Part shown: in pieces, positions 1-64,000 of the stretch | How positions within the stretch are numbered: position 1 is the first letter of the stretch | Layout of the letters: every line of letters starts with the position of its first letter | Assembly: GCF_000423445.1 (NCBI RefSeq) | Contig: NZ_AUHZ01000015.1 | Coordinates: 1 to 64,000 of the forward strand | DNA length: 64,000 nt | Source: Acidipropionibacterium thoenii DSM 20276 | GTDB lineage: Bacteria > Actinomycetota > Actinomycetes > Propionibacteriales > Propionibacteriaceae | Reading direction: 5' to 3' | Position numbers and translations under genes: made by a program | Notes under the pieces: model-generated | The model's database searches: none | What the model was told of the DNA's origin: nothing | Seen by the model: only the letters and a program-made list of their open reading frames with translations

Positions 1-190
1 GTGGTCTCCCTTCGCAGCCGCAGCGCCGGCACCACTGGTCGGGCTCGACCACCTGGCAGGCCAATACGGCACGATCCGGCTCGAGTCGCTGCCCGGTGAC
101 AACGAGGCCGAGTTCGTCGAGGCGGCAGAAGGCAGTCAGGTCGGGGCTGGCGAACGCATCAGCGCGCCCGCCGACGGAAGCGTCGTGCAC
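1..190 (-). CDS. ISL3 family transposase, N-terminal fragment
   Basis: Sixty-three codons are visible, from a GTG at 190-188 to the left edge, where the gene continues. The reading includes DLTAFCRLDELGL followed by a Cys-rich stretch, WCRRCGCEG, which corresponds to the N-terminal zinc-binding region of ISL3 transposases. The catalytic DDE domain would lie outside the window. The frame stays open upstream to about 235, but no better start codon is seen. The enzyme moves its own element by cut-and-paste or copying; whether this copy is active cannot be judged. Confidence 0.75.
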   Translation of the reverse strand, partial: MHDASVGGRADAFASPDLTAFCRLDELGLVVTGQRLEPDRAVLACQVVEPDQWCRRCGCEGRP

Positions 191-312
191 GTCGAGGTCT
201 TTCGGGCTGAGTGTGTAGGAGCTCTCATCCTCGGGAGACCTCGACCCCTACCCGGCCACCGACGCGCCGGCCCGCCGCGCGACGTGCGCTACACCCTCAT
301 CTGGGAAGAGCC
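1..312 (-). mobile_element. ISL3-type insertion sequence, truncated by window edge
   Basis: The segment contains the start of an ISL3-family transposase reading off the left edge. About 115 bases upstream of that start is a terminus reading GGCTCTTC inward (complement of 305-312), which matches the start of ISL3-family inverted repeats as I recall them. The eight bases just outside, TGTATACC at 313-320, could be one copy of the usual 8-bp target duplication. The other element end lies outside the window, so neither the duplication nor intactness can be confirmed. Confidence 0.7.
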
Positions 313-336
313 TGTATACCGACCCGTCTGTATACC
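313..336 (+). repeat. Direct repeat TGTATACC x2, 16-bp period
   Basis: TGTATACC occurs at 313-320 and again at 329-336, spaced by GACCCGTC. The first copy abuts the insertion sequence terminus. The pair lies 75-98 bases before the start codon of the TPR gene. It could be an operator into which the element inserted, or a chance of target choice. Confidence 0.5.
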
Positions 337-410
337 CGCACACCACGAGGGGCCACGCGTCGGGGTATCCGCATTGGTGCCGGGGCTCCTGCTGCGGGAG
401 ACTGTTCCAC

Positions 411-1415
411 ATGGCAGATTCCACACATCGCGGCGGCTCGGGCCGCGGATTCTCGGGCGACCGTCGCCGTGGCGGTTCGGGGCGCTCGGGCGGCTACGGC
501 AACAACTCGTCGCATCGAGGCGCAGGCCCGCGTGGCGCAGGAGACGGTGGCCGCAGAGGGGCCTGGAGCGGGCCCCGTCATCGCGATGACGATGATCAGG
601 GTCGCGAGCACGACCGTCGGGGCGGTCGGCGCAATGACAGGTCGGACCGGCCCGGTTCCCGGCAGTCTGGTCGTGACCGCGGGCAGGATCACGATGTCGT
701 GGACCGGCGCGGCTACGGCAAGTACGCCGATGAGCCGGTGGCACCGTTGGACTTCGACGAGGACGCCCTGCCGCCTGCGATCAAGGCCGAGCTGCGCAGT
801 GTGCCGACCGATGTCGCCCATATCATCGAGGGTCACGTGGTTGCTGCTGCCGAACTGCTCGAGGAGGACCCCAAGCTGGCCCATCAGCACGCCCAGGCGG
901 CACTGCGGCGGGCCGCTCGGCTGCCCGTGTTGCGCGAGGTCGCTGCGGAGACGGCCTATGCGGCCGGGGAGTACGCCTCGGCCCTCAATGAGTACCGGGC
1001 GCTACGAAGGATGACCGGCAACGACAATCTGTTGCCGGTGATGGCCGACTGCGAACGTGCTCTGGGTCGCCCGCAGGCGGCTCTGAAACTGATCCGCGAG
1101 GGTGAGGAGAGTGAGCGGCTCAGTTCCTCCCAGCGGGTGGAGCTGGTGCTGGTGAAGGCCGGGGCCCGGGAGGACATGGGGCAACAGGCCGAGGCCCGCA
1201 GGCTGCTGCGTGGCGCGATCGCCACCGTCAAGGCCTCCGACGAGGCCGAGGCGCGGCTGCACTACGCCTACGCCGAGTTGATGCTGACCTCCGGTGATGT
1301 CTCGACAGCCAGGAAGTACTTCGCGACCGCGGACTCCCTGGATGCCTCCGAACTGTTGGACGCCGCTGACCGGCTCAAGGAGCTGGAGGCCGGCGAGAAG
1401 GGTGATGACAAGTGA
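411..1415 (+). CDS. TPR protein with Arg/Gly/Asp-rich disordered N-terminus
   Basis: This 334-residue protein has two parts. Residues 1 to about 105 are low complexity, rich in Arg, Gly, Asp and Ser, with RGG-like runs. From about residue 110 it is a helical tetratricopeptide region (for example DVAHIIEGHVVAAAELLEED and LHYAYAELMLTSGDVSTARK). Proteins of this kind sit next to HAD phosphatase and tlyA in many actinobacteria, but their role is not known. The stop overlaps the start of the HAD gene by four bases, so the two are translationally coupled. An insertion sequence lies about 100 bases upstream. The ATG at 411 is the only good start before the conserved part. Confidence 0.85.
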   Translation: MADSTHRGGSGRGFSGDRRRGGSGRSGGYGNNSSHRGAGPRGAGDGGRRGAWSGPRHRDDDDQGREHDRRGGRRNDRSDRPGSRQSGRDRGQDHDVVDRRGYGKYADEPVAPLDFDEDALPPAIKAELRSVPTDVAHIIEGHVVAAAELLEEDPKLAHQHAQAALRRAARLPVLREVAAETAYAAGEYASALNEYRALRRMTGNDNLLPVMADCERALGRPQAALKLIREGEESERLSSSQRVELVLVKAGAREDMGQQAEARRLLRGAIATVKASDEAEARLHYAYAELMLTSGDVSTARKYFATADSLDASELLDAADRLKELEAGEKGDDK

Positions 1416-2410
1416 GTAGAGCGCTGATTGACGGTTTCGATGCGGCACTGTTCGACCTGGACGGCGTCATCTACCTGGGCCCCGAGCCGGTGCCCGCCGC
1501 CCCTGCCACCATTGCAGCCCTTCGGGCCGGCGGGGTGAAGGTGGGCTTCGTCACCAACAATGCGGCCCGCAGCACCACCACGGTTGCCGGGGTCCTGCAG
1601 GGAATGGGGATCCAGGTCGGTGCTGCCGACGTGGTCTCCTCCGCCCAGGCCATCACCGACCTGGCTGCCGCTCAGTTGCCGGCCGGAGCCAAGGTGCTCA
1701 TCGTGGGCACCGAGGCGCTGGCGCAGGAGGCCAGGATCCGTGGTCTGGAGCCGGTGGCGGGGGCCGATGACGAGCCGGCCGCAGTGATCCAGGGATACCA
1801 CCCGCAGATGCCCTGGTCGCTGCTGGTGGAGGCCGGGATCGCGGTACAGCACGGGGCCCGATGGTACGGCGCGAATCCCGACATGACCCGTCCCACCGAC
1901 CGCGGCCTGGTCCCGGGTATCGGGGTGCAGCTGGCCGCGGTGGGTGCCACCGTGAACGTCAAGCCGGTGATTGCCGGCAAGCCGCACCGTCCGTTGCTGG
2001 ACGCCACCGTCGCCCGGCTGGGCTGCACCTCGCCGATCTTCGTGGGGGACCGGCTCGACACCGACGTTCTCGGCGCCAACGGGGCCGGGATGGGGTCGCT
2101 GTTCGTCCTCTCGGGTGCCCACGGCAAGGATGACCTGCTGGACGCCGGACCGCAGTCCCGGCCGCAGTTCATCGCCAATGATGTCTCGGGCCTGCTGGCC
2201 GAGCCACGCCGGGCGGTCATCGACGGCGATCGTGCCCTCTGCCGAGCCGGTGAGGCGGTGGTCCGCGACGGGATCGCCCGGATCAGCAGTCCGGTGGTGT
2301 CGGATCTGGACGCTCAGCTGGACTGCCTGGCGGCTCTGCTGGCACTGGTCTGGAGCGGTCGCGGAACAGCCCCGCATCGGGACCTGGAGGTCCTGGACCT
2401 GGTCCACTGA
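1412..2410 (+). CDS. HAD superfamily (class IIA, NagD-like) phosphatase
   Basis: The 332-residue protein shows all HAD motifs: FDLDGVIYLG near the N-terminus with the nucleophile Asp, FVTNNA as motif II, a conserved Lys in VIAGKPHRPLL, and FVGDRLDTDVLGA as motif IV. The class IIA cap is typical of NagD, PNPase and phosphoglycolate phosphatase relatives. The substrate cannot be read from sequence. The C-terminal 70 residues after the HAD core are an extension of unknown use. Translation starts at a GTG overlapping the TPR stop. It is the last gene before the biotin transport operon, which has its own promoter. Confidence 0.88.
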   Translation: MSRALIDGFDAALFDLDGVIYLGPEPVPAAPATIAALRAGGVKVGFVTNNAARSTTTVAGVLQGMGIQVGAADVVSSAQAITDLAAAQLPAGAKVLIVGTEALAQEARIRGLEPVAGADDEPAAVIQGYHPQMPWSLLVEAGIAVQHGARWYGANPDMTRPTDRGLVPGIGVQLAAVGATVNVKPVIAGKPHRPLLDATVARLGCTSPIFVGDRLDTDVLGANGAGMGSLFVLSGAHGKDDLLDAGPQSRPQFIANDVSGLLAEPRRAVIDGDRALCRAGEAVVRDGIARISSPVVSDLDAQLDCLAALLALVWSGRGTAPHRDLEVLDLVH

Positions 2411-2420
2411 ACACTGTTCA
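2408..2420 (+). promoter_or_regulatory. BioQ-like operator TGAAC-ACT-GTTCA
   Basis: A perfect inverted repeat, TGAAC and GTTCA separated by three bases, lies 70 bases before bioY. It closely matches the TGAAC-N3-GTTAC motif reported for the TetR-type biotin repressor BioQ of corynebacteria. It sits where the -35 box should be for the -10 TATGAT at 2432-2437, so a bound repressor would block transcription of bioYMN. It also covers the HAD gene's stop codon. Confidence 0.6.
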
Positions 2421-2431
2421 AGGGAACTCGC

Positions 2432-2437
2432 TATGAT
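2432..2437 (+). promoter_or_regulatory. bioYMN promoter, -10 box TATGAT
   Basis: TATGAT is a near-consensus -10 box. Transcription would begin around 2444, giving a leader of about 47 bases before the bioY ATG, which has the ribosome site AGGAG at 2481-2485. No good -35 is seen; the expected place is occupied by the BioQ-like palindrome. Confidence 0.55.
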
Positions 2438-2490
2438 TCGGATCGGTCCTGTCGGGTCGACTGGACCTCGATAGCGCCCAGGAGAGCATC

Positions 2491-3162
2491 ATGGCTGAGA
2501 CATCCACATCCGGATCGGCACCTGCCGGCATCGCCGAGCACAGCGTCGGCCCTTCCCCCAGCGCCGGCAGGCCGGCCAGGTCGGGCCTCGGGGCCACCGA
2601 CCTGGCCCTCATCGCGGTCTTCGCGGCCCTCATCGCGGTCCTGGCGATCATTCCGCCGTTGTTCATGGTCGGGGCGGTGCCATTCGCACTGCAGATGATC
2701 GGGGTGATGGTCGCCCCGATGCTGCTGGGCTCGGTTCGCGGCGGCCTCTCGGTCGGGCTGTACATCCTGGTCGGGGTGCTCGGGCTGCCGGTCTTCGCCG
2801 GACAGGCCAGCGGTCCCGGGATCCTGCTCGGGGCGACCGGCGGGTTCCTCATCGGCTACCTGCTGGGCGCCTTCGCCGCCGGGGCGGTGGCCACCGCCGT
2901 GCTGCGGGCTCGTCCGAGGCGTCAGCTGCTGCCGGTGCTGCTGTTCGCCGTGGCACTGCTCGACATGGTGGTCATCTACGCTCTGGGAATCGCCGGCATG
3001 ATGATCAACGCCGGGATGTCGCTGCGGGCGGCACTGGTCGGCAATGGCATCTTCTTCGCGATCGATCTCATCAAGGCCTGCCTGGTGGTGGCGATCGCGC
3101 TGGCCGTCCTCCGGGCCTTCCCGCGGATGCTGCCGGCCCCGGCAGCACGGGTTCGGGCGTGA
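2491..3162 (+). CDS. bioY: Biotin ECF transporter substrate-binding protein BioY
   Basis: BioY is the membrane S-component that captures biotin in energy-coupling factor transporters. This 223-residue protein has an unusually long soluble N-terminus (about 30 residues, Ala/Pro-rich) and then six hydrophobic segments. The region around residues 65-115 (GVMVAPMLLGSVRG, YILVGVLGLPVFAG) is characteristic of BioY. The stop overlaps the start of the ATPase gene by four bases, and the T-component follows, so bioY-bioM-bioN is one operon. A BioQ-like operator precedes it, which fits repression when biotin is plentiful. Confidence 0.93.
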   Translation: MAETSTSGSAPAGIAEHSVGPSPSAGRPARSGLGATDLALIAVFAALIAVLAIIPPLFMVGAVPFALQMIGVMVAPMLLGSVRGGLSVGLYILVGVLGLPVFAGQASGPGILLGATGGFLIGYLLGAFAAGAVATAVLRARPRRQLLPVLLFAVALLDMVVIYALGIAGMMINAGMSLRAALVGNGIFFAIDLIKACLVVAIALAVLRAFPRMLPAPAARVRA

Positions 3163-3887
3163 TCGAGTTCCGGGGTGCCGGCCTGAGGGTCGACGAGTAC
3201 GACATCGACGGTGCCCACCGGCAGGTGACGATCCTGGACGGCATCGATCTGGTGCTGTCCGAGCGCAGGGTGGCGGTGATCGGACCCAATGGCGCCGGCA
3301 AGTCCACCCTGCTGCAGATGGTCAACGGGCTCGTGGAGCCGACATCCGGCGAGGTGATCGCCGACGGCGTCAACCCTGTCCAGGATCCTCGCCGAGCCCG
3401 TCGGCAGGCCGGCTACATCTTCACCGACCCGCGGTCGCAGCTGGTGATGTCCACCCCGCTGGCCGACGTCGAGCTGAGCCTGAGGCAACGGATCCGCAAT
3501 CGCGCGCAGCGCCATCAGTGCGCCCTGGACCTGCTCACCCGACGAGGGCTGGGGGATATCGCGGCCCGCAGTGTCCATGACCTGTCGGGTGGTGAACGCC
3601 AGCTGGTGGCGCTGACGAGCGTGCTGGCCGTCGAACCCACCATCATCCTCGCCGACGAACCCACCACTCTGCTGGATCTGCGCAACCGGGAGCAGCTGCG
3701 ACGGGCCTTCGAGGAGCTGGACCAGCAGATCCTGTGCTCGACCCACGACCTGGAACTGGCCGCCTCGATGGATCGGGCGATCGCCGTGGAGAGCGGTCAG
3801 ATCGTCGATGACGGGCCGGCCGGCGAGGTCGTGTCGCGCTACCGCGAACGGATGACCCGCCAGGCCGACGCCGGGGCGTCCCGGTGA
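3159..3887 (+). CDS. bioM: Biotin ECF transporter ATPase (BioM/CbiO-like)
   Basis: A 242-residue ABC ATPase that powers biotin uptake with BioY and BioN. Walker A is GPNGAGKST near residue 45, the signature is DLSGGERQLVAL, Walker B is IILADEPTTLLD, and the H-loop is in CSTHDLE. The size and the position between bioY and the T-component identify it as the ECF A-subunit. It appears to work as a homodimer because only one A-type gene is present. It starts at a GTG overlapping bioY and overlaps bioN by four bases. Confidence 0.9.
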   Translation: MIEFRGAGLRVDEYDIDGAHRQVTILDGIDLVLSERRVAVIGPNGAGKSTLLQMVNGLVEPTSGEVIADGVNPVQDPRRARRQAGYIFTDPRSQLVMSTPLADVELSLRQRIRNRAQRHQCALDLLTRRGLGDIAARSVHDLSGGERQLVALTSVLAVEPTIILADEPTTLLDLRNREQLRRAFEELDQQILCSTHDLELAASMDRAIAVESGQIVDDGPAGEVVSRYRERMTRQADAGASR

Positions 3888-4543
3888 GCAGGGCGGCACG
3901 GGTCCAGGACTACCTGGGTGTCTACCTGCCGGGAGACACCCCGGCGCACCGGCTGCCGGTGGGTGCGAAGTACCTGATGCTGATGGCTTTGGGGGTGCTG
4001 CCCTTCCTGCTGCGGATCTGGTGGTTCTCGCTGGTCTGCCTGGCGGCCTCGGTGCTGGTCGCCCTGGTGGTGGCCAGGCTGCCGCCACGGCTCGGGCTGA
4101 GGATCGGTGCCCCGCTGTGGATCATGAACGGGCTGGTTCTCGGCTATCACCTGGTGCTGGGCGACTGGCGGCGAGGGGTGATCTACGTCGCCTCCCTGAT
4201 GGCCTGTCTCTACGTCTCCCGGGTGCTCACCTGTACCACCTCCCCCGATGCGTTGATGGACGCCATTGCCGGTTCTGCGCGGATCCTCCGGCCGTTGGGG
4301 GCCAGCCCGGAGAAGTTCGCCCTGGCGGTCACCCTGATGTGGGCGACCATCCCCTATCTGCTCGGATCGGTGCTGTCGATCCGTCAGGCGGCCCGGGCGC
4401 GTGGACTGGAGAGGTCCTCGTGGCGGTTCGTCATCCCGGTGATGGTGGGCGTCGTCGGCCACGCCCTGGAGGTCGGGGACGCACTGCGGGCCCGGGGGCT
4501 CGGCGATGAGCCCGAGATCGAGGAGCAGGGACGGCTGCGGTGA
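3884..4543 (+). CDS. bioN: Biotin ECF transporter transmembrane protein BioN
   Basis: A 219-residue T-component (CbiQ/EcfT family) of the biotin transporter. It has several hydrophobic segments between residues 25 and 115. Near the end is the family's coupling region, SIRQAARARGLERSS, which contains the Ala-Arg-Gly motif that docks on the ATPases; a second ALRARGL motif is near the C-terminus. The start is a GTG overlapping bioM, and the stop overlaps the tlyA start, so tlyA may be co-transcribed with the transporter. Confidence 0.9.
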   Translation: MSRAARVQDYLGVYLPGDTPAHRLPVGAKYLMLMALGVLPFLLRIWWFSLVCLAASVLVALVVARLPPRLGLRIGAPLWIMNGLVLGYHLVLGDWRRGVIYVASLMACLYVSRVLTCTTSPDALMDAIAGSARILRPLGASPEKFALAVTLMWATIPYLLGSVLSIRQAARARGLERSSWRFVIPVMVGVVGHALEVGDALRARGLGDEPEIEEQGRLR

Positions 4544-5268
4544 GCGCGCAGCGACTCGACGTGGCGATGGTGACCCGCGGCCTGGCCCGGTCGCGCACAC
4601 TGGCTGCCAGACTGGTACGCCAGGGCAGGGTGAGGGTGGATGGACAACCGGTCACCAGGCCCTCCCGGCGCATCGAGGACGCGCAGCTGGTGGAGGCCGA
4701 GGTCGAGCACTGGGTCTCCCGGGGAGCCGGCAAGCTGCTGGGGGCCCTCCAGGATCTCGACGTGACCGTTCCGCCGAGAGTTCTGGACGCCGGGGCCTCC
4801 ACCGGCGGGTTCACCCAGGTGGTGCTGGAGAAGGGCGCAGAGCTGGTCTTCGCCGTCGACGTCGGCCATCACCAGCTCGCCGCCCAGATCGCCGACGATC
4901 CGAGGGTGCAGGTCCGCGAGGGGCTCAACCTGCGCGATCTCACCCTGGCCGATCTGGATGGCCGACCGGTGGATCTGGTGGTCGGCGACGTCTCCTTCAT
5001 CTCTCTGACCCTGCTGCTGGCCCCGCTCACGTCGGTGTGCTCGACCACCGCCACGATGCTGCTGCTGGTCAAACCTCAGTTCGAGGTGGGCCGCCATGAT
5101 CTGGGAGCCCATGGCGTGGTCGGCGACCAGGGTCTGCGCGACCGGGCGGTGCAGAAGGTGATGGACGCCGCAACCGGCTGCGGCTGGCGGGTCAGCGACC
5201 GGGCACCCGCCAGGATCACCGGCCAGGACGGCAACCAGGAGTACTTCATCCGGCTGGAGCGCGGCTGA
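4540..5268 (+). CDS. tlyA: 16S/23S rRNA 2'-O-methyltransferase TlyA (hemolysin A family)
   Basis: TlyA methylates the ribose of C1409 in 16S and C1920 in 23S rRNA, and its loss gives capreomycin resistance in mycobacteria. This 242-residue copy has an N-terminal S4 RNA-binding domain (residues 1-60, including ARLVRQGRVRVDGQPVTRPS). An FtsJ-like Rossmann methyltransferase follows, with DAGASTGGFTQ as the SAM motif and LLLVKPQFE containing a catalytic Lys. It starts at a GTG overlapping bioN. Downstream nadK and recN follow the common actinobacterial order. Confidence 0.93.
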   Translation: MSAQRLDVAMVTRGLARSRTLAARLVRQGRVRVDGQPVTRPSRRIEDAQLVEAEVEHWVSRGAGKLLGALQDLDVTVPPRVLDAGASTGGFTQVVLEKGAELVFAVDVGHHQLAAQIADDPRVQVREGLNLRDLTLADLDGRPVDLVVGDVSFISLTLLLAPLTSVCSTTATMLLLVKPQFEVGRHDLGAHGVVGDQGLRDRAVQKVMDAATGCGWRVSDRAPARITGQDGNQEYFIRLERG

Positions 5269-5288
5269 GCCCCGGCCGTCCGGAAAGC

Positions 5289-5294
5289 TACGCT
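5289..5294 (+). promoter_or_regulatory. Leaderless promoter of nadK, -10 TACGCT
   Basis: TACGCT lies six bases before the nadK GTG at 5301. A start of transcription 6-7 bases after a -10 box would fall on the GTG itself, so the mRNA would have no leader. No ribosome site and no clear -35 box are present. Confidence 0.55.
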
Positions 5295-5300
5295 GGGTTC

Positions 5301-6286
5301 GTGACTTCCCCGATGGGCACAGCCCAGATGAGCTCCCCCGATCTCAGCGGTACCGAGCGGGCCGGCCGGTCGCGTGCCGTCGTGGTGCTCTCCCACGCCT
5401 ACCGCCCCGATGCCTTCGACGCCGCGGCCGAGTTCATCGAGGCGATGGATGAACGCGGGATCACCTGCCTGGTCACCGAGGGGCAACTGGGTCAGCTCGG
5501 TTCCAGGCTGCCCGGGATCACCCTGGTGAGTCTGAGCCGGGCAGATCCCCAGCCGGATCGCTTTGACATCGAGGTGGTCGTCGTCTTCGGCGGGGACGGC
5601 ACCATCCTGCGGGCAGCGGAGTGGTCCCTTCCCCATCAGGTGCCGATGCTGGGGGTGAATCTGGGCCATGTCGGTTTCCTGGCCGAGCTGGAGAGATCGG
5701 ACATGGCCTCCCTGGTGCGTCAGGTCTGCACCCGTGACTACACGGTGGAGGATCGGTTGGTGCTCGACGTGCGGGTCCTCGACCACCATGGGAACCAGAT
5801 GTGGCGCTCCTTCGCCGTCAACGAGCTCAGCCTGGAGAAAGCCGCTCGGCGCCGGATGCTGGACGTGCTGGCCTCGGTGGACGAGTTGCCGGTCCAGCGC
5901 TGGAGCTGCGACGGGATCCTGGTCTCCACACCCACCGGCTCCACCGCCTACGCCTTCTCGGCCGGCGGTCCGGTGATGTGGCCGGACCTGGACGCCATGC
6001 TGATGGTCCCGTTGTGCGCCCACGCACTGTTCGCCCGCCCGATGGTGCTCAGCCCGGAGGCCCGCGTCGACCTCGACATCCAGCCGGCCGGATCCGACTC
6101 CGGGGTGCTGTGGTGCGACGGACGGCGCAGCTACGATGTGCGCCCCGGACGCCGGGTCACCATCACCCGGCACGCCCAGCGGCTGCGGATCGCCCGACTG
6201 GCCGAACAGCCCTTCACCTCCCGGCTGGTGAAGAAGTTCGCCCTGCCGGTCGAGGGGTGGCGCCAGTCCGAGGGCGACCTGGACTC

Positions 6287-6290
<4 letters not shown>
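5301..6290 (+). CDS. nadK: NAD kinase
   Basis: NAD kinase makes NADP from NAD and ATP or polyphosphate. The 329-residue protein has the GGDG motif (VVFGGDGTILRAA) and the glycine-rich STPTGSTAYAFSAGGP segment that binds the nucleotide. NE in FAVNELSLEK is the usual NAD-contacting motif. The first 25 residues are variable. The GTG start at 5301 fits a leaderless transcript. The stop overlaps the recN start by three bases, as in other actinobacteria. Confidence 0.95.
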
Positions 6291-10405
<4,115 letters not shown>

Positions 10406-10409
<4 letters not shown>

Positions 10410-11341
10410 GCGCTTCGCGGCTCGAGGATCTGGTGGCCGACTACCTGTCGCACCTGGCGGTGGAGCGGGGACTGTCGGGCAACACCATCGCCGCGTACCG
10501 GCGCGACCTGGCCAGGTACACCGATTTCCTGGCCGGACGCGGGCTCGAGGAGTTGTCCCAGGTCAGCGCCGTCGACATCTCCGAGTTCTCCCGGCAACTG
10601 ACCGACAACCACCTCGCGCAGGCCTCGGTGGCCCGAGCGGTGGTGGCGGTGCGCAATCTGCACTCCTTCGCCCTGGCCGAGGGCAGGGTGGCCGCCGATG
10701 TGGCCCACGACGTCTCGCCGGGCAACCGGCCCCGCCGACTGCCCAAGGCGCTGTCGGTGGAGGCGGTCGAGGCACTGCTGAAGTCCTGCGACACCACGAC
10801 CACCGAGGGGCTGCGGGACCGGGCCCTGCTGGAGCTGCTCTACGGAACCGGTGGCCGCGTCTCGGAGATCTGTGACCTGGACGTCGACGATCTCCATGGG
10901 GTGCTGGCCGATCCTCAGATCGGCCTGCGGCTGGTCGGCAAGGGGAACAAGGAGAGGGTCGTCCCATTGGGCAGCTATGCCGCCCGGGCCGTGACGGCCT
11001 GGCTGGTGCGGGGCCGACCGCAGTGGGCCGGACGCGGCGTCGTCACCCCCGCCCTGCTGCTCAACCAGCGCGGCGGCCGGCTCTCGCGGCAGAGTGCCTG
11101 GGCGGTGATGCAGCGCGCCGGCAAGCGGGCCGGACTCACCGAGAAGCTGTCCCCGCACAGTCTTCGGCACTCATTCGCCACCCATCTGCTCGATGGCGGA
11201 GCCGATGTCCGCGTGGTCCAGGAGCTGCTCGGCCACTCCTCGGTGACCACCACTCAGATCTACACCCTCGTCACCGCCGAGCACCTGCGCGAGGTGTACC
11301 GGTCGGCCCATCCACGGGCTCTTCGAGGTGGGAGCAGCTAG
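10406..11341 (+). CDS. xerD: Tyrosine recombinase XerD
   Basis: XerD resolves chromosome dimers at dif together with XerC and FtsK. The 311-residue protein has an N-terminal SAM-like core-binding domain (residues 1-95) and a catalytic domain with the Arg in GTGGRVSEIC, the Lys in GKGNKERVVPLG, HSLRHSFATHLL with His and Arg, LGHSS, and the nucleophile Tyr in TTQIYTLV. The start is a TTG at 10406 overlapping the NUDIX stop. Its partner FtsK is in this same window at 42645. Confidence 0.93.
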
Positions 11342-11396
11342 GGTTGTGCCAGCCCGGCCGTACCGGGCTCGACAGATGCGAGAGGAAGGGTTCCAG

Positions 11397-12317
11397 GTGC
11401 CCGAGGCGACCGATCAGGAGGAGCTCATCCACGTGCCGGCTCCCGGCAGGGAGGCCGCCGACGCCGCTGAGCACGACATCGGGCCCACCGGTCGGCCGTG
11501 GCCGGTGCTGCCCGAACCGGCACCGGTCCCCGATGGTCCCAAGCAGGCCATCGTCATCTCGATGTGCAACCAGAAGGGCGGGGTCGGCAAGACGACCACC
11601 ACCATCAATCTCGGTGCCGCCCTGGCCGAGTGCGGCCGCAAGGTGCTGCTGGTCGACTTCGACCCGCAGGGCTCGCTGTCGGTCGGGCTCGGTATCAACC
11701 CCCACAATCTCCAGGTCAGCATCTACAACCTGCTGCTGTCGCGCCGCGACAAGGTCGAGGACGTCATCCAGCAGACCGTGATCAACGGGATGGACCTGCT
11801 GCCGGCCAATATCGACCTGTCGGCCGCCGAGGTCCAGCTGGTCTCCGAGGTGGCCCGCGAGCAGACCCTCAAGAGGGTCATCGACAAGGTGCGCGACCAG
11901 TACGACATGATCCTCATCGACTGCGCCCCCTCGCTGGGACTGCTCACCATCAACGCGCTGACCGCCTCGGACTACGTCATCATGCCGCTGGAGTGCGAGT
12001 TCTTCGCGCTGCGCGGGGTCGCCCTGCTGACCGACACCATCGAGAAGGTCCAGGACCGGCTCAATCCCGACCTCAAGATCATGGGCATCCTGGGCACCAT
12101 GTTCGACCCGCGCACCCTGCATGCCCGGGAGGTGATGGAGAGGGTCGTCCAAGCCTTCGGTGAGGTGGTCTTCCACACTGTCATCAAGCGCACCGTCAAG
12201 TTCCCCGAGACCACCGTGGCCGGGGAGCCGATCACCACCTACGCCCCCTCCTCACCAGGGGCCAAGGCCTACCGCGACCTCGCCAAGGAGGTGCTGGTCA
12301 GATGTCACGCCGGGTGA
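11397..12317 (+). CDS. ParA-type chromosome partitioning ATPase
   Basis: A Walker-type ATPase of the ParA/Soj family, 306 residues from the GTG at 11397, which follows an AGGAAGG ribosome site at 11383-11389 at good spacing. An in-frame GTG at 11328 and ATG at 11376 are alternatives. The deviant Walker A is CNQKGGVGKTTTT. Walker A' and B are VDFDPQGSLS and ILIDCAPSLGLLT. The N-terminal 55 residues are acidic and Pro-rich and not conserved. In related bacteria this gene is followed by scpA and scpB; here a small RHH-like gene follows instead, overlapping by 16 bases. Confidence 0.88.
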   Translation: MPEATDQEELIHVPAPGREAADAAEHDIGPTGRPWPVLPEPAPVPDGPKQAIVISMCNQKGGVGKTTTTINLGAALAECGRKVLLVDFDPQGSLSVGLGINPHNLQVSIYNLLLSRRDKVEDVIQQTVINGMDLLPANIDLSAAEVQLVSEVAREQTLKRVIDKVRDQYDMILIDCAPSLGLLTINALTASDYVIMPLECEFFALRGVALLTDTIEKVQDRLNPDLKIMGILGTMFDPRTLHAREVMERVVQAFGEVVFHTVIKRTVKFPETTVAGEPITTYAPSSPGAKAYRDLAKEVLVRCHAG

Positions 12318-12673
12318 GGCTCCCGGGCGCCGATGAGTTGTTCCGGCCCACCGCGGACCAGCCCCATCCCGGCCCCGAACGTGACCGGCCGGCCGCCGGC
12401 GGCGCAGGGTCGCAGCCCGCCAGCCCGGTGACCGGGCGGGTGCGTCACGACCAGAAGATCACCGTCTATGTCAGCACCGATGAGCTGATCTCCCTGGAGA
12501 CCGCCCGGGTGACCCTGCGGGCCCACGGTGTCAACGCCGATCGCGGCCGCATCGTGCGGGAGGCGATCGCGCTGGCACTGGCCGATCTGGACTCCGCAGG
12601 CCCGGACTCGGCGCTGCTGGCCCGGTTGCGCGGCCGATCCAAGACCATCAGGACGACAGGAGAACAGCGATGA
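12302..12673 (+). CDS. Small ribbon-helix-helix-like protein paired with ParA
   Basis: I do not recognise a named family for this 123-residue protein. Residues 1-55 are Pro-, Arg- and Gly-rich and probably disordered. Residues 58-110 fit a ribbon-helix-helix fold: a strand KITVYVSTDELI, a helix around SLETARVTLRAHG, and a helix around GRIVREAIALALADLD. Such a protein next to ParA could be its DNA-binding partner, like small centromere-binding proteins of plasmids; this is inference. It overlaps parA by 16 bases and rluB by four, so it belongs to the same operon. It occupies the place of scpA and scpB. Confidence 0.75.
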   Translation: MSRRVRLPGADELFRPTADQPHPGPERDRPAAGGAGSQPASPVTGRVRHDQKITVYVSTDELISLETARVTLRAHGVNADRGRIVREAIALALADLDSAGPDSALLARLRGRSKTIRTTGEQR

Positions 12674-13413
12674 GCGACGAGCTGCACGAGGGCATACGAC
12701 TTCAGAAGGTGCTCGCCCAGGCGGGAGTGGCCTCCCGGCGGGCGGCCGAGGAGATGATCGACGAGGGCCGGGTCGAGGTCAATGGCGAGATCATCATCAC
12801 CCAGGGCCGCCGTGTCGACCCCGAGCACGATGAGATCCGCGTCGACGGGTCGCGGATCCCCACCGCACGGCGTCACCTCTACTACGTGCTCAACAAGCCC
12901 CGTGGTGTCGTCTCCACGATGGATGACCCCGACGGACGGCCCTGTCTGGCCGATCTGGAGGGGGTACCCCACAATGAGCGACTGTTCCATGTCGGGAGGC
13001 TGGACACCGAGACCGAGGGTCTCATCCTGCTCACCAATGACGGCGAGTTCGGCCATCGGATGTCCCACCCCTCCTACAAGGTGCTCAAGAGCTACCTGGC
13101 CGAGGTGGAGGGTCACGTCGACGACAAGGTGATCCGGCGGCTGGCCAAGGGGCTCACCCTGGATGACGGTCCGGTCAAGCCCGACTCGGTGCGGCTGGTG
13201 CAGGCCTCCGAGACGAAGTCCCTGGTGGAGGTGAGCCTGCACGAGGGCCGCAACCGGATCGTGAGGCGAATGATGGACTCGGTGGCCCATCCGGTGCGCA
13301 AGCTCTCGCGCACCGCGATCGGGCCTGTGCGGGTCGGACGGCTCGGGGTCGGCGACATGCGCCCGTTGAGCCGCGAGGAGCTGGGCAAGCTGTTCGACAT
13401 CGTGGACCTGTGA
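12670..13413 (+). CDS. rluB: rRNA pseudouridine synthase (RluB/RsuA family)
   Basis: This enzyme isomerises a uridine in ribosomal RNA. The 247-residue protein has an N-terminal S4 domain (IRLQKVLAQAGVASRRAAEE). The RsuA/RluB catalytic core follows, with GRLDTETEGLILLTNDGEF containing the catalytic Asp and EGRNRIVRRMM near the end. The choice between RluB and RsuA rests on length and the actinobacterial context after parA; exact site specificity is not certain. It overlaps the preceding RHH-like gene by four bases. Confidence 0.9.
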   Translation: MSDELHEGIRLQKVLAQAGVASRRAAEEMIDEGRVEVNGEIIITQGRRVDPEHDEIRVDGSRIPTARRHLYYVLNKPRGVVSTMDDPDGRPCLADLEGVPHNERLFHVGRLDTETEGLILLTNDGEFGHRMSHPSYKVLKSYLAEVEGHVDDKVIRRLAKGLTLDDGPVKPDSVRLVQASETKSLVEVSLHEGRNRIVRRMMDSVAHPVRKLSRTAIGPVRVGRLGVGDMRPLSREELGKLFDIVDL

Positions 13414-13486
13414 GAGCGGTGGACCTGTGAGAGTTGTGGACCTGCCCGATGTGGACGCTCCCCGGGGCTCGGGTAACGTGCATCGG

Positions 13487-14542
13487 GTGATCTCTCGCGT
13501 TCTCCGTACCCGTGGCAACAGGGCAGCCGGGTTGGCTGCCGTGGCAGTGGTGGCCGCCCTCAGCCTGACCGCCTGCAACTCGACCGACTCCTCCAGTGGG
13601 TCGACGCCGTCCCCCTCGGTCAGCTCGGCCGCCCCCAGCTCGGCCACCCCGTCGGCCTCGGCGACCCCCAGCGCCTCGGCGACCCCGACCACTCCGGCCA
13701 CCGTCATCACCAGCCTGGACGCGATCACCGTGACGGGGGCGGCCGGCAAGTCCCCGACCGTCACCGCGAAATGGCCCATCCGGATCGCCAAGACCACCTC
13801 CAAGGTGCTGACCGCGGGATCGGGCATCGCCCTGCAGGCCGATTCCACGGTGCGCATCAACTACGTGGGCATCAACGCCCGCACCGGAAAGACCTTCGAC
13901 TCCAGCTTCACCCGCGGCGCCTCGGCGACCTTCTCGCTGAGCCAGGTCGTGGCCGGCTTCCAGAAGGGCCTGATCGGCCACAAGGTCGGCGACCGGGTGC
14001 TCATCATGATGCCCGGCTCCGACGCCTATGACTCACAGGGCGGCAACGAGCAGGCCGGCATCGCGAAGGGCGACTCGCTGGTCTTCGTGGTCGACATCCT
14101 GGCGGCCTCCTATCCCACCGCCACCGGCACCGCTGTGACTCCGGCGGCTGGACTGCCGACCGTCACCGTCAAGAACAACATCCCGACGGTGACCATCGGA
14201 AAAGCCGCCAAGCCCAGCACACTGGTCACCCAGACTCTCATCAAGGGCCCCGGAGCCAAGGTCACCGCCACTGACGGTATCCAGGTGCGGTATCGCAGCT
14301 GGGCCTGGTCCAACGGCAAGATGATCGAGGACGGGTTCAGCGGCGAGGCCGTCACCGGAGAGATGTCCGGTGTCATCGAGGGTTGGCGCAAGGGTCTGGT
14401 GGGTCAGACCGTCGGCTCCCGGGTGATGCTCATCGTGCCCCCCTCGATGGCCTATCCGCAGGGCAATGCAACGCCGTCGATCGCCAAGAACGAGACCCTG
14501 GTCTACGTCGTCGACATCCTGTACGCCGAGTCCGCCCAGTAG
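13487..14542 (+). CDS. Secreted lipoprotein with two FKBP-type prolyl isomerase domains
   Basis: The GTG at 13487 lies seven bases after a -10 box TAACGT (13474-13479), giving a 351-residue leaderless product. A signal peptide with lipobox LTAC puts Cys at about residue 27, so it is an outer-face lipoprotein. A Ser/Ala/Thr/Pro-rich linker with SASATP repeats follows. Two FKBP domains come next: about residues 115-205 (VRINYVGINARTGKTFDSS, VGDRVLIMMP) and 255-350 (VGSRVMLIVPPSMAYPQG). The second keeps PPSMAYP-type active-site sequence and the first is more divergent. It probably folds exported proteins. Confidence 0.88.
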   Translation: MISRVLRTRGNRAAGLAAVAVVAALSLTACNSTDSSSGSTPSPSVSSAAPSSATPSASATPSASATPTTPATVITSLDAITVTGAAGKSPTVTAKWPIRIAKTTSKVLTAGSGIALQADSTVRINYVGINARTGKTFDSSFTRGASATFSLSQVVAGFQKGLIGHKVGDRVLIMMPGSDAYDSQGGNEQAGIAKGDSLVFVVDILAASYPTATGTAVTPAAGLPTVTVKNNIPTVTIGKAAKPSTLVTQTLIKGPGAKVTATDGIQVRYRSWAWSNGKMIEDGFSGEAVTGEMSGVIEGWRKGLVGQTVGSRVMLIVPPSMAYPQGNATPSIAKNETLVYVVDILYAESAQ

Positions 14543-14556
14543 TCCCCCCGGGGGGC

Positions 14557-15582
14557 TCAGTGATCGGCGTGCAGTTCGGTGTCCGACCACCAACCCTGCG
14601 GGCCCGCCAGTGGTCCGGCGTCCAGCGGGGTCTGTGCGGCAGCCGGGTCCGGAGGGGTCAGCGCCAGGTCGATCCGGGGGTCGGGGGCCAGCAGTTCGTC
14701 GAGCCGGTCCACCTCGGGCAACCCCAGTGAGCGGCACAGCAGCCTTCTCAGCTGTGGGACGCCGATCCCGGCCTCGGCCAGCTCGGCCAACCCTGCGGAA
14801 CCGAGTGACCCCGGGGTCCTGGCGGACTTGGCCAGCCGCCGGCCGGCCGGTCCGGTGACCAGGCCGGTGTGGGCATAGCCGGGCACCGGCATCCCCAGCA
14901 ACCCTGCGATCACCGCCTGGCGCGGCGCCGAGGGCCACAGGTCGCGGGCCCGCACCACCTGATCAACCCCTTGGAGACCGTCGTCGACGACCACCGCCAA
15001 GTTGTAGGCCGGAGTCCCGTCATTGCGCCGCAGCACGACGTCGTCGACCCTGCCACGCTGGCGACCGCGGGCCAGATCGGTGACCGCACAGCTGTCGACA
15101 GTGGTCCTGAGTCGAAGGGCCGGCGGCCGGGAGGAGGATCGTGCGGTCCGCTCGGCGGCCGTCAGATCGCGGCAGGTGCCGGGGTAGGGCTGCCAGTCGC
15201 CCTCCCCGGACTGCGGATTGCCGTCAGGTGCCTGGCTGGCCGCGGCGATCTCCCGACGGGTGCAGAAACAGGGATAGCTGTCGAGCCGGGAGATCATCTC
15301 GGCGTAGATCTCCAGGCGCTGGGACTGCCGGATCACCGGGGGGTCCCAGTCCAGCCCCAGCGCCTCCAGATCGGCCAGCTGCCGGCCGGCGATATCGCCG
15401 GCGGCCGCCACCCTGGCCTGGTCGAGATCCTCGATGCGGACCACGAATCCGCGTCCGGACCTGCGGGCCAGCAGCCAGGCCGCCAGCGCGGTGCGCAGAT
15501 TGCCCAGATGCAGGGCCGAGGTGGGGGAGGGGGCGAACCGGCCGCGTCCCGGATCGCCGGGGGTCCGATACGGGTAGTTCAT
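14557..15582 (-). CDS. gluQ: Glutamyl-Q tRNA(Asp) synthetase
   Basis: GluQ-RS transfers glutamate to queuosine in tRNA-Asp and resembles the catalytic half of GltX. At 341 residues it lacks an anticodon-binding domain. The HIGH-like signature is SALHLGNLRTA, the KMSKS-like motif is RRLAKSARTPGSL, and zinc ligands are likely in YPCFCTRRE and YPGTC. The ATG at 15582 lies seven bases after TACAGT (15595-15590 on the minus strand), suggesting a leaderless mRNA; a GTG three codons earlier overlaps that box. It converges with the FKBP gene. Confidence 0.9.
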   Translation of the reverse strand: MNYPYRTPGDPGRGRFAPSPTSALHLGNLRTALAAWLLARRSGRGFVVRIEDLDQARVAAAGDIAGRQLADLEALGLDWDPPVIRQSQRLEIYAEMISRLDSYPCFCTRREIAAASQAPDGNPQSGEGDWQPYPGTCRDLTAAERTARSSSRPPALRLRTTVDSCAVTDLARGRQRGRVDDVVLRRNDGTPAYNLAVVVDDGLQGVDQVVRARDLWPSAPRQAVIAGLLGMPVPGYAHTGLVTGPAGRRLAKSARTPGSLGSAGLAELAEAGIGVPQLRRLLCRSLGLPEVDRLDELLAPDPRIDLALTPPDPAAAQTPLDAGPLAGPQGWWSDTELHADH

Positions 15583-15668
15583 GCTGGTCACTGTAGAGGC
15601 GCCGCTGGGCGGCTGGCAGTAGGCTGTGGGGTCGCGGCCACCATCGAGGCTCGTACCGGGAGGTGCTC

Positions 15669-16697
15669 ATGTCGTCACGTCGTTCCGAACGGCTGGTGAA
15701 CCTGGTCATCGCCCTGCTGGTGACCGATCGGCCGCTGACCCGTGCCGAGCTGCAGGCCACCATCGTCGACTATCGGGGTAAGTCGGTGGCCGCCTTCGAG
15801 CGGATCTTCGAGCGCGACAAGGACGAACTGCGCAACCAGGGCATCGACGTCCGTGCCGTCGACATCGACTCCTACTTCGGCCATGAGGTCGGCTACCGGA
15901 TCCCCCGATCGGATTTCGAGCTGCCAGCGGTGCAGTTCAGCCAGGCCGAGGCCGACGCACTGGGGATGGCCGCCAGGGTCTGGCGGGACAAGGTTCTCGA
16001 CGAGTCCTCCGCCTCGGCACTGACCAAGCTTCGGGCCGCCGGGGTCGAGCCCGATACCGAGGCCGGGATCTCCACCCAGGTGTCCTCGGGCCCCGACCAG
16101 ACCGGCTTCCCGGAGTTGTGGCGTGCCACCTTGTCGGCGACTCCGGTGCGGTTCGGCTACCGGGATGCCATCGAACGTCACGTCGAGCCGTGGCGCCTGG
16201 TGCTGCGCAGGGGCCACTGGTATCTGCTGGGCTTCGACCGTGACAGGCGGGACGCCAGGATCTTCCGGCTCTCGCGGATCAGTTCGCCGGTCGTCGAGGA
16301 GGGCCAGCCAGGATCGGTGAGCAGACCCGACCCCGAGGTCGTCCAGGGTCATCTCAGCCGCCTGGAGCCCCCGCCGGCAGAACCGGTCCCCGCCCTGATC
16401 GCCCACCACCACGGCCTGCGGATGCCCGGCCCTGCGGTGCCGGCCGAGCTGCCGACGGATCTGCCCGAGGGGGTCGGGCTCCCGGCGGACTTCGTCGCCG
16501 AGACGGTGGTCTTCGCCGGGATGGATCAGCTGGTGACGTTCCTCCTGCAGTCCGGTGGCAGGGCCGTGCTGGTGGCCCCCGACCGGGCCCGCCAGGCGCT
16601 GGCGCAACGAGTCGTGGCGATCGACGCGAGGTCCTGGAGCCATCGGCGCTCACCGGCCGCCGGCCGGCCGGAGTCGGAAGGGGCCTCACCATGGTGA
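15669..16697 (+). CDS. pafB: WYL-domain transcription regulator PafB
   Basis: PafB, with PafC, activates the SOS-independent DNA damage response in actinobacteria. The 342-residue protein has an N-terminal winged helix (RLVNLVIALLVTDRPLTRAEL) and a middle WYL domain (VRFGYRDAIERHVEPWRLVL, WYLLGFDRDR). A C-terminal extension follows. The ATG at 15669 has an upstream GGGAGG at 15659-15664, and a TAGGCT -10 box is at 15620-15625. It overlaps pafC by seven bases. The following tatA, tatC and helY match the order in mycobacteria. Confidence 0.9.
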   Translation: MSSRRSERLVNLVIALLVTDRPLTRAELQATIVDYRGKSVAAFERIFERDKDELRNQGIDVRAVDIDSYFGHEVGYRIPRSDFELPAVQFSQAEADALGMAARVWRDKVLDESSASALTKLRAAGVEPDTEAGISTQVSSGPDQTGFPELWRATLSATPVRFGYRDAIERHVEPWRLVLRRGHWYLLGFDRDRRDARIFRLSRISSPVVEEGQPGSVSRPDPEVVQGHLSRLEPPPAEPVPALIAHHHGLRMPGPAVPAELPTDLPEGVGLPADFVAETVVFAGMDQLVTFLLQSGGRAVLVAPDRARQALAQRVVAIDARSWSHRRSPAAGRPESEGASPW

Positions 16698-17662
16698 CGC
16701 ACTCCCAGGCCGAGGTCACCCGGCTGCTGTCACTGGTGCCCTATCTTCGCGCCCACCCCGGGGTGCCGCTGACCCGGGTCGCCGAGGTCTTCGGGGTGTC
16801 CCCCTCCCGGATCGTCGCAGATCTCAAGACGCTGTGGATGTGCGGACTTCCCGGCGGGTTGCCCGACGACCTCATCGACATCGACATGGATGCCGTCGAC
16901 GACGAGGGGACCGTCACGATCGACAATGCCGATGTGCTGCCCCGTCCGATGCGCCTGACCCCCGACGAGGCCTGGTCCCTGCTGGCCGCACTCCAGGTGG
17001 TCGGCGACCTGGCCGACCCCTCGGTGCGCCCTGCCGTCGGCTCCGCCTCGGCCACCCTGCGCACCGTGATACCCCAGATCGGGCCCGATCCGATCCAGGC
17101 CAGCACCGGCGCGGGATCGGACCGGCGCAGGGAGTGGTTCGCCCGGGCGATCGCCGAGGTATGGCGGCTCAAACTGGTGCACCGGCGTCAGCAAGCCGCC
17201 CAGACCACCAACCCGACCGTCGACCCGGTGCGGGTCGAGGTCCGCGATGGTCACAGCTATCTGTTGGGCTGGTCCCTGGACCGCAAGGCCTGGCGGAGTT
17301 GGCGGCTGGATCGCATCGAGCGGGCCGATCAGGTCGGGACGGCGACCAGTCACGGGGAGCCGCCGGCGGAGCTCGACTGGTTCTCTGACCTGCCCGCCTC
17401 CGACGAGGTCACCCTGACGCTGGCGCCCTCGGCCGGGTGGGTGGCCGAGTACCATCCGACCCGCAAGGTCGAGAGGACCGCCGAGGGCTGGAGGGTGACC
17501 TTCGCCGTCGCCTCGCAGGGCTGGCTGGCCGACCTGCTGCTGGCCCTGGGTCCCGAGGTCTACGCGGTGGACCCCCCGCAGGCTGCCGGGCGGGCGGCCG
17601 AGCTGCTGCGCCGGGCTGCGACGGCCAATGGGCTGGCCACCCCGGCCGGGCAGGGTGAGTGA
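16691..17662 (+). CDS. pafC: WYL-domain transcription regulator PafC
   Basis: The partner of PafB, 323 residues, with the same plan: an N-terminal winged helix (TRLLSLVPYLRAHPGVPLTR, SPSRIVADLKTLW) and a WYL domain (RDGHSYLLGWSLDRKAWRSW). A C-terminal WCX-like part follows. PafB and PafC act together as a complex in mycobacteria. The overlap with pafB by seven bases and with the next small gene by four indicates one operon. Confidence 0.9.
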   Translation: MVTHSQAEVTRLLSLVPYLRAHPGVPLTRVAEVFGVSPSRIVADLKTLWMCGLPGGLPDDLIDIDMDAVDDEGTVTIDNADVLPRPMRLTPDEAWSLLAALQVVGDLADPSVRPAVGSASATLRTVIPQIGPDPIQASTGAGSDRRREWFARAIAEVWRLKLVHRRQQAAQTTNPTVDPVRVEVRDGHSYLLGWSLDRKAWRSWRLDRIERADQVGTATSHGEPPAELDWFSDLPASDEVTLTLAPSAGWVAEYHPTRKVERTAEGWRVTFAVASQGWLADLLLALGPEVYAVDPPQAAGRAAELLRRAATANGLATPAGQGE

Positions 17663-17883
17663 TGATGTGGTGGCTGTGGGTGCTGATCCTGGCCCTGGTG
17701 GGCGGTCTGGTGCTGACCTGCTGGGGGCTGTGGTGGCTGTGGCACAAGGTGACCGGTCTCGGATCTGATCTGGACGGCGTCCTGAAGCGCCTGGACGACC
17801 TCGGTGAGGTGCTCGACCAGCTCGACCTGGAGCCCCTGGACGAGGGCACTTCGCCCCGGGGTGGCAAGGGTCGGGCGTGGTAG
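17659..17883 (+). CDS. Small single-pass membrane protein of unknown function
   Basis: A 74-residue protein with one Trp- and Leu-rich transmembrane segment at residues 3-29 and a soluble C-terminus. The latter has a heptad-like acidic stretch (LDGVLKRLDDLGEVLDQLDL) that may form a coiled coil. The first ATG overlaps the pafC stop. It lies between pafC and tatA, where related genomes often carry a small membrane protein, but I recognise no family. Confidence 0.7.
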   Translation: MMMWWLWVLILALVGGLVLTCWGLWWLWHKVTGLGSDLDGVLKRLDDLGEVLDQLDLEPLDEGTSPRGGKGRAW

Positions 17884-17885
17884 CC
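17880..17885 (+). promoter_or_regulatory. tatAC promoter, -10 TAGCCT
   Basis: TAGCCT overlaps the end of the small membrane gene. Transcription from about 17892 would give a leader of some 67 bases before tatA, whose ATG has a ribosome site GAAAGG at 17944-17949. Confidence 0.4.
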
Positions 17886-17958
17886 TGAACTGCGATGTCG
17901 ACCCGCGATGAAGGTCAACGCGGGCCCCAGACGTCCAATGCCAGAAAGGTTGTCAGCA

Positions 17959-18222
17959 ATGGCTCCAGAGCTGATTCTCATCAATGAGATATCAATCATC
18001 ATCGTCATCGTTCTCGCCCTGGTGCTGTTCGGCGGATCGCGGATCGCCGGCGTCGGCAAGGGTGCCGGTCGAGCCATTCGCGAGTTCAAGGAGGAGACCA
18101 AGAGCCTGGACGGGGACAAGAAGTCCGACCAGACCACGACCTCCACTCCTGCGGTGGCCGATCCGGTCGTCACCGACCCGCCCGTCAGCAATCCCACCGA
18201 CGCCCAGACCAAGGCGGAGTGA
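17959..18222 (+). CDS. tatA: Sec-independent translocase protein TatA
   Basis: TatA forms the protein-conducting part of the twin-arginine pathway. This 87-residue protein has one transmembrane segment (ISIIIVIVLALVLFGGSRI), the conserved FG hinge, and an amphipathic helix (KGAGRAIREFKEET), then an acidic/polar tail. The ATG at 17959 is chosen because it directly precedes the family N-terminus and has an upstream GAAAGG; an ATG at 17908 would add 17 foreign residues. tatC follows 29 bases downstream. Confidence 0.9.
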   Translation: MAPELILINEISIIIVIVLALVLFGGSRIAGVGKGAGRAIREFKEETKSLDGDKKSDQTTTSTPAVADPVVTDPPVSNPTDAQTKAE

Positions 18223-18251
18223 CGCTCCGGGTCTGAACCGGACAGGTCTTC

Positions 18252-19157
18252 ATGAGCATCGACACCAGTCGCAGTGTCACCGAGGGTGACCTCGCACAGG
18301 CGCAGCAGCCCCGTCAGCCGGGGCGCTTCGCCTGGCTCCGTCCGCCCCAGGGCGGCGAGGGCGGGACGATGTCGCTGCTGGACCATCTCGCAGAGTTGCG
18401 CTACCGGGTGGTCTTCTCCCTGGTGGCGGTGATCGTCACCAGCTCGATCGCCTTCGTCTTCTACCGGCCTCTGGTCGAAGTGGTGATGTGGCCCTACCAG
18501 CGGGCCAGCGAGGCCATCATGGCCAAGAACCCGGAGGCCCATCTGCAGGTCGTCAACACCGGCGTCACCGCGCCGTTCATGTTGAACCTGCGGATCGCGG
18601 TGCTGGTCGGGCTGATCGCCGCCTGTCCGATCTGGCTCTACCAGCTGTGGGCCTTCATCGTCCCCGGTCTGGTCGTCAAGGAGAAGCGCTGGGCGATCCG
18701 TTTCCTGGGGGCAGCGGTGCCACTGTTCCTGATCGGCTCGGCGCTGGGCTACTGGGTGATGCCGAAGGCCATCGCGATGATGCTGAACTTCACCCCCAAC
18801 GGGATGGGCATCACCAACCTGCTCGACATGAATGCCTTCCTCGATCTGGAGCTGAGGCTCATCCTGCTGTTCGGTTGCAGCTTCCTGCTGCCCGTGGTGC
18901 TGGTGATCCTCAACATGGTCGGGGTCCTCAAGGCCACCCAGTTGGCGTCCGCCCGGAAGTGGGCGATCTTCGGCTTCTTCGTGCTGGGGGCGTTCGCCAA
19001 CCCGGCTGGCGACCCGATCTCGATGTCGGCTCTGGCAGTGCCGCTGACGGTGATGTACTTCGTCGCCGAGCTGATCTGCCGGGCCCACGACAAGAAGGCC
19101 GCTGCCAACGAGTCGCTGGGCATCAACCCCGACGAGTTCAAACTCGACATCGAGTGA
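18252..19157 (+). CDS. tatC: Sec-independent translocase protein TatC
   Basis: TatC recognises twin-arginine signal peptides. The 301-residue protein has the conserved N-terminal SLLDHLAELRYRV and six transmembrane segments between about residues 55 and 265. Conserved Phe and Glu residues of the family are in VTAPFMLNLR and MNAFLDLELRLILLFG. The first 38 residues are a soluble extension. It follows tatA by 29 bases and overlaps the start of the interrupted kinase gene by four. Confidence 0.95.
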   Translation: MSIDTSRSVTEGDLAQAQQPRQPGRFAWLRPPQGGEGGTMSLLDHLAELRYRVVFSLVAVIVTSSIAFVFYRPLVEVVMWPYQRASEAIMAKNPEAHLQVVNTGVTAPFMLNLRIAVLVGLIAACPIWLYQLWAFIVPGLVVKEKRWAIRFLGAAVPLFLIGSALGYWVMPKAIAMMLNFTPNGMGITNLLDMNAFLDLELRLILLFGCSFLLPVVLVILNMVGVLKATQLASARKWAIFGFFVLGAFANPAGDPISMSALAVPLTVMYFVAELICRAHDKKAAANESLGINPDEFKLDIE

Positions 19158-20152
19158 GCGAGACCGGCCGGTGGCCGGTGCCCGCACGGGAGCGGCCCGG
19201 CACCCTCACCCTGGTCGTCAATCCCACCTCCGGTGGTGGTGCTGCCCGCAGGCTGGCCCCGCTGGTCGCCGGGCGGCTGTCGGCACAGCTGCCCGACACC
19301 GCGCTACGCACCATCCTCAGCGAATCGATGGGCCACGCGCACCAGGTGATGGTCGAGGCGGTCGCGCGCGCCCGTGCCGACCCCAACTCCGGGCCCCACA
19401 ACCTGGTCGTGATGGGTGGTGACGGGATGAGCCACCTCGGCCTGAACGCTGCGGCCGACAGCCCGGTGCGGCTCGGCATCGTGCCGGCCGGCACCGGAAA
19501 TGACTTCTGCCGTTGAGTCGGACTGCCGCGCCGGATGGACCGCGCCATCGAGGCCATCGTCTCGGGCCGGGTCGCCGACATTGATCTGGCCCAGGCGACA
19601 GGACCTCTGCACCACGTCTGCGGAACGGGGCAGGCCGAGGCCAGGTGGTTGGGATCGGTGCTGTCGAGTGGGTACGACGCCCGGGTCAACCGGCGTGCCA
19701 ACGCGTTGCCGGTCCGCTTCGGGGCGGCCTCCTACGGTTATGTCGCGCTGGCGGAGCTGGCCCGCTTCACCCCGCTGCGCTACCGACTGGTCATCGACGG
19801 CCGGGCCCGCGAGCTGGACGCCATGCTGGTGGCGGTGGGCAATGCCGGCTGGATCGGGGGCGGGATGCGGATCTGTCCGCGTGCCCAGGTACGGGACGGA
19901 ATGCTCGACATCACCATCATTCATCCGGTGAGCCGCAAGATCCTGCTGGCCGCCCTGGCCACTGTGTACACCGGTGCTTTCGCCAGGCTGCCCTTCGTGG
20001 AGCTGCTGCGAGCCCGCACCGTCACCATCGACGGGGAGAGCCCGGCAGACGGGCAGGAACTGTTCGCGATGGCCGACGGCGAGGAGTTCGGCGACCTGCC
20101 GATCACCGTGACCTGCCGGCCCCGGGCCCTGCACCTGCTCGGCGTCTCCTGA
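19154..20152 (+). pseudogene. Diacylglycerol kinase family gene interrupted by an in-frame TGA
   Basis: The gene starts at a GTG overlapping tatC. It encodes the N-terminal catalytic half of a DagK/YegS lipid kinase, with [25 protein letters not shown] and IVPAGTGNDF. After 120 codons, at 19514-19516, there is a TGA. The reading continues in the same frame (VGLPRRMDRAIEAI) to the normal C-terminus at 20152, so a single base change rather than a frameshift explains the break. The intact product would be about 332 residues. An ATG at 19535 could restart translation but has no ribosome site, and the C-terminal piece lacks the GGDG loop. A sequencing error is possible. Confidence 0.85.
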
Positions 20153-20168
20153 ACATCGCCTCCTGAAC

Positions 20169-20174
20169 TAGGTT
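20169..20174 (+). promoter_or_regulatory. Leaderless promoter of helY, -10 TAGGTT
   Basis: TAGGTT ends seven bases before the ATG at 20182, with no ribosome site between. The in-frame TTG at 20173 falls inside the box and is therefore an unlikely start. Confidence 0.55.
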
Positions 20175-20181
20175 GGGGCCC

Positions 20182-23010
20182 ATGGACTCTGCCGATACCC
20201 GGGCCAACTCCCGCGCCTTCTCCCGGTTCGCCGAGGGCTACGACTTCCCCCTCGACGAGTACCAGGTGACGGCCTGCCGAGATCTCGACGATGGGGCCGG
20301 GGTGCTGGTGGCCGCCCCCACCGGGGCCGGCAAGACGGTGGTCGGGGAGTACGCCACCTTCCTGGCTCTGGAGACCGGCCGCAAGTGCTTCTACACCACT
20401 CCCATCAAGGCACTGTCCAACCAGAAGTTCCATGACCTGGCGGCCCGATACGGCGCCGACCAGGTCGGGTTGCTCACCGGCGACGTCTCGGTGAACTCCG
20501 AGGCGCCCATCGTGGTGATGACCACCGAGGTGCTGCGCAACATGATCTACGCCAACTCCCGGACCCTGCAGGGACTCGGCTGGGTGGTGATGGACGAGGT
20601 GCACTACCTGGCCGACCGGTTCCGCGGCCCGGTCTGGGAGGAGGTCATCCTCGGTCTGGACCCCGGGGTCCGGCTGGTGTGCCTGTCGGCGACCGTCTCC
20701 AATGCCGAGGAGTTCGGCGAGTGGCTGGCGGAGGTGCGCGGGGACATCCGGGTCATCGTCTCGGAGACCCGACCGGTGCCGCTGGACCAGCACGTCGCGG
20801 TGGCCCGCAGGCTGATCGACCTGTTCGCACCCGAGGCCCCCGGCGACGTCAACCCCGAACTGGTGAGGATCGCCCGGGAGGAGGCCAGATTCCAGCGCGA
20901 CGACTCCCGGCGTCCCCGCGGCCGCAATGGCAGGGGCCGCAAGAGCGTGTCCTACGGATCGGGACGGTTCGGCGGGGCCAGTGCCGGTGGGGACCGGGAC
21001 CGCGGTGACCGTCGCGGCCCCCGCAACAGCCCGAGCCGCTCCCAGGTGGTGCGCTCGCTGCGGCAGGCCGGTCTGCTGCCGGCCATCATCTTCGTCTTCT
21101 CGCGCACTGGCTGCGACGCGGCGGTGAGCCAGCTGATGAACTCCGATGTGGTGCTCACCAGCCCCGCTGAGGCCGCCGAACTGCGCCGGATCGCCGAACG
21201 CCACGGCGCCGCACTGACCGCTGAGGAACGCGCCGCACTGGGATGGGACCGCTTCCTGGCCGCCTTCTGCCGCGGCATCGCAGCCCACCATGCCGGCCTG
21301 CTGCCGGTGATCAAGGACATCGTCGAGGAGGGATTCGTCACCGGACTGGTCAAGGTGGTGGTGGCCACCGAGACCCTGGCCCTGGGCATCAACATGCCGG
21401 CCCGCACCGTCGTCATCGAGAAGCTCGTCAAGTACAACGGCCAGACCCATGCCGACATCACACCTGGCGAGTACACCCAGCTCACCGGTCGGGCCGGGCG
21501 GCGCGGCATCGATGACCAGGGCCATGCGGTGGTCTGCTGGCAGCCCGGGATGGACCCCCGGGCGGTCGCCGGGCTGGCCTCCCGACGCACCTATCCGCTG
21601 CGATCGGCCTTCACACCGACCTACAACATGGCGGTCAACCTGGTGGCATCGATGGGGCGACGCCGGGCCGCCCAGGTGCTGGAGCACAGCTTCGCCCAGT
21701 TCCAGACCGAACGGCGGCTCGGCGGTGCCAACTCCTCCCAGCGCCGCCATGATGACCGGACCATCGAGCAGCTGCTGGCCTCGGCGCACTGCGAGCGGGG
21801 TGACTTCACCGAGTATGCCGGGCTGCGCGAGCAGGTCTCCCAGGCCGAGGCGGAGCAGGCCAGGCTGCGCCGCGGGGCGCGCGACGCGGAGATCGCGGAC
21901 TCGCTGTCGGCACTGGATCCCGGCGACATCATCGCGGTGCCGGCCGGCCCGCACGCCGGATGGGCTGTGGTCATCGATCCGGGCACCCACGGCGGTCATC
22001 GTGGAGGTGGCGGATCGGCGAGGAAGGGGGCACACCGTGGTGGCGACAGTCGCCCCCACCCGCTGGCGATGGTCGAGGGCAGGAAGGTGATGAGACTGGG
22101 AGAGGCCGACATCGACTCCCCGGTACGCCGCTACGGCGGGGTGCGGCTGCCGGCCCACTTCCATCCCGGTGACGCCACCGCCCGCCGCAACCTGGGCAGG
22201 GCATTCGACGACGCCCGAGCCCGCCTGCCCGAGCTTCCCGAGCGACCCGACAAGGCCGCCATCGACGCCGAACTGGGCGCCCGGATCGCCGAGCTGCGGG
22301 CTGAGATCCGCCAGCATCCCTGTCACCACTGCCCCGACCGGGAGAAGCACGCCCGGTTCGCCGAGAAGGCGATGGCGATGCGACGCAAGGCTGACGCCGC
22401 TGCCGAGAAGGCACGGCGCCAGTCGGGCTCGATAGCCGCCAAGTTCGACCGGATCTGTCTGGTGCTCAGCGAGCTCGGCTATCTCACCGACGCCGGTTCT
22501 GCCATCAGCGACCAGGGCCGGATGCTCACCCGGATCTTCTCCGAGCTCGACCTGGTCACCGCGGAGGCCGTCCGGGAAGGGGTCCTCGACGACCTGGACG
22601 TCCCCCAGTTGACCGCCGTGCTGTCGACCCTGGTCTTCGAGTCCAGGCCGGCCGACCGGCGCCGGGGAGCCTGGCTTCCCGACGACTCCTGTGAGCAGGC
22701 GGTGAGCAGGCTGCGATCAGTGCGGGCCCGGGTCGGCCGACTGGAGAGGGAGCACCGGCTGGAGCCGCCGCGGGACCTGGACGTCGGATTCGCCGAGCAG
22801 ATCTACGCCTGGGCTGCCGGTGCGGGCCTGGAGGTGCTGCTGGCCGATGGCATGAGTGCCGGGGACTTCGTCCGTCAGGCTCGGCAGGTCGCCGACCTGG
22901 CCGGTCAGATCGCCGCTGCCGGGGTGGACGAGGAGCTGGCCCGGAACTGCCGGCGGGCCGTCAATGCCATCCAGCGCGGCGTCGTCTCGATGTCGGGAGA
23001 GGATGCCTGA
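20182..23010 (+). CDS. helY: Ski2/Mtr4-like DEAD-box RNA helicase HelY
   Basis: A 942-residue superfamily 2 helicase of the Ski2/Mtr4 type. RecA domain 1 has APTGAGKTVVGEY as motif I, MDEVHYLADRFRGPVWEE as motif II (DEVH), and LSATVSN as motif III. Domain 2 has IIFVFSRTGCD, AAHHAGLLPV, VVVATETLALGINMPA and YTQLTGRAGRRGIDD. The remainder carries the winged helix and C-terminal helical bundle. An Arg/Gly-rich insert lies at residues 240-285. In actinobacteria it is encoded next to tatC, and its RNA substrate is not established. The start is the ATG after the -10 box. Confidence 0.92.
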   Translation: MDSADTRANSRAFSRFAEGYDFPLDEYQVTACRDLDDGAGVLVAAPTGAGKTVVGEYATFLALETGRKCFYTTPIKALSNQKFHDLAARYGADQVGLLTGDVSVNSEAPIVVMTTEVLRNMIYANSRTLQGLGWVVMDEVHYLADRFRGPVWEEVILGLDPGVRLVCLSATVSNAEEFGEWLAEVRGDIRVIVSETRPVPLDQHVAVARRLIDLFAPEAPGDVNPELVRIAREEARFQRDDSRRPRGRNGRGRKSVSYGSGRFGGASAGGDRDRGDRRGPRNSPSRSQVVRSLRQAGLLPAIIFVFSRTGCDAAVSQLMNSDVVLTSPAEAAELRRIAERHGAALTAEERAALGWDRFLAAFCRGIAAHHAGLLPVIKDIVEEGFVTGLVKVVVATETLALGINMPARTVVIEKLVKYNGQTHADITPGEYTQLTGRAGRRGIDDQGHAVVCWQPGMDPRAVAGLASRRTYPLRSAFTPTYNMAVNLVASMGRRRAAQVLEHSFAQFQTERRLGGANSSQRRHDDRTIEQLLASAHCERGDFTEYAGLREQVSQAEAEQARLRRGARDAEIADSLSALDPGDIIAVPAGPHAGWAVVIDPGTHGGHRGGGGSARKGAHRGGDSRPHPLAMVEGRKVMRLGEADIDSPVRRYGGVRLPAHFHPGDATARRNLGRAFDDARARLPELPERPDKAAIDAELGARIAELRAEIRQHPCHHCPDREKHARFAEKAMAMRRKADAAAEKARRQSGSIAAKFDRICLVLSELGYLTDAGSAISDQGRMLTRIFSELDLVTAEAVREGVLDDLDVPQLTAVLSTLVFESRPADRRRGAWLPDDSCEQAVSRLRSVRARVGRLEREHRLEPPRDLDVGFAEQIYAWAAGAGLEVLLADGMSAGDFVRQARQVADLAGQIAAAGVDEELARNCRRAVNAIQRGVVSMSGEDA

Positions 23011-23026
23011 GCGGGTCGGGGATGGC

Positions 23027-23032
23027 TAGGCT
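23027..23032 (+). promoter_or_regulatory. Leaderless promoter of hisF, -10 TAGGCT
   Basis: TAGGCT ends six bases before the hisF ATG at 23039. The spacer is CGCCCC and has no ribosome site. Confidence 0.55.
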
Positions 23033-23038
23033 CGCCCC

Positions 23039-23800
23039 ATGGGTGTTGCGCTGCGGGTCATCCCGTGTCTGGATGTCAAGGACGGCCGGGTCGTCAAGGG
23101 AGTCAACTTCACCGGTCTGCGGGACGCCGGGGATCCGGTCGAGCTGGCCCAGGCCTATGGCGAGCTGGGGGCCGATGAACTCACCTTCCTCGACATCTCC
23201 GCCTCCACCGAGGGCCGTGCCACCACCCGCGAGATGGTCACCAGGTGCGCCCAGACGGTCTTCATCCCGCTGACCGTCGGCGGGGGAGTGCGCTCGGTCG
23301 CCGACGTCGACTCCCTGCTGCGCTGCGGGGCCGACAAGGTCGGCATCAACACCGGGGCGATCGCCCGGCCCGAGGTGATCGGCGAGATCGCCGACCGGTT
23401 CGGCAACCAGGTGATGGTGCTGTCCCTGGACGCCCGCCGGGAGCCCGGACATCCTTCGGGATTCGGCGTCACCACCTTCGGGGGCACCCGCTCGGCCGGG
23501 CTGGACGCCATCGCCTGGTGCAAGGAGGCCGTCGAGCGGGGAGCCGGCGAGGTGCTGCTCAACTCGATGGACGCCGACGGCACCACCGACGGCTTCGACA
23601 TCGAGATGATCGAGGCGGTCCGCGCCGAGATCGACGTCCCCCTGATCGCCTCTGGAGGTGCCGGCACCGTCGAGCACTTCGTGGCCGCGGCCCGGGCCGG
23701 GGCCGACGCCGTGCTGGCGGCCTCCGTCTTCCACTACCGCACACTCACCATCGCGGCCGTCAAGGACGGCCTGCGCGCCGCCGGCTTCGAGGTGCGCTGA
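23039..23800 (+). CDS. hisF: Imidazole glycerol phosphate synthase subunit HisF
   Basis: HisF is the cyclase of histidine biosynthesis. It uses ammonia from HisH to turn PRFAR into imidazole glycerol phosphate and AICAR. The 253-residue TIM barrel starts [20 protein letters not shown] with the catalytic Asp, and has [17 protein letters not shown] and [12 protein letters not shown] for phosphate binding. It stands alone here, without other his genes in the window. Its own leaderless promoter fits that. Confidence 0.96.
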
Positions 23801-23851
23801 GACCCTGCGGCATCGGCCCCGGCCGCCGGCAGTTCATGGTAGGCATGGCTC

Positions 23852-24247
23852 ATGGACTGCCTCTTCTGCTCAATCATCGCCGGTGACATCCCCTCCCGCA
23901 GGGTGGCCGAGGACCAGGTCGGCGTCGCCTTCCTGGACGTCTCCCCCTTCCAGGACGGCCACACTCTGGTGGTGCCTCGCCGCCACGTCCCCGACATCTG
24001 CGGCAATGATGGCGAGCTGGCCCGGATCGCCCCGCTCATCACCCGCGTCTCCAGCCTGCTGATCGAGAAGCTCGGCGCGCAGGGGATGAACGTCGTCTCC
24101 AACATCGGTGAGGTATCGGGTCAGTCGGTCTTCCACCTGCACGTGCACCTCATCCCGCGCTACGAGGCCGAGCCCGGGTTCGATGCCATCAGGTCCCAGC
24201 GCCCGCTGCGAGATCCCGAGGAGGTGCTGGCCCTCATTCGGGGCTGA
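23852..24247 (+). CDS. HIT family nucleotide-binding protein
   Basis: A 131-residue histidine-triad protein, the HINT type that cleaves adenosine phosphoramidates. The N-terminal DCLFCSIIAGDIPSRRV is typical, and the triad is in FHLHVHLIPRY. Cys residues in CLFC may bind zinc. The ATG at 23852 follows TAGGCA by six bases, so it too is probably leaderless. A terminator-like hairpin follows at 24282. Confidence 0.92.
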   Translation: MDCLFCSIIAGDIPSRRVAEDQVGVAFLDVSPFQDGHTLVVPRRHVPDICGNDGELARIAPLITRVSSLLIEKLGAQGMNVVSNIGEVSGQSVFHLHVHLIPRYEAEPGFDAIRSQRPLRDPEEVLALIRG

Positions 24248-24281
24248 GATGAGCCGGTACCGAAGAAACCTGTCCAACATG

Positions 24282-24304
24282 TGGGATTACCGTCCCATTT
24301 TTTT
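24282..24304 (+). terminator. Rho-independent terminator after the HIT gene
   Basis: A short stem (TGGGA at 24282-24286 with TCCCA at 24293-24297) is followed by seven T residues at 24298-24304. The stem is weak, but the T run is rare in this GC-rich window. The T run overlaps the -35 box of the ilv promoter. Confidence 0.55.
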
Positions 24305-24338
24305 GACATGGTGGGTCGGATACGGAATTGTTCCTCCC
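24303..24338 (+). promoter_or_regulatory. ilvBNC promoter with consensus -35 TTGACA
   Basis: A perfect TTGACA is at 24303-24308. At 17 bases spacing the -10 would be the poor match AATTGT at 24326-24331; an alternative is TACGGA at 24321. From the first, transcription would start at about 24338, one base before the leader-peptide ATG. Confidence 0.5.
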
Positions 24339-24365
24339 ATGAACGGCCTCGTTGTTCTTAGTTAG
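24339..24365 (+). CDS. ilv operon leader peptide MNGLVVLS
   Basis: An eight-codon open frame, ATG to TAG, codes Met-Asn-Gly-Leu-Val-Val-Leu-Ser. Four of the eight codons are for leucine and valine, the end products of the downstream operon. It ends exactly where a strong stem-loop begins, and a terminator stem-loop follows. This is the layout of amino-acid-controlled attenuation: a ribosome waiting on Leu or Val codons would change folding of the leader RNA. No ribosome site is visible, so the peptide is probably made from a leaderless transcript. Confidence 0.75.
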   Translation: MNGLVVLS

Positions 24366-24422
24366 CGTCTTGACCCCGGTCAGGACGCTCCCTCGCATGC
24401 CACTCGGCATCGAGGGTTTTTT
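24364..24422 (+). promoter_or_regulatory. ilvBNC transcription attenuator (two stem-loops)
   Basis: Stem-loop 1 pairs AGCGTCTTGACC (24364-24375) with GGTCAGGACGCT (24378-24389), with 11 of 12 Watson-Crick pairs and one G-T. Stem-loop 2 pairs CCCTCG-ATGCC (24390-24401, one bulged C) with GGCATCGAGGG (24406-24416), and six T residues follow at 24417-24422, forming a terminator. Stem 1 begins at the leader peptide stop codon. The alternative antiterminator pairing is not obvious by eye. Confidence 0.75.
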
Positions 24423-24553
24423 CTTGTCAGGGGCCGATGTCGCCAGCATCCGGGAACGCGGCTCCTGATGAGCCCGGCCGTCTCGATGACGACGTAGATG
24501 GTGCACAGTTCGCGACGCAAGGTTCGCGACACGGAGGGAATGGAGGATCAGCG
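24423..24553 (+). other. ilvB leader region after the attenuator
   Basis: These 131 bases connect the attenuator to ilvB. The only clear element is the ribosome site GGAGG at 24542-24546, which selects the ATG at 24554. The ilvB frame is open back to an ATG at 24437, but those codons read as noncoding. No further hairpin of note is seen. Confidence 0.5.
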
Positions 24554-26368
24554 ATGGCTGACAATCCCCGGCAACCGAAGCAGATGACAGGCGCGCAGAT
24601 GATTGTCGCCAGCCTCGAGAAGCTCGGTGTCGACGTGGTCTTCGGGCTTCCCGGTGGTGCGATCATGCCCACCTACGACCCGCTGATGGACTCCTCCAAG
24701 GTGCGCCACATCCTGGTGCGCCACGAGCAGGGGGCCGGGCACGCCGCCGAGGGATACGCAGTGGTCACCGGACGGGTCGGGGTGTGCATGGCGACCTCGG
24801 GTCCCGGTGCCACCAATCTGGTCACCTCGCTGTACGACGCCTACCTGGACTCGGTGCCGATGGTGGCCATCACCGGCCAGGTCGGCAGCTCACTGATCGG
24901 AACCGACGGCTTCCAGGAGGCCGACATCCGCGGCATCACGATGCCGATCACCAAGCACAACTTCCTGGTCACCGAGGCCTCGGCGATCCCGCTGGCGCTG
25001 GCCGAGGCCTTCCACATCGCCTCCACCGGGCGTCCCGGCCCGGTACTGGTCGACATCGCCAAGAACGCCCAGCAGGACACCGCCCCCTTCGTGTGGCCCA
25101 AGCAGTACGACCTGCCCGGCTACAAGCCGACCACCCGGCCGCACTCTCGCCAGATCAAGGAGGCCAGCACCCTGATCCGCCAGGCCAGCCGACCGGTGCT
25201 CTACATCGGCGGGGGAGTGGCCAGGGCCAACGCCGCCCCGGAGCTGATGAAGCTGGTCGAGGTGACCGGCATCCCGGTCACCACCACCCTGATGGCCCGC
25301 GACGTCTTCCCCGACTCCCACCCCAGGGCACTGGGGATGCCCGGGATGCACGGTTCGGTGGCCGCCGTCGGCGCCCTGCAGCGCGCCGACCTCATCATCG
25401 CGGTGGGCACTCGCTTCGACGACCGGGTCACCGGACGCCTGGACACCTTCGCCCCGCAGGCCAAGGTCATCCACGCCGATGTGGATCCCGCCGAGATCGG
25501 CAAGAACCGGCACGCCGACGTCCCGATCGTCGGTGATGCCAAGCTCACCCTGGCCAAGCTCATCGATGCGCTGGAGGGCAAGATGCTGCCCGACATCTCG
25601 GCCTGGAACGACCAGCTGGACGCCATGAAGCAGGTCTACGCACCCTCCTGGGAGGAGCCGCCGGCCGGCAAGATCTCCCCGCAGTGGGTGATCTCGAGGA
25701 TCGGGGCAATGGCTCCCGACAACTCGATCTTCGTCACCGGGGTGGGTCAGCACCAGATGTGGGCCTCCCACTTCCTGCCCCACAACAGGCCGCACTCCTG
25801 GCTCACCTCGGGCGGAGCCGGCACGATGGGCTACTGCGTGCCTGCCGCGATGGGTGCCCAGGTGGGCGCCCCCGATGCCACTGTGTGGGGGATCGACGGT
25901 GACGGTTGCTTCCAGATGACCAACCAGGAGCTGGTCACCTGCGCCCTCAACGGCATCCCGGTCAAGATCGCCATCATCAACAACAACGTGCTGGGCATGG
26001 TGCGGCAGTGGCAGAACCTGTTCTACAACAAGCGGTTCTCCCAGACCGACCTGCACTCCGACGCGCTGCCCGACTTCGTCAAGCTCGCCGAGGCGCTGGG
26101 CTGCGCGGCCTTCCGGGTCACCGAGGCAGACGACGTCGACGCCGCCATCGAGAGGGCCAATGCCATCAACGACCGTCCGGTGGTCGTGGAGTTCGTGGTC
26201 CACAAGGACGCCATGGTCTGGCCGATGGTGGCCTCCGGCACCAGCAATGACGAGATCAAGATCGCCCGCGGACTGGCCCCCGACTGGGGTGAGCAGGCCG
26301 CCGATGAGGACTCGGCCGAACCCGCCGTCCCGGTCGGCACGGTTGCCGCCACGACAGGAGAGAACTGA
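24554..26368 (+). CDS. ilvB: Acetolactate synthase large subunit
   Basis: The catalytic subunit of acetohydroxyacid synthase makes acetolactate from pyruvate for valine and leucine, or acetohydroxybutyrate for isoleucine, using thiamine diphosphate, FAD and Mg. The product is 604 residues. The ThDP-activating Glu is in [15 protein letters not shown]. The ThDP-binding motif is [15 protein letters not shown] ending in NNN. The start at 24554 has GGAGG eight bases upstream. ilvN follows after three bases and ilvC next, all under the attenuator. Confidence 0.96.
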
Positions 26369-26371
26369 ATC

Positions 26372-27966
<1,595 letters not shown>

Positions 27967-28001
27967 TCCCCGTCTGCGCCCCTGCCGGCCAGATCCTGAT
28001 A

Positions 28002-28040
28002 TGACGGAGCCCGTCACCCCCGCGGTGACGGGCTCCGTCA
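28002..28040. terminator. Bidirectional hairpin between ilvC and methyltransferase gene
   Basis: A perfect 17-bp stem pairs 28002-28018 with 28024-28040 around a five-base loop CCCGC. It lies between convergent genes and can end transcription from both. It lacks a T run, as is common in actinobacteria. Confidence 0.75.
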
Positions 28041-28073
28041 CGTGTCGGGACCAGGATGCCCGGATGGCGGCTG

Positions 28074-28640
28074 CTACAGCTTGCAGGCGATGATGACCGC
28101 CAGGTCCTCGGCGAGCTGGATCTCGGTGCAGTTGACCGAGGGATCGGAGCGCCAGGCCAGCCGGGTGTGGTCGACGTCGCCGTCGATGGTGCGTGGCGGG
28201 AAGCCGAAGCTGGGGGGCATGTCGTCGATGACGATGAGTCCCGACTTGCGCACCGCCTTGACGATGGTCGGGATCGGGGTGATCCGGGCGATCCGGATGG
28301 GCAGCGAGAGCAACCCGAAGGGGCCGTGCTCGGTGAGTTCCTGCCAGCCGCCATGGATCACCTCGACATCCTGGCCGGCCAGGATGGTGCGGACCCGTCG
28401 GCAGCGCTCCTCGTCCTCGTCGACGGTCACCACATGGGTGTGCGGTCGCGCTCCCAGCCGAAGCCAGCAGACGCCGGCTCCCGAGCCCGCCTCGCACTCG
28501 CCGATCGGACCACGTACCGAGCTGGCCAGGGTGGCCAGCAGCCGGCCGGTCTCGTTGCGGGTGGTGGTGAGGTACCCCTGCTCCAGGGCGTTGTGCAGCG
28601 CGGCAGCGACCAGGTCGGGAGTCTCAGGCAGGGGTATCAC
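28074..28640 (-). CDS. O-methyltransferase-like SAM-dependent methyltransferase
   Basis: A 188-residue class I methyltransferase. The SAM-binding loop is GECEAGSGAGVCWLRL around residue 47, and the strand-2 acidic motif is VVTVDEDEERC. VIDDMPPSF later resembles the metal-site region of O-methyltransferase family 3. Related actinobacterial genes lie at many loci, and the substrate is unknown. It converges with ilvC. leuB lies upstream on the same strand with a gap of about 40 bases, so the two may be co-transcribed. Confidence 0.8.
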   Translation of the reverse strand: MIPLPETPDLVAAALHNALEQGYLTTTRNETGRLLATLASSVRGPIGECEAGSGAGVCWLRLGARPHTHVVTVDEDEERCRRVRTILAGQDVEVIHGGWQELTEHGPFGLLSLPIRIARITPIPTIVKAVRKSGLIVIDDMPPSFGFPPRTIDGDVDHTRLAWRSDPSVNCTEIQLAEDLAVIIACKL

Positions 28641-28679
28641 CCGGGCATTGTCCCATGAACCGGGTGATACCTCGGACCC

Positions 28680-29753
28680 TCAGATCAACGCGGCGATGGC
28701 ATCGCCGATCTCGGTGGTGGAGCGTGCCGGGGCGCCGAGCCGGGAGGCGATGTCGGCGCTCACCGCGGTGCGGATCCGCTCGGCATCGGCCGGCCGGCCC
28801 AGGTGGTCGAGGAGCAGGGCCATCGAGGAGATCGCGGCGGTCGGGTCCGCCCTGCCGGTCCCGGCGATGTCGGGGGCCGACCCGTGCACCGGCTCGAACA
28901 TCGAGGGGTATTGGCCGCTGGTGTTGATATTGGCGCTGGGTGCCAGCCCGATGCCACCGGTGACCGCACCTGCCAGGTCGGTGATGATGTCGCCGAACAG
29001 ATTGTCGGTGACGATCACGTCGAACCGCTGGGGCTCCTTGACCAGGGCGATGGTCACGGCATCGACATGCAGGTAGTCGTGCTCGACCTCGCTGAAGTCG
29101 GCGGCGACCTCATCGACCACCCGGCGCCACAGCGACCCGGCGTTGACCAGCACATTGTGCTTGTGGACCAGGGTGAGGTGCCTGCGGCGGGCCCGGGCGC
29201 GGGTGAAGGCGTCACGCACCACCCGCTCGACACCGAAGGCGGTGTTGAGGCTCACCTCGGTGGCGATCTCCTGGGGGGTGCCGACGCGCACCGCACCGCC
29301 GTTGCCGCAGTACAGACCCTCGGTGCCCTCACGGCACACCACGAAGTCGATCGGGCCGGCGCCGGTGACCGCCTCGGACAGCGGAGTCGGGGTGCCCGGG
29401 TACCAGGTCGAGGGCCGCAGGTTGACCCCCTGGTCGAGGGAGAACCGCAGCTTGAGCAGCAGGCCGCGCTCCAGCAGCCCCGAGGGCACCTCGGTGGACC
29501 CCGGAGCCGCACCGACCGCGCCCAGCACGATGGCGTCGGCGGTGGCGATCTCGGCCAGGGTGTCGTCATTGAGCACCTCGCCGGTGGCCTTCCAGTGCTC
29601 GGCACCCAGCGAGTAGTCCCGGGTGGTGAAGGCGTCGTCGCCGATGGTGGCGGTCAGCACCTTGAGGGCCTCGGCGGTGACCTCGGGGCCGATCCCGTCG
29701 CCACCGATGACAGCCAGAGTGGGCACAGCGGAGGAGGAAGCGTCATTCGTCAT
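28680..29753 (-). CDS. leuB: 3-isopropylmalate dehydrogenase
   Basis: LeuB oxidises and decarboxylates 3-isopropylmalate in leucine synthesis, and beta-methylmalate when the citramalate route is present. The ATG at 29753 gives 357 residues beginning near [18 protein letters not shown]. The substrate-binding Arg region and EGLYCG are present, and [15 protein letters not shown] is the nucleotide-binding loop. The start lies six bases after TACCGT on the minus strand (29765-29760), so it is probably leaderless. It is divergent from ilvE across a palindromic site. Confidence 0.95.
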
Positions 29754-29759
29754 GGCCTC

Positions 29760-29765
29760 ACGGTA
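29760..29765 (-). promoter_or_regulatory. Leaderless promoter of leuB, -10 TACCGT
   Basis: On the minus strand TACCGT lies six bases before the leuB ATG. The -35 position falls on the arm of the palindrome 29783-29798. Confidence 0.5.
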
Positions 29766-29782
29766 TCGACTGGTCCACAATG

Positions 29783-29798
29783 TGACATTCGAATGTCA
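29783..29798. promoter_or_regulatory. Perfect 16-bp palindrome between leuB and ilvE
   Basis: TGACATTC followed by GAATGTCA is fully self-complementary. It lies in the 88-base gap between the divergent leuB and ilvE starts and covers the -35 region of leuB. It is a likely operator for a dimeric regulator. No known family motif is assigned. Confidence 0.65.
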
Positions 29799-29828
29799 GC
29801 CTGTGAACAATTCTGGTCGCTGCCGGTG

Positions 29829-29834
29829 TAGCGT
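29829..29834 (+). promoter_or_regulatory. Leaderless promoter of ilvE, -10 TAGCGT
   Basis: TAGCGT ends seven bases before the ilvE ATG at 29842. No ribosome site lies between. Confidence 0.55.
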
Positions 29835-29841
29835 GTCGGCC

Positions 29842-30933
29842 ATGAGTCTGAGCTTTGCAGCCACCGATGATCTGACCTGGTCCTCCGATGAGGCCATTGC
29901 CGCGATCCACGCCGACCCCAGGTTCGGAGAGGCCTTCTCCGACCACATGGCCGAGGCCATCTGGACCGTTGACGGCGGCTGGGGCCAGGACGGGGTCGTC
30001 GACTATGGCCCGCTCGCCGTCAACCCCGGCAGTGCGGTGCTGCACTATGCCCAGGAGATCTTCGAGGGCCTCAAGGCCTACCGCCACGCCGACGGAACGG
30101 TCTGGCTGTTCCGTCCCGACGCCAATGCCGAGCGGTTCGCCAACTCGGCACGGCGTCTGGCCCTTCCGGTGCTGCCGGAGGAGGACTTCGTCACCAGTTG
30201 CCTGCAGGTCGCCAGGACCGAGGCCCGCTGGGTCCCCGACCCCGGTGAGAGCGGCGAGAAGAGCCTCTACCTACGTCCCTTCATGATCGCCTACGAGGAC
30301 TTCCTCGGCGTCGCCCCGGCCAAGCGGGTGCTCTACTCGGTGATCTGCTCCCCGGTCGGCGCCTACTTCTCCGGCGGCGTCTCGGCGGTGCGGATCTGGC
30401 TGGAGCGTCACAACTCGCGGACCGCCCCCGGCGGCACCGGTGCGGCCAAGTGCGGTGGCAACTATGCCGCCTCCCTGCTGGCCCAGGAGGAGGCCTATGC
30501 CAAGGGTTGCTCCCAGGTGCTGTTCGCCGACGCCGTGGAGCACGCCTGGGTGGAGGAGCTTGGCGGCATGAACATCATGGCCGTCAGCAACGACGGTGAG
30601 CTGGTCACTCCCGAGCTGACCGGCACCATCCTGCCCGGTGTCACCCGCCGGTCCATCCTCGAGATGGCCCCCGACATGGGCCTGAAGCCGGTGGCCCGCC
30701 GGCTCGGCGTCGACGAGTTGCTCGACGGGATCCGCTCGGGTCGCTTCCCCGAGGTCTTCGCCTGCGGCACCGCCGCGGTCGTCACCCCGATCGGCTCGTT
30801 GGTCGACGAGGCGGGGGAGACCACGGTCAAGGAGCAGGCCGGGGAGGTCACGATGGCCATCCGCAACCGCCTCCTCGACATCCAGTACGGCCGTGTGGAG
30901 GACACCCACGGCTGGCTGCACCAGGTCTGCTGA
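29842..30933 (+). CDS. ilvE: Branched-chain amino acid aminotransferase
   Basis: IlvE carries out the last step of leucine, isoleucine and valine synthesis with pyridoxal phosphate. The 363-residue protein is the long class IV type found in actinobacteria. The PLP Lys is in GGTGAAKCGGNYAASL. EELGGMNIM and the C-terminal FACGTAAVVTPIG are family signatures. cimA starts ten bases after the stop, so the two probably form an operon. Confidence 0.95.
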   Translation: MSLSFAATDDLTWSSDEAIAAIHADPRFGEAFSDHMAEAIWTVDGGWGQDGVVDYGPLAVNPGSAVLHYAQEIFEGLKAYRHADGTVWLFRPDANAERFANSARRLALPVLPEEDFVTSCLQVARTEARWVPDPGESGEKSLYLRPFMIAYEDFLGVAPAKRVLYSVICSPVGAYFSGGVSAVRIWLERHNSRTAPGGTGAAKCGGNYAASLLAQEEAYAKGCSQVLFADAVEHAWVEELGGMNIMAVSNDGELVTPELTGTILPGVTRRSILEMAPDMGLKPVARRLGVDELLDGIRSGRFPEVFACGTAAVVTPIGSLVDEAGETTVKEQAGEVTMAIRNRLLDIQYGRVEDTHGWLHQVC

Positions 30934-30942
30934 GGCCGGGCC

Positions 30943-32577
30943 ATGGCGTCGACCCCCCGCACCCTCGCCGGTAGCGCAGCAGTGTCGGACGGGCCCAGCC
31001 TGTTCGACACCACGCTGCGCGACGGAGCCCAGCAGGAGGGGCTGCGATTCAGCGTCGAGGACAAGCTGAAGCTGGCCCGGCTGCTGGACGGACTGGGGCT
31101 GGGCTATATCGAGGGGGGCTGGCCCGGCGCCAACCCCAACGACACCGCCTTCTTCCAGCGCGCTCGCACCGAACTGGACCTGGAGCACTCCCAGCTGGTG
31201 GCCTTCGGGTCGACCCGGCGTGCCGAGGCTCGGGTCGAGGAGGACTCCCTGGTGGCAGCCCTGCACGACTCCGGGGCACCGGTGATCTGTGTCGTCGGCA
31301 AGGCCGACTCCCGCCACGTCGAGAAGGCGCTGCGCACCACCCTGGACGAGAATCTGGCGATGGTCCGCGACACGGTGAGCCATCTGGTGGGTCTGGGCCA
31401 TCAGGTGATGGTCGACTGCGAGCACTACTTCGACGGCTACCAGTTCGATCCCGAGTACTCGCTGTCGGTGGTCCGGGCTGCCGCCGAGGCCGGCGCCTCG
31501 ATCGCGGTGCTGTGCGACACCAATGGCGGGATGGTGCCCTCGATGATCTCCCGGATCGTGGCGGACACCGCCGAGATCGGCCTGCCGCTGGGAATCCACT
31601 GCCACAATGACACCGGCTGCGCGGTGGCCAACTCGTTGGCCGCCATGGAGGCCGGCGCCGTCCAGATCCAGGGCACCATGAACGGCTACGGGGAGCGCAC
31701 CGGCAATGCCGATCTGGTGACCCTGATCGGCAACCTGGAGACCAAGTACGATCTGCGGGTGCTGCCCGCAGGTCAGCTGGCGAATCTGTCGGGGGTGGCG
31801 CACGCGATCGGCGAGATCGCCAACCAGCTGCCCCAGGCCCGCCAGCCCTATGCCGGACGCTCCAGCTTCGCCCACAAGGCGGGGCTGCACGCCTCGGCGA
31901 TCCGGATCGACCCGGACCTGTACCAGCACATCGACCCGGCAGTGGTCGGCAATGACATGAGGATGCTGGTCTCGGGCATGTCGGGACGGGCCAACATCCT
32001 GCTCAAGGCCAGCGAACTGGGATTCGGTGCCCTCACCCGCGACCAGGCCGGTGAGCTGGTCGAGCTGGTCAAGGCCCGGGAGGTCGACGGGTACTCCTAC
32101 GAGGCCGCCGATGGCAGCTTCGAGTTGCTGCTGCGCGAGCACCTGGGGCTGGCCACCACCGCCTTCGAGGTGCTGTTCTGGCAGGCCAGCTCCCACCAGA
32201 CCGGACAGGGAGAGGTGATCACCACCGCGGTGGTCTCCATCCACCCCACCGGGCAGGGATCAGGGGCGACCACTGTGGAGGCGACCGGCAATGGCCCGGT
32301 GCACGCCCTGGACCAGGCCCTGCGAGGTGCCCTCATCGACTACTTCCCGCAGATCGCGGCCTGTCATCTCACCGACTACCGGGTCCGCATCCTCGATGAC
32401 GGTCACGGCACCGACGCCACCGTGCGAGTGCTCATCGACACCGAGATCGACCAGCGGATCACCGCGACGGTGGGGGTCGGCACCGACATCATCGAGGCCA
32501 GCTGGGAGGCGCTGTCGGACGCCTACCGGCACGCCCTGGTCTGTGGTGGTGCGACCGCCCCGGTCAGCCTCCGATGA
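30943..32577 (+). CDS. cimA: Citramalate synthase
   Basis: CimA condenses pyruvate with acetyl-CoA to citramalate, the entry to 2-oxobutyrate and isoleucine that avoids threonine. The 544-residue protein has the HMG-CoA lyase-like barrel with LFDTTLRDGAQQEGL. YIEGGWPGANPNDTAFF distinguishes citramalate synthase from 2-isopropylmalate synthase. The metal-binding HCHND is in LGIHCHNDTGCAV. A C-terminal LeuA-type allosteric domain is present. Its 3' end overlaps the convergent deoA by 14 bases. leuCD and leuB for the following steps are in the window. Confidence 0.92.
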   Translation: MASTPRTLAGSAAVSDGPSLFDTTLRDGAQQEGLRFSVEDKLKLARLLDGLGLGYIEGGWPGANPNDTAFFQRARTELDLEHSQLVAFGSTRRAEARVEEDSLVAALHDSGAPVICVVGKADSRHVEKALRTTLDENLAMVRDTVSHLVGLGHQVMVDCEHYFDGYQFDPEYSLSVVRAAAEAGASIAVLCDTNGGMVPSMISRIVADTAEIGLPLGIHCHNDTGCAVANSLAAMEAGAVQIQGTMNGYGERTGNADLVTLIGNLETKYDLRVLPAGQLANLSGVAHAIGEIANQLPQARQPYAGRSSFAHKAGLHASAIRIDPDLYQHIDPAVVGNDMRMLVSGMSGRANILLKASELGFGALTRDQAGELVELVKAREVDGYSYEAADGSFELLLREHLGLATTAFEVLFWQASSHQTGQGEVITTAVVSIHPTGQGSGATTVEATGNGPVHALDQALRGALIDYFPQIAACHLTDYRVRILDDGHGTDATVRVLIDTEIDQRITATVGVGTDIIEASWEALSDAYRHALVCGGATAPVSLR

Positions 32578-33844
32578 CGTCGATCACCCGCGAGGTGCTG
32601 GCTGCCCCGGCGCCGAAGGTGAAGGCTCCGGCCAGCGCCTCCTCGGCCCCTCCGATCGCGTCGGCGGTGTCGGTGAACAGGGTGGCCAGCGGCTGACCGG
32701 CCGTCACCGTGTCGCCGATCACGGCCTCCAGCCGGACCCCGGCGGCGGCCTGCACCGGGTCCTCCTTGCGGGCCCGCCCGGCACCCAGCCGCCAGGACGC
32801 CAGACCCACCGACATGGCGTCGATGCCGGTGAGGACGCCGTCCCGGTCGGCCAGCACCTGCTGGCTGTGATGGGCCACCGGCAGCGCGGCGTCGGGGTCA
32901 CCGCCCTGGGCGCGCACCATCTGGCGCCAGACGTCCATCGCTCTGCCGTTGCGCAGGTTCTCCTGCGGATCGGCGTCCAGGCCGACCGCCGAGACCATCT
33001 GGCGGGCTAGCGCCAGGGTCAGTTCGACGATGTCGGCCGGTCCACCTCCGGCCAGCACCTCGACCGACTCGGCCACCTCGATGCCGTTGCCGATCGCCCG
33101 CCCCAGCGGCGATGACATGTCGGTGAGCAGCGCGCTGGTGGCCACCCCGGCGTCGGTTCCCAGACTCACCAGCCGGGCCGCCAGCTCGCGGGCGTCGGCC
33201 TGGGTCTTCATGAACGCTCCCGAACCGCACTTGACGTCGAGGACCAGGGCGGAGGTGCCCTCGGCGATCTTCTTGCTCATGATCGAGGAGGCGATCAGCG
33301 GGATCGACTCGACGGTGCCGGTGACATCGCGCAGGGCATAGAGCTTCTTGTCGGCGGGCGCCAGCCCCGGTCCGGCCGCGCAGATCACCGCGCCGACACT
33401 GTCCAGCTGGGCCATCATCTCGTCATTGGACAGATCGGCCCGCCATCCGGGGATGGCCTCCATCTTGTCCAGGGTGCCGCCGGTGTGGCCCAGACCCCGC
33501 CCCGACAGCTGGGGGACAGCCGCCCCGCAGGAGGCCACCAGAGGCGCCAGCGGGAGGGTGATCTTGTCACCGACCCCGCCGGTGGAGTGCTTGTCGACGG
33601 TCGGGCGAGACAGCTTCGAGAAGTCCAGCCGGTGGCCCGAGGCGATCATCGCCGCCGTCCAGCGGGACAGCTCGGCGTCATCCAGGCCTTGGAAGAAGAC
33701 CGCCATCGCCATCGCCGACATCTGCTCGTCGGCCACCACGCCGCGGGTGTAGGCGTCGATGAGCCAGTCGATCTGCTCCGGTTCCAGACGGCGACCCGAT
33801 CTCTTGGCACGAATGAGATCCACCACTGAGAACTGAGCTGTCAT
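32564..33844 (-). CDS. deoA: Thymidine / pyrimidine-nucleoside phosphorylase
   Basis: This enzyme splits thymidine or uridine with phosphate to free base and (deoxy)ribose-1-phosphate. The 426-residue protein has the family signature around SGRGLGHTGGTLDKMEAIPG. KHSTGGVGDKITLPLAP binds phosphate and DVKCGSGAFMKT is in the active site. DeoA versus Pdp specificity cannot be decided by eye. It overlaps cimA tail to tail and is divergent from the FAH gene with only 35 bases between starts. Confidence 0.93.
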   Translation of the reverse strand: MTAQFSVVDLIRAKRSGRRLEPEQIDWLIDAYTRGVVADEQMSAMAMAVFFQGLDDAELSRWTAAMIASGHRLDFSKLSRPTVDKHSTGGVGDKITLPLAPLVASCGAAVPQLSGRGLGHTGGTLDKMEAIPGWRADLSNDEMMAQLDSVGAVICAAGPGLAPADKKLYALRDVTGTVESIPLIASSIMSKKIAEGTSALVLDVKCGSGAFMKTQADARELAARLVSLGTDAGVATSALLTDMSSPLGRAIGNGIEVAESVEVLAGGGPADIVELTLALARQMVSAVGLDADPQENLRNGRAMDVWRQMVRAQGGDPDAALPVAHHSQQVLADRDGVLTGIDAMSVGLASWRLGAGRARKEDPVQAAAGVRLEAVIGDTVTAGQPLATLFTDTADAIGGAEEALAGAFTFGAGAASTSRVIDVIGG

Positions 33845-33867
33845 GGCGGCCAGTATTCCAGCACCGA

Positions 33868-33873
33868 TATTCT
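33868..33873 (+). promoter_or_regulatory. Leaderless promoter of FAH-family gene, -10 TATTCT
   Basis: TATTCT ends six bases before the ATG at 33880. The in-frame GTG at 33874 follows the box directly and is a less likely start. Confidence 0.5.
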
Positions 33874-33879
33874 GTGGCC

Positions 33880-34680
33880 ATGCGCATTGCCCGTTTCGTC
33901 CCCACTGGTGGGGATCCCGCCTTCGGAATCGTCGAACTGGCCGCCGATCAGGGGGAGCATCCCGACACCATCGCTGAGATCACCGGGGACCCGGTGGCCG
34001 CCCCGGTGCAGTACACCGGAGCCCGCCACGAGTTGTCCCAGGTGAGGCTGGTCTCCCCGGTGATCCCCCGTTCCAAGGTGGTGGGGGTGGGGCGCAACTA
34101 CGCCGAGCACGCCGCCGAACTGGGTAACGAGGTGCCGGCCGAGCCGCTGATCTTCCTCAAACCGAATACCGCGGTGATCGGCCATGACGAGCCGGTGATC
34201 CGTCCCTCCTTCACCCACGACCTGCAGTACGAGGGGGAACTGGCGGTCGTGATCGGTCGGATCTGCAAGGAGGTTCCCCCCGAGCGCGCCCAGGAGGTGA
34301 TCTTCGGGTTCACCGTCGGCAATGACATCACGGCCCGCGATCTGCAGGGTCCTGACAAGCAGTGGGCACGTGCCAAGGGATCCGACACCTTCTGCCCGCT
34401 GGGGCCCTGGATGGTCACCCACCTGTCGGTGGCGGAGGCCTCGAACCTGTCGATCACCACCCGGCTGGACGGACAGGTCGTCCAGCAGGGCAACACCAGG
34501 CAGATGATCCGGGCGATCCCCGAGCTGATCAGTTACATCTCCTCCTTCACCACCCTGCTGCCCGGAGACGTCATCCTCACCGGCACCCCAGCCGGGGTGG
34601 GGCCGATGGAGCCCGGCCAGCGGGTCGAGGTCGAGATCGACGGCATCGGCACCCTGGCCAACACCATCGCAGGGGCCTGA
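33880..34680 (+). CDS. Fumarylacetoacetate hydrolase family protein
   Basis: A 266-residue FAH-superfamily enzyme. The core starts VVGVGRNYAEHAAELG and has PLIFLKPNTAVIG, the metal-binding Glu residues in LQYEGELAVVIG, and NDITARDLQ. The C-terminal ILTGTPAGVGPMEPGQRV is typical. Members act as acylpyruvases, oxaloacetate decarboxylases/tautomerases or hydratases in catabolism. The exact substrate is unknown and no catabolic cluster surrounds it. In actinobacteria similar genes often precede gltX and IclR-leuCD, as here near IclR. Confidence 0.88.
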   Translation: MRIARFVPTGGDPAFGIVELAADQGEHPDTIAEITGDPVAAPVQYTGARHELSQVRLVSPVIPRSKVVGVGRNYAEHAAELGNEVPAEPLIFLKPNTAVIGHDEPVIRPSFTHDLQYEGELAVVIGRICKEVPPERAQEVIFGFTVGNDITARDLQGPDKQWARAKGSDTFCPLGPWMVTHLSVAEASNLSITTRLDGQVVQQGNTRQMIRAIPELISYISSFTTLLPGDVILTGTPAGVGPMEPGQRVEVEIDGIGTLANTIAGA

Positions 34681-34688
34681 GAGCCATC

Positions 34689-35681
34689 ATGGCGGTGCAG
34701 CGAAGGCCCGGTTCCCCGATCAGCCGGCCCTCATCGGAGGGCGGGACGCCGGAGCGGCCGGTGCGCGATCCGCAATCGGGGGTGGACTACTCCCAGGTAC
34801 TGGTCGACCGCGCCGATGGCCCCCTCAAGAGCCTGGTCGGGATCTGCGGGGCGCTGCTGGGCTACGCCCTGATCATCCCGCTGGTGCTCCAGGCGCTGCT
34901 GGGGATCGGATGGCTGGTCTCGGGCAGGCCCGGCAGCTACGCGGAGTACCTGAGGCGCGGCCAGACCTTCGAGACCATCTGGGGGTTGGTCTCGACCCAT
35001 CTGGCGCTGGCCTGCCTCATGGTGGTGGTCCTCCTGCTGGCCCGTTACCTGCACCGACGCTCGCCGGCCTGGGTGTGGTCGGTTCAACCCGGGTTGCGCT
35101 GGAGATTCCTGGCGGTGGTGATGGTGGTGGCCGTCATCGTGCTCAATCTCACCCAGATCCTGGCTCGTGGCTCCGGGCAACCGGAGTTCCACGTGCCCCA
35201 TCTGTGGTGGGCCTGGTTGCTGGCGATCCTGCTCACCTCTCCCCTCCAGGCAGCCGCCGAGGAGGTCTTCTTCCGCGGCTACCTGATGAACTGCCTGGGC
35301 GGTCTGGGGGCCAACCGGTGGCTGGCGGTGGTCGGATCGGCCCTGATCTTCGCGCTGTTCCACGGCACCCAGAATCTGTGGCTGTTCATCGACCGGTTCT
35401 CCTTCGGACTGGCGGCCGGGGCACTGGTGCTGCTCACCGGAGGCCTGGAGGCCGGGATCGCCGCCCATGTCGTCAACAATCTGTTCGCCTTCGGCTACGC
35501 CGTCTTCCTCGGTGGCGCCGCCCAGGCCCGCGGCGTCACCGAGATGACTGCAGCCGACGCCCTGTGGGACGTCGGAGGGTTCGTCGGGGTGGCGGTGGCG
35601 GCCTGGTGGATCGGCGGGTTGATGCGTCTGGCGCGGCGCACACCGCGGCCCGCTCAGCCCGGTGCGCCCGCCAGGCCCTGA
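34689..35681 (+). CDS. CPBP family intramembrane metalloprotease (Abi/CAAX)
   Basis: A 330-residue membrane protein with about eight hydrophobic segments. The CPBP motifs are AAAEEVFFRGYLMN (EExxxR), LIFALFHGTQN (FxxxH) and AAHVVNNLFAF (HxxxN). In other organisms these proteases process prenylated proteins or take part in bacteriocin immunity; this one is unassigned. The ATG at 34689 lies nine bases after the FAH stop. A Ser/Pro/Arg-rich tail of 35 residues precedes the first membrane helix. Confidence 0.88.
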   Translation: MAVQRRPGSPISRPSSEGGTPERPVRDPQSGVDYSQVLVDRADGPLKSLVGICGALLGYALIIPLVLQALLGIGWLVSGRPGSYAEYLRRGQTFETIWGLVSTHLALACLMVVVLLLARYLHRRSPAWVWSVQPGLRWRFLAVVMVVAVIVLNLTQILARGSGQPEFHVPHLWWAWLLAILLTSPLQAAAEEVFFRGYLMNCLGGLGANRWLAVVGSALIFALFHGTQNLWLFIDRFSFGLAAGALVLLTGGLEAGIAAHVVNNLFAFGYAVFLGGAAQARGVTEMTAADALWDVGGFVGVAVAAWWIGGLMRLARRTPRPAQPGAPARP

Positions 35682-35702
35682 GGCCGATCCAGGGCGAGGG
35701 AT

Positions 35703-35732
35703 TTGCGTGGCAGGGGGGCAGGCTGATACCGT
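35703..35732 (+). promoter_or_regulatory. Promoter of tRNA-Gln
   Basis: TTGCGT at 35703-35708 and TACCGT at 35727-35732 are spaced by 18 bases. Transcription would start about 33 bases before the mature tRNA. Confidence 0.4.
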
Positions 35733-35771
35733 TCATCGTCGTTGCGACGCCCGGCCAACCGGGTGGAACAA

Positions 35772-35843
35772 TGGGGTATGGGGTAATTGGCAGCCCGGCT
35801 GATTCTGGTTCAGTTAGTCCAGGTTCGAGTCCTGGTACCCCAG
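35772..35843 (+). tRNA. tRNA-Gln (CTG)
   Basis: Seventy-two bases fold as a tRNA: acceptor TGGGGTA with TACCCCA, a D arm, an anticodon stem GCTGA/TCAGT with loop TTCTGGT giving anticodon CTG, and a T arm CCAGG-TTCGAGT-CCTGG. The discriminator is G. CCA is not encoded. Confidence 0.93.
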
Positions 35844-36015
35844 CTCTGGAGAGCGTGGAAAGGTTATTGGCGGTGACGTCAATAAACCTGATAGGCTTTT
35901 CAGGCTGGGTTCACCGAGATGACAGATGTTATCGCCGACAAGCGATGATGTTTTCTCAAATGGGTGACAACCCGCACAGTTGAATACAGACACATCGGTG
36001 AGAAATCGATGACGT
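35844..36015 (+). other. AT-rich spacer between tRNA-Gln and tRNA-Glu
   Basis: These 172 bases are clearly richer in A and T than the rest. They hold two small inverted repeats: AGGTTATTG (35861-35869) with CAATAAACCT (35880-35889), and ATCGC (35931-35935) with GCGAT (35942-35946). The first could end the tRNA-Gln transcript. TAGGCT at 35892-35897 could be a -10 box for tRNA-Glu. No coding frame is convincing. Confidence 0.45.
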
Positions 36016-36091
36016 GGCCCCGTGGTGCAGCGGCCTAGCACGCGGCCCTCTCAAGGCTGAAACGGCGGTTCGAATCCGCTCGGGGCTACCA
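36016..36091 (+). tRNA. tRNA-Glu (CTC), CCA encoded
   Basis: The body is 36016-36088, with CCA encoded at 36089-36091. The acceptor is GGCCCCG/CGGGGCT with a G-T first pair. The D stem is GTGC/GCAC, the anticodon loop is CTCTCAA with anticodon CTC, and the T arm has TTCGAAT. A terminator hairpin follows. Confidence 0.93.
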
Positions 36092-36095
36092 CGAC

Positions 36096-36126
36096 AAAAG
36101 CCCGGACCTGATCGGTCCGGGCTTTT
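36096..36126. terminator. Bidirectional rho-independent terminator
   Basis: AAAAGCCCGGACC (36096-36108) pairs with GGTCCGGGCTTTT (36114-36126) around TGATC. It has a T run in both directions, so it ends the tRNA-Glu transcript and the convergent IclR gene. Confidence 0.9.
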
Positions 36127-36137
36127 TCACGCGCTGC

Positions 36138-36857
36138 TCACTCGGCCGAGCGGCGCAGCACCTCCGAGAGCCGGTCGGCCGCTGCCATCACGGCAGGGGC
36201 GTGGATCCGGCCCGGCTGACGGGTGAGCCTCTCGATCGGCCCGGAGACCGACACCGCGGCGATCACCTTGCCCGAGGGGGAGTGCACCGGCGCCGAGACC
36301 GAGGCCACCCCGGCCTCCCGTTCCCCGACCGACTGGGACCAGCCACGCTTGCGCAGCGCCGCCAGCGTCACCGAGGAGAAGGCCGAGTGGGACAGCGAGC
36401 GCTGGATCCGGTCCGAGTCCTCCCAGGCCAGCAGCACCTGAGCCGCCGAACCGGCGTCCATCGACAGCACGCTGCCCACCGGGATGGTGTCGCGCAACCC
36501 GGTGGGCCGCTCGGCGGCGGCCACGCAGACCCGGGAGTCCCCCTGGCGCCGGTAGAGCTGGGCCGACTCCCCGGTGATGTCGCGCAGCCTGGCCAGGATC
36601 GGCCCGGAGGCAGCCAGTAGCCTGTCCTCACCGGCCGCAGCGGCCAGCTCGGCCAGCCGGGGCCCCAGGATGAAGCGCCCCTGGAGGTCACGGCTGACGA
36701 AGCGGTGATGCTCGAGGGCACGGGCCAGACGATGCGCGGTGGGCCGGGCCAGGCCGGTCGCCTGGACCAGACCCGCCAGGCTGGCCGGCCCGGTCTCCAG
36801 TGCCGACATCACCAGGGCCGCCTTGTCGAGGACACCGACCCCACTTGATTCGTCCAT
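36138..36857 (-). CDS. IclR family regulator, probable leucine-biosynthesis regulator (LtbR/NdgR type)
   Basis: A 239-residue IclR regulator. The N-terminal winged helix covers residues 10-60 (ASLAGLVQATGLARPTAHRL), and the effector domain follows (SMDAGSAAQVLLAWED, VSVSGPIERL). It is transcribed away from leuCD, 90 bases apart. In actinobacteria that position is held by LtbR/NdgR, which controls leuCD and leuB, so the same role is inferred here. The ATG at 36857 follows TAATCT on the minus strand (36869-36864) by six bases, indicating a leaderless and possibly autoregulated gene. Confidence 0.87.
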   Translation of the reverse strand: MDESSGVGVLDKAALVMSALETGPASLAGLVQATGLARPTAHRLARALEHHRFVSRDLQGRFILGPRLAELAAAAGEDRLLAASGPILARLRDITGESAQLYRRQGDSRVCVAAAERPTGLRDTIPVGSVLSMDAGSAAQVLLAWEDSDRIQRSLSHSAFSSVTLAALRKRGWSQSVGEREAGVASVSAPVHSPSGKVIAAVSVSGPIERLTRQPGRIHAPAVMAAADRLSEVLRRSAE

Positions 36858-36947
36858 ATTTCAAGATTAGCGTCTCACCTCGTGATCGGCCAGCCACAAT
36901 GGCCGTGACCCTCGCAGGGAGGGCCGCCAACGCAGGGAGGGAGTGAG
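36858..36947. promoter_or_regulatory. Divergent IclR-leuC promoter region
   Basis: The 90 bases contain the IclR -10 TAATCT (minus, 36869-36864). On the leuC side a possible -10 ACAATG is at 36895-36900, and a ribosome site GGGAGGGAG is at 36934-36942. An AT-rich patch around TATTTCAAGATTAG near the IclR start is the most likely operator. No perfect palindrome is seen. Confidence 0.45.
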
Positions 36948-38363
36948 ATGGGTCGCACACTCAGCGAGAAGCTGTGGGACGCCCACGTCGTGCACAAGGG
37001 AGAGGGAGGCGAGCCGGACCTGCTCTACATCGACCTGCACCTGGTGCACGAGGTCACCAGCCCCCAGGCCTTCGAGGGACTGCGGTTGGCCGGGCGCACG
37101 GTTCGCCGACCCGATCTCACGATGGCCACTGAGGACCACAACATCCCGACTCTGCACCCCGAGCTCCCGATCGCCGACCCGGTCTCCCGCGCCCAGGTCG
37201 AGACGCTGCGCAGGAATGCCAAGGACTTCGGCGTCCCGATCCACTCCCTGGGTGACGTCGATCAGGGTGTCGTCCACATCATCGGTCCTCAGCTCGGCGT
37301 CACCGAGCCCGGCATGACGATCGTCTGCGGGGACTCCCACACCTCCACCCATGGCGCCTTCGGAGCGCTGGCCTTCGGTATCGGGACCTCCGAGGTCGAG
37401 CACGTGCTGGCCACCCAGACACTGCCCCAGGCCCGCCCCAAGACGATGGCGGTGACGGTCGACGGCACGCTGCCCGACGGCGTCACCCCCAAGGATCTGG
37501 TCCTCACCCTGATCTCCGAGGTCGGCACCGGCGGTGGCCAGGGGTACATGGTCGAGTACCGCGGCCAGGTCTTCGAGGAGATGTCGATGGAGGGCCGCAT
37601 GACGGTCTGCAATATGTCCATCGAATGGGGTGCCAAGGCCGGAATGGTCGCTCCCGACCAGACCACCTTCGACTACGTCAAGGGTCGCCCGCTCGCTCCC
37701 AGCGGAGCCGACTGGGATGCCGCGGTGGACTACTGGAAGACGCTGCGCACCGACGAGGACGCCGTCTTCGACCGTGAGATCCACCTGGACGGCTCCGCCA
37801 TCACGCCGTTCGTCACCTGGGGCACCAACCCGGGCCAGGGGGTTCCGCTGGACTCCTCGGTGCCGGCCGCCGAGTCCTTCACCGATGAGGTGGCGCGCAG
37901 CTCGGCCGAGCGTGCGCTGAACTACATGGACCTGAAGCCGGGGACCCCGATGCGCGACATCAGGATCGACACCGTCTTCCTCGGCTCGTGCACCAACGGC
38001 CGGATCGAGGACCTGCGACTGGCCGCCAGCGTCATCAAGGGCCACAAGGTCGCCGAGGGCACCCGGATGCTGGTGGTCCCCGGTTCTGCCCGAGTGCGGC
38101 TGCAGGCCATGGAGGAGGGCCTGGACAAGGTCTTCCTGGGCGCCGGTGCCGAGTGGCGAGGCGCCGGTTGCTCGATGTGCCTGGGCATGAACCCCGACCA
38201 GCTGGCCCCCGGCGAGCGCTCGGCCTCGACCTCGAACCGCAACTTCGAGGGACGCCAGGGTCGCGGTGGTCGCACCCATCTGGTCTCCCCGCCGGTGGCC
38301 GCCGCCACCGCCATCACCGGACATCTGTCGGCACCTGCCGACCTGGCAGCAGTGGAGGTCTGA
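36948..38363 (+). CDS. leuC: 3-isopropylmalate dehydratase large subunit
   Basis: LeuC carries the [4Fe-4S] cluster of isopropylmalate isomerase and also acts on citramalate. The 471 residues are standard length. The substrate region includes [20 protein letters not shown]. Cluster Cys ligands are in FLGSCTNGR and CSMCLG. leuD follows after three bases. The operon is divergent from an IclR regulator. Confidence 0.96.
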
Positions 38364-38366
38364 GCC

Positions 38367-38972
38367 ATGGACAAGTTCACCAGTCACACCGGAGTCGCCG
38401 TCCCGCTGCGTCGCAGCAACGTCGACACCGATCAGATCATCCCCGCCGTCTACCTCAAGCGGATCACCCGCACCGGATTCGAGGACGGGCTGTTCGCCGC
38501 CTGGCGCAAGGATCCCGGGTTCGTGCTCAACCAGCCGGCCTGGGCCAACGGCTCGATCCTCATCCCCGGCCCCGATTTCGGCACCGGATCCTCCCGCGAG
38601 CACGCCGTCTGGGCACTGCAGAACTACGGCTTCAAGGTCGTCATCGGGTCGCGTTTCGGAGACATCTTCCGCAACAACTCCGGCAAGGCCGGGCTGCTCA
38701 TCGCCACCGTCGACCAGGCGGTCGTCGAGCAGCTGTGGGCCGACGCCGAGGCTGCTCCCGGCGCGGACTTCACGGTGGATCTGAAGACCCGGACCATCAC
38801 CACCCCGCAGCGGGTGGTCGAGTTCGCCGTCGACGAGTTCACCCGGCACCGCCTGCTGGAGGGCCTCGACGACATCTCCTCGACCCTGCAGCTGGCCGAC
38901 GAGATCTCCGCCTACGAAGCAGACCGGCCGTCCTTCAAGCCCACTACCATGTCGGTGGAGGTCCCGGCCTGA
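38367..38972 (+). CDS. leuD: 3-isopropylmalate dehydratase small subunit
   Basis: LeuD is the swivelling small subunit paired with LeuC. The 201-residue protein has [20 protein letters not shown] near the N-terminus and [20 protein letters not shown] with the substrate Arg. It begins four bases after leuC. No leuA is seen in the window; cimA upstream supplies citramalate for the same enzyme. Confidence 0.96.
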
Positions 38973-39057
38973 GGATTGCTGGAACCCGGGCCCCCGACCG
39001 GCGGCCCGGGGCCATGGGGCGTCCTGGAACCCGCATCGCCGCCGAACAGGAGATCTC

Positions 39058-39849
39058 GTGCACCGCGCCACACTCACAGGCCTGAACCTCTCGCGCCTGA
39101 GGTTGCGCAGCCCCGCCGACCGGCCGGGACCGATCTTCATCGCCGGAGTGGCGCTGCTGCTGCCGGCGGCCCGGCTGCTGACCCGTTTCGACCACCACGG
39201 CGAGCAGAATCTGCCGGCCAGCGGCGGAGCGCTGATCGTCAGCAACCACGTGTCGAACTACGACCCGGTGGTGCTCGGCGCCTTCCTGGTCGTCAATGGG
39301 CGCTGGCCGCACTGGATGGCCAAGAAGGAACTCTTCGACGTTCCGATCGTGGGCTTCGTGGCCCGCCACGCCGACCAGATCCCGGTCGACCGCAAGGCCC
39401 CGGGTCCCGAGATCCTGGCAGCGGCGCGCCGTGAGCTGGCACGTGGCATGACGGTGATCATCTATCCCGAGGGGACCATCACCGCCGATCCCCTGCACTG
39501 GCCGATGACCGGCCACACCGGGGCCGCCAGACTGGCCATCGAGACCGGCGTACCGGTCATCCCGGTGGGCCAGTGGGGCCCCAACGAGGTGATGGGTTTC
39601 AAGCAGATGACCTTCCCGAGGCTCTTCCCCCGCAAGACCATGCACCTGCATGTCGGCCCGGCGGTCGACCTGACGGAGTTCGCCGGCCGCAGCCACGACC
39701 TGAAGGCGGTACGGGCCGCCACCGACCGCATCATGGACGCCATCGACACCCAGGTCGAGCTGGCCCGAGGTGAGAAGGCCCCCGCCACCCGATACGACAT
39801 CCGCACCGGCGAGCGTGTGCCCAGGAGCAGGGCATCCCGACCCCGGTAG
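39058..39849 (+). CDS. 1-acyl-sn-glycerol-3-phosphate acyltransferase (PlsC family)
   Basis: A 263-residue PlsC-type acyltransferase of phospholipid synthesis. The catalytic motif is SNHVSNYDPVV (NHx4D), the acceptor-binding motif is YPEGTITAD (EGT), and GVPVIPVGQWG is motif IV. The GTG at 39058 has AGGAGA just upstream. ddl follows 30 bases downstream with its own likely promoter. Confidence 0.9.
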   Translation: MHRATLTGLNLSRLRLRSPADRPGPIFIAGVALLLPAARLLTRFDHHGEQNLPASGGALIVSNHVSNYDPVVLGAFLVVNGRWPHWMAKKELFDVPIVGFVARHADQIPVDRKAPGPEILAAARRELARGMTVIIYPEGTITADPLHWPMTGHTGAARLAIETGVPVIPVGQWGPNEVMGFKQMTFPRLFPRKTMHLHVGPAVDLTEFAGRSHDLKAVRAATDRIMDAIDTQVELARGEKAPATRYDIRTGERVPRSRASRPR

Positions 39850-39851
39850 GG
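39846..39851 (+). promoter_or_regulatory. ddl promoter, -10 TAGGGT
   Basis: TAGGGT overlaps the stop of the acyltransferase gene. A leader of about 22 bases carries the ribosome site GAAAGGAAGG at 39864-39873 before the ddl ATG. Confidence 0.5.
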
Positions 39852-39879
39852 TGTGGCCGGTCTGAAAGGAAGGACATCG

Positions 39880-41031
39880 ATGACAGACACCACCCAGTCA
39901 GCGGCCCACGGATCTGCTTCCAGTGGGCGCGGGGACTCCCGAAGCCATGTCGCCGTGGTGTTCGGAGGGGTCAGTTCGGAGCACTCGATCTCCTGCCTGA
40001 CAGCGGCCAATGTGCTGGCGGCGATGGACCCTCAGAGGTTCAGCGTGGTCGGTATCGGGATCACCAAGGATGGCAGGTGGACCCGGTGGAGCCCCGCCGA
40101 GATCGCCGGACTCCCCGACCAGGGCGAGCTGCCCGAGGTGACCGGGGAGCATCCCGGTGCCGGGCTGAAGAGGTTGGACGAGGGCTGCTTCCTGGTCGAC
40201 AACGACGGCCAGGCGGCCGAACCGGTCGATGTGGTCTTCCCCCTGCTGCACGGTCCCTTCGGCGAGGACGGCACGATCCAGGGGCTGTTCGAGATGAACG
40301 GCGTCCGATACGTCGGCTGCGGGGTGGCCGCCAGCGCCAACTGCATGGACAAGCAGCTCACCAAGGTGGTGCTGAGCCAGGCCGGCATCCCGGTGGGGCC
40401 CTATGCCGAGATCCTTCCCCACGAGTGGACCCAGGACCGGGCCGGATGCCTGGAGCGGATCGCCGAACTGGAGTACCCGCTGTTCATCAAGCCGGCCCGC
40501 GGCGGATCCTCGGTGGGGATCAGCCGGGTGGCATCCTCCGAGGGGGTCGAGGCGGCCGTCGAGGAGGCTCGCCGCTGGGACCCGAAGGTCATCGTCGAGC
40601 AGGGCCTGACCGGCCGTGAGATCGAGTGCTCGGTGCTGGACGGTCACCACGGCCAGCAGCCTCGGGCCTCGCTGCCCGGCGAGATCATCGTCCACGACCC
40701 CGACGGGTTCTACGACTTCGACGCCAAGTACCTCACCGCCGACACGCTGGCCACCGTCTCGGTACCGGCGGATCTGGACCAGGCGACCACCGAGAAGGTC
40801 CAGCAGACTGCGGTGCGTGCCTTCCAGGCGCTGGGATGCGAGGGGTTGGCGCGGGTGGACTGCTTCGTGACGGCCGAGGGGGAGGTCCTCGTCAACGAGC
40901 CCAACACCCTGCCGGGATTCACCAAGACCTCCGGATACCCCCTGATGTGGCAGGCGAGCGGATTCAGCTACCGGGATCTGGTCACCGAGCTGCTCGACCT
41001 CGCCCTGGAGCGCCCGCTCGGGCTGCGCTGA
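39880..41031 (+). CDS. ddl: D-alanine--D-alanine ligase
   Basis: Ddl joins two D-alanines for peptidoglycan precursors. This 383-residue protein is the long form with the insertion around residues 60-105. It has VVFGGVSSEHSISCLTAAN, FPLLHGPFGEDGTIQG, PLFIKPARGGSSVGISRV for ATP binding, and LVNEPNTLPGFTKTS with Mg ligands. The ATG at 39880 is fixed by its ribosome site. The DUF3515 gene converges. Confidence 0.95.
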   Translation: MTDTTQSAAHGSASSGRGDSRSHVAVVFGGVSSEHSISCLTAANVLAAMDPQRFSVVGIGITKDGRWTRWSPAEIAGLPDQGELPEVTGEHPGAGLKRLDEGCFLVDNDGQAAEPVDVVFPLLHGPFGEDGTIQGLFEMNGVRYVGCGVAASANCMDKQLTKVVLSQAGIPVGPYAEILPHEWTQDRAGCLERIAELEYPLFIKPARGGSSVGISRVASSEGVEAAVEEARRWDPKVIVEQGLTGREIECSVLDGHHGQQPRASLPGEIIVHDPDGFYDFDAKYLTADTLATVSVPADLDQATTEKVQQTAVRAFQALGCEGLARVDCFVTAEGEVLVNEPNTLPGFTKTSGYPLMWQASGFSYRDLVTELLDLALERPLGLR

Positions 41032-41056
41032 GTGAGGGGCCGGACGGGTCGACCGG

Positions 41057-41530
41057 CTACTGGCAGGGATGGACCGAGGCCATCCTGCTGACCGCTGGGG
41101 CCAGATCCACCAGGGCGTCGGAGGCCGGAGCATGAACCGCCGGCACGGTCACCTCGATATAACCCACCCGGCCGATGGTGGTGAACCGCCAGGCCTCCGT
41201 GAACTCCTCGGAGTACCAGCCCACCCGGTCCACCTCGTCGCACCGGGAGGTCGGCGTCAAGCCCTCGGGCCGGTCGACGCCGCAGCGCAGGGTGATCGCC
41301 GGATCCCCCCAGGAGGCCGTCAGCGGGGTCGATGCGGTGCGTGCCAGCCCGGCGACCTGCTGGGGCAGAGCCGCCATCACGGCCTGACAGGAGCTGGCCG
41401 CCGAGCCGGTGGGGGAGGGTTCGGCGAGGAGCGGGGAGGCGGTGGAGCCGCAGCCGGTGAGGATGACGCAGCCGGTCACCAGCGCTGACCGGATGGTCCG
41501 CAGTGCCCACCTGGCCGGCCTGGAAGTCAT
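41057..41530 (-). CDS. DUF3515 family lipoprotein
   Basis: A 157-residue secreted protein with a signal peptide ending in a lipobox (VILTGC, Cys near residue 27). The mature part contains a possible disulfide pair and ends SRMASVHPCQ. The DUF3515 family is found beside ddl and thiL in actinobacteria, and its function is unknown. The ATG at 41530 follows TAGCGT by six bases on the minus strand, so it may be leaderless. Confidence 0.82.
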   Translation of the reverse strand: MTSRPARWALRTIRSALVTGCVILTGCGSTASPLLAEPSPTGSAASSCQAVMAALPQQVAGLARTASTPLTASWGDPAITLRCGVDRPEGLTPTSRCDEVDRVGWYSEEFTEAWRFTTIGRVGYIEVTVPAVHAPASDALVDLAPAVSRMASVHPCQ

Positions 41531-41582
41531 GGCTGCACGCTAGCGTTACGGTGACCCACTTCGCACCAGCCCAGGAGACGCC

Positions 41583-42542
41583 ATGAGCCCTACGGGACCG
41601 ACCATCGCCGATGTCGGCGAGTTCCCCCTGATCTCCTCGCTGGTGCGCGATCTGCCCTCGGACCCGGCGGTGTCGGTGGGTCCCGGGGACGATGGAGCGG
41701 TCTTCCTGGTCGACGGCTCGGCGGTGGTCTCCACCGATGTGCTGGTCGAGGGGGTGCACTTCCGGCGCAGCTGGTCATCGGCCCAGGACATCGGACGCAA
41801 GTCGGTGGCCGTCAATGTCGCCGACATCGAGGCGATGGGCGCACTGCCGGTGGCCCTGGTGGTGGGGTTCAGTGCGCCGCCTGACCTTCCGGTCGCCTGG
41901 GCCAGGGAGTTCATGACCGGGTTGCGGGAGGAGTCGGCGGCGGCCCGGGTGAGTGTGGTCGGTGGGGACACCACTGCCGGACCTGTCGTCACGATCTCCA
42001 TCACGGTGATCGGTCAGACCGCCGGAATGGCCCCGGTGCGCCGTGACGGAGCGGTTCCAGGAGATCTCCTGGCAATCCGCGGAAGGCTCGGCTGGGCGGC
42101 GGCCGGGCTGGTCGTGCTGGGGCGGGGGTTCCGCTCACCACGTGCCGTCGTCGATGCCCAGCGCTGCCCCCAGGTGGCCTACGGGGCCGGACGCCAGGCA
42201 GCGACGGCCGGAGCCCACGCGATGATCGACGTCTCCGACGGGCTGGTCGCCGATCTCGGTCATATCGCCACCGCCTCCGGTTTCGCGATCAACATCGAGA
42301 CCGCACGGCTGGAGGTCGCCGACCCCATCACCACGGTCGGAATGGCCACCGGGCTGGACCCGATGATCTGGGTGCTGGCCGGGGGGGAGGACCACGCCCT
42401 GGCGGCCGCCTTCGCCGCCGGTGATGTTCCCGAGGACTGGCAGGTGATCGGCTCGGTGCTGGACCCCCAGGACAATCCCGAGCCCACCGTGCTGGTTGAT
42501 GGACAGCCCTGGGAGCACCCGGCAGGCTGGGTGCACTTCTGA
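41583..42542 (+). CDS. thiL: Thiamine-monophosphate kinase
   Basis: ThiL phosphorylates thiamine phosphate to thiamine diphosphate. The 319-residue protein has the N-terminal GDDGAVFLVDGSAVVSTDVL and FRRSWSSAQDIGRKSVAVN. Its Mg-binding Asp residues are in VVGGDTTAGP and MIDVSDGLVADLGH. An AGGAG ribosome site precedes the ATG at 41583. The gene is divergent from DUF3515. No other thiamine gene is nearby. Confidence 0.94.
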   Translation: MSPTGPTIADVGEFPLISSLVRDLPSDPAVSVGPGDDGAVFLVDGSAVVSTDVLVEGVHFRRSWSSAQDIGRKSVAVNVADIEAMGALPVALVVGFSAPPDLPVAWAREFMTGLREESAAARVSVVGGDTTAGPVVTISITVIGQTAGMAPVRRDGAVPGDLLAIRGRLGWAAAGLVVLGRGFRSPRAVVDAQRCPQVAYGAGRQAATAGAHAMIDVSDGLVADLGHIATASGFAINIETARLEVADPITTVGMATGLDPMIWVLAGGEDHALAAAFAAGDVPEDWQVIGSVLDPQDNPEPTVLVDGQPWEHPAGWVHF

Positions 42543-42631
42543 GACCGGCGGCCGACTCCGGCTGCGCCGACCGGAGCGACCGACTTGGCCGGTCACGGCG
42601 CGGGCTGGCGGGGTCCGACGCTCGGGCTTGC

Positions 42632-42637
42632 TAGCCT
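42632..42637 (+). promoter_or_regulatory. Leaderless promoter of ftsK, -10 TAGCCT
   Basis: TAGCCT ends seven bases before the ATG at 42645. This selects that ATG over an upstream in-frame ATG at 42585. Confidence 0.55.
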
Positions 42638-42644
42638 TCGTGGC

Positions 42645-45152
42645 ATGGCGACCCGTGTGTCTTCCCCGACGCGGTCCCGCAGGAGCCCGGCGAAGAAGAC
42701 GTCGGGCAGCAGCGGCACGCGATCAGCTGGAAGCAGGAAGAAGAAGACGTCAGCCCCCCTCAGCAAGGGCCGGCCGGCGACCTCGACGACCTCTGAGAAC
42801 CCGGTGGCCCGCGCACTCGCGGCCACCTGGGCAGGAATCGCACACCTCATCGGCGGCATGGTGCGCCGGATCGGCAACCGGGTCGCCGATCCGCAACGGC
42901 GCCGTGACGGCTCCGGACTGGGCCTGCTGCTGGTCACCGCCCTGGTCGCCATCGTCTTCTGGTTCCAGCTGCCCGGATCGTTCGGTCATGGGCTGAGGAT
43001 CGGCATCTCCACGATCTTCGGCTCGCTGTCCTACGCCCTGCCGCTGTTCGGAGTGGTGATGTGCTGGCGGATCTTCCGCCACCCCGACCGCAACGGCCCG
43101 GCCGGGCGTCAGCTGATCGGCTGGGCGCTGCTGTTCCTCGGGATCCTGGGCGTCATCAACATCTCCGACGGTCTGCCCCGGCCGGACCGGATGGACCAGC
43201 TGCGGGCCTCCGGCGGGATGCTCGGATTCATCTCCTCCAGTTTCTTCGCCGATCTGCTGACCACCTGGGCCGCCGTACCGCTGCTCCTCGCGCTGTGCCT
43301 GCTGGGTGTGGTCATCGTCGTGGGTCGGCCCTTGCTGAGTGGGATGGCCCGGCTGCGCAGCGCCCGCAGGCAGCAGCTGGAACGACGCCACCAGGCCGAG
43401 TTCGAGTCCCGGGAGGCCTACGAGACGCCGTTGCTGGCCGATGAGACGCCGACCGAGGACCTGCCGGCCCAGAAGCCCTCATCGCCGCCTCCCGCCGCGG
43501 CCGATGAGGTCTTCGACTACGACTCCCTGGTGGCCGGCGACAAGCCTGAACCGGCGACCGCGGTGCCCGCCGAGAGGACCACCGCCGGTCTGCCTCAGGG
43601 ATTCACCGTCCACGAGCCCGCCGGCAGTGCGGCATCCGTGCCTGCTGAGGCCGTCTCCGAGCCCCAGCAGATGACTCTGTCGGGAGACATCTGCTACATG
43701 CTCCCGCCGGCCGATCTGCTGGTGCCCGGATCGGTGCCGAAGGCTCGTACCGAGGCCTCCGACGCGGTGGTGGCCAAGTTGCAGAGCGTCTTCGCCGAGT
43801 TCGGCATCGACGCCCAGGTGACCGGTTACTCCCGGGGGCCGACGGTGACCCGCTACGAGGTCGAGCTGGGAGCCGGCATCAAGGTGGAGAAGGTCACCGC
43901 GCTGAGCCGCAACATCGCCTACGCGGTCGCCTCCCCGGACGTCAGGATCCTCTCCCCGATTCCCGGCAAGTCGGCGATCGGCGTCGAGATCCCCAATACC
44001 GACAAGGAGATCGTCTCGCTGGGCGATGTGCTGCGCTCCCCGAAGGCCCGCAATGACCACAATCCGCTGGTGGTGGGCCTGGGAAAGGACGTCGAGGGCG
44101 GCTATGTCATCGCCAACGTCGCCAAGATGCCCCATCTGCTGGTGGCCGGAGCGACCGGTTCGGGAAAGTCGAGCTTCGTCAACTCGCTCATCACCTCGGT
44201 GATGATGCGCGCCACCCCCGAGGACGTCCGGATGATGCTGGTGGATCCCAAGCGGGTCGAGCTCAACCAGTACGAGGGCATCCCGCACCTGGTGACACCG
44301 ATCATCACCAATGCCAAGAAGGCCGCCGAGGCCCTGCAGTGGGTGGTCCGCGAGATGGACCAGCGCTACGACGACCTGGCAGCCTTCGGGTTCCGTCACG
44401 TCAAGGACTTCAACAAGGCGGTCCGGGCCGGCCAGGTGACCCTGCCCGAGGGGTCCCAGCGGGTACTGGCCCCCTATCCGTACCTGCTGGTGGTCGTCGA
44501 CGAACTGGCCGACCTGATGCTGGTCGCTCCTCGCGACGTCGAGGACTCCATCGTGCGCATCACCCAGCTGGCCCGCGCCGCCGGCATCCACCTGGTACTG
44601 GCCACCCAGCGCCCCTCCACCGACGTCGTCACCGGCCTCATCAAGGCCAATGTGCCCTCCCGGCTGGCATTCGCGACCTCCTCGATGACCGATTCGAGGG
44701 TCATTCTGGATCAGCCCGGGGCCGAGAAGCTGGTCGGTCAGGGCGACGGACTGTTCCTGCCGATGGGCGTCTCCAAGCCGATCAGGGTCCAGGGGTCCTG
44801 GGTCTCCGACAAGGAGATCCACGCCGTGGTCGAACACGTCAAGGAGCAGATGTCGGCTCACTACCGCGACGACGTCGCCGCCCCGGTGGCCGAGAAGAAG
44901 GTGGCCGAGGACATCGGCGATGACCTCGAGCTGGTGCTGGAGGCGGCGAAGCTGGTCGTGGAGCTGCAGCTCGGATCCACCTCGATGCTGCAGCGCAAGC
45001 TGCGCGTCGGCTTCGCGAAGGCCGGCCGGCTGATGGACATCCTGGAGACCCGTCAGGTGGTGGGACCCTCCGAGGGTTCCAAGCCCCGCGATGTGCTGGT
45101 CAAGCCCGACGACCTGGACGACGTGCTGGCCAACCTCCAGACCGAGGGCTGA
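42645..45152 (+). CDS. ftsK: DNA translocase FtsK
   Basis: FtsK pumps chromosomal DNA through the division septum and activates XerCD at dif. The 835-residue protein has a basic N-terminal tail (residues 1-60), four transmembrane segments (about 85-240), and an acidic/Pro-rich linker (about 250-345). The hexameric RecA motor has VAGATGSGKSSFVNSL as Walker A and LLVVVDELADLML as Walker B. The C-terminal gamma winged helix (STSMLQRKLRVGFAKAGRLM) reads KOPS. It ends seven bases before the convergent DUF805 gene. Confidence 0.95.
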   Translation: MATRVSSPTRSRRSPAKKTSGSSGTRSAGSRKKKTSAPLSKGRPATSTTSENPVARALAATWAGIAHLIGGMVRRIGNRVADPQRRRDGSGLGLLLVTALVAIVFWFQLPGSFGHGLRIGISTIFGSLSYALPLFGVVMCWRIFRHPDRNGPAGRQLIGWALLFLGILGVINISDGLPRPDRMDQLRASGGMLGFISSSFFADLLTTWAAVPLLLALCLLGVVIVVGRPLLSGMARLRSARRQQLERRHQAEFESREAYETPLLADETPTEDLPAQKPSSPPPAAADEVFDYDSLVAGDKPEPATAVPAERTTAGLPQGFTVHEPAGSAASVPAEAVSEPQQMTLSGDICYMLPPADLLVPGSVPKARTEASDAVVAKLQSVFAEFGIDAQVTGYSRGPTVTRYEVELGAGIKVEKVTALSRNIAYAVASPDVRILSPIPGKSAIGVEIPNTDKEIVSLGDVLRSPKARNDHNPLVVGLGKDVEGGYVIANVAKMPHLLVAGATGSGKSSFVNSLITSVMMRATPEDVRMMLVDPKRVELNQYEGIPHLVTPIITNAKKAAEALQWVVREMDQRYDDLAAFGFRHVKDFNKAVRAGQVTLPEGSQRVLAPYPYLLVVVDELADLMLVAPRDVEDSIVRITQLARAAGIHLVLATQRPSTDVVTGLIKANVPSRLAFATSSMTDSRVILDQPGAEKLVGQGDGLFLPMGVSKPIRVQGSWVSDKEIHAVVEHVKEQMSAHYRDDVAAPVAEKKVAEDIGDDLELVLEAAKLVVELQLGSTSMLQRKLRVGFAKAGRLMDILETRQVVGPSEGSKPRDVLVKPDDLDDVLANLQTEG

Positions 45153-45159
45153 TCGTCAA

Positions 45160-45960
45160 TCAGTTCTCGGCAGGCAGCCTGCCGTGGTCCCAACGCTGCC
45201 AGGCGGTGGGCACCGACGGCAGCGCCAGCAGCACGATCACGATGATCCCCCCCACATAGGGGATGAGAGACAGGAAGTAGAAGCCACCGGACCTGTCGGT
45301 GTCGTGCAGACGCCGCCAGACGATCGCATAGGACGGCACGATGGTGGCCAGCGCGTAGCCGAACACCAGGAGGGTGAGGAAGGTCAGGCTCGCGGGCAGA
45401 GCTGGTTCGCTCCCGTACGGATCCGATGCAGCGGTCAGCCAGGCAGCTCCGCCGGCCACCATGAACAGCACACCCCAGAGCACTCCGATCAGGGCGTTGA
45501 AGAGGTACACCCACCAGAGCTCCGAACGTGAGGCCCGTCCGCTGAAGACGGCGTAGTTCTTGAAGAACAGCCTGATCGCGGTGAGGAAACCCACTGAGGG
45601 CCGCGGGCGTCCGGCACCGGCAGCGAGGTAGGGGGAGTAGGGGTTCGGGGCGTACGGGTTCTGGCCGTAGGCGCTCTGCCCGTACGGGTCCTGTCCGTAG
45701 GGGCCCTGTCCATAGGACTGGCCATAAGGAGGTTGGCCGTACGGGTCCTGGCCATAGGAAGGCTGGCCGTAGGGAGCCTGGCCGTAGGGAGCCTGGCCGT
45801 AGGCGTTCTGGTCATAGGGGTTCTGATCGCCGGGACCCTGCTGATACGGGGCCTGCCACTGGCCCTGATCTCCCTGATTCAGTGGCTCGGTCGGTTCGGA
45901 GGGACCGCTTGGCGGGAGGGAACGGTCGGGATCGTAGGGGCCCCAGGGCTGGTTCGACAT
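45160..45960 (-). CDS. DUF805 membrane protein with Tyr/Gly/Gln/Pro repeats, copy 1
   Basis: A 266-residue protein. Residues 1 to about 125 are a low-complexity tail of PYGQ-type repeats. The DUF805 part (FFKNYAVFSGRASRSELWW) follows, with four membrane segments and WRRLHDTDRSGGFYF near the end. DUF805 function is unknown. The ATG at 45960 has an AAGGAAA ribosome site. It shares the plan and long stretches with the next gene upstream, so the pair arose by tandem duplication. Confidence 0.85.
   Translation of the reverse strand: MSNQPWGPYDPDRSLPPSGPSEPTEPLNQGDQGQWQAPYQQGPGDQNPYDQNAYGQAPYGQAPYGQPSYGQDPYGQPPYGQSYGQGPYGQDPYGQSAYGQNPYAPNPYSPYLAAGAGRPRPSVGFLTAIRLFFKNYAVFSGRASRSELWWVYLFNALIGVLWGVLFMVAGGAAWLTAASDPYGSEPALPASLTFLTLLVFGYALATIVPSYAIVWRRLHDTDRSGGFYFLSLIPYVGGIIVIVLLALPSVPTAWQRWDHGRLPAEN
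45620..45835 (-). repeat. Imperfect 15-bp tandem repeats coding PYGQx units
   Basis: About fourteen imperfect copies of a 12-18 base unit resembling GGCCGTAGGGAGCCT on the plus strand encode Tyr-Gly-Gln-Asp/Ala-Pro units within DUF805 copy 1. Such repeats can change in number by slippage or recombination. Confidence 0.75.
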
Positions 45961-46043
45961 GTCCGTTTCCTTCTGGTGGGTCTGGTGCGGCGATGCCACT
46001 GGCACGGTCGCACGGGAAGTGGGTCGGCGTCGGGTGGATGACA

Positions 46044-46078
46044 GATCAGGGATTGCGGCATGGTCGCAATCCCTGATC
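46044..46078 (-). terminator. Terminator hairpin after DUF805 copy 2
   Basis: A perfect 14-bp stem pairs GATCAGGGATTGCG (46044-46057) with CGCAATCCCTGATC (46065-46078) around a seven-base loop. It lies just downstream of copy 2 and upstream of copy 1 on the minus strand. It has no T run. Confidence 0.75.
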
Positions 46079-46118
46079 CGAGGTGATCTGGTCGGTCTCG
46101 CCAGGAGGACGGGCCGAC

Positions 46119-46784
46119 TCAGCTCTCAGCAGGCAGCTGCCCATTGTCCCATCGCTGCCAGGCTGCGGGGACGGAGGGCATAGCCATCAGAATGATGAGG
46201 ATGATTCCCCCGACCCAAGGGATCCAACTCAAGAAATAGAAACCTCCGGACTTGTCGGTGTCGTGGAGACGCCGCCAGGTGATCGCCAAGCTGGGCACGA
46301 GGACCGCAAGTCCCATCAGCACACCGACCACCCAGAGGAGCACCACCCCGGCCCCTAGACTCGTGCTGGTGGCGCTGGCCCCATAGGGATCGATACTCGC
46401 CGTCATCGAGGCGAACCCACCGGCCACTCCGAATGCAATCGTCCAGAGCAGGTAGACCAGGACGAGGAAGAGACACACCCACCAGTACTCCGACCGGGAG
46501 GCCCGGCCGTTGAAGACCGCGTAGTTCTTGAAGAACAGCGTGACGGCCCGCTTCATATCGACCTTGGGGCGGGGCCGGCCACCGGTCGGTGCGCCGTATC
46601 CGCCCTGCTGGTAGGGGTTCTGGGCGTACGGGTTCTGGGCGTACGGGTTCTGGGCGTACTGGTCCTGCGGGTAGGGCTGGTCCTGAGGGTAGGGCTGGCC
46701 CTGGGGGTACCGGTTCTGATCGAACGGACCACCGGGCTGCTGTGCGCCAGTGGGATCGTTGGGGTCCATCGGGGGGTTGGTCAT
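46119..46784 (-). CDS. DUF805 membrane protein with Tyr/Gln/Asn repeats, copy 2
   Basis: A 221-residue paralogue of the neighbouring gene. The N-terminal 75 residues have YPQDQP and YAQNP repeats, coded by three tandem copies of a 15-base unit at about 46616-46660. The DUF805 domain (FFKNYAVFNGRASRSEYWW, WRRLHDTDKSGGFYFLSWIP) has four membrane segments. The ATG at 46784 is chosen because the sequence upstream does not resemble the family. Function unknown. Confidence 0.85.
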   Translation of the reverse strand: MTNPPMDPNDPTGAQQPGGPFDQNRYPQGQPYPQDQPYPQDQYAQNPYAQNPYAQNPYQQGGYGAPTGGRPRPKVDMKRAVTLFFKNYAVFNGRASRSEYWWVCLFLVLVYLLWTIAFGVAGGFASMTASIDPYGASATSTSLGAGVVLLWVVGVLMGLAVLVPSLAITWRRLHDTDKSGGFYFLSWIPWVGGIILIILMAMPSVPAAWQRWDNGQLPAES

Positions 46785-46920
46785 GTCACTCCAATTTGAT
46801 CGGGCACCGTGCTTGACCGTCAGCATATGGGCATCGGCGCGCCGTGGTCGACAGAACTGCCGCAACTTCCGGCAGCGGAGAAATGCCGCCGTGGCGGCGT
46901 GCCGGGGGCGAGGTTCTGAC
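46785..46920. other. Upstream region of DUF805 copy 2
   Basis: No gene is seen. This stretch holds the DUF805 promoter on the minus strand and reaches the left att-like repeat at 46921. It is the last part that looks native before the island. Confidence 0.4.
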
Positions 46921-46941
46921 AGATACCGGGTCGGGGTGGGC
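46921..46941. repeat. attL-like repeat
   Basis: The 16 bases CCGGGTCGGGGTGGGC (46926-46941) are identical to 53155-53170. The preceding AGATA matches AGAT there, giving 20 of 21 matches. It is the left boundary of the putative island. Confidence 0.6.
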
Positions 46942-47063
46942 CTTCCTGGACGATTCTCAAACCCTCGTCCGGCGTTGAGAACCCTGATTTCCCGTGTACT
47001 TCGGGGGCCTGAGGGGCGAGGTCCGCGAGCGCGGCCGCCTGAGAGGCAGGATACGCGGGCTCG

Positions 47064-47417
47064 GTGGTCAGGAAATCGGTGAAGCCTCAAACCCGGTTGA
47101 GTCCTGCCAAGCGTGCCGAGTTGATCTCTGACTACCTGGCGGGCATGCCGGTTCAGATGATCGCCGCAGAGTATGGCGTTCATCGCGGCACGATCCCGAC
47201 GCTTGCCCTTCGGGCTGGCGCGCCGCTCAGGACGCCTGACTTGGAGGACGCGGTCCGGCGTCGCGCGGCCGCTCTCTACGCCGGTGGGTTGACGTTGCAG
47301 GAGGTTGCCGAACGACTTGCCATCGATGGCAGGACCGTGCGCAACGCCGTTGTTGCTGTCGGTGGCAGTCTTCGTCCGCGCGGAAGGAGACCACGGAGGA
47401 TCGGAGAGCCCGAGTAG
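47064..47417 (+). CDS. Double helix-turn-helix protein, recombinase-tail-like
   Basis: A 117-residue basic protein with two helix-turn-helix units: residues 13-50 (LSPAKRAELISDYLAGM, IAAEYGVHRGTIPTL) and residues 60-105 (RRAAALYAGGLTLQEVAERL, IDGRTVRNAVVAVGG). This resembles the DNA-binding tails of serine recombinases and Tn3 resolvases, but no catalytic domain is coded upstream. It could be a remnant of an integrase or a stand-alone regulator of the island. The GTG at 47064 is used; a GTG at 47079 is an alternative. Confidence 0.7.
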   Translation: MVRKSVKPQTRLSPAKRAELISDYLAGMPVQMIAAEYGVHRGTIPTLALRAGAPLRTPDLEDAVRRRAAALYAGGLTLQEVAERLAIDGRTVRNAVVAVGGSLRPRGRRPRRIGEPE

Positions 47418-47626
47418 AGGACCTGCAAGGAAGACCCCCTCGGGATTGCTTCGTCGCCGCCTGAAGGACATCGCTGGCGGGCAGTGCCGCCTTGACGCCG
47501 AGACGAGGACGGGCCGGTGGCGGTCTTGCACGGGAGGGATTTTCGTGAGTCGTGGCCGCATCTCGGCCCCGATGTAGCGGTGCTCAAGGGGGTCGGGTGT
47601 TAAGTCGGCTCCTAGTGAGTTGGCGG
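47418..47626. other. Intergenic region between convergent island genes
   Basis: About 209 bases separate the HTH gene from the convergent repeat-protein gene. I see no gene and no clear terminator. Confidence 0.4.
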
Positions 47627-50329
47627 TTAGGAGTGGGGCGAAGGTTGTGTCACGGTCTCGGCGAAGGGAGAGGATGACGTCTTGTTGCTGACGGCTTCGC
47701 GGACACTGTGGGCCGGGTCATTGGCAAGTTGCTCGCGCACGGCCGGGTGCGTTGGACCCGACTGCTCCGAGAGCGCGCGAGCGAGGGCGCGCCGGACTCG
47801 GACGTCGGGGTCAGCCGCCAGGCGGGCTCCGAGATGGGCCGGCTGGCCGTGCTCGGGCCAGAGGCTGGCTGCGAGGCTGCGAATGGCCCAGCCCTGGGTG
47901 GCGAGGAACGCGAGGTCGTCGTTGAGGGTGTCACCGAGTTGTTGCAATGCTCTGGTGGGCCAGTAGTCGGAGTCTGTGCCGAGCAGTGAGTAGGCCAGGC
48001 GTCGGGCTTCGCTGCGTTGTGCGTCGGTGGTCGCGAGCGCGGCGGCCAATGTGGTTGCTTCGCCGCGAGCGTCGTGGAGGGCGCCGTTCATGCGGAAGGC
48101 GCCGAGTTTGTGGGTGAACTGTTCGTTGAGCTTGTCGTGGTCCGAGGGTGTCGGCGAGGTGGCCAGACGTGCTGCAGTGGCGAAATAGTCGGCGCGCTTG
48201 GCTGGCGTGATGTGGCGCGCGAGGTTGCTGGCGGCGATGAGGTACTGCCCGCGATCACCGGAGCCGACGTGGGGATCGTCGGCGCGTTGGAGGAGTTCGG
48301 TGACGGCGGCGTCAACATCCGTGGCGGGAAGGTGTCGAATGAGGAGGGAGTCACCGACCGCGCCGGTGCCGACGGAGTAGACACCATCGACGTGGTGGAG
48401 TGGGGTGGCTAGCCTGCTTAGCGCTGCAGTGGCCGCCATGGGATCGACCTCGTCGGTGTCATGGAATGCGAGCATCTCCTGTGCCCATCGGTTGTCTGTG
48501 GTTGCGAGCGCGGCTAACGCGTCATGGGCGATGGGGTGGTTGCTCTCGATGGCGTCGATGGTGGTGGAAGTGCGTGAGGGCTGCGAGCGGCCGAGCAGGG
48601 TCACGAGGTGCGCGATGGCGCGGGTGGTCAGTTGGGGGTGAGTGTTTGCGATCTTGGCCACGGTGGTGGCTTCGTCTTCGTCGTGGTAGCGGTAGTGGTT
48701 CGGCTCGACCGGCGGTTGTTTCTCGAAGTGGTGGAGCACCTCGTCGGCGGCCGGCGCTTGGAGGCGGTCGGCGATGCCAGCCAGGAGTTTGATGGCGTTG
48801 TTGTATCGGGAGGTTGTGAAGGAGCGTAGGTCGGTCCTGGTGCCGGTCTCGGCTGCGGTCAGTTCGTCGACGAGGTGGGTGGTGATGGCGCCTATGAGGT
48901 CGTCGGGGATGAGATCGGCTTGGGCGGCCAGGAGCCGATACGTGGTGCCGACGGTCCAGTAGTTGGGCTCGTCAAGGTCCTCGACGATGTTGATGAATTC
49001 GAGCGGATGAGATGCGCCCAGGGCTTCGATCGCTTTGGTGGCTCCGGCGCGGGCCAGGTGGCGGGCGGCCCGGACTGGCTCGTCGGACTCGATGAGGATC
49101 GCGGCGAGCGCGCGGCGTGCGCGGTTTTCGCCGGCCCAGTCGCCGGTCGTGATGGCGTCGCGTAGCGCGCGTTGTGCTGATATCGCGGCCGATCGCAGCT
49201 TCTGATCGCTCAGGCTGGCCAGCGCGTCTTCGTAGGCGTGCTCGGCGTTGGGGATGAGCGGCGTGGAGGTTCCCATTTGCTGCAGCGCGGTTTGCATGGG
49301 GAGCAGGTCGTTGCTGGTGAACGGGTTCCAATGCGATCGGAAGGCGCGGCGGCTCAGGACCCAGGTCGATGCTTCGCCCCATTGTCGTGCCAGTGACGCA
49401 GCGGCGGATGCTTCGTCCCAGGCGAGGTCGGCTTCGCTGAATCGTTGGTGGAGGGCGAGGTCGCGCGCGTAACGAGCGGTGACCAGTCCGAGGAGGGCGT
49501 AGCCGAGCTTCACTTGTCGTACGTCAGCCAGCAGGTCTGCCCATTCTGCGGTCGTCTCAGCCAGCATGAGTCGTAGCCGGGTGCGCAGTACCGGGTCTGC
49601 TGAGGAGACTCCCGCGAGTTTGGTGAGGGCGGGGACAGCGCTGGTCAGCCATTCGCGGTCGTCCTTGGCGAGCGCTGCCTCGCCGGCGAGCAGAAGGAGT
49701 CGGATCTGGTCGAGGGGCTCCCCGATCCGCAGTGTCTCGATACCGGGAAGCTGGGCCAGCGGGTTGGAATACAGCGCCGTCGCAGCTTCGGCGACGCGCT
49801 GGCACAGCTTGATCTGTTCGCTGACGCTCGCGCCGTCTGCGGCGTTAGTCGTCTCATTGGGCGCGGCGAGCTTGGCTAGCTCTGCGAATTGGGTCTGGGT
49901 GAGTTGTGCGGTGGTGGATAGGCCCTGGTCCAGGGCGGTCCAGAACTGCTCCAGGACATGGCGTGCTGCCTCATCTGCACGGCCGACGGCCGCCAGGAGT
50001 CGGTATCGGTCTTTGTCGTGCTGTGCAGCGTGGGGGCCGAAGCCGGCATCGCGGAGTTTCACCTGTCCGGCCTCGACGAGCTCCAAAGCCTGCGGGGAAT
50101 CCTCTGTCCCGGCCGCTTGGTCGAAGAGGGCTTGGGCGCCGGTGGCGACTTCGGGGGTGCGGGCTAGTGCCTCGCGCACGGCAACAGCGTCTGCTGTCGG
50201 AACCAGTGGGGTGTCGAGCTTGAACGGAAGGCAGAAGGCTTCGGCCGTCGGCATCCCGAAGTACTCGATGACGATGTCGGGCCGGCCTCGGAGGAGGTAG
50301 GACAGTTCCTGCGCATCCCACATCTCCAA
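47627..50329 (-). CDS. Large helical-repeat protein, possible C-terminal part of a split nuclease protein
   Basis: A 900-codon frame of a protein I cannot name. It begins LEMWDAQELSYLLRGRPDIV, a segment that in larger proteins usually joins an N-terminal nuclease to a helical body. The rest is alpha-helical, with TPR-like parts (GLVTARYARDLALHQRFSEA, SAQRALRDAITTGDW) and a C-terminal HEAT-like part (LAADPDVRVRRALARALSEQ, LANDPAHSVREAVS). No P-loop or membrane segment is seen. The only start near the N-terminus is a TTG at 50329 or an ATG two codons later, with no ribosome site. The frame is identical to that of the upstream nuclease, separated by one TAG and three codons. Confidence 0.7.
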   Translation of the reverse strand: MEMWDAQELSYLLRGRPDIVIEYFGMPTAEAFCLPFKLDTPLVPTADAVAVREALARTPEVATGAQALFDQAAGTEDSPQALELVEAGQVKLRDAGFGPHAAQHDKDRYRLLAAVGRADEAARHVLEQFWTALDQGLSTTAQLTQTQFAELAKLAAPNETTNAADGASVSEQIKLCQRVAEAATALYSNPLAQLPGIETLRIGEPLDQIRLLLLAGEAALAKDDREWLTSAVPALTKLAGVSSADPVLRTRLRLMLAETTAEWADLLADVRQVKLGYALLGLVTARYARDLALHQRFSEADLAWDEASAAASLARQWGEASTWVLSRRAFRSHWNPFTSNDLLPMQTALQQMGTSTPLIPNAEHAYEDALASLSDQKLRSAAISAQRALRDAITTGDWAGENRARRALAAILIESDEPVRAARHLARAGATKAIEALGASHPLEFINIVEDLDEPNYWTVGTTYRLLAAQADLIPDDLIGAITTHLVDELTAAETGTRTDLRSFTTSRYNNAIKLLAGIADRLQAPAADEVLHHFEKQPPVEPNHYRYHDEDEATTVAKIANTHPQLTTRAIAHLVTLLGRSQPSRTSTTIDAIESNHPIAHDALAALATTDNRWAQEMLAFHDTDEVDPMAATAALSRLATPLHHVDGVYSVGTGAVGDSLLIRHLPATDVDAAVTELLQRADDPHVGSGDRGQYLIAASNLARHITPAKRADYFATAARLATSPTPSDHDKLNEQFTHKLGAFRMNGALHDARGEATTLAAALATTDAQRSEARRLAYSLLGTDSDYWPTRALQQLGDTLNDDLAFLATQGWAIRSLAASLWPEHGQPAHLGARLAADPDVRVRRALARALSEQSGPTHPAVREQLANDPAHSVREAVSNKTSSSPFAETVTQPSPHS

Positions 50330-50338
50330 GTTGATCGG

Positions 50339-50767
50339 CTAAATCGCTCGGCGCTGGGCGGCGAGTTCATCGACCGCGGCCGTGGTCTTGACTGGGCGGG
50401 CCACCCCAATGATGAACGTCTCGACGGTGAACGGACGGGTGGTGGTCAGGAACTTCTTCACCGCGGCCTTGATGTTGCTGGCGCCGAAGCTGGTGTACTT
50501 CTTGCTCTGAAGCGCAACACCGGTGCCATCAGGCGCGAGAGCCACGATGTCCAGACCCTTCTGCGCCTGACCGCGATCACCATATAGCTGCGCGTGCCGT
50601 AAACCCTTCACGTCACGCATCACGCGCCATTGCAGGCGCTCGAAGTCCTCCCAAGACAAGCCGTTGAAAGGCAGCAGGTCGAGCTTGCCGATTACCGGTG
50701 CCCCCACAGGAGTCGACGGTGCGGTATTGAGTGTCGAGCCGAGCTGGATCGGCTGCCAATCTGACAT
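50339..50767 (-). CDS. Mrr-like PD-(D/E)xK nuclease domain protein
   Basis: A 142-residue protein from the ATG at 50767, which has GAGGTGAG upstream. The core reads LSWEDFERLQWRVMRDVKG, then GLDIVALAPDGTGVALQSKK. This gives Glu (DFE), Asp (GLD) and Gln-x-Lys (QSKK) of the Mrr/restriction-endonuclease fold with the spacing expected for an active nuclease. It stops with a TAG at 50341-50339, and the same frame then continues as the 900-codon gene. It is either a stand-alone nuclease or the N-terminus of a broken protein of about 1,045 residues. The OLD gene lies 154 bases upstream. Confidence 0.75.
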   Translation of the reverse strand: MSDWQPIQLGSTLNTAPSTPVGAPVIGKLDLLPFNGLSWEDFERLQWRVMRDVKGLRHAQLYGDRGQAQKGLDIVALAPDGTGVALQSKKYTSFGASNIKAAVKKFLTTTRPFTVETFIIGVARPVKTTAAVDELAAQRRAI

Positions 50768-50921
50768 ATAGCTCACCTCGCTCCCTCGTTGCTCATCTTG
50801 CTTTGGCTTGCCCGTCGGCTGGCAGCGACGTTCCCATGATCTCAGGAGCTGAGGTTCTTCGACGATCTGAACGGCGCGAAGATCGGCAGGCTCGTCGGGA
50901 TTCGCCACAGAGGCGTGACAA

Positions 50922-52829
50922 TCAGGGTATCGAGGTGACCAGCGCGCGAGCGGCATCGATCACCTCGGTCAGCACACCACTGGGGTCAACAGGGCACTCC
51001 TGAGCGGCAAGGGCGTAAGTCGCTGCGTTCTTCCCCGCTGCGCCACGACTGCTGTTCACGATCGACTGTCGAGTCTTGTTCCAGTCACCCCATTCGTTCT
51101 CGATCACGTCCTCCAGCCGGTCTGCCCACACGTGAACGTTGGCGCTTACCTGTCCCTCGGGGTTGTCGACAATGGTCTCTCCCAGGTAGGCAAGTAGCCG
51201 TCGGTTCGTGCCGATCTCGTTCGCCTCGGTGGCAGCGGCCTCGTTCTCGGGCTTCCCGTCAGCTCGCTGCCGCGACCCGCAACCCTTGTCATTGTCGAAC
51301 ACGACGAGCGTCGGGATGGACAGCTCGGCGAGGATTGCGTGAGGCGTGAACAGGTGTTGTTTCCCACCGGAGTAGGCGACAGTCACGCCCTCCACCTCCA
51401 GGGCGGTCTGCCCCTTTCGTGCCGCGATGCCATCGAGGATGCCCTTGTCAGTGTCCCCCTCCACCAAGACCACGGCGGCCGCGAAGAAGGCTTCGGCTAG
51501 GTTCTTGGTACAGACCTGATCCCACCTTGACCGGAGAGATGCGTCAGTCACTCCGGAGCCATCGAGCCGCTTTGCGACGGCATCGATAGACGCGAAGTGG
51601 ACGGTGACCGACGGATGTTCGCTCGGCGCATGCTGACGGCGAGTGACGCGGCGAACCTGGTCGAAGAATCTTGGGTCGACAAAATACGGCGAATGTGTCG
51701 CGTACATGACCTGGAGCCCGCCCTCGGCGTCGTCTGATAGATCACGCAGCACCTTCGAGAAGACTCGCGCCTGGGTGGGATGCTGAAACAGCTCAGGCTC
51801 CTCAATGGCGAGGCAAATGACGCTGCCGTCGTTGTCTTGTGCACCGCGGGCAGCGAGCAACTTGAGCGAGGAGATCAGGAGCGCGCGCTGGAAGCCGTGT
51901 CCCTGCCGATCCACGCTGGTCTCGCTCAGAGCGTCGCTGATGGCGACGCTGATCGACGCCGGGCTGGGACGTACGTCGGGAGTTCGCGGGTGGAGTCGAA
52001 CACCACGACCAGCGGCGAAGGCACTCACCTCGGCGGTCAGCGCGTCAGCCAGGTCCTTGAGTTGCTGGCCCAGGTGTTCTTCGTTGATCGCAGCCTGCTT
52101 CTCGCTGACCTCTCGAGCGAGAGCCTCGAACGCTGCATTGGCGCCGTCGCGGTTGATCGCGCGTTCAAGGATGCGCCCGATAATCGTCTTCTTGCCCTCC
52201 ACGCTCTCTTCACTGGCGCGAAGATCAGCCGTCACGAGCACGTAGTCGAAAAGTCCCGACAACTTGTTTTGCCCGTTGAAGCCGAACAGGTGGGTGACGC
52301 CGCTCTCCGTCTCTTCGAGGCGATCAGAGTTGTCGCTCTCCCATAGCGTCATCGCTTGGTCGGCAGCGCCGAGGTTCGTCCACTTCGGCAGCCCGGGCAC
52401 TTCACCGTTTGAGATCAGGGCGTCCCAAAGGGCTTTCTTGTCCTTCGCTGCTCCAGCATTCCGGATCTCCTCGAACGCTGGGAACGACCGGGCTCGCGCG
52501 GTCATCTTGTCGCTACCGTCGTCCCAAATCCGCCAGGCTGTGAAGATCGTGGAGTCGGGAGGAGCGTAAGTCGGGCCCAGGGCTTCGCGATCCGCAACGG
52601 TGAGGTCAGTGAAGTTGACCTCGACGCTGATCCGGCGGTCGTTGGCGGCCCCGGAGTAGACGTCCTCATCGGCCAGGCGTGTTTCACCGTTGAAGAACCA
52701 GTCCAGTGCGCGGAGAACTGTCGATTTTCCTGCCCCGTTTGGCCCGACGAACGACGTCAGCGCCTCCATGTCGACGCGCACGTCTTCTAGACATCGGAAG
52801 TTCTTGATCCTGACGGACTTGATGCGCAT
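50922..52829 (-). CDS. OLD family ATP-dependent endonuclease (ABC ATPase plus TOPRIM)
   Basis: A 635-residue OLD-family protein, a group that includes phage P2 Old and GajA of Gabija. The ATPase has Walker A GPNGAGKST (residues 29-37), a signature-like HGFQRALLISSL, Walker B AIEEPELFQHP (Glu343-Glu344) and the switch ATHSPYF. The C-terminal TOPRIM domain has VVLVEGDTDKG (Glu457, Asp459, Asp461) and FDNDKG (Asp512, Asp514), so catalytic metal ligands are intact. The ATG at 52829 begins the family N-terminus and has AAGGA upstream; the frame is open to 52922. No UvrD-type GajB partner is nearby. Confidence 0.9.
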   Translation of the reverse strand: MRIKSVRIKNFRCLEDVRVDMEALTSFVGPNGAGKSTVLRALDWFFNGETRLADEDVYSGAANDRRISVEVNFTDLTVADREALGPTYAPPDSTIFTAWRIWDDGSDKMTARARSFPAFEEIRNAGAAKDKKALWDALISNGEVPGLPKWTNLGAADQAMTLWESDNSDRLEETESGVTHLFGFNGQNKLSGLFDYVLVTADLRASEESVEGKKTIIGRILERAINRDGANAAFEALAREVSEKQAAINEEHLGQQLKDLADALTAEVSAFAAGRGVRLHPRTPDVRPSPASISVAISDALSETSVDRQGHGFQRALLISSLKLLAARGAQDNDGSVICLAIEEPELFQHPTQARVFSKVLRDLSDDAEGGLQVMYATHSPYFVDPRFFDQVRRVTRRQHAPSEHPSVTVHFASIDAVAKRLDGSGVTDASLRSRWDQVCTKNLAEAFFAAAVVLVEGDTDKGILDGIAARKGQTALEVEGVTVAYSGGKQHLFTPHAILAELSIPTLVVFDNDKGCGSRQRADGKPENEAAATEANEIGTNRRLLAYLGETIVDNPEGQVSANVHVWADRLEDVIENEWGDWNKTRQSIVNSSRGAAGKNAATYALAAQECPVDPSGVLTEVIDAARALVTSIP

Positions 52830-53150
52830 CTCTACATCCTTGATCGCGGTTGCGTTGCCGATGCCATCCTCGCAGTGGGTGTGTCCGCAGCCCGCGTACG
52901 ACACGGGCGACATCTCGCTCACGTCGAGGGAGTGAAGGGACTGCTACACAGATAGGTCGGCTCCCAGACAGCTGACCGGTCGGAGACCTCGACACCTACC
53001 TATCAGGTACCCCACCTCCCCTACGCCGACGGTCAGCGTTACCTGACCCAAGCCAGCGCACTAGGGAGCGGGTTGCCAACGCGCTACGGCTCCTCGCCTG
53101 CACCCATTCTGGATGCAGTACACGTACCGCGTGTTTGAACATCGTTGCTC
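52830..53150. other. Island segment upstream of the OLD gene
   Basis: About 320 bases between the OLD start and the right att-like repeat. The OLD frame stays open to 52922 but reads as unrelated sequence. The segment presumably carries the promoter for the OLD-nuclease genes; a weak TATCTG is at 52957-52952 on the minus strand. No RNA gene or long inverted repeat was seen. Confidence 0.4.
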
Positions 53151-53170
53151 AGATCCGGGTCGGGGTGGGC
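53151..53170. repeat. attR-like repeat at the tRNA-Val 3' end
   Basis: This is the right copy of the 16-bp identity (53155-53170) with AGAT in front. Its last five bases are the discriminator and the last four acceptor bases of tRNA-Val. Confidence 0.6.
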
Positions 53171-53239
53171 ACAGCCGGGCTCGAACCGGCGACCTCCAGC
53201 GTGTAAGGCAGGCGCTCTGACCAACTGAGCTATGTGCCC
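53166..53239 (-). tRNA. tRNA-Val (TAC) with an anticodon-stem mismatch
   Basis: Seventy-four bases fold as tRNA-Val: acceptor GGGCACA/TGTGCCC, D stem GCTC/GAGC, anticodon loop CTTACAC with anticodon TAC, and T arm GCCGG-TTCGAGC-CCGGC. The anticodon stem CCTGC/GCTGG has a U-U mismatch at positions 29-41, where the usual gene has a U-A pair. CCA is not encoded. The 3' end is the apparent integration site of the island. Confidence 0.9.
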
Positions 53240-53299
53240 GGGTCCATCTCGGGACGCAGACACCCTATCCTCACCCCCGCGCCGCACCCGCTGGCACGG

Positions 53300-53305
53300 T
53301 AGAAT
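53300..53305 (+). promoter_or_regulatory. Leaderless promoter of prfB, -10 TAGAAT
   Basis: TAGAAT, a strong -10 box, ends eight bases before the prfB GTG at 53314, with no ribosome site. Confidence 0.6.
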
Positions 53306-53313
53306 GGTGCGTC

Positions 53314-54420
53314 GTGGCACTTGTAGACCTTCAGCAGACAGCCGACGACCTCGATCACTCCCTGAAATCCATCGAGTCGGTGCTCGACCCAGACGCCAAG
53401 CGTGCAGAGATCGCCAAGCTCGAGAAGGAGGTCGCCGCACCCGACCTGTGGGACGACCAGGAGCACGCCCAGCAGACCACATCGCGGCTGTCGGCCCTGC
53501 AGTCCGAGGTCGACCGGCTCCAGCACCTGCGGTCCAGGATCGACGACGTCCAGGTCCTGCTGCAGTTCGCAGCCGAGGACGGCGACGAGGACTCCGCCAC
53601 CGAGGCCGATCAGGAACTGTCCTCGCTGCGCACCGAGATCGATGCCCTGGAGGTCCGCACCCTGCTGTCGGGCCCCTATGACGAGCGCGAGGCCGTCGTG
53701 ACGATCCGTTCGGAGGCCGGCGGCGTGGATGCCGCGGACTTCGCCGAGATGCTGCTGCGGATGTACCTGCGCTGGGCCGAGCGCCATGAGTACAAGGTGG
53801 AGGTGCTCGACACCTCCTACGCCGAGGAGGCCGGTATCAAGTCCGCCACCTTCATCGTCCATGCGCCCTTCGGCTACGGAACCCTGTCGGTCGAGCAGGG
53901 CACCCACCGGCTGGTGCGGATCAGTCCCTTCGACAATCAGGGACGCCGTCAGACCTCCTTCGCGGGGGTCGAGGTGCTGCCGGTGGTCGAGGAGACCGAC
54001 CACGTGGACATCCCCGAGACTGATCTGCGCGTCGACGTCTTCCACGCCTCGGGCCCCGGCGGTCAGGGCGTCAACACCACCGACTCCGCCGTCCGCCTCA
54101 CCCACCTGCCGACCGGCATCGTGGTGAGCTGTCAGAACGAGCGCTCCCAGATCCAGAACAAGGCCGCCGCCCTGCGGGTCCTCCAGGCGAAGCTGCTGGA
54201 GAAGGCCCGCGCCGATCAGGAGGCCGAGATGAACTCGCTGAAGTCGGAGGGCAACTCCTGGGGAGCCCAGATGCGCTCCTATGTGCTGCACCCCTATCAG
54301 ATGGTCAAGGACCTGCGGACCAACTACGAGGTCGGCAACACCGATGCCGTCTTCGACGGTGACATTGACAACTTCATCGACGCCGGGATCCGCTGGCGTC
54401 GTAGCCAGGCCCAGCAGTGA
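53314..54420 (+). CDS. prfB: Peptide chain release factor 2
   Basis: RF2 ends translation at UGA and UAA. The 368-residue protein reads through in one frame, without the programmed +1 frameshift near codon 25 found in E. coli prfB. The stop-codon recognition motif is RISPFD (SPF). The peptidyl-tRNA hydrolysis motif is SGPGGQGVN (GGQ). It precedes ftsEX and smpB, the usual actinobacterial order. Confidence 0.96.
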
Positions 54421-54454
54421 TCGGGGATCTGAGGATCTCGCTGGCGAGTCCGAC

Positions 54455-54482
54455 TTGCGTGTGAGCCGGCGTCTCATAGACT
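54455..54482 (+). promoter_or_regulatory. ftsEX promoter
   Basis: TTGCGT at 54455-54460 and TAGACT at 54477-54482 are spaced by 16 bases. The leader of about 55 bases contains a perfect hairpin at 54496-54510 and the ribosome site AAGGA at 54531-54535. Confidence 0.55.
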
Positions 54483-54495
54483 CGTCTCGACAGGT

Positions 54496-54510
54496 CTGAG
54501 AAATTCTCAG
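54496..54510 (+). promoter_or_regulatory. Hairpin in the ftsE leader
   Basis: CTGAGAA and TTCTCAG form a perfect inverted repeat with one base between, just after the expected transcription start. It could be an operator or an mRNA-stabilising hairpin. Confidence 0.4.
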
Positions 54511-54543
54511 GAACTCGTACACGAATCAACCAAGGACGGTCCG

Positions 54544-55230
54544 TTGATCACCTTCGACAATGTCACCAAGGTCTACGAGGGCCAGGCTAAGCCCGCCCTC
54601 AAGGGTGTCAACGTCGACATCGACAAGGGGGAGTTCGTCTTCCTGGTCGGTCAGTCGGGGTCGGGCAAGTCGACCTTCATCAGGCTCATCCTTCGCGAGT
54701 ACCGCCCCACCAGGGGCACCATCTATGTCGCCGGCAAGGACCTGTCCACCCTGCACAGCTGGAAGGTCCCGGCTCTGCGGCGCCAGATCGGCACCGTGTT
54801 CCAGGACTTCCGGCTGCTGCCGGGCAAGACCGTCTACGAGAACGTCGCCTTCGCCCTCCAGGTGATCGGCCGTCCCACCCGCGAGATCAAGAAGGTCGTC
54901 CCGCAGACCCTGGAACTGGTGGGGCTGGCCGAGAAGGGCAAGCGGATGCCCGATGAGCTGTCGGGCGGTGAGCAGCAGCGGGTCGCAGTGGCCAGGGCCT
55001 TCGTCAACCGCCCCAAGATCCTGATCGCCGATGAGCCGACCGGCAACCTCGACCCGGCCACCAGCGTCGGCATCATGAAGTTGCTGGACCGGATCAACCG
55101 GACCGGTACCACGGTCATCATGGCCACCCATGACTCCACCATCGTCGACCAGATGCGCCGGCGCGTCATCGAGCTGGACAGCGGCGCGGTCATCCGCGAC
55201 CAGCGTGAGGGCGTCTACGGCACCGCCTGA
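54544..55230 (+). CDS. ftsE: Cell division ATP-binding protein FtsE
   Basis: FtsE powers FtsX to activate peptidoglycan hydrolases at division. The 228-residue ABC ATPase has [13 protein letters not shown] (Walker A), [15 protein letters not shown] (signature), [12 protein letters not shown] (Walker B) and ATHDST (H-loop). The start is a TTG at 54544 after AAGGACGG. ftsX follows 66 bases downstream. Confidence 0.95.
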
Positions 55231-55296
55231 GATTCCGACCAGCCCTCATTTCCCGGATTCACCACTGACTTCGAACCACCCTGAGGAAGCCCATTC

Positions 55297-56199
55297 ATGC
55301 GTCACACCCTGAGAGAGACCTGGACGGGTCTACGCCGAAACCTCACCATGACGCTCGCGGTGATCGTCACGATGTGGGTCTCCTTGTCCCTGTTCGGTGC
55401 GGCGCTGCTGGCCAACCAGCAGGTCGATCTGGTCAAGGGGAAGTGGTACGACAAGATCGAGGTCTCGGTCTTCCTGTGCGTGCCGAACGTCTCGGGCGGC
55501 CAGTGCACCTCCGGGGATGGAGCGACCCAGGCCCAGAAGGACAACATCCGCAAGGTCCTGGAGGCCAACCCGCAAGTCCAGGAGGTCTACTACGAGTCCA
55601 AGCACGAGGCCTACCAGGAGTACCAGCGGGTCTATCGGGACTCCCCGGTCAAGGACGTCCTGACCGAGGCGACCATCCAGGACTCCTTCCGGGTCAAGCT
55701 GCGCGACCCGCAGCAGTACCTGGGCGTGGTCGAACAGGCCAAGGGGCTACCCGGGGTGCAAGCAGTCCTGGATCTCCACCCGGTGCTCGACCCACTCTTC
55801 ATGTGGCTCAACGCCCTGAAATGGGGAACCCTCGGGATGTCGGTGCTGCTGCTGATCGCAGCCGCCCTCCAGATCGGCAACACCATCAGGATGGCGGCAT
55901 TCTCACGACGCCGGGAACTGGGGATCATGAGACTGGTCGGCGCCTCGAATGCCTATATTCTCACGCCCTTCCTGCTGGAGTCCCTGGTCGCCGGGGTGAT
56001 CGGCGGTCTGCTCGCCAGTGGCACCCTGGCGCTGGGGGTCTACTTCGTCATCATCAAGAAGGCCGCCACCTCCATCACCACCATCGTGTGGATCGGATGG
56101 CACCAGGCACTGCTGGCGATGGCGGCGATGCTGGTGGTGTCCATCGTGCTGTCGGTGCTGCCCGCCTTCGTCGCCACCAGGCGATATCTGAAGGTCTAG
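55297..56199 (+). CDS. ftsX: Cell division protein FtsX
   Basis: FtsX is the membrane partner of FtsE. The 300-residue protein has the N-terminal TM1 (TMTLAVIVTMWVSLSLFGAA), an extracellular domain of about 115 residues, and three C-terminal TM segments. The extracellular domain has a pair of Cys residues near residues 66 and 74, which may form a disulfide. NTIRMAAFSRRRELGIMRLVGA is the cytoplasmic loop that contacts FtsE. Confidence 0.94.
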   Translation: MRHTLRETWTGLRRNLTMTLAVIVTMWVSLSLFGAALLANQQVDLVKGKWYDKIEVSVFLCVPNVSGGQCTSGDGATQAQKDNIRKVLEANPQVQEVYYESKHEAYQEYQRVYRDSPVKDVLTEATIQDSFRVKLRDPQQYLGVVEQAKGLPGVQAVLDLHPVLDPLFMWLNALKWGTLGMSVLLLIAAALQIGNTIRMAAFSRRRELGIMRLVGASNAYILTPFLLESLVAGVIGGLLASGTLALGVYFVIIKKAATSITTIVWIGWHQALLAMAAMLVVSIVLSVLPAFVATRRYLKV

Positions 56200-56263
56200 C
56201 CGGGTAGCATGGGGCGCCGCGTCGCAATGAGCTGTGTCACCGGCGGCGCCCAAGGAGGTCGGT

Positions 56264-56746
56264 ATGCCCAGGGAGAAGGGCGAGCGCATCGTCGCACGCA
56301 ACAAGAAGGCCCTTCATGACTATGCCATCGGCGAGCGCTGGGAGGCCGGGATGGTGCTCCAGGGCACCGAGGTGAAGTCGCTCCGCGCCGGGAAGGCATC
56401 ACTGGGGGACGCCTTCGCCCAGGTGGATGACCACGGCGAGGTGTGGCTGTACAACCTGCACATTCCCGAGTACGCCTTCGGCACCTGGCGCAACCATGAG
56501 GTGATGCGCAAGCGCAAGCTGCTGCTGTCGAAGCGCGAGATCGCGAAGCTGTCACGGGAGTCGGCCGATTCCGGCAGGACCATCGTCCCGCTGTCGCTGT
56601 ACTTCAAGGACGGCTACGCCAAGGTCGAGATCGCGGTGGCCACCGGAAAGCGGGACTGGGACAAGCGCCAGGCCATCAAGCAGCGCGATGCCGACCGCGA
56701 GGCCCGCCGCGCCATATCGGCCAGGATCAAGCACGGCCGTCGGTGA
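56264..56746 (+). CDS. smpB: SsrA-binding protein SmpB
   Basis: SmpB delivers tmRNA to stalled ribosomes. The 160-residue protein has [22 protein letters not shown] and [11 protein letters not shown], and its basic tail ends [10 protein letters not shown]. The ATG at 56264 has a full AAGGAGG at 56252-56258. No ssrA gene is seen just downstream. Confidence 0.95.
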
Positions 56747-56832
56747 GTCGACGAGGGCCGCTCTGAAGCTGCTCGAGGTCCGGCGCGGCAGCCGCGATGC
56801 GGGTTGTCCGGGTGAGTTGTGGGCCCCCCGGC

Positions 56833-56860
56833 CATGATGTATAAATATGCACATGACTGC
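56833..56860 (+). promoter_or_regulatory. argC promoter with possible ARG box
   Basis: An AT-rich stretch, ATGTATAAATATGCACAT, spans the argC start region. It holds TATAAA as a -10 and a near-palindrome TGTATA-AA-TATGCA, similar in layout to ArgR boxes (short AT-rich palindromes over promoters). The transcript would have little or no leader. Confidence 0.4.
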
Positions 56861-57944
56861 AAAGCCATTCAGTGTGGCGGTGGCCGGCGCGTCCGGCTAT
56901 GCGGGGTCAGAGGCGGCCCGGCTCATTGTTGGGCACCCCCATATGCACCTGGGTGCGCTCGCCGCGCACACCAATGCCGGCCAGCCGGTGGCCATTGTGC
57001 TGCCGCAACTGGCGGGGACTCCCGACGTGGCCGAGACCTTCACGGAGATGGACCCGGAGCTGCTCGCCGGACATGACGCCGTGGTCCTGGGGCTGCCGCA
57101 CGGAGCCTCGGCCGAGCTGGCCGGCCGGCTCATCGAGCTCAATCCGGATCTGGTGATCGTCGACGCCGGGGCCGACTTCCGGCTGGTCTCGGCCGCCGAC
57201 TGGCAGTCCTTCTACGGCGGCGAGCATGCCGGGACATGGCCCTACGGACTGCCCGAGCTGCCGCTGGCAGCAGATCCCGCCCATCCGGGCGGTCACAAGC
57301 AGCGCGATGAGCTGCTGGGCCACAAGCACATCGCCGGACCCGGTTGCAATGCCTCGGCAGTGGCCCTGGGGCTGGCGCCGGTGGTGGCGGCCGGCCTGCT
57401 GGAGCCTGCTGGGCTGTCGGCGGTGCTGCCGGTCGGCACCTCGGGGGCCGGACGCAAGGCGAGAACCGAGATGATCTTCGCCGAGGTCAATGGCGGTGCC
57501 AGGCCCTACTCGAGCGGCGGCGTCCACCGGCACCTGCCCGAGATCCTCCAGTCCCTGCACAAGGCCGGTGCACCCCAGCAGACCAGCCTGTCGATGACGG
57601 CGATCCTGGTGCCGATGAGCCGGGGAATCCTGGCGGTCTGCAACGGCCGCTCCGCCGACCGGGTCTCCACCGGCAGTCTGCTGGAGTGCCTGTCGGATGC
57701 CTATGCCGATGAGCCCTTCGTCACTGTCCTGCCGGAGGGACAGATGGCCTCCACCCATCCGGTGATCGGCTCCAACATGGTGCGGATGTCGGCGGTGGCG
57801 GACCCGGCCTCCGGAGTCTCGACGGTGATGGTGGCCATCGACAATCTCGTCAAGGGCACCGCCGGGGCAGCCCTGCAGTGCCTCAACCTGGCGCTGGGAC
57901 TGCCCGAGACAGAGGGTCTGTCGCGAGTCGGGCTGGCCCCCTGA
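56847..57944 (+). CDS. argC: N-acetyl-gamma-glutamyl-phosphate reductase
   Basis: ArgC reduces N-acetylglutamyl phosphate to the semialdehyde. The 365-residue protein has the Rossmann motif VAVAGASGYAGSEAARL and the catalytic Cys in GPGCNASAVAL. VGTSGAGRKA is a family signature. It starts at the ATG at 56847 or two codons later. It leads the argCJBDFH cluster. Confidence 0.95.
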   Translation: MHMTAKPFSVAVAGASGYAGSEAARLIVGHPHMHLGALAAHTNAGQPVAIVLPQLAGTPDVAETFTEMDPELLAGHDAVVLGLPHGASAELAGRLIELNPDLVIVDAGADFRLVSAADWQSFYGGEHAGTWPYGLPELPLAADPAHPGGHKQRDELLGHKHIAGPGCNASAVALGLAPVVAAGLLEPAGLSAVLPVGTSGAGRKARTEMIFAEVNGGARPYSSGGVHRHLPEILQSLHKAGAPQQTSLSMTAILVPMSRGILAVCNGRSADRVSTGSLLECLSDAYADEPFVTVLPEGQMASTHPVIGSNMVRMSAVADPASGVSTVMVAIDNLVKGTAGAALQCLNLALGLPETEGLSRVGLAP

Positions 57945-58005
57945 CAGCCGCCCCGTCCCACCCAATTCTGCGGCCTGCTCGGCCGATTTCACGGAGAGAA
58001 TCACC

Positions 58006-59168
<1,163 letters not shown>

Positions 59169-59172
<4 letters not shown>

Positions 59173-60119
59173 GCATTGCACTGGATGTCCCATTGAACGC
59201 CTCCCAGAGCGCCGCACAGCGCAAGTCGGAGGTGCTGGTCGAGGCACTGCCGTGGATCCGCAGGTTCCAGGGCTGCACCGTGGTCGTCAAGTACGGCGGC
59301 AATGCGATGGTCGACCCCGTCCTGCAGCAGGCCTTCGCCGATGACATCGTCTTCATGGCCTCGGTCGGTATCCGACCGATCGTGGTGCACGGCGGCGGAC
59401 CGCAGATCAACGCGATGCTGCACAACCAGGGCACCGCCGTCGAGTTCCGCAACGGCCTGAGGGTCACCAGCCCCGAGGTGATGGACGTCGTGAGGATGGT
59501 GCTGGTCGGCCAGGTGGGCCGCCAGCTGGTCAACCGGATCAACACCTTCGCCCCCCTGGCGATCGGCATGTCGGGAGAGGACGCCGGTCTGCTGTCGGCC
59601 AGGCGCACCCACGTGGAGATGGACGGGGAGCCGGTGGACATGGGCCTGGTGGGTGAGATCACCGACGTCAACACCGATCTCATCAACGACATGCTGGACC
59701 GTGCCCAGATCCCGATCATCGCCCCGGTGACTCCCGAGGTCGACGGCCAGGGCAATCCCACCGGTCAGATCCTCAATGTCAACGCCGACGCCGCAGCGAC
59801 CGCGATCGCCCAGGCGTTGCGCGCCGAGAAGCTCGTGATGCTCACCAATGTGGCCGGCATCTACCGCACCTGGCCCGACCCGCGGACGCTGATACCCGAC
59901 ATCTCGGTCTCCGACCTGCGCCGGATGATCCCGCGGCTGGGGGAGGGGATGAGGCCCAAGGCCCAGGCTCTGCTGGAGGCCATCGACGGCGGGGTGACCA
60001 GTTCTGCGATCGTCGACGGGCGCATCGAGCACGCCCTGCTGCTGGAGATCTTCACCACCAAGGGAGTGGGCACGATGGCCCGCCCCGATGACTACGAGTC
60101 GGGAGTGACCGATGACTGA
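59169..60119 (+). CDS. argB: Acetylglutamate kinase
   Basis: ArgB phosphorylates N-acetylglutamate and is the usual arginine feedback point. The 316-residue protein has VVKYGGNAMVD for ATP binding, VVHGGGPQIN for substrate binding, and VNADAAATAIAQAL. The N-terminal helix (residues 10-25, RKSEVLVEALPWIRRF) is the extension linked to arginine sensitivity. It overlaps argJ by four bases and argD by eight. Confidence 0.95.
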
Positions 60120-61362
60120 GGCATCCACCGGGACCGTCGCCGGTCTGGACCGGGATCTCGCCGAGGACTGGGGAGACCGCTACAAGGACCATCTGCTGGG
60201 TGTCTTCGGTTCCCCGCAGATGTGCCTGGTCCAGGGCCACGGCTGCTACGTCACCGATGCGGCCGGCAGGAACTACCTGGACCTGCTCGGCGGGATCGCC
60301 GTCAACGCCCTGGGATATGCCCACCCCGCCTGGGTGAGGGCGGTCTCGGCCCAGGCCGGGATCCTGGCCCACGTCTCCAACTTCTTCACCACGCCGGGTC
60401 AGCTGGCACTTGCCGAGAAGCTGCTGGAGATCGCCGGCGCACCCGAGGGGTCCGCGGCGTTCTTCTGCAACTCCGGAACCGAGGCCAACGAGGCGGCGCT
60501 GAAGATCGTCAAGGCCCACCACCGGGGAGGCCGGGTGCTGGCTCTGGAGCACGCCTTCCACGGCCGGACCCTCGGCGCCCTGGCGCTCACCTACAAACAG
60601 GCCTACCGGGCTCCGTTCGCACCGCTGGGCGCCGACGTCACCTTCATCCCGGCCGAGGACGTTGCCGCCCTGGTGGCTGAACTGCGCCAGGGCGATGTCG
60701 CCGGGATCTTCGTGGAACCGACCCAGGGAGAGGCCGGGGTCATCCCGCTGAGCCGGGAGTACCTGCAGGCGGTCCGCCGGCTGGCCAGCGAGCACGACGC
60801 CCTGCTGGTGGTCGACGAGGTGCAGTGCGGGATGGGCCGCACCGGAGGATGGTTCGCCCACCAGGCCGCCGGGATCCGGCCCGACATCATGACCTGCGCC
60901 AAGGCCCTGGGCGGAGGCTTCCCGATGGGGGCGGCCGTCACCTTCGGTCCGGCGATCACCGGGATCCTCGCCCCCGGACAGCACGGCACGACCTTCGGCG
61001 GCAACCCGCTCGCCTGCGCCGCCGCGCTGGCAGTGATCTCCACCATCGAGGACGACCACCTGCTGGAGAATGTCCGCCAGGTCGGACAGCACCTCATCGA
61101 CACCATCACCGGATGCCATCCGCGAGTGGTCGAGGTGCGCGGCTCCGGGCTGCTGCTCGGCATCCAGCTGGACGCCGATATCGCCGGCGATGTGGTGACC
61201 GCAGCCAGGGGCCGAGGATTCATCATCAACGCCGCCAACCCGTCCACCATCCGGCTGGCGCCCCCCTACATCCTCACCGTGGCCCAGGCCGACAGCTTCA
61301 CAGAAGCCCTGCCGGGACTGCTGGACGCGGTGTCCACCACGACCTCCCAGAAGGAGAACTGA
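60112..61362 (+). CDS. argD: Acetylornithine aminotransferase
   Basis: ArgD converts N-acetylglutamate semialdehyde to N-acetylornithine with PLP. The 416-residue class III aminotransferase has FFCNSGTEANEAALKI, VVDEVQCGMGRTG, and the PLP Lys in TCAKALGGGFPMGA. It starts inside the end of argB and is followed after one base by argF. Confidence 0.95.
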   Translation: MTEASTGTVAGLDRDLAEDWGDRYKDHLLGVFGSPQMCLVQGHGCYVTDAAGRNYLDLLGGIAVNALGYAHPAWVRAVSAQAGILAHVSNFFTTPGQLALAEKLLEIAGAPEGSAAFFCNSGTEANEAALKIVKAHHRGGRVLALEHAFHGRTLGALALTYKQAYRAPFAPLGADVTFIPAEDVAALVAELRQGDVAGIFVEPTQGEAGVIPLSREYLQAVRRLASEHDALLVVDEVQCGMGRTGGWFAHQAAGIRPDIMTCAKALGGGFPMGAAVTFGPAITGILAPGQHGTTFGGNPLACAAALAVISTIEDDHLLENVRQVGQHLIDTITGCHPRVVEVRGSGLLLGIQLDADIAGDVVTAARGRGFIINAANPSTIRLAPPYILTVAQADSFTEALPGLLDAVSTTTSQKEN

Positions 61363-61363
61363 G

Positions 61364-62314
61364 ATGCGCCACTTCCTGCGCGACGACGACCTGACCAGTG
61401 CCGAGCAGCGGGCCGTGCTGGCCCGCGGGCTGGCGCTCAAGGCCGACCGTTTCGCTGAGACGCCGTTCGTCGGGCCCAGGACGGTGGCGGTGATCTTCGA
61501 CAAGTCCTCGACCCGGACCCGGGTGTCCTTCGCGGTGGGCATCGCCGATCTGGGCGGCAGCCCGCTGGTGATCGACGCCGCCAGCTCGCAGATGGGACGC
61601 GGCGAGCCGATCAGCGACACCGCCAAGGTGCTGTCGTCGATGTGCTCGATGATTGTGTGGCGGACCTTCGGCCAGGAGCGCCTCGACCAGATGGCCGCCA
61701 GTTCGGCGGTGCCGGTGGTCAATGCCCTCACCGATCAGTTCCACCCCTGCCAGATCCTTGCAGACCTGCTCACCATCGCCGAGGTCAAGGGGGGTCTGTC
61801 CCCCGAGGGCCCGGCGCTGGCCGGGCGCAGCTTCGCCTACCTGGGTGACGGTGCCAACAACATGGCCGCCTCCTATCTGGTGGGAGGGGCACTGGCCGGA
61901 ATGGAGGTGCGGATCGGGTGCCCCGAGTCGCACTCACCGCGCCCCGACGTCGTCGCCCGCGCCGCCGAGATCGCCGAGTCCACCGGCGGGTCGGTGCTGG
62001 TGACCACAGACCCGGCCGAGGCCGTGGCGGGGATCGACGCGGTGGCCACCGACACCTGGGCATCGATGGGATTCGAGGAGGCCGGACATGCCGCCGAGGG
62101 TGTCCTCAAGCCCTACCAGGTGACCTCCCAGCTGATGGACCTGGGGAATCAGGCGGTCTTCATGCACTGCCTGCCCGCCTACCGCGAGCACGAGGTGACC
62201 TCCGAGGTCATCGACGGGCCCGCCTCGGTGGTCTGGCAGGAGGCCGAGAACCGGCTGCATGCCCAGAAGGGGCTGATGGCCTGGCTGATGGACCCCGAGC
62301 AGATCGCCGGCTGA
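61364..62314 (+). CDS. argF: Ornithine carbamoyltransferase
   Basis: ArgF makes citrulline from ornithine and carbamoyl phosphate. The 316-residue protein has DKSSTRTRVSF for carbamoyl phosphate, DQFHPCQILADLLT, and the ornithine-binding MHCLPAYR. It directly follows argD. In many actinobacteria argR and argG come next; here argH does. Confidence 0.95.
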   Translation: MRHFLRDDDLTSAEQRAVLARGLALKADRFAETPFVGPRTVAVIFDKSSTRTRVSFAVGIADLGGSPLVIDAASSQMGRGEPISDTAKVLSSMCSMIVWRTFGQERLDQMAASSAVPVVNALTDQFHPCQILADLLTIAEVKGGLSPEGPALAGRSFAYLGDGANNMAASYLVGGALAGMEVRIGCPESHSPRPDVVARAAEIAESTGGSVLVTTDPAEAVAGIDAVATDTWASMGFEEAGHAAEGVLKPYQVTSQLMDLGNQAVFMHCLPAYREHEVTSEVIDGPASVVWQEAENRLHAQKGLMAWLMDPEQIAG

Positions 62315-62389
62315 GGGCGCCGACCAGGGCTGACCCTCACCACCCGAGCCGCCGCCCGGAATGGCGCCGCGGCGTCTCCGAAGGGTTGA

Positions 62390-63850
<1,461 letters not shown>

Positions 63851-63913
63851 GGGTCTTGCCAGGGGCGAGGGATGGGGGATCGGTCCGGGGCGCGGAGGCT
63901 GGGAAAAACGACG

Positions 63914-63925
63914 CTTGCGCGCAAG
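63914..63925. promoter_or_regulatory. Perfect 12-bp palindrome CTTGCGCGCAAG
   Basis: The site is 11 bases before the first plausible start codon of the next gene and after argH. It could be an operator or part of a weak terminator. Nothing more can be seen. Confidence 0.35.
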
Positions 63926-63935
63926 GATGGATGCT

Positions 63936-64000
63936 ATGAGGAGTCCATTCGCCGATGCACCCTTCGGCACCCCAGCAAGCCCGTTCCGGCGCCCCGCCAG
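63936..64000 (+). CDS. Start of a possible gene running off the right edge
   Basis: From the ATG at 63936 the frame is open to the window edge (MRSPFADAPFGTPASPFRRP). AAGGA lies at 63923-63927. The 21 codons are too few to identify a product. Confidence 0.35.
   Translation, partial: MRSPFADAPFGTPASPFRRPA

What the first reader, a model, noticed from the sequence alone, without database searches (positions are those of the whole stretch)
47627..52829. Candidate undescribed defence module: OLD ATPase/TOPRIM, Mrr-like nuclease and giant helical-repeat protein
Three minus-strand genes in the island combine an intact OLD-family ATPase with TOPRIM active site, a PD-(D/E)xK nuclease of Mrr type, and a 900-residue TPR/HEAT-like protein. 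OLD proteins are known antiphage effectors alone or with a helicase partner (Gabija), and Mrr-like nucleases often cap large helical sensor proteins. I know of no named system with this exact set. The nuclease and repeat regions would be a sensor-effector and OLD a second nuclease. Co-function is inferred only from adjacency and strand.
Basis: partly seen in the sequence, partly recalled or inferred. Interest (0 to 1): 0.78.

Follow-up and report, generated by a model that had tools for sequence, protein, structure and literature searches.

The report
Broken nuclease-sensor gene beside OLD gene
What looked like a three-gene antiviral module is an intact, ordinary OLD-type ATPase-nuclease gene beside one large nuclease-plus-repeat gene cut in two by a stop codon; relatives of the two genes are normally found apart, but the large gene belongs to an uncatalogued family that looks like a stand-alone phage-defence protein.

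Summary
The three-gene module does not hold. The OLD gene (50922-52829, minus) is intact and belongs to a family of stand-alone OLD nucleases (class 1 by context: no UvrD helicase or reverse transcriptase beside it). The 'Mrr nuclease' and '900-residue helical protein' are one reading frame, 47627-50767, interrupted by a single in-frame TAG at 50339-50341. In 22 relatives the same nuclease and repeats form one uninterrupted protein of about 1050 residues. A predicted structure puts the stop inside the nuclease fold, before its last strand, so this copy is probably a recent pseudogene or, less likely, a split gene. The nearest relative (another species, 93% DNA identity over the repeat part) lacks both the OLD gene and the nuclease half. 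What remains of interest is the family: a nuclease-TPR-HEAT protein without an NTPase, absent from PADLOC 2023, found among many defence systems, its nuclease shared with STAND (Avs-like) proteins and its N-terminus sometimes replaced. It is a good candidate single-gene defence protein; this copy is broken.

The parts
50922..52829 (-). Intact OLD-family ATPase-TOPRIM nuclease, 635 aa; ORF can be extended to GTG 52922 but relatives start at ATG 52829
   Evidence: relatives 43-58% identical
47627..50767 (-). One nuclease-TPR-HEAT gene (1046 codons) interrupted by a single in-frame TAG; probable recent pseudogene
50342..50767 (-). First 142 codons: Mrr-like PD-(D/E)xK nuclease domain without its last strand and helices; motif D73...QSK(87-89)
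   Evidence: relatives match Mrr_cat
50339..50341 (-). In-frame TAG stop, codon 143, in the loop before the last strand of the nuclease fold
47627..50338 (-). Downstream part of the same frame: end of nuclease fold, TPR-like helices (about residues 194-640) and HEAT-like helices (about 650-1027)
   Evidence: dN/dS 0.28 against the sister copy
47064..47417 (+). 117-aa helix-turn-helix ORF 3' of the repeat gene; its 3' part is shared with the sister copy (homology from window 47337)
53164..53239 (-). tRNA-Val; the conserved chromosome resumes here
46794..53162 (.). Variable segment: absent from three congeneric genomes, replaced by 13 kb of other DNA in a fourth

Best explanation
Two unrelated defence-type genes sit side by side in a variable spot between a DUF805 gene and tRNA-Val of an Acidipropionibacterium chromosome. 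The OLD gene is intact and most likely works alone, as class 1 OLD proteins (P2 Old, Thermus OLD) do: an ABC ATPase that licenses a metal-dependent TOPRIM DNA nuclease (inferred from family). The other gene is a member of an uncatalogued family of about 1050-residue single proteins in which an N-terminal Mrr-like nuclease is held by a C-terminal TPR-HEAT superhelix; the likely mechanism is Avs-like without the NTPase: the helical array binds a phage-made ligand and releases or assembles the nuclease, which cuts DNA (inferred). In this window that gene is cut at codon 143, inside the nuclease fold, and is most likely a recently inactivated copy.
For: Shown: one frame with one TAG; 22 uninterrupted nuclease+repeat relatives; the stop lies between helix 129-141 and strand 146-150 of the predicted nuclease (mean pLDDT 82). 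Shown: OLD and nuclease/repeat genes are not neighbours elsewhere (0 of 28 and 0 of 15). Shown: the only congeneric copy has neither OLD nor nuclease half and carries a frameshift. Shown: the closest full-length relative lies directly between a type I restriction gene and a CBASS cyclase/effector pair; the nearest neighbours of 23 family loci include Hma, CBASS, Lamassu, DISARM, Gabija, bSEFIR and type I RM proteins, whereas control regions gave mainly kinase-like and AAA hits. The same nuclease caps NB-ARC/NACHT proteins, and two relatives have the repeat body with other N-termini, as expected of a swappable effector on a sensor.
Against: dN/dS of 0.28 between the window's repeat part and the sister copy shows selection over most of their divergence, so the loss is recent or the downstream part still has a use. 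A second relative, on an Embleya plasmid, has a single TAG two codons away in the alignment, which by chance alone has a probability of about 0.5-3%; ATG codons follow both stops closely. Defence activity and ligand sensing are inferred from neighbourhood and architecture only; the neighbour scan gives tallies by family, not per locus.
Confidence: 0.77

Rival explanations
1. The three parts form one functional module, OLD acting as a second nuclease with the nuclease/repeat sensor.
For: Same strand, adjacent, in a segment of lower GC than the flanks.
Against: No linkage in any of 28 + 15 other loci; no genome besides the window's with both in 395; in Rhodococcus sp. ZPP the two families are on different plasmids; the nuclease/repeat gene is interrupted; about 155 nt separate the OLD stop from its likely start.
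Confidence: 0.05
2. The large gene is functionally split: nuclease fragment and repeat protein are made separately by termination-reinitiation (ATG 15 nt after the TAG) and reassemble, or the TAG is read through at low level.
For: Only one stop in 1046 codons; purifying selection on the downstream part; the same junction is cut by TAG in a distant relative; ATG follows the stop in both.
Against: 22 relatives are unsplit; two further relatives are broken elsewhere or by truncation, so decay is common in the family; no suitably spaced ribosome-binding site is evident before the downstream ATG (reading); no amber-suppressor tRNA found with a restricted pattern; the cut removes the last strand of the nuclease fold.
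Confidence: 0.13
3. The TAG is an assembly or sequencing error and the gene is intact in the living strain.
For: Draft assembly of 45 contigs; only one lesion in the frame.
Against: Substitution errors are rare in modern assemblies (general knowledge); the genome is 99.9% complete with 0.9% contamination; reads cannot be examined here.
Confidence: 0.07

Closest known systems
Class 1 OLD nucleases (P2 Old; Thermus scotoductus OLD, PDB 6P74)
   Same: ABC ATPase plus TOPRIM in one protein, single gene, best PADLOC model 'Old', best solved relative 6P74 at 2.1e-33 with a profile
   Different: About 635 aa against 528; only the family, not this protein, is characterised; relatives often lie among RM or Abi genes
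Gabija GajA (class 2 OLD)
   Same: Same domain order; weaker matches
   Different: No GajB-type UvrD helicase next to it
Avs / STAND antiviral proteins with Mrr-like nuclease caps
   Same: The nuclease domain is homologous to those of NB-ARC/NACHT proteins; N-terminal effector, C-terminal helical repeats
   Different: No NTPase between nuclease and repeats; about 1050 aa against 1280-1790
PADLOC PDC-S73 candidate
   Same: Weak match to two members of the nuclease/repeat family (0.0011)
   Different: Match far below any confident level; not membership

Membership tests
Class 1 OLD nuclease | ABC ATPase domain followed by TOPRIM domain | tested here: met
   Walker A, E343/E344, E457, D512, D514 invariant in A2
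Class 1 OLD nuclease | Single gene without UvrD-like helicase or retron partner (PMC10568477) | tested here: met
   Neighbours are tRNA-Val and the nuclease/repeat gene; no conserved partner in 15 relatives
Class 1 OLD nuclease | DNA exonuclease activity and phage exclusion | not testable with these tools
   needs protein and phages
Gabija | GajB helicase adjacent to GajA | tested here: not met
   no helicase ORF within the segment 46794-53162
Avs / STAND NTPase defence | Central STAND NTPase domain | tested here: not met
   no NTPase family in any of seven members nor in further relatives except the three STAND outgroups; helices run from residue 194 on
Avs / STAND NTPase defence | N-terminal nuclease effector and C-terminal repeat sensor | tested here: met
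   architecture only, sensing not tested:
Mrr-like PD-(D/E)xK nuclease | REase-fold core with D...(Q/E)xK motif | tested here: met
   motif; fold order H-E-E-E-H-E-H-E-H; Mrr_cat in three relatives; the window fragment alone gives no Pfam hit
Nuclease-TPR-HEAT family (defined here) | Uninterrupted frame joining nuclease and repeats | tested here: not met
   TAG at codon 143; 22 relatives uninterrupted

The most novel reading that the evidence does not exclude
The nuclease-TPR-HEAT family is an undescribed single-protein antiphage system: an Avs-like sensor-effector without an NTPase switch, with exchangeable effector domains, spread on actinobacterial plasmids and defence islands; in some members the effector is separated from the sensor by an amber stop at the same place.
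Probability: 0.5. Interest if true: 0.58.

Novelty: new variant of a known kind. Interest (0 to 1): 0.34.

Why it matters
It corrects a false module call (one broken gene read as two) and points to a family of nuclease-capped helical-repeat proteins that defence databases of 2023 do not list. If these proteins defend without an NTPase, they would show that direct sensor-to-nuclease coupling is enough for pattern-triggered immunity, and would be a simpler counterpart of Avs proteins.

Tried and rejected
Frameshift as the cause of the split: rejected, the two ORFs share a frame. tRNA-site integration with a duplicated tRNA 3' end: no such repeat found in 44900-53400 and no integrase in the segment. 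Amber suppressor tRNA: the only pattern match is tRNA-Arg(TCT). Viral collections: no relative of the nuclease/repeat protein in IMG/VR by exact peptide patterns or in 50,697 phages, while OLD relatives occur on eight IMG/VR contigs. Fold search of the whole model returned only generic HEAT proteins such as CAND1 and karyopherins with TM-scores near 0.2: uninformative. Promoter scan found nothing above chance. Profile of the nuclease against PDB gave chance coiled-coil hits. Literature searches found no paper describing the nuclease-TPR-HEAT family.

Full report
What is there. The window lies in a 2.94-Mb, 45-contig genome; its nearest named relative by the repeat gene is an Acidipropionibacterium MAG. 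On the minus strand, between tRNA-Val (53164-53239) and a DUF805 gene, lies a segment of lower GC than most of the window (about 63-66% against about 69%).

One gene, not two. Translating straight through shows that the two ORFs are in the same frame and are separated by a single TAG at 50339-50341...DELAAQRRAI*PINLEMWDAQELSYLLRGRPDIV.... Relatives found with the read-through sequence are single proteins of about 1050-1110 aa, for example on Gordonia plasmid pGKT2 (33% identity), on Rhodococcus and Streptomyces plasmids, and in further genomes of other actinobacterial families. The alignment passes the stop without a gap. In all, 22 loci (not counting near-identical copies) have one open frame over nuclease and repeats.

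Where the stop falls. An AlphaFold2 model of the read-through protein (17 sequences, mean pLDDT 82, pTM 0.75) shows a restriction-endonuclease-like domain (H39-54, E57-62, E73-77, E83-89, H96-108, E117-122, H129-141, E146-150, H152-159), a hinge of low confidence at 182-194, then helical pairs typical of TPR (to about 640) and HEAT (to 1027). Codon 143 is in the loop before strand 146-150. The upstream fragment therefore lacks the last strand and helices of the nuclease, and the downstream fragment begins with them. That arrangement is not expected of two independently evolved genes (inference).

Pseudogene, split gene or error. Between the window and its sister copy in another species (92.9% DNA identity, window 47337-50299) the repeat part has dN/dS 0.28 (bootstrap 0.22-0.40), so selection kept the sequence over most of their separation. 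The sister copy has lost everything before residue 156 and has a one-base insertion. A copy in G933 is broken by a small insertion with stops. A copy on an Embleya plasmid has one TAG at a position two codons from the window's in the alignment, followed 3 nt later by ATG. Two stops within two codons of each other would arise by chance with a probability of 0.5% for that pair and about 1-3% allowing for several broken copies. I take recent inactivation as most likely, and keep the split-gene reading at about 13%. The genome-wide pattern search for an amber suppressor tRNA was limited in form and found only tRNA-Arg(TCT).

OLD is a separate gene. The OLD protein is complete and its Walker A, E457, D512 and D514 are invariant in relatives. 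Relatives of 43-58% identity on plasmids from Rhodococcus, Citricoccus, Paraburkholderia, Aeromonas and Enterobacteriaceae have varied neighbours (RM enzymes, Abi, helicases) and no partner shared by all. No OLD relative lies in the flanks of 28 nuclease/repeat loci and no nuclease/repeat relative lies in those of 15 OLD loci. Flanks are mostly 4-9 kb, some cut by contig ends. In the same 395 Actinomycetes genomes the nuclease/repeat profile matched seven besides the window's (four along the repeat body, three by the nuclease alone), the OLD profile six, and none had both; because the expected overlap by chance is near zero, the neighbourhood data are the stronger evidence. Rhodococcus sp. ZPP carries both families on different plasmids. 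Among congeneric genomes no full-length OLD relative was found. One caveat: the sister copy is truncated, so its lack of OLD could be part of the same deletion.

A variable site. In G001, G002 and G004 the DUF805 region is followed, after about 1-2 kb that includes further DUF805-like copies, by tRNA-Val with neither gene; in G003 13 kb of other DNA (LtrA, transposases, a two-component system) lies there. The window's variable segment is about 46794-53162.

What the nuclease/repeat family probably does. It has no confident match in PADLOC 2023, and Pfam sees only Mrr_cat, TPR and HEAT fragments. The closest full-length relative (G524) is flanked by a type I restriction gene on one side and a CBASS cyclase and 4TM effector on the other. 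The nearest two ORFs on each side of 23 family loci include proteins of Hma, CBASS (with NucC), Lamassu, DISARM, Gabija, bSEFIR, PD-Lambda-1 and type I RM; 84 proteins from control regions, most of them in the same genomes, gave mainly kinase-like PD-T4-6 and MADS models and no comparable spread. The ORFs were picked by a simple codon-composition rule, and the tool reports counts per family, so this is a qualitative enrichment. The nuclease domain also caps NB-ARC and NACHT proteins, and two relatives carry the repeat body with other N-termini. In Avs proteins the N-terminal effector is switched by a C-terminal repeat sensor through a central NTPase (PMC12931631); here the NTPase is missing, so direct control of the nuclease by the repeat array is the simplest proposal (inferred, not shown).

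Verdict. The useful lead is the uncatalogued nuclease-TPR-HEAT family, for which other, intact copies are better starting points.

Noticed in passing
L013:5755-8943: Embleya sp. NBC_00888 plasmid relative has a single in-frame TAG two alignment codons from the window's stop, with ATG 3 nt later; unexplained coincidence or recurrent split.
   Followed up: partly
L040:7491-10625 and L041:7505-10588: Relatives with the same TPR-HEAT body but different N-terminal domains, suggesting effector exchange.
   Followed up: partly
L042:8489-13180, L043:2097-5933, L044:9782-15025: The same nuclease domain at the N-terminus of NB-ARC/NACHT (STAND) proteins of 1280-1750 aa.
   Followed up: partly
L038:5958-9335: In the closest full-length relative (G524) the open frame extends upstream into a fragment resembling an IS3 transposase start, probably an insertion remnant.
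   Followed up: no
L007:1-9075: On Gordonia plasmid pGKT2 the nuclease/repeat gene directly follows DUF1156 and DUF499 genes, as if part of that defence operon.
   Followed up: no
window 45160-47561 and L093-L096: Tandem DUF805 genes with proline/glutamine/tyrosine-rich repeat N-termini, varying in number between congeneric genomes beside the same tRNA-Val.
   Followed up: partly
L096:3700-16800: In G003 the same chromosomal spot carries 13 kb with LtrA, three transposases and a two-component system: an insertion hot spot.
   Followed up: partly
L023:4883-7881: Closest OLD relative (58%), on Rhodococcus plasmid pRZP5, lies directly after an Abi family gene on the same strand.
   Followed up: no
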